Shown: positions 1-15,249 of the stretch, piece by piece
Layout: each line of letters starts with the position of its first letter
How positions within the stretch are numbered: position 1 is the first letter of the stretch
DNA from: Granulicella sp.
GTDB taxonomy: Bacteria > Acidobacteriota > Terriglobia > Terriglobales > Acidobacteriaceae
Assembly: GCA_003133205.1 (NCBI GenBank)
Contig: PKWK01000249.1
Location: forward strand, 1 to 15,249
Direction: 5' to 3'
Length of the DNA stretch: 15,249 nt
Notes under the pieces: model-generated
Seen by the model: the letters and a program-made list of their open reading frames with translations, nothing else
Database searches by the model: none
Told to the model about the DNA's origin: nothing
Program-made: the position numbers and the translations under genes

Positions 1-56
1 GCGTCAAGTAAATACCCCTATCGTCTTTTGATGTTGGCGTTGTCCGTCCTTTTTGC

Positions 57-82
57 TTGTCATTCCCGAAGGGAATCCCCTT
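57..82. repeat. dispersed GTCATTC-type repeat with small hairpin
   Basis: A TTGTCATTCCCGAAGGGAAT sequence contains the perfect inverted repeat ATTCCC-gaa-GGGAAT (62-76). The same GTCAT(T/C)C(C/T)...-G-GA opening occurs twice more in the window, inside the Fe-S oxidoreductase gene, so it looks like a degenerate member of one dispersed family. On the minus strand it lies just beyond the deaminase gene and its heptamer array, and could act as a weak terminator hairpin. There is no clean T-tract next to the stem. Confidence 0.5.
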
Positions 83-94
83 TGCCGCCTTTAC

Positions 95-118
95 TTACCA
101 CTGACCACTCGCCACTCT
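95..118 (-). repeat. short heptamer array after the deaminase stop
   Basis: Read on the minus strand, directly after the TAG stop of the deaminase, are about three to four degenerate heptamers: AGTGGCG, AGTGGTC, AGTGGTA, then a decayed unit. They share the unit (A)GTGGTCA with the long array at 3759-3832 and the one at 657-702. No hairpin forms from the units themselves. Function is unknown. Confidence 0.65.
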
Positions 119-559
119 CTACTCCCCAATATCCTCGTTCCACACCTCAGGATGCGCGGCAATATACCCCGCCAACAACTCCCGGCAAGCCTCCGACTTG
201 AGGTCCACCACCTCCACCCCAGTCTCCCGCAGCCAGTCGATCCCGCCCTGGAACGTCTCGCTCTCGCCCACAATCAGCCGCCCGAATCCGAACTGCCGGA
301 TCAGCCCCGAGCAGTACCAGCACGGCGCCAGCGTCGTCACCATCGTCATCTTGCGATAGCTCCGCTGCCGCCCTGCCCGGCGGAACGCGTCCGTCTCACC
401 ATGCGCGCTCGGATCGCCTTCCTGCACCCGACGATTGTGCCCCGAGCCGACCAGCCGCCCGTCCGCGCCAAACACAGCCGCACCAATCGGAATTCCACCC
501 TCCGCAAGCCCGGCGCGCGCCTCTGCCAGCGCCACCTCCAGCATCTCCGCGTCGTTCAC
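119..559 (-). CDS. cytosine deaminase, yeast Fcy1-like
   Basis: A CDA-fold zinc-dependent deaminase of about 146 aa that probably hydrolyses cytosine to uracil and ammonia in pyrimidine salvage, in the cytoplasm. Visible motifs are HGE (His53 zinc ligand, Glu55 proton shuttle) and PCWYC (Cys80 and Cys83 zinc ligands), giving the one-His two-Cys zinc site. From memory, the EGGIPIG start region, the GRLIVGE segment after the zinc site and the terminal W-x-EDIGE closely match yeast Fcy1 (158 aa), which favours cytosine deaminase over TadA or guanine deaminase. I chose the GTG at 559 because GAGG lies 8 nt upstream. An upstream TTG at 592 is possible but has no spaced Shine-Dalgarno. It lies 145 bp after scpB on the same strand and ends in TAG followed by heptamer repeats. 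The substrate is inferred, not proven. Confidence 0.85.
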   Translation of the reverse strand: MNDAEMLEVALAEARAGLAEGGIPIGAAVFGADGRLVGSGHNRRVQEGDPSAHGETDAFRRAGRQRSYRKMTMVTTLAPCWYCSGLIRQFGFGRLIVGESETFQGGIDWLRETGVEVVDLKSEACRELLAGYIAAHPEVWNEDIGE

Positions 560-639
560 AGTCGAACCCTCGTGCCCCACGTCGAACCACAAACCTCAAA
601 CCATCCGGATTGTCGGCGGTGGATGCGTCCCCGGCTTGC

Positions 640-657
640 GCAGCGAATCATCGCTGC
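640..657. repeat. hairpin between scpB and the deaminase gene
   Basis: A perfect 7-bp inverted repeat GCAGCGA-4 nt-TCGCTGC lies just beyond the heptamer array that follows scpB in its direction of transcription. It could form a transcript hairpin, but no U-tract follows, so a terminator call is not supported. Confidence 0.45.
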
Positions 658-702
658 ACTGACCACTCACTTACCACTGATCACTTACCACTTACCACTC
701 GC
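657..702 (-). repeat. heptamer array after the scpB stop
   Basis: Starting about 2 nt after the scpB TAG stop, the minus strand reads GTGGTAA, GTGGTAA, GTGATCA, GTGGTAA, a truncated GTGA, GTGGTCA and a decaying unit. It is the same heptamer family as at 95-118 and 3759-3832 but more diverged, with TAA variants. It is followed by the hairpin at 640-657. Confidence 0.75.
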
Positions 703-704
703 CT

Positions 705-1805
705 CTATTCGCCGCTCTGGATCTCTGCTTCCTCAGCCGACGTGTTATCCGCATCGTCTGCAGCGTAGTTCGGCGGCAGCGACGACAGCCGCCCATCCAC
801 CGAAGCCTTGTCTTCGCTGGAAACGTTGTCCGCAGGTGCGCTCTCCTCGTCGACGGGCGCATACGCCTCCGTCTCCGGCCCTAGCTCCTCCGCCACGGTC
901 TCGGATGCGCTCGGTGCCGGCTGGTCGTGATCGCTCATCGCAATCTCCTCCTGCTCGGCCATCTGCCCCGCCATCTTCTCGAACTCTTCGATGCTCGGCA
1001 GCTCAGTCACGTCCTTCAGTCCAAACTTGATCAGAAACTCCTTGGTTGTCTTGTACAGAATCGGCCGCCCGATAACCTGCTTGCGCCCCGCGGTCGTAAT
1101 CAGCTTCCGCGCAATCAGCGAACCCAGCACGCCGCTCGAGTCCACCCCGCGAATCTCCGAAATCTCCGGCGACGTGACCGGCTGCTTGTACGCCACCACA
1201 GCCAGTGTCTCCAACGCCTGCAGCGTCAGCTTCAACGGCGGCTTCAGCGACTTCACAAACCCGCGCACCGCATCGTGATACTCCGGCTTGGTCGCAAATC
1301 GGAACCCGCCCGCAACCTCGCGAATCTCCAGACCACGCTCCGCATTCGCATAGTCCGCGACCAGCTCGTTCAGCATCTCGCGAAAGTACGCGCGCAGCCT
1401 ACCCGCCCGCACCTTCTCAGCGCGCGCCGCAGCCGCATCCGGAACTTCGTCCACCTGCTTCGGCAAATCAGCGGCCGCATCGGGCTCGCCACCATCAGGT
1501 GGCTCTGCCGCAGTCGCCTGCTCAGTTGCCCCAGCGACGCCACCGGCTGCCAGGGAACCCGCTTCTTCCGGCGAGACCGAATCCTCGCCCCCCGCAGCTT
1601 CAACCGAATCAGAGTCAGGCTCCGGCAGCGCTACCGTGTCCGCGGCCGCTTCAAGCTCCGCCTCAAGCAAGAGCGTCTGCTGTGCCGCGGCCGCCCGGTC
1701 CAACTCCGCTTGCGCCTCTTCCCCTAGCAGGCCCACCAGTTGCGCCAGCGTTACCGGCTCTTCCGACGCATAAATAACAGCTTCAATCTTTGCTTTCAGG
1801 CTCAT
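705..1805 (-). CDS. scpB: segregation and condensation protein ScpB, enlarged
   Basis: ScpB is a winged-helix (kite) subunit of the bacterial SMC-ScpAB condensin. It dimerises and binds ScpA to gate the SMC ring during chromosome segregation. The first about 30 residues (SLKAKIEAVIYASEEPVTL) are the usual ScpB start. Residues 136-265 carry the rest of the fold, including TLQALETLAVVAYKQPVT, SPEISEIRGVDSSGVLGSL and the GRPILYKTT segment. The usual family length is about 180-220 aa, but this is 366 aa. An Ala/Glu/Pro-rich, strongly acidic stretch (about residues 31-132) is spliced between the first helices and the long helix of the N-terminal winged helix, and an acidic tail of about 75 residues follows residue 290. 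The ATG is the only good start, since an in-frame TGA lies four codons upstream; its Shine-Dalgarno is weak. scpA lies about 2 kb upstream on the same strand, separated by a PiT gene. Confidence 0.93.
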   Translation of the reverse strand: MSLKAKIEAVIYASEEPVTLAQLVGLLGEEAQAELDRAAAAQQTLLLEAELEAAADTVALPEPDSDSVEAAGGEDSVSPEEAGSLAAGGVAGATEQATAAEPPDGGEPDAAADLPKQVDEVPDAAAARAEKVRAGRLRAYFREMLNELVADYANAERGLEIREVAGGFRFATKPEYHDAVRGFVKSLKPPLKLTLQALETLAVVAYKQPVTSPEISEIRGVDSSGVLGSLIARKLITTAGRKQVIGRPILYKTTKEFLIKFGLKDVTELPSIEEFEKMAGQMAEQEEIAMSDHDQPAPSASETVAEELGPETEAYAPVDEESAPADNVSSEDKASVDGRLSSLPPNYAADDADNTSAEEAEIQSGE

Positions 1806-1865
1806 AAATGTCAGTCATAAGCATACCAACCCAGCGACCTGTGCGCTCGAAACAAGAATCCAAAG

Positions 1866-1903
1866 TCTCTGATCGGTGCTCGTTGGTGTTTATCGGTGTT
1901 AAG
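1866..1903. repeat. degenerate ATCGGTGTT-type intergenic repeat
   Basis: Between the PiT stop and scpB, units ATCGGTGCTCG, TTGGTGTTT and ATCGGTGTT follow each other at 9-11 bp spacing. On the minus strand they read AACACCGATAAACACC and similar. This resembles a family of intergenic repeats of the AACACCGATGAACACCGAT type found in many environmental bacterial genomes (recollection, not searched). The 114 bp PiT-scpB gap holds no other feature I can support. Confidence 0.55.
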
Positions 1904-1919
1904 CCTTTTCCACAGCCAC

Positions 1920-3527
1920 TCACCGTGCCAGCGTGTTGAACACCCAGAACAACCCACCCGAAAGCAGCGCCGCCGCCGGCAGCGTAAACAGCCAGGCCGC
2001 CCCGATGTTGCGAAGCGTCGCCCGCTGCAGCCCACTCCGGTTCGCCGCCATCGTCCCCGCCACGCTCGAGCTCAGCACATGCGTCGTCGACACCGGCAAG
2101 CCGTATATGCCCGCCCCGAGAATCGTCACCATCGCGACCAGTTGCGCCGAAGCACCCTGCGCATACGTCATGCGCGTCTTGCCAATCTTCTCGCCCACCG
2201 TCACGACGATTCGCCGCCACCCAATCATCGTCCCCAGCCCAAGCGCCAGCGCCACCGCAACCTTCACCCAGGTAGGAATGAACTTCGTCGATTTGGTCAG
2301 GAAGCCCTGGTAGTCGGTCAACACTGCGATGTCCGCTTCCGACATCGACGGCCCGCCGCGTTTCGCCATCAACTGCAGCGTCTCGCTCGCCAGGTACATC
2401 TGGTTCCGCACATTCGCATGCATCCCCTGCGGCACACCCGCCAGCGTCCCATACTCAACCGCCTCGTTGCGGATGTTGAGCACCATGTCACGCAACGCCA
2501 CAATCACGCCCGGCTCATACTCCTTCGTGCTGACGAAGTTCTCCAGTTCCTTCCCAGCGTCCGGCGGATCAACGCTCGGATCCACATAGTGATCCAACAC
2601 GCCGGCCGCCTGGGTCGACGCAACCGCGAACGTCTGTACCTGGCCCGCACCCATCGCGTGGTTCAGCGCATACGCCGTCGGCACCGTGCCCACCAGGATC
2701 AGCATGATCAGCCCCATGCCTTTTTGCCCGTCATTCGATCCATGCGCGTAGCTCACTCCGCCGCACGTCAGGATCAACAGCGCCCGAATATACAACGGTG
2801 GCGGAGCCATTCCCTTAGGAGCCTCAAACAGCCGTGGGTCCCTCGCCACAAACTTGAACACCAGAAACACCAGCGCCGCCACGCTGAATCCCACCAGCGG
2901 CGAGATCAGCAACGCCTTGAAAACCTTCTCGACCTGCTCCCAGTCCACCCCAGCGGTGCCCGACTTCCCCTGCATGATCTGGAACGTAACACCCACACCC
3001 AGGATCGAACCAATCATCGTGTGCGAGCTCGACGCCGGCAGCCCCCGGTACCACGTCACCAGGTTCCACAGGATCGCCGCCACCAGCAGCGCAAAGATCA
3101 TCGCAAAGCCCGATCCCCTGTCCGCCTTCAAGATCAGTTCCACCGGCAGCAGCGAGATGATCGCAAAGGCCACTGTCCCCGAGCTCAGCAGCACGCCCAC
3201 AAAATTCAGAATCCCCGAATAGACGACTGCAACATGCGGATCAAGAGAGTTGGTGTAAATCACTGTTGCAACAGCGTTCGCCGTATCGTGAAACCCATTC
3301 ACAAACTCGAACCCAAGCGCAATCACCAGCGCCAGCCCAAGCAGAAGATACGGAACCAGGCTCACATTGTGGACGACCGAGAGGTCTCCCCAAAGTTGAG
3401 CGGCGATGTAAATCACCCCACCCGCAAGCAATAGTGCAAAAACGGCTTTGCCAATGATTCCGGGAGATGAATTCTTCAGCTCTTCATCGAGAATCGTGGG
3501 CTGAGGCAGTGTGGCAGGCGTAGCCAA
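1920..3527 (-). CDS. PiT-family inorganic phosphate transporter
   Basis: Low-affinity inorganic phosphate permease of the PiT family (Pit/PHO-4), normally a metal-phosphate:proton symporter of the inner membrane. At 535 aa it is near PitA size (about 500). Inverted-repeat signatures are visible: NGFHDTANAVATVIYT (77-92) with the SSSHTMIG segment (166-173), and SYAHGSNDGQKGMGLI (259-274) with GLPVSTTHVLSSSVAG near the C-terminus. About ten hydrophobic segments alternate with a roughly 130-residue soluble central loop (about 305-435). The TTG start at 3527 has AGGTGA four nt upstream, and no ATG occurs before the first signature. No PhoU-like (DUF47) partner gene adjoins it, unlike many PiT genes. 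It sits between scpA and scpB, with about 310 bp of upstream DNA that probably holds its own promoter. Confidence 0.93.
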   Translation of the reverse strand: MATPATLPQPTILDEELKNSSPGIIGKAVFALLLAGGVIYIAAQLWGDLSVVHNVSLVPYLLLGLALVIALGFEFVNGFHDTANAVATVIYTNSLDPHVAVVYSGILNFVGVLLSSGTVAFAIISLLPVELILKADRGSGFAMIFALLVAAILWNLVTWYRGLPASSSHTMIGSILGVGVTFQIMQGKSGTAGVDWEQVEKVFKALLISPLVGFSVAALVFLVFKFVARDPRLFEAPKGMAPPPLYIRALLILTCGGVSYAHGSNDGQKGMGLIMLILVGTVPTAYALNHAMGAGQVQTFAVASTQAAGVLDHYVDPSVDPPDAGKELENFVSTKEYEPGVIVALRDMVLNIRNEAVEYGTLAGVPQGMHANVRNQMYLASETLQLMAKRGGPSMSEADIAVLTDYQGFLTKSTKFIPTWVKVAVALALGLGTMIGWRRIVVTVGEKIGKTRMTYAQGASAQLVAMVTILGAGIYGLPVSTTHVLSSSVAGTMAANRSGLQRATLRNIGAAWLFTLPAAALLSGGLFWVFNTLAR

Positions 3528-3576
3528 GGATCACCTAACTTGAAATGCTGCTCCTCAGCCAAGCTACGCCATTCAC

Positions 3577-3594
3577 ACGCCAGAAATGTTACAG
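3577..3594 (-). promoter_or_regulatory. possible Pho-box-like direct repeat upstream of PiT
   Basis: On the minus strand, CTGTAAC and CTGGCGT stand 11 bp apart, start to start, about 50 bp upstream of the PiT start. Known PhoB boxes are two CTGTCAT-like half-sites with 11 bp periodicity. Spacing fits, but only 11 of 18 positions match the E. coli consensus, so this is a weak, context-driven candidate. Confidence 0.22.
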
Positions 3595-3712
3595 CCCCGT
3601 GAAAGATTCACCCTTCCCCCGCTGAAAAACAGGTCCATTACCCGACCTAAATCCCAAATCCTCATGGGTTTACGTCACGCCGCCGCTTCCGCGCAAATCA
3701 ATTCCAAGCAAA

Positions 3713-3745
3713 GGCGAATATCGCCCACCTAAACCGAATATCGCC
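3713..3745. promoter_or_regulatory. paired CGAATATCGCC direct repeats, possible operator
   Basis: CGAATATCGCC occurs exactly at 3715-3725 and 3735-3745, a 20 bp offset of about two helical turns. The first copy extends to the hyphenated palindrome GGCGA-ATA-TCGCC (3713-3725). The pair lies between scpA and PiT, about 190 bp upstream of the PiT start. The same-face spacing suits a dimeric regulator, but no regulator is identifiable. Confidence 0.35.
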
Positions 3746-3758
3746 ACAAACGGAGCAT

Positions 3759-3832
3759 CTGACCACTGACCACTGACCACTGACCACTGACCACTGACCA
3801 CTGACCACTGACCACTGACCACTGACCACTGA
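3759..3832 (-). repeat. perfect heptamer tandem array after the scpA stop
   Basis: Ten exact copies of CTGACCA plus CTGA on the plus strand; in scpA orientation the unit is GTGGTCA or a rotation of it. The array starts 5 nt after the scpA TAG. Because 7 and 3 share no factor, each 21 nt (three heptamers) spells the same seven codons in any frame (V-V-S-G-Q-W-S). In scpA orientation it contains no stop, while the opposite strand meets TGA once every 21 nt in every frame. It shares its unit with the diverged arrays at 95-118 and 657-702. The perfect homogeneity suggests recent expansion by slippage. Confidence 0.95.
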
Positions 3833-3837
3833 AAATC

Positions 3838-4851
3838 CTACCGCCAGTCGTCCCGCGCCTGCGCCTGTTCCGCAAACACCCGATCGAAGTCGTCCGTCTT
3901 TTTGATCAGAATGTCGCCCAACTGATTCGGCTGGTGCAGCAGCACCGCCTGCAATCGCACCAACTCCAGCATCGCCAGAAACATACAGATCAGCGCCCGC
4001 TCCGAATGCGTGCTGTGCAGCAATCGCCGCAAGCTCACTGGCCGGTCCTCCATCAGCAGACGCCGTTTCACGTAGTCGATCATCTGCGCGACCGTCACCG
4101 CCTCCTCGTCCACGTTCAGCACAGGCCGCTCGCGAAGCCGCTGCAACACTTCCTGGAACACCCGCACCAGGTCGACCGTATCGGCCGCAATCTCCTGCTC
4201 CATCCCAGCGGCCGCACCTTCGTTCCCCGCCTGTTCACGCAGGAACTCGCGCATCCCAGGCTTCGACCACGTCGCCTCTTCGATCTGCTGTTTCTGCCGC
4301 AACATCTGCGCGGCCGCCTTGAACCGCTCATGCTCCAGCAGTCGCTCCACCAACTCTCGCCGCGGGTCTTCTGCATCCGCCCCCGTCACATCCGAAGGAT
4401 CGCGCGGCAGCAGCGTCTTCGACTTGATGTGGATCAGCAGCGACGCCATGTAGATAAACTCGCCCGCCGCATCCACGTCCGTCTGCTTCAACTGGTGGCA
4501 GTAGTCCAGAAACTGCGCCGTGATCAGCGCAATCGGAATGTCGTAGATATCGATATTCTGCTTGCGGATCAAGTCCAGCAAAAGGTCCAGCGGCCCGTCG
4601 TACACCTGCCCCACCGTAACCGAAAACGGCGACTGCGAAGCCTCTTCCTTCCCCGCATCCTTAGCCGCCCCACCGCTACCGCCGCGCTTCGGCTCCGGCA
4701 CCGGAGCAATCACCGGCCCCGGCCGCAACGCAAACGGCTCCGCCACCGGCGCAAGCACTTCGTCGGCCGCAGCGGCAGAGCCCGTCGTCTCCGGCGTCTC
4801 AGTGTTCCCGTTCTCCTGTATCTCTTCGTGCATCCGGCTCTCTTCGTTCAT
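3838..4851 (-). CDS. scpA: segregation and condensation protein ScpA
   Basis: ScpA is the kleisin of SMC-ScpAB condensin and bridges the SMC head and neck, with ScpB bound to its middle. The core begins near residue 76 with FSVTVGQVYDGPLDLLLDLI, followed by DIYDIPIALITAQFL and FIYMASLLIHIKSKTLLP, all typical of the N-terminal helical domain. The C-terminal winged helix covers about 250-325 (ALICMFLAMLELVRLQAVLLHQ). At 337 aa it is longer than the usual roughly 250 aa because of a Pro/Ala/Glu-rich N-terminal extension of about 75 residues that is probably disordered. The ATG overlaps the trpS stop as ATGA (4848-4851), so the two are translationally coupled. A later start near residue 75 would give a family-typical length, but the coupled ATG is favoured. 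It ends in TAG next to the heptamer array. Confidence 0.94.
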   Translation of the reverse strand: MNEESRMHEEIQENGNTETPETTGSAAAADEVLAPVAEPFALRPGPVIAPVPEPKRGGSGGAAKDAGKEEASQSPFSVTVGQVYDGPLDLLLDLIRKQNIDIYDIPIALITAQFLDYCHQLKQTDVDAAGEFIYMASLLIHIKSKTLLPRDPSDVTGADAEDPRRELVERLLEHERFKAAAQMLRQKQQIEEATWSKPGMREFLREQAGNEGAAAGMEQEIAADTVDLVRVFQEVLQRLRERPVLNVDEEAVTVAQMIDYVKRRLLMEDRPVSLRRLLHSTHSERALICMFLAMLELVRLQAVLLHQPNQLGDILIKKTDDFDRVFAEQAQARDDWR

Positions 4852-5975
4852 CGCCTCGTAAGCCCCACTGCGGTAAACACCTGCCGCATCGTTACCATCG
4901 CGCGCCCATTCGCGCGAAACTCTCCCTCATCCAGAATCGCATCCACCTCGTCCGGGTTCGCTTCGTAGTACCGCCGCCGCTCCTGGATCGGTGCGAGTTC
5001 CCGCACCACGCCGTCCGCCAGCCATCCCTTGCACTGGATGCACCCGATCCCCGCAGTCCTACATCCTTCCGCCGCCTGCGCCTGCACCTCTTCGGTCGAG
5101 AAGACCTTGTGCAGATCGAACACCGGGCACACGTCAGGATTTCCCGGATCGGTCCGCCGCACCCGCGCCGGATCGGTCACCATCGTCTTCAGCTTCGCGC
5201 GCACATCCGCCTCAGGCTCCGAGAGCAGAATCGTATTTCCATAACTCTTCGACATCTTCCGCCCATCCGTCCCCGGCAGCTTCGGACTCGGCGTCAGCAA
5301 CACCTGCGGCTCCGGCAGAATCTGTCGCACATCCGTCGCCTGTTCCAACTCCGCCAGCCGCTCCTTGTCGGAGATGTGGCCGGACTTCGCGCCCGCAGCC
5401 GCAGCGCGCTTGCTGCCGTAGAGATGATTGAACCGCCGCGCAATCTCCCGCGTGATCTCCACGTGCGCCGCCTGGTCCTGCCCGACGGGAACCAGATCCG
5501 CCTGGTAGACAAGAATGTCCGCGGACTGCAGCACCGGGTAGCCCAGAAACCCGATCGTCGCCAGGTCCTTCTCTTTCAACTGCTCCTGCTGGTCCTTGTA
5601 GGTCGGCACACGCTCCAGCCAACTCAGCGGCGTAATCATCTCCAGCAGCGAGTTCAGCACGAAGTGCGATGGCACCTCACTCTGCAGAAAGATGGTGGAT
5701 TTTTTCCGGTCGAGCCCGGCCGCCAGAAAGTCCAGCGCAACCTCGCGCACGTTCTCCCGCAGTAGGTTCGTATCGGCGTAGTCCGTCGTCAGCGCGTGGT
5801 AGTCCGCGATGAAGAAGAAGCACTCATACTTGGGCGAGCCGTCCGGATTCGTCGCGTTCTGCAACTCCACCCAGTTCTTCAGCGCGCCCATGTAGTTGCC
5901 CAGGTGCAGCTTGCCTGTCGGGCGCATGCCGCTCAATACGCGCTTGCGCGCCGGAATTTTCGTCTCTTCGCTCAT
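4848..5975 (-). CDS. trpS: tryptophanyl-tRNA synthetase with probable Fe-S site
   Basis: Class I aminoacyl-tRNA synthetase charging tRNA-Trp in the cytoplasm; 375 aa, slightly longer than the usual roughly 330. The HIGH-type motif is the HLGN in RPTGKLHLGNY (18-28), and KMSKS is intact at 240-244. PVGQDQAAHVEITREIARRF (163-182) is the usual Trp-binding region. A roughly 30-residue insertion (about 190-220) precedes the KMSKS loop. The C-terminal anticodon-binding half carries Cys283, Cys305, Cys312 and Cys315, spaced C-x21-C-x6-C-x2-C. This is one residue short of the C-x22-C-x6-C-x2-C iron-sulfur motif described for Thermotoga TrpRS, so a [4Fe-4S] cluster near the anticodon site is likely. 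It lies 38 bp after the M50 protease gene and overlaps scpA by 4 bp, consistent with one operon. The Shine-Dalgarno is weak. Confidence 0.96.
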   Translation of the reverse strand: MSEETKIPARKRVLSGMRPTGKLHLGNYMGALKNWVELQNATNPDGSPKYECFFFIADYHALTTDYADTNLLRENVREVALDFLAAGLDRKKSTIFLQSEVPSHFVLNSLLEMITPLSWLERVPTYKDQQEQLKEKDLATIGFLGYPVLQSADILVYQADLVPVGQDQAAHVEITREIARRFNHLYGSKRAAAAGAKSGHISDKERLAELEQATDVRQILPEPQVLLTPSPKLPGTDGRKMSKSYGNTILLSEPEADVRAKLKTMVTDPARVRRTDPGNPDVCPVFDLHKVFSTEEVQAQAAEGCRTAGIGCIQCKGWLADGVVRELAPIQERRRYYEANPDEVDAILDEGEFRANGRAMVTMRQVFTAVGLTRR

Positions 5976-6013
5976 TCTCGTCTCAATTAGGAAGGGTACA
6001 GGATTGCGGCGCC

Positions 6014-6706
6014 CTACAGCACATCCAGCAGCCGGTTGAAGACATCCAGCAGAGGGTAGTAGAACGCGGCGATGAATCTCCCGCCAAGCAGGAAGATCAC
6101 GATCAGGCCGTACATTCCAATCTGGTTGTAAACCTTCTCCGCTTCATACGGCAGGAAGTTGCGCAGAACGTGGCTGCCATCGAGCGGAGGAATAGGAAAA
6201 AGGTTGAAGACAAACAGCAGCAGGTTGATGGTCACACCGTAATACAGCAACAGCGCAGCCGGAAACAGCCGCAGACCGGTCGGATCGACGCCCGGAACAC
6301 GATCCGCCATGTCCATGGCAGCGCCAATCGACTGAGCTCCGCCCGCGTGCTTGAACACCACCAGCAGAATCAGCGCCACCGTCGCCATCGCCAGATTGCT
6401 CGCCGGCCCGGCCAACGAAACTAGAATATCGTCGCGCCGGACCTTCTTGAAGTTCCGCAACGTCACCGGGCAAGGCTTTGCCCAGCCAATCAGAAACCCG
6501 CCGAAGTACAACGACATCAGCGGCACCGCCACCGAACCCCACGGATCCATGTGCTTCATCGGGTTCAACGTCACCCGCCCCAGCATGTAGGCCGTCGGGT
6601 CTCCCAGTCGCATCGCGACATAGGCGTGCGCGCTCTCATGCACCGAGAACGCCAGCACCAGCACAACCACCTGAAACAAAATCAAAATAAGCTCTTGCTG
6701 ATTCAT
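6014..6706 (-). CDS. M50 site-2 zinc metalloprotease, membrane
   Basis: Intramembrane zinc protease of the site-2/M50 rhomboid-unrelated family, class B-like, cutting transmembrane or membrane-proximal substrates within the bilayer. The 230 aa chain has HESAH (HExxH, about residues 23-27) inside the first hydrophobic helix. It also has SLAGPASNLAMA mid-chain and NLFPIPPLDGSHVL (about 167-180), the conserved NPDG-like motif supplying the third zinc ligand. About five to six hydrophobic segments are visible, with no PDZ domain. The start follows AGAGG almost directly, and a better-spaced GGAGG lies about 20 nt upstream, so the translation signal is unclear. It is first in the M50-trpS-scpA run; an M50 gene beside trpS and scpA is a recurrent arrangement in acidobacteria (recollection). 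The substrate is unknown. Confidence 0.92.
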   Translation of the reverse strand: MNQQELILILFQVVVLVLAFSVHESAHAYVAMRLGDPTAYMLGRVTLNPMKHMDPWGSVAVPLMSLYFGGFLIGWAKPCPVTLRNFKKVRRDDILVSLAGPASNLAMATVALILLVVFKHAGGAQSIGAAMDMADRVPGVDPTGLRLFPAALLLYYGVTINLLLFVFNLFPIPPLDGSHVLRNFLPYEAEKVYNQIGMYGLIVIFLLGGRFIAAFYYPLLDVFNRLLDVL

Positions 6707-6763
6707 CCTCTACGCCCGCTCATCCCTCCAGTCTACCGAATCCCGCCCCCACCCACCGGGTAG

Positions 6764-6799
6764 CGGGTGCCCCACATCTCGCTCCTGAGATGTGGGCAG
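6764..6799. repeat. GGTGCCCCACATCTC hairpin repeat, copy 1
   Basis: A perfect 10-bp stem CCCACATCTC / GAGATGTGGG (6771-6780 and 6787-6796) with a 6 nt loop is preceded by GGGTG. The same stem and flank recur at 11568-11603, and a related GGGTGCCCCA stem at 14058-14101. The copy here lies upstream of the M50 gene, so it is not simply a terminator for a neighbour. Confidence 0.85.
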
Positions 6800-6848
6800 G
6801 AGCACCATGCACTCGCCCGGACGCCGCTGAAAAATCTCTTCGGATTAG

Positions 6849-7010
6849 CGTGGGGCTTTAGACGCTGCTGAAAAGTCGCCTCTGAGATAGGCCGGGACTT
6901 TAGTCCCGGCATAACCGACTCAGAATCAATAAGGGCTTTAGCCCCCGGGATATGCTTTCTGCGCTTTCAGTTCTGACACTCCCTTTTTCAGCACCCTCTT
7001 TAGCCCCACG
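6849..7010. mobile_element. MITE-like element with inverted ends and inner palindromes
   Basis: Inverted arms of about 27-28 nt, at 6849-6875 and 6983-7010, match at about 24 of 28 positions (CGTGGGGCT...TGCTGAAAA). Between them lie two shorter palindromes: GCCGGGACT-TT-AGTCCCGGC (6891-6910, perfect 9-bp stem) and GGGCT-TT-AGCCC (6933-6944). A third, GGGGC-TTA-GCCCC (7031-7043), lies just outside the right arm. GGGCTTTAGCCC palindromes are typical dispersed repeats of acidobacterial genomes (recollection). No coding potential is credible in the roughly 160 bp. No target-site duplication was identified. Confidence 0.55.
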
Positions 7011-7050
7011 AAGTCCGGCCAGTGGGATCAGGGGCTTAGCCCCCGAGCAC

Positions 7051-7304
7051 TTCTTCGACCTCATCTCCGCTGTTAACCGCATCCACCCCCAGCCCCAGAA
7101 AGGATTCAGTCGATATCCTCGTAATCGATCACACGGAGAAATTTCCAACCCATAACTAGGCCGGTCGTGCTCCTCATGTGATGAAGTTTCCGATAACCCC
7201 TGCCAGCTCAACCGGTCGATGCAAGAGTCATCAATAGCGAATCTACACAAAAATGCCAACAAGGCGATCGTGGGAAATCGGTTCCTGCATCGCGGCAACG
7301 AAGT
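7051..7304. other. intergenic DNA with no recognisable feature
   Basis: This stretch between the repeat cluster and the TPR gene stop shows no open frame I can support on either strand. A 132-codon minus-strand frame at 6900-7298 runs through the palindromic repeats, and its C-terminal part is simply translated repeat, so it was not called. The DNA is less GC-biased than the gene-dense parts of the window. Confidence 0.5.
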
Positions 7305-8795
7305 CTACTTCTGGGCCGACAGTTGGGCAGCATGCGCGGCGCCCTGCAGGGCCCCGCGTCGCCCGGGGGCATTTGCGAGCGCGGTCTGAAATTCTTTCAG
7401 CGCCAGGCCTGGGTGATTCTGCTCCAGAAGCAAGGACCCGAGTTGCTCGCGGGCGGGAACAATTGGCCCCGGTGTCACCGGAAGTTTCTCGATTGCGTCC
7501 TCCTCATCGGCTGACTCGCGCATCAAAACCGCGGCTTCATCCGGTCTCCGGTCCGCCTGGGCCGACCAGGCCATGACTTCGCGCATCAAAATTCCCACCT
7601 GGGTAGCCCAATAGCTGTTGCCTGACGTGCGAAGCTGCTCTCCGATTTGCCGCAATCTATCGACCTCCGCGCGTGCCTCGGCAACGCGTCCGCTCCGGGC
7701 AAGTCCCAGGCCCCGAGCCCAGACCGCAATTGCGACAACATGAGGCGGGGCTCCGGCGGGAGGAACGGTGCCAGCAGCCTCGGTCCATTGACCCTGCTCA
7801 ACCTCGTAGCGAATCGGCATCGCGGTAGAGGCGTAGGCAATTATGAAATTGCCTTTGTTCAGTTTCGGCATGTTGTTAAGTTGCTGAATGACCTGAGCCG
7901 CCTCCTTGTCGCGTCCAGTCTGCAGATACGCATAGACCAGATAATCCATGGCGTGCAGCTCATCTCCCGTATCGCCCTGCTGGTGTGCCGCTTCCTTTGA
8001 TGCGAGGTTTGAAGCGATGGAGTCTTCCCATAGGCCGAGTCGCGTGAATATATGCGATGGCATGTGCAATGCGTGCGGCGCTGAGGGTGCAACCTCAGAA
8101 TAGGCTCTTGCCGCTCGGAGGCCCTTTGGCGCGAGTTCGGCATTGTCGTAGGCATGGATGAGGTAATGAGGGATTCCCGGGTGCTCCGGGTAGGTGCGGC
8201 CAAGCGGCTCAAGCAGATCTGCCGCCTGTTTCTGCCTCGCATGCGTCTTGTCGGCAGGAGAGGCGTTCGCCAGGAGTGCAAGTGCGTAAAACACCTGTGC
8301 TTCGACATCCTTCCTGTTCTCTGAAGCGAGACCGCTCAGCGCGTGCTCGTAGTTCAACGCCCGTGTGCTGTACGGAACGGTGGCAGCGTCCCGATAGATG
8401 AGGTCCAGCGCCTGGATGAACCGGCGCTCGCGTTCGGAGCCGGTTCCGATCTGCTGCGCCCGCTGGATTTCCTTTTGCGCAATCGAGATTGTGGCGGACT
8501 CGATGGGTGGCTCCCAAAGCTGGTGAAAGTACGTCATGGCCATTCCCCAATATGCCATCGCGCACTGCGGATCCTGTTCCGCCACGCCGTGAAATGCATG
8601 TTCCGCGGCGGTGTAAGCGAAGGAGTGAAGCAGAGCCACGCCTCTGTCGAACTGCTCCTGAACGGCCGGTATGCAAGAAACCGGAAACGATACCTTTCCC
8701 AGTTTCTCAGGTGCTGGGTGGTTGTGTGTTTCTTGTGCTCCCGAGAGAGGAAAGATGACCAACAAGATTAGCAATACTCGCCAAAGACCGGGCAT
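7305..8795 (-). CDS. secreted tetratricopeptide-repeat protein
   Basis: A 496 aa protein with a likely Sec signal peptide (residues 1-20, cleavage near SGA-QE), placing it in the periplasm or outside. After a short His/Pro linker, residues about 45-430 form helix pairs with TPR character. Examples are FDRGVALLHSFAYTAAEHAF, then DPQCAMAYWGMAM (the DPxxAxAYWG pattern), HARQKQAADLLEPLGRTYP and the conserved-looking HALHMPSHIFTRLGLWEDSI. It ends with a further TPR-like pair (ALKEFQTALANAPGRRGAL). TPR arrays bind peptides or proteins; no catalytic motif is visible and no partner is known. The start is supported by GGGGGGAA about 6 nt before the ATG. Its codon use is clearly more relaxed (TTG, CTA, GTA, TCT codons) than the C-ended usage of its neighbours. 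With repeat-rich DNA on one side and AT-rich DNA on the other, it may be a later arrival. Confidence 0.85.
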   Translation of the reverse strand: MPGLWRVLLILLVIFPLSGAQETHNHPAPEKLGKVSFPVSCIPAVQEQFDRGVALLHSFAYTAAEHAFHGVAEQDPQCAMAYWGMAMTYFHQLWEPPIESATISIAQKEIQRAQQIGTGSERERRFIQALDLIYRDAATVPYSTRALNYEHALSGLASENRKDVEAQVFYALALLANASPADKTHARQKQAADLLEPLGRTYPEHPGIPHYLIHAYDNAELAPKGLRAARAYSEVAPSAPHALHMPSHIFTRLGLWEDSIASNLASKEAAHQQGDTGDELHAMDYLVYAYLQTGRDKEAAQVIQQLNNMPKLNKGNFIIAYASTAMPIRYEVEQGQWTEAAGTVPPAGAPPHVVAIAVWARGLGLARSGRVAEARAEVDRLRQIGEQLRTSGNSYWATQVGILMREVMAWSAQADRRPDEAAVLMRESADEEDAIEKLPVTPGPIVPAREQLGSLLLEQNHPGLALKEFQTALANAPGRRGALQGAAHAAQLSAQK

Positions 8796-9209
8796 TTAGC
8801 TTCCCCCCTGGGCGGGTGCGTGTCGAGACTTCCGAATTTTACGCTGAATCCGCCGGCAATGCGGAAATGATCGAAACGGCCGTATGAGCGGGCTTGCAGG
8901 ACTTTCGCCAAGTTTGTGTACCTTTCGTACTCTCCCGCCAGCTGTTGCGAAAATCGCCATTTCGCCAACTGCCCGTGAAGTCGGGTTTGCGGCAACTTCA
9001 AATGCTGCGAGTCACTGCCGTTCGACTCGCACACCCGCCCGACCGCAGCCCGCAACCCCCTTTTCCACCGACAATTCCTTGACACGCCTGATAAAATCAG
9101 AGAAGGAATACAGGAGCGCGACCTCGTGCCTGGCCCTGTACTCCCATTCGGAAAATGCCGTGGGTGCGGCCATAAATACTTGATTCCAGATATACTTGCT
9201 AAATAACAT
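8796..9209 (-). pseudogene. possible frameshifted remnant of an outer-membrane barrel gene
   Basis: Two short minus-strand frames follow each other. The upstream frame (to 9012) reads YRARHEVALLYSFSDFIRRV. The downstream frame (9085 onward) ends YGRFDHFRIAGGFSVKFG, alternating aromatic and small residues as in the terminal beta-strands of outer-membrane barrels. Neither has a good start or Shine-Dalgarno, and they are in different frames, so a decayed gene end is possible. The resemblance is generic and could be chance. If it is not a remnant, this is about 400 bp of unassigned DNA upstream of the TPR gene, probably with its promoter. Confidence 0.22.
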
Positions 9210-9270
9210 CCATGTTATGAATATTTTACCGACGACGCCGCACGTAACCCTTTGTTATTGAATATTTTAC
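9203..9270. promoter_or_regulatory. AT-rich regulatory patch: palindrome and repeated GTTATTGAATATTTTAC
   Basis: In otherwise GC-rich DNA upstream of the lactamase gene lie a perfect palindrome ATAACAT-CC-ATGTTAT (9203-9218) and a 12-bp direct repeat TGAATATTTTAC at 9218-9229 and 9259-9270. The repeat extends leftward to GTTAT(T)GAATATTTTAC. The two copies are 41 bp apart, close to four helical turns. This suits a regulator-binding or promoter region for the lactamase gene. No convincing -35/-10 pair with 16-18 bp spacing was found. Confidence 0.45.
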
Positions 9271-9277
9271 GTATTTA

Positions 9278-9292
9278 GGGGGGGGGAGGGGG
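9278..9292. repeat. poly-G tract (G9-A-G5)
   Basis: Nine consecutive G, one A and five G lie about 35-48 nt upstream of the lactamase ATG, within its probable leader. A run of this length is prone to slippage and could form G-rich secondary structure. It lies between the AT-rich patch and the Shine-Dalgarno, where length changes could alter expression. Confidence 0.9.
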
Positions 9293-9325
9293 TACCACCC
9301 ACCAACCCCAGGGGAGCCACACAGA

Positions 9326-10216
9326 ATGACCATCCGAATCCCGAGCCTATGCGCCGCCCTGGCCCTGCTCCTGTTCGCCCCGCTCACCCGCGCCCAATCC
9401 TACGGCCCCGAGCACCCCGAATGGACGACTCCCATCGCTCCCTTCCGCATCGCCGACAACCTGTTCTACGTCGGCAGCAAAGACCTCGCCTCCTACCTCA
9501 TCGTCACCCCGCAGGGCGACATCCTCATCAACTCCAGCCTGAAATCCTCCCCACCGCTGATCGAGAAGAGCATAGCCCAGCTAGGCTTCCACCTCGCCGA
9601 CGTCAAGATCCTCCTCATCAGCCACGCCCACTTCGACCACGACGCAGGCTCAGCCGAACTCCTGCGCATCACCCACGCAAAGTACATGGTGATGGACGCC
9701 GACGTCCCGGTCGTCGAAAGCGGCGGCGCCAAAGACTTCGCCTACCCCGCTGACCGTTACCCTCCCACCAAAGTCGACCGCATCCTCCACGACGGCGACG
9801 AAGTCCGCCTCGGCAACGCCGTCCTGGTCGCGCACAAGACTCCCGGCCACACCCGCGGCTGCACCACCTGGACCATGCGCGCAATCTCCGGTGGAAAGCC
9901 ACGCGACGTCGTCATCGTAGGAAGCTGGAACGTCAACGCCGGATTCCGCCTGGCCGACCACCCCGGCCACCCGGCCTCCTACCCCGGCATCGCCGCCGAC
10001 TATCAGCACGCCTTCGCAGTCCTCGCCAAACTGCCCTGCGACATCTTCCTCGGAGCCCACGGCGCCTACTTCGACATGCTCGCCAAGCTCGATCGCGCCA
10101 AATCAGGAGCCGGCGAAAGCGTCTGGATCGATCCCGACGGCTACCACGCCGCCGTCGCCGAACGTGAACAAGCCTTCCAACGCGAACTCAAACGCCAGCA
10201 GGACGCGCGCCAGTGA
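9326..10216 (+). CDS. subclass B3 metallo-beta-lactamase
   Basis: Secreted or periplasmic zinc hydrolase of the MBL fold that probably opens the beta-lactam ring. A signal peptide (1-23, ending TRA-QS) is followed by the B3-typical EHPEWTTPIAPFRIADNLFYVG start. Zinc ligands are complete: His100, His102, Asp104 and His105 in SHAHFDHDAG, His175 in KTPGHTRGCTTW, and His245 in LGAHGAYFD. HAHFDHDAG, GHTxGCTTW and the absence of the B1 Cys ligand define B3. At the position of the usual D-S-L segment it has GSWNVNAGFRL, a variant seen in some environmental B3 enzymes (recollection). At 296 aa it has the normal family length. GGGGAG lies 9 nt before the ATG. It converges on the SIMPL gene with a gap of only 14 bp and no terminator in between. 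Activity on beta-lactams is inferred; some B3-like proteins have other substrates. Confidence 0.92.
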   Translation: MTIRIPSLCAALALLLFAPLTRAQSYGPEHPEWTTPIAPFRIADNLFYVGSKDLASYLIVTPQGDILINSSLKSSPPLIEKSIAQLGFHLADVKILLISHAHFDHDAGSAELLRITHAKYMVMDADVPVVESGGAKDFAYPADRYPPTKVDRILHDGDEVRLGNAVLVAHKTPGHTRGCTTWTMRAISGGKPRDVVIVGSWNVNAGFRLADHPGHPASYPGIAADYQHAFAVLAKLPCDIFLGAHGAYFDMLAKLDRAKSGAGESVWIDPDGYHAAVAEREQAFQRELKRQQDARQ

Positions 10217-10230
10217 TTGCCCGTCTCCAA

Positions 10231-10974
10231 CTACTCAATCGCGAACACCGCGTAAACGGTCGCGGTCTTCTCAATCTGCCGCGCGTTGATCGCCAGCGGC
10301 GGCGGCGCAGCGGGTGCAGCAGCCATCGCCATCGCCTTCATCACTGGCCTCACCGGCGCTGCCTGCGTCTCGTTGCTCGCAAAGATCAGCACGCCGAGCT
10401 TCACATTCAGCCCCTTCGCCATCTCCTCCGCGACCGTTCTCGCACGCTGCAACGCCTTCCCCGCAGCCTGCGCCTGGGGAGCATTCTCGTCCTTCAGGCT
10501 CCAGTCGATCGCGCCGCTCTGGTTCGCCCCTGCCTTCACCGCAATATCCAGAATCCGCGCCGCGTCCGCAGCGTTCGTGCGCACCGTCCAACTCTGCGAC
10601 AGTATCCACTTCCGCTTCGCCTTCTCCGCGTCCGAAAGCTGGTTGAGCTGATACGCCTGAACCTCCGCGAGATTCTGGTTCTCGCTCTCGATCGCATCCG
10701 AGGGGACGCTTGCCGCCTTCAGCGCTCCAACAATCGCGTTCGACACCTGCGACCCAGCCGCATACGCCGAATCGTGGTCAACGCCATACACCACGAATCC
10801 GACATGCACCGTCGCCACATCCGCCATCGCAATCACGCTGTCCGTCGCCGTAATCGCAATCGTCCGGTTTTCCTTGCTCATCGTGATGCCCTGGCCCGGC
10901 ATCTGCGCGGCACCGTTCGCACCTGCCACACCGAACCCCACAAGACAAGCCACTACAACCCGCAGCATCTTCAT
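10231..10974 (-). CDS. secreted SIMPL-domain (DUF541) protein
   Basis: A 247 aa protein with a signal peptide (about 1-23, ending GAA-QM), then a SIMPL/DUF541 domain over the rest. ITATDSVIAMADVATVHVGFVVYG opens it, followed by AYAAGSQVSNAIVGALKAASVPSDAIES with the alternating pattern of the family. KALQRARTVAEEMAKGLNVKLG and a closing beta-strand (EKTATVYAVFAIE) complete it. Family members include E. coli YggE, linked to oxidative-stress protection; the biochemical role is unknown. A Met/Ala/Pro-rich loop (about 212-225) is a local oddity. The ATG overlaps the stop of the upstream small gene as ATGA (10971-10974), indicating translational coupling. Confidence 0.88.
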   Translation of the reverse strand: MKMLRVVVACLVGFGVAGANGAAQMPGQGITMSKENRTIAITATDSVIAMADVATVHVGFVVYGVDHDSAYAAGSQVSNAIVGALKAASVPSDAIESENQNLAEVQAYQLNQLSDAEKAKRKWILSQSWTVRTNAADAARILDIAVKAGANQSGAIDWSLKDENAPQAQAAGKALQRARTVAEEMAKGLNVKLGVLIFASNETQAAPVRPVMKAMAMAAAPAAPPPLAINARQIEKTATVYAVFAIE

Positions 10975-11159
10975 ACTTCGTCTCCTTCAGAACCACTACT
11001 CAGCAAATCCGCCAGCGTCTTCTTATATTTCGGCTTCGCTGCGGCCTTCTGTTTCGGGTCCGGAATCACCCGTTCCGGCGGCACCGGCCCCACCCGGTCC
11101 CGCGCATTCTCCTTCACCGCCTTCACCACCGAAAAAACCCGCTTCTTCGCCTTGCCCAT
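10971..11159 (-). CDS. small basic conserved protein, unknown function
   Basis: A 62 aa lysine/arginine-rich protein beginning MGKAKKRVFSVVKAVKENAR, with a proline-rich middle and ending KKTLADLLSSGSEGDEV. I chose the ATG at 11159 over a GTG two codons upstream because GAGG lies exactly 7 nt before it. Coupling to the SIMPL gene by ATGA overlap supports real translation. I believe similar short proteins occur in other acidobacteria but cannot search. No domain is recognisable. The charge pattern (basic N-terminus, acidic end) might suit nucleic-acid or protein binding, which is speculation. Confidence 0.72.
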   Translation of the reverse strand: MGKAKKRVFSVVKAVKENARDRVGPVPPERVIPDPKQKAAAKPKYKKTLADLLSSGSEGDEV

Positions 11160-11284
11160 CCACACACCTCGCCGTCTGCAATTGCTGCGACGCAGACCCG
11201 ATTATGCAATACTTTTCAACGCAGTAGTTTGGCCCGGATTCGCGTGCCGAAACCACAACGCACCGACTCCAGGAGGGGATCAGC

Positions 11285-11557
11285 ATGGAAGAACGAGACT
11301 TTTTCGACGAAAAGCCCGAGCAGCGAACTCACACCATGACCTGCCCGCACTGCGGCCAGCCCGGCGAATACCAGATCGGATGGCTCGTCCGTAGAAAGAA
11401 GGCGCAGATCCCACGCGGCGCCGACGAGCGCGATCGCGCCCGCTTCGCCAAAGCCCAAAGCTACATGGTCCGCACCGACGACCTCGTCGGCTGCAAGAAC
11501 ATCCGCTGCCGCAAGCGCTTCGACGTAGCCGGAATCCAATCCGTCGCCTTCATCTAA
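11285..11557 (+). CDS. small four-cysteine (zinc-ribbon-like) protein
   Basis: A 90 aa protein with CPHC (Cys20, Cys23) and a second pair C-x4-C (Cys70, Cys75) about 46 residues later, a spacing compatible with one zinc ribbon. The centre (WLVRRKKAQIPRGADERDRARFAKAQSYM) is charged and probably helical. AGGAGGGG lies about 6 nt before the ATG, an excellent ribosome site. No enzyme motif is visible; a zinc-binding regulator or structural protein is possible. It is divergent from the small basic gene across a 125 bp gap that probably holds promoters for both. A GGTGCCCCA hairpin with a TTTT follows its stop. Confidence 0.78.
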   Translation: MEERDFFDEKPEQRTHTMTCPHCGQPGEYQIGWLVRRKKAQIPRGADERDRARFAKAQSYMVRTDDLVGCKNIRCRKRFDVAGIQSVAFI

Positions 11558-11567
11558 CCTCCAGACT

Positions 11568-11603
11568 GGGTGCCCCACATCTCGCGTCTGAGATGTGGGT
11601 TTT
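11568..11603 (+). terminator. GGTGCCCCACATCTC hairpin repeat, copy 2, terminator-like
   Basis: A 10-bp perfect stem CCCACATCTC / GAGATGTGGG (11574-11583, 11590-11599) with a 6 nt loop is followed directly by TTTT on the plus strand, 16 nt after the stop of the four-cysteine gene. Stem and 5' flank are identical to the copy near 6771, so a dispersed repeat may here serve as a rho-independent terminator. The U-run is short, so efficiency is doubtful. Confidence 0.6.
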
Positions 11604-11670
11604 CCTGCCACCGTCGCACCAGTTTGTGATTTAATACCTCCAGCAGCTAACCGCAGGAGACGACACCGCA

Positions 11671-11955
11671 ATGGCCAACATGCTCATCCCCGCCGAGGAA
11701 CGAAACCTCACCCCTGAGGAAGTCGAAGCCCTCGATCGCCGCCGCCGCCGTGGCCAACTCTTCCTCGTGCTCTGCTTCCAGTGCCTCATCGTCGGCACGC
11801 TCGTCACCCTCTGGGCCGGCCAGGACCTCACCTATTCGCCCGGCTTCGCCCACCCAATGTTCTACTGGGACGCCATCCTCTTCACCCTCGCCGCCATCTT
11901 CGGCGTAGCCGGCGTCCGCCTCCGCCGCGGCTCCAACGAATTCATCAGCTACTAA
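11671..11955 (+). CDS. small two-helix membrane protein, unknown function
   Basis: A 94 aa protein with a soluble acidic N-terminus (NLTPEEVEALD), an arginine run (RRRRR, 23-27), a first membrane helix (about 28-48) and a short external loop. A second helix (about 64-83) follows, then a basic tail (RLRRG). By the positive-inside rule both ends face the cytoplasm. GGAG about 10 nt before the ATG is a usable ribosome site. It ends 27 bp before the Fe-S oxidoreductase start, so the two are probably co-transcribed, and it could be an accessory of that membrane complex. I do not recognise a named family. Confidence 0.75.
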   Translation: MANMLIPAEERNLTPEEVEALDRRRRRGQLFLVLCFQCLIVGTLVTLWAGQDLTYSPGFAHPMFYWDAILFTLAAIFGVAGVRLRRGSNEFISY

Positions 11956-11957
11956 CC

Positions 11958-11972
11958 TACCGCATAGCGGTA
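11958..11972. promoter_or_regulatory. TACCGC-ATA-GCGGTA inverted repeat before the GTG start
   Basis: A perfect 6-bp inverted repeat with a 3 nt centre occupies most of the 27 bp gap before the Fe-S oxidoreductase, ending 10 nt before its GTG. It sits where a Shine-Dalgarno would be expected, and none is seen. It could be an operator half-pair or an mRNA hairpin at the initiation site. Confidence 0.4.
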
Positions 11973-11982
11973 TCATCCCTGT

Positions 11983-14052
11983 GTGAATCTCGCCGAGCCT
12001 CAGCACTTCGCCCTGTTCGAGATCGGCCTGCTGCTGGTCCTCGCCTGCACTTCCGCCGTGCTCTTTTTCCTCCGCTTCGCGCCCATCCTCCGCAACATCC
12101 TCACCGCGCGCAAAGACCTCGGCTTCTCGCTGTCTCCTATCCCACGCCGAATCCGAGACTTCGTCTGGGAAGTCCTCTGCCAATCCAAGGTCATCCGCGA
12201 ACGCCCACTTCCCGGCATCGCCCACGCCTTCGTCTTCTGGGGATTCCTCGCCTTCGCCCTCGTCTCCCTCAACCACCTCGCCATCGGCCTGCGCCTCGCC
12301 TTCCTTCCGCCCGATAGCCTCATCGGCCGCTTCTACTTCCTCTTCGCTGCGATCTGGGCGCTGCTCGTCGCCATCTCCATCACCGCGCTCTTCATCCGCC
12401 GCTTCTTCGTCCGCCCCATCTGGCTAGGCAAGAAAGTCTCCTACGAATCCGGCTTCATCGCCCTGCTCATCTTCCTCCTGATGACCACCTATCTCGCCAC
12501 CTTCTTCACGGTCGACGAGACCACCCTCAAAGCCCTCTGGTGGACGCACACTCTCGCTCTGCTCGTCTTCCTTCCCCTCATTCCGCACACCAAACACCTC
12601 CACCTCGTCCTCTCGCCCATCACCATCTTCCTCAAGCGCGACGGCTTCTCCGCGATCCCACCGCTCTGCACCGACGAGAATGTAGAAGACTTCGGCCTCA
12701 CCGCAGGCCGCGACCTCACCCAGATCATCGCGCTGCAAGCCTATAGTTGCGTCGAGTGCGGCCGCTGCACCGAACACTGCCCGGCCTCCGCCACCGGCAA
12801 AGTCCTCAACCCCAAAGAAATCATCCTCGGCACCCGCACGTACCTCAACACCTTCGGCCCTCACTCCGAAACCCCACTCCTCACCGAGTTCCGAACGTCT
12901 GAGAACACGCCCGCCTCTTTGTTGTCATCCCGCAGCGCAGCGGAGGGATCTGCTTCTCCCGCCCCCAACCACTTCTCCCTCGAGGCCGCCTACGAATGCA
13001 CCACCTGCGGCGCATGCGAGTTTCAGTGCCCCGTCGGCATTCAGCACCTCCCAATCATCATCGGCCTGCGCCGCGGAGCCACCAACACCGGCGCATGGGA
13101 AGACTCTTACGGCACCAAGCTCTTCCTCGCGCTCGAAAAATCCGGCAACTCCCTCGGCCTGCCCGCGTCCGAACGCGACAAGTTCATCGCCCGCGCGCAG
13201 CTCCCCATCTTCGACGGGACACAGGAATACTGCCTCTGGCTCGGCTGCATGGGCGCCTACGATCCGCACGGCCGCGAGATCATCGCCGACTTCGCCCGCG
13301 TCATGGCGCACCTCGGCACCACCTTCGGCGTTCTCAAGAAAGAGAAGTGCACCGGCGACCCCGCCCGCCGCCTCGGCAACGACCTCGTCTTCCAAACCCT
13401 CGCCGAATCCGGCCTGCAAACCTTCGCCGCGCAGAAGGTCCAAAAGATCGTCGCCATCTGCCCCCACTGTGTCCGCACCATCGCCAACGACTGGCGCGAC
13501 TTCGGCATCGCCCCCGAGATCGAACACCACAGCGAATTCATGGCCCGCCACAAATCCCGCCTGCCCTCCCCACAAAGTATTGTCCCGCCCCAAAGTATTG
13601 TCATTCTGAGCGAAGCGAAGAACCCCCGTATTTCGCCCGGCGAGCCACCACCGCCCGCAGCCTCAACCCAACCCGCTCAGGCCTCGGAAACCGTCGTCTA
13701 CCACGACCCCTGCTACCTCGGCCGCTACCAGAGCATCTACGACGAGCCCCGCGCCGTCATCCAGCAACAAGCCACCCTCGTCGAAGCCCCGCGCAACCAC
13801 GAGCGCAGCTTCTGCTGCGGAGCCGGCGGAGGACTCGCCTTCCTGGGCGAGGAAACCGGCGAACGAGTCTCCCACGTCCGCGCCCGCGAACTAGCCGCCA
13901 CCGGCGCCAGCACCGTCGCCACCGCCTGCCCCTTCTGCAACACCATGTTCCGCGACGCCCTCACCGCCATCTCCGGCGATGCCACCCCACCCCAACTCCT
14001 CGATATAGCCCAACTAACCGCCCGCAGCCTGCCGCCGACGGACGTCCCGTAA
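11983..14052 (+). CDS. membrane Fe-S oxidoreductase, EtfD/EMO-like
   Basis: Probable electron-transfer flavoprotein:menaquinone oxidoreductase or related membrane heterodisulfide-reductase-like protein, 689 aa. Residues 1-210 form a NarI-like domain with about five helices and candidate heme-b histidines (His81, His98, His189, His202 and neighbours). Two [4Fe-4S] ferredoxin motifs follow: Cys256-259-262-266 and Cys339-342-345-349. Two cysteine-rich CCG domains come next. The first (Cys422, then C456TGDPARR, Cys493, Cys496) is the degenerate form usual in this family. The second (Cys577, Cys611-612, Cys649, Cys652) fits C-x33-CC-x36-CxxC. Linkers at about 312-325 and 530-552 look like translated dispersed repeats. 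The GTG start has no Shine-Dalgarno and lies 27 bp after a small membrane-protein gene, so coupling is likely. No etfAB lies nearby, so the ETF role is inferred from architecture. Confidence 0.88.
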   Translation: MNLAEPQHFALFEIGLLLVLACTSAVLFFLRFAPILRNILTARKDLGFSLSPIPRRIRDFVWEVLCQSKVIRERPLPGIAHAFVFWGFLAFALVSLNHLAIGLRLAFLPPDSLIGRFYFLFAAIWALLVAISITALFIRRFFVRPIWLGKKVSYESGFIALLIFLLMTTYLATFFTVDETTLKALWWTHTLALLVFLPLIPHTKHLHLVLSPITIFLKRDGFSAIPPLCTDENVEDFGLTAGRDLTQIIALQAYSCVECGRCTEHCPASATGKVLNPKEIILGTRTYLNTFGPHSETPLLTEFRTSENTPASLLSSRSAAEGSASPAPNHFSLEAAYECTTCGACEFQCPVGIQHLPIIIGLRRGATNTGAWEDSYGTKLFLALEKSGNSLGLPASERDKFIARAQLPIFDGTQEYCLWLGCMGAYDPHGREIIADFARVMAHLGTTFGVLKKEKCTGDPARRLGNDLVFQTLAESGLQTFAAQKVQKIVAICPHCVRTIANDWRDFGIAPEIEHHSEFMARHKSRLPSPQSIVPPQSIVILSEAKNPRISPGEPPPPAASTQPAQASETVVYHDPCYLGRYQSIYDEPRAVIQQQATLVEAPRNHERSFCCGAGGGLAFLGEETGERVSHVRARELAATGASTVATACPFCNTMFRDALTAISGDATPPQLLDIAQLTARSLPPTDVP
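12919..12958 (+). repeat. dispersed repeat inside the Fe-S oxidoreductase, insertion 1
   Basis: TTGTCATCCCGCAGCGCAGC and the following GGAGGGATCTGC match the GTCAT(C/T)C...GAGCG-AGCG-A-GGA-TCTGC type of dispersed intergenic repeat. It is read in frame as residues about 313-325 (LLSSRSAAEGSAS). It lies in the loop between the two ferredoxin clusters, where extra length is tolerable. Confidence 0.6.
13573..13640 (+). repeat. dispersed repeat inside the Fe-S oxidoreductase, insertion 2
   Basis: GTCATTCTGAGCGAAGCGAA followed by GAACCCCCG is a nearly canonical copy of the dispersed repeat, read in frame as IVILSEAKNPR (about 539-549). Just before it, CAAAGTATTGTC is duplicated at 13573-13584 and 13591-13602, an 18-bp in-frame offset producing QSIVPPQSIV. 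The insert sits in the linker between the two CCG domains. Confidence 0.7.
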
Positions 14053-14057
14053 CCCAA

Positions 14058-14101
14058 GGGTGCCCCATGATCACCAAGGCGCAGCCGAGGTTATCGTGGG
14101 G
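14058..14101. terminator. GGTGCCCCA hairpin between convergent genes
   Basis: CCCCATGAT (14063-14071) pairs with ATCGTGGGG (14093-14101, one G-T pair). The stem extends inward through ACC/GGT after one mismatch, with a small inner GGC-gca-GCC. It shares the GGGTGCCCCA opening with the hairpins near 6771 and 11574. It lies 6 nt after the Fe-S oxidoreductase stop and about 30 nt from the convergent GH28 stop, a natural place for bidirectional termination. There is no T-tract. Confidence 0.5.
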
Positions 14102-14131
14102 TCACTCACGGTAGGCTCCAGCCAACCGCCC

Positions 14132-15249
14132 TCACCGCATCGGCAAAAACTTCCCCTCACACCCGTAAGGAGCCTTGGCAGCCCCCATCGCTGTCACCTT
14201 CACATCGTTCCCCTCCGCCGCCTTCTCCAGCGGCAGATTCGTCCCGCCGTTCCCAATGTCCGCGAGCTTCAAGTGCATCTTGTCCAGCGTGATGCCCTTG
14301 ATCGTCACGTTGACCAGGTTTAACTGCGTGCGATGCGCCTCGTCATATCCCGCGATCAGCACATCGCCCGGCGTCAGATCGGTGATGTTCTCCAGCGTGA
14401 TGCTCTTATAGTCCGGAATACGATCGCCCTTGATCCCCGGATCGACGAACCCTTCGATCGTCTGATTGTTGTAGTACGGGCTGATCGCGATCGGCACCCC
14501 CACATCGCGCATGCAGATGTTCTTGTAGACCATGTCGTGAACCAGCCCGCCGCGCGTCGCGTTGCTCTTGATGCGGATGCCGCTGGTCGTGTGGTCCTCG
14601 GTCAGCCCGTCCACCAGCAGGAAGCTGTCGCCGGTATTCGTCTCGCTGCCAATCGACATGCCGTGCCCGCTGTAGAAGTGGTTGTCGATCACGGACATGT
14701 GCGTCACGCCCGTCTTGATCGCCACATTGTCGTCGCCGTTGTCGATCCAGCTATGTGCAATGGTGATGTTCGTCGACGCGCCCGGATCGATGCCATCCGT
14801 ATTCCGCGGTCGCGGATCGCCCGGTCCCGGCTCATGCACCGGCGTCTTCAGGTGCACGCTCCACGCCGTGAAGCCATCGGTCCGCGACACGCCCACATGG
14901 AAGTTCGGCGAATCGTGCAACGTAATCCGGTACATCGTAAATCCGTCCGCGCCCGCAGCCGAGATCAGCCTCGGATCGCTGTACGGAATCCCCGCCGGCC
15001 GCGCGTCCGTCGGCTCGCCCTTCACCGCCAGCCCCCACCACGAGATGTCCTGGCCCAGCAACTTCGCGCCGCCGCGCCCATCGATCACGCCATCGCCCAT
15101 GATCCCAACATTCTTCGCGCGAATCGTGAGGAAAGCCTTGCACGGCCCCTTCGACGGAATCGTCCCGCACGTCCCCGGCGCATTGACGTCATAGTCCGAT
15201 GCCTTGCGCGACGCAAACAGCGGTACGCTCTTATCGACCAGCAGCGTCA
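14132..15249 (-). CDS. GH28 polygalacturonase-type glycoside hydrolase, 5' end missing
   Basis: Right-handed beta-helix glycoside hydrolase of family 28, which cleaves alpha-1,4-galacturonan in pectin; most are secreted. The frame is open beyond its first ATG (15100) to the window edge, and that upstream part (LLVDKSVPLFASRKASDYDV, then CGT...GPC) is family-like. The true start and any signal peptide therefore lie outside. About 371 residues are visible. Catalytic motifs are complete and in order: NTDGID (first Asp), NGDDNVAIKTG (Asp pair), GHGMSIGS (His) and GIRIKSN (substrate Arg-Lys). Repeated beta-strand rungs (ITIAHSWIDNGDD, MSVIDNHFYSGHG, ITLENITDL) support the helix fold. It ends YGCEGKFLPMR. 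It converges with the Fe-S oxidoreductase gene across 79 bp. Exo or endo action cannot be told from this part. Confidence 0.9.
   Translation of the reverse strand, partial: TLLVDKSVPLFASRKASDYDVNAPGTCGTIPSKGPCKAFLTIRAKNVGIMGDGVIDGRGGAKLLGQDISWWGLAVKGEPTDARPAGIPYSDPRLISAAGADGFTMYRITLHDSPNFHVGVSRTDGFTAWSVHLKTPVHEPGPGDPRPRNTDGIDPGASTNITIAHSWIDNGDDNVAIKTGVTHMSVIDNHFYSGHGMSIGSETNTGDSFLLVDGLTEDHTTSGIRIKSNATRGGLVHDMVYKNICMRDVGVPIAISPYYNNQTIEGFVDPGIKGDRIPDYKSITLENITDLTPGDVLIAGYDEAHRTQLNLVNVTIKGITLDKMHLKLADIGNGGTNLPLEKAAEGNDVKVTAMGAAKAPYGCEGKFLPMR

Follow-up and report, generated by a model that had tools for sequence, protein, structure and literature searches.

The window, by which we mean the whole 15,249-nt stretch of DNA analyzed here, contains three minus-strand genes with TAG stop codons, all reading CTA on the plus strand, and a tandem array of heptamers at the end of each. 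The encoded ScpA has Granulicella-like relatives. The features, all on the minus strand, are the following:

58..80, minus strand: small palindrome GGGGATTCCCTTCGGGAATGACA, beyond array 1 and loosely associated with it
93..124, minus strand: array 1, degenerate heptamers GAGTAGA, GAGTGGC, GAGTGGT, CAGTGGT, and AAGT, overlapping the deaminase stop codon
119..592, minus strand: cytidine/deoxycytidylate-type deaminase gene (Pfam PF00383), TAG stop at 119-121
640..657, minus strand: short hairpin GCAGCGATGATTCGCTGC, directly beyond array 2
657..702, minus strand: array 2, degenerate heptamers AGTGGTA, AGTGATC, and AGTGGTC
705..1805, minus strand: scpB (Pfam PF04079), TAG stop at 705-707
3759..3832, minus strand: array 3, 10.6 copies at 100% identity, sense unit CAGTGGT
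3838..4851, minus strand: scpA (Pfam PF02616), TAG stop at 3838-3840

An earlier note on this DNA had described three period-7 arrays, and all three proved to be real. Each lies 0-5 nt past the TAG stop of its minus-strand gene (approximately 0 nt for the deaminase gene, 2-5 nt for scpB, and 5 nt for scpA) in a single orientation, and the description of the scpA array as perfect and of arrays 1 and 2 as diverged was also correct. We place the limits of array 1 at 93-124, compared to 95-118 previously, and its period-7 similarity continues across the deaminase stop codon (GAGTAGA GAGTGGC GAGTGGT CAGTGGT), while array 2 contains one 4-nt phase break (CACTCACT). At a threshold reached 0.09 times on average in 100 first-order Markov shuffles, no other period-7 array was present among the 15,249 bases. 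AGTGG..AGTGG doublets numbered 12 across both strands of the window, compared to 0.02 expected. An inverted partner array was absent from the window for all three, each of which is a single arm, and the window had no match in Rfam at gathering scores. The GGGAATGACA palindrome was found at only 1 of the 13 array-bearing stops of G003, a Granulicella genome, indicating no general link with arrays.

The earlier note had also connected the arrays with TAG stops, a link that failed in related genomes, where TAG accounted for 19 of 61 array-linked stops compared to 902 of 2,376 other stops (a tally that counts twice a few scpA-set loci from sampled genomes). In G003, and in that genome only, array-linked stops are mostly TAA (10 of 13, versus 40 of 205). 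The perfect unit is indeed open in all sense frames while its complement contains TGA, but arrays 1 and 2 carry TAA or TGA in the sense direction. The option that TAG readthrough extends the protein by an array-encoded repeat peptide is compatible with the scpA array, which is open in every sense frame and is the only one that would be read through. However, in both scpB and the deaminase gene another stop follows no more than 8 codons past TAG, other post-stop unit families contain sense stops (TTAGTGG, AGTGGTAA), and TAG is found at just 19 of the 61 array-linked stops, so that we regard this option as almost certainly wrong. Arrays acting as all-frame stop cassettes were rejected as a general rule, given that the G003 post-stop units GTTGCTG (L119) and CTGTTCC (L118) are stop-free on either strand.

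The wider pattern was tested in related genomes, and not in the window's own genome, using unselected stretches (G070, G145, and G150) taken regardless of arrays from genomes that were themselves picked as array-rich, array-selected stretches (L091-L145) chosen for GACCACT matches, and 80 scpA loci. Genes were called with a purpose-made, unbenchmarked simple ORF model, in which stops are surer than starts and some calls span arrays. In the 40 nt that follow a stop, CAGT/AGTG doublets in the sense direction occurred at 13 of 714 stops in the unselected stretches, compared to 0 reversed, which supports stop-proximal arrays of fixed orientation as a wider pattern. The array-selected stretches gave 48 sense and 7 reversed doublets after 726 stops. 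At the scpA loci such doublets were rare (2 sense versus 1 reversed after 997 stops), and heptamers were uncommon behind scpA itself (3 of 80 loci). The two orientations also differed in distance: 0-20 nt past stops, CAGT doublets numbered 13, 5, and 39 in G022, G003, and G023, respectively, compared to 0, 0, and 3 for ACTG, while 40-80 nt past stops, ACTG doublets numbered 9, 4, and 18, compared to 1, 0, and 1 for CAGT. ACTG arms faced starts within 40 nt in 17 versus 4 cases at 741 starts in selected stretches, and in 2 versus 0 cases at 718 starts in unselected ones.

In the unselected stretches, doublets were present in 15 of 323 codirectional, 10 of 117 convergent, and 1 of 121 divergent spacers (Fisher p 0.025). 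The array-selected stretches displayed no such depletion (8 of 108 divergent spacers versus 43 of 467 others, with 5 of 35 in G023 alone), so exclusion from promoters is supported by the unselected sample only. Across the 975 kb sampled without selection, period 7 gave 16 arrays, compared to 1, 5, 0, and 3 for periods 5, 8, 10, and 11, and 1 of these 16 lies inside a called coding sequence. Arrays inside called genes numbered 8 of 21 in G003, 1 of 18 in G022, and 1 of 28 in G023; among those of G003, L119 and L120 are truly internal by coding score, with solid coding signal on both sides, and the others are either close to the end of a gene or part of a call that is itself doubtful.

Many of the relatives' arrays form half of an inverted pair, arranged as stop, CAGTNNN array, loop, NNNACTG array, and next gene; of the 36 listed stops with arrays, 14 were flagged as having an inverted distal arm. 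The fixed orientation, which the earlier note had recognized without the distal arm, would therefore be expected, because an inverted-pair element reads CAGT first on both strands. Identity between arms was 450/513 in register compared to 576/760 when shifted by 7, with unit variants in similar order, although the register used was the best-scoring one, which favors mirrored arms. The in-register fit was better in 16 of 19 hairpins, and in 7 of 10 an arm's own partner surpassed every other locus of the same genome. These results suggest that the arms mirror each other in the order of their unit variants. The pairs at the two edges of a spacer are sometimes non-complementary (L222, L229).

One orthologous spacer, compared across 41 distinct loci, provided a view of repeat turnover. 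Heptamer arrays were present at 23 loci, compared to 0.06 on average in mononucleotide-shuffled spacers, and a TCATCC-type palindromic element at 13, with both at 2 and neither at 7. The 23 array-bearing spacers contain approximately six unit families, so the period is kept while the sequence turns over, and content differs strongly between species of one genus. For example, G022 carries a CAGT hairpin where G172 carries a TCATCC element, between flanks that are 94% (upstream) and 91% (downstream) identical. Arrays close to starts, including (ACTGAGA)n in L213, L225, and L235, resemble multiplied ribosome-binding-site sequence (GAGAACT) and may have grown from it.

This variation makes the term "mobile heptamer" in the earlier note partly apt. 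In the full sense, the arrays would delimit a genuine mobile element: the heptamer arms would serve as its terminal inverted repeats, and a transposase acting in trans, for example a REP-associated Y1 enzyme, would move it. The differing fillings of one spacer in the close species G022 and G172 are consistent with this, as is the correlation between Y1_Tnp and CAGTx4 counts over 150 genomes (Spearman 0.35, uncorrected for genome size or relatedness, and with an unclean reversed-pattern control for the CAGT counts, since GTCA likewise recurs at 7-nt intervals within CAGTNGT arrays). Y1_Tnp scored above cut-off in 132 of the 150 genomes, but G160 has 83 CAGTx4 matches and zero Y1_Tnp, G137 has 126 and 2, and the spacers examined share no fixed core sequence or length; we consider a true mobile element improbable. 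SbcD scored above cut-off in just 3 of the 150 genomes of the family. Loss of SbcCD, a nuclease that acts on hairpins, was rejected as a permissive cause, as phylum-wide CAGTx4 arrays occur in 11 of 24 SbcD-bearing and 47 of 175 SbcD-less genomes, the wrong direction.

The arrays could also act in RNA, where a structured tail behind the stop, formed by a G/U-rich sense array that folds on itself or pairs with the distal arm and likened to E. coli REP hairpins, would protect the mRNA 3' end or slow the terminating ribosome. Long perfect arrays self-fold mainly as sense RNA: the window scpA array reaches -25.9 kcal/mol (z -4.1, with 0 of 200 shuffles as good), an idealized CAGTGGT x10 gives -25.4 as sense versus -3.1 as complement, and a 13-copy CAGTTGG array of G150 gives -35.7 versus -4.1. 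Of 46 proximal arrays (a figure that includes one locus twice), 35 are G+T-rich in the sense direction; as sense RNA, 26 fold better, 14 fold worse, and 6 fold equally well. Spacers with fold z < -2 are also concentrated between convergent genes (14 of 22, versus 1 of 22 divergent, in G070; 4 of 10 versus 1 of 7 in G145). In contrast, window array 1 does not fold (z -0.47), the unit families CAGTAGT and CAGTCCT do not fold as sense, and the array-bearing orthologous spacers L222 and L223 have z > 0. Sense folding beats antisense at the orthologous spacer in 18 of 41 loci and is worse in 23, and arm mismatches over 20 stems (16 G.U versus 12 A.C) show no clear G.U excess; by these two measures, both based on small numbers, RNA-level selection on two-armed stems was not found. 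Taken together, a role in RNA appears rather unlikely.

Transcription termination by the two-armed forms was also considered. Their position fits, doublets being most frequent in convergent spacers of the unselected stretches (10 of 117). Of 30 distal ACTG arms in codirectional spacers, 5 (L094, L100, L145 twice, and L075) have TTTT in the next 12 nt, compared to 800 of 20,172 background 12-mers (4%; p 0.006), a weak terminator-like sign in relatives. However, the other 25 lack this T run. In the window, where every array is a single arm, none has a terminator-like site or an intrinsic terminator (GC hairpin plus T run), with 3 terminator-like sites in positions 1-4200 compared to 2.9 in shuffles. 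We therefore doubt that the two-armed forms are terminators. One terminator-like site lies approximately 110 nt beyond the scpA array on the same strand.

The explanation that we favor, with somewhat less than even confidence, is that the window arrays are acidobacterial heptameric tandem repeats that are produced in the DNA itself and tolerated in the spacers at gene ends. It builds on the period, placement, polarity, inverted pairs, and differing fillings at one orthologous spacer described above, from which we infer slippage, copying between arms, and tolerance rather than function. Slippage of DNA replication would lengthen or shorten arrays in 7-nt steps, the two arms may copy each other via hairpin templating, and heptamer elements would persist mainly where harm is small, above all past stop codons. 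If one arm were lost, the remaining one would be CAGT close to a stop or ACTG close to the following start. That the window's single arms descend from inverted pairs is an assumption of this explanation, and the recurrence of CAGT in many genomes, beyond what a purely local origin predicts, speaks against it. The interpretation offered by the earlier note is partly supported.

It is possible, although on balance unlikely, that a 7-nt-stepped process repeatedly builds arrays from resident sequence at the edges of gene-end spacers, conserving period and place and leaving the letters free. The approximately six unit families at one orthologous spacer, some seemingly grown from a native ribosome-binding site, support this possibility. 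If true, it would imply an enzyme or replication step that has a footprint of seven nucleotides and favors the ends of transcripts.

The heptamer literature (titles and abstract openings, with most subscription journals outside the search, hence weak evidence of novelty) yielded no description of acidobacterial heptamer arrays. In long simple sequence repeats, 7-nt units are the commonest class in most genomes, with polymerase slippage proposed (summarized in PMC4679880), and the acidobacterial arrays share this period-7 predominance. REP palindromes measure 20-40 bp (PMC3733652) and lie at gene ends, some within 15 nt of the stop, where they are reported to stall E. coli ribosomes (PMC12306157). 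Unlike REP/BIME elements, which are single short palindromes with a conserved core and near-identical copies, the acidobacterial arrays are tandem heptamers of differing unit families with no fixed core.

TAACTGA direct repeats occur in Beggiatoaceae, Cyanobacteria, and Bacteroidetes (MacGregor 2015, PMC4679880); in BOGUAY they are mainly start-proximal and related heptamers are seldom repeated, while Flexibacter litoralis has a set of seven that is reversed right after a stop. Their ACTGA core is shared with the window's ACTGACC, both systems face starts as ACTG (here, in the relatives' arms), and the F. litoralis set, as described in that source, parallels the window's post-stop arrays. In contrast, exact TAACTGA is absent (the window unit CAGTGGT reads ACCACTG), and the window arrays follow stops rather than lying directly upstream of starts.

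The closest known system is the GGGAATC heptamers of Xanthomonas, which share the stop-proximal, coding-strand layout and whose inverted pairs resemble those of the relatives. These and the GGGGA(C/T)T heptamers of Nostoc are over-represented in non-coding DNA and are described as not bound to one gene class. Most of those on the coding strand lie 0-50 bp past a stop, and most of those on the non-coding strand 0-50 bp ahead of a start; convergent inverted pairs of GGGAATC number 70 in Xcc and 75 in Xac (Rehm et al. 2015, PMC4692102). The window and its relatives likewise have a tandem 7-nt unit in intergenic DNA, placed within 50 bp after the stop on the coding strand (3 of 3 arrays in the window; 13 of 714 stops versus 0 reversed in relatives). 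Convergent inverted pairs are absent from the window but flagged at 14 of the 36 listed stops in relatives. Unlike the G-rich, quadruplex-forming unit, the window's GTGGTCA lacks GGG, several units occur within one acidobacterial genome, and the unit family changes between species at one spacer. Earlier explanations differ by system, treating the heptamers of Xanthomonas, Nostoc, and Beggiatoaceae as quadruplexes or translational regulators (PMC4692102, PMC4679880). The acidobacterial arrays suggest that all three share a single layout, with an arm behind stops, its inverse before starts, and the unit free, and because sister genomes with different units in one spacer are natural replicates, the question of why the unit is seven becomes testable.

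Three period-7 arrays were detected in the window, with none further at the threshold used, compared to 0.09 such arrays per window in Markov shuffles. All three follow minus-strand genes and, in gene orientation, read as follows.

Deaminase array: GAGTAGA GAGTGGC GAGTGGT CAGTGGT AAGT, degenerate, with the deaminase stop inside the array
scpB array: AGTGGTA-type units with one phase break
scpA array: CAGTGGT, ten perfect copies

The gene identities were confirmed with Pfam, and the gap from TAG stop to array is 0-5 nt in each case, confirming the earlier note's description of three post-stop arrays in the orientation of their genes. A link to TAG found no support, as TAG is not favored at array-linked stops, and neither did its readthrough repeat peptide, since the scpB and deaminase readthrough frames close at once. 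An Rfam search of the window matched no family, no terminator-like site in the window coincided with any array, and none of the three arrays has a distal arm, i.e., an inverted array nearer the next gene. A PHO4-type phosphate transporter gene (1920-3527) stands between scpA and scpB, unlike three relatives (L002, L069, and L070) in which an scpB-like start closely follows the scpA stop. Separately, dispersed-repeat-like sequence at 13600-13640 (GTCATTCTGAGCGAAGCGAAGAA) lies in frame inside ORF 11983-14052, which encodes a 689-aa Fe-S/CCG-domain protein, and reads VILSEAKNP just upstream of the CCG stretch (residues 571-657).

The post-stop heptamer pattern recurs in relatives. Within 40 nt past stops, CAGT/AGTG doublets were found 13 times in sense and 0 times in reverse in unselected stretches from three array-rich genomes (714 stops), and 48 versus 7 times in stretches selected for GACCACT matches (726 stops), in line with the post-stop placement and orientation in the earlier note; the 80 scpA loci (997 stops) gave 2 versus 1. 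Upstream of starts, ACTG/CACT prevailed over the reverse by 17 to 4 in selected (741 starts) and 2 to 0 in unselected stretches (718 starts). Counting spacers ≥20 nt long in the unselected stretches, 15/323 codirectional, 10/117 convergent, and 1/121 divergent ones contained heptamer doublets or arrays. This divergent deficit was not found in the array-selected stretches (8/108 divergent versus 43/467 others), where several of the divergent cases span 300-1800 nt, long enough that genes may have been missed. The 975 kb of unselected DNA yielded 16 period-7 arrays, with 1 falling in called coding sequence and 0 in divergent spacers. In the Granulicella genome G003, 8 of 21 arrays lie within called genes, two with solid coding signal on both sides in long called genes (L119 ~15950, L120 ~12154) and six close to an end of the gene or in parts whose coding support is weak. 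In G003 stretches L111-L125, TAA accounts for 10/13 array-linked stops versus 40/205 other stops.

The nearest ScpA relatives belong to Granulicella and other Acidobacteriaceae (best ~82-83% identity). A period-7 array begins within 70 nt past the scpA stop in 3 of 80 relatives, compared to 0/1600 random places.

L074, post-scpA spacer: CAAGGGC-type array, itself a distal arm
L077, post-scpA spacer: CAGTTGT array
L080, post-scpA spacer: TAGTATT array

Thus, different heptamers occupy the same post-scpA place in distant members, while most relatives carry none. Three GACCACT copies (≤3 mismatches) were found in 11 of 25 relatives, with 55 matches in genome G022, 27 in G023, and 24 in G003. Four CAGTNNN copies were present in 78/150 genomes in the family of G023 and 58/199 in its phylum, with the flavor varying by genome (CAGTTGT, CAGTAGC, CAGTTCT, CAGTCCT); G003 additionally has arrays of GGAACAG, CAACCAG, AGGTTCG, and others. 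In the phylum sample, counts of the four-copy CAGTNNN pattern were very high in G267 (645), G367 (630), and G256 (789 matches, with an equally high 821 in the reversed control). In G070, period-8 arrays (AGCGAGTC type, by eye; L148 ~16.4 kb, L149 ~18.4 kb) occupy the same post-stop place. SbcD scored above the curated cut-off in only 3/150 genomes in the family of G023 versus 8/14 control genomes.

The distance profile in relatives flips from CAGT at ≤20 nt from stops to ACTG at 40-80 nt, because the spacers read stop, CAGT array, loop, inverted array, and next start. The distal arm was flagged at 14 of 36 listed stops, a flag that misses some visible by eye (L116, L105). Unit-variant order tends to be mirrored between the two arms, in a register that had been picked as best, and folding energies of two-armed spacers reach -73 kcal/mol. 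Given that an inverted pair looks identical from either strand, the orientation rule is expected and need not be a signal. That the two-armed forms are transcription terminators seems improbable, even with TTTT following 5/30 distal arms compared to a 4% background.

One G022 gene pair was traced through its genus (45 genomes searched, spacers from 42 rows, of which L220 and L245 are the same locus), which left 41 loci from 40 genomes. Of these, 23 carried heptamer arrays, 13 a TCATCC-type palindromic element, 2 both, and 7 neither; mononucleotide-shuffled spacers gave 0.06 on average. The units include CAGTGGC, CAGTTGC, TAGTGGT, AGGGGTT, CGAGTAC, GACTAAC, and ACTGAGA. The ACTGAGA array overlies the next gene's ribosome-binding site, a single copy of which (GAGAAACTGA) is present in several species lacking an array; the array thus looks to have grown in place. 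The palindromic element (TGTCATCCTGAG...CAGTCGAAGGA; L208, L209, L216, L220, L230, L233, L234, L236, and L237, among others) occupies this orthologous spacer, which in sister species holds heptamer hairpins.

We tentatively favor, as the likeliest mechanism, one at the DNA level, in which heptameric repeat elements are tolerated at the ends of genes. The main rival, a role in RNA 3' structure, is less likely but possible: the scpA window array alone folds as sense RNA at -25.9 kcal/mol (z -4.1) through G.U pairs, and the sense strand is G+T-rich in 35 of 46 proximal arrays (one locus counted twice, L077 = L134). However, a small sample testing for sense-RNA pairing selection gave 16 G.U versus 12 A.C over 20 stems, and sense-RNA folding beat antisense at 18 of the 41 orthologous spacers and fell short of it at 23. 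As these negative tests are small, and given the scpA fold, the G+T bias, and the TTTT excess, the RNA and terminator readings stay plausible, though less likely than that of DNA-level elements.

In the mostly open-access heptamer literature searched, turnover of this kind, in which an orthologous spacer keeps the period while the unit changes freely, was not encountered. The TAACTGA repeat described by MacGregor (2015, PMC4679880) has an ACTGA core and faces starts. According to Rehm et al. (2015, PMC4692102), Xanthomonas GGGAATC repeats lie near stops on the coding strand and near starts on the opposite strand, with 70-75 inverted pairs, and this layout is the same as that of the acidobacterial arrays.
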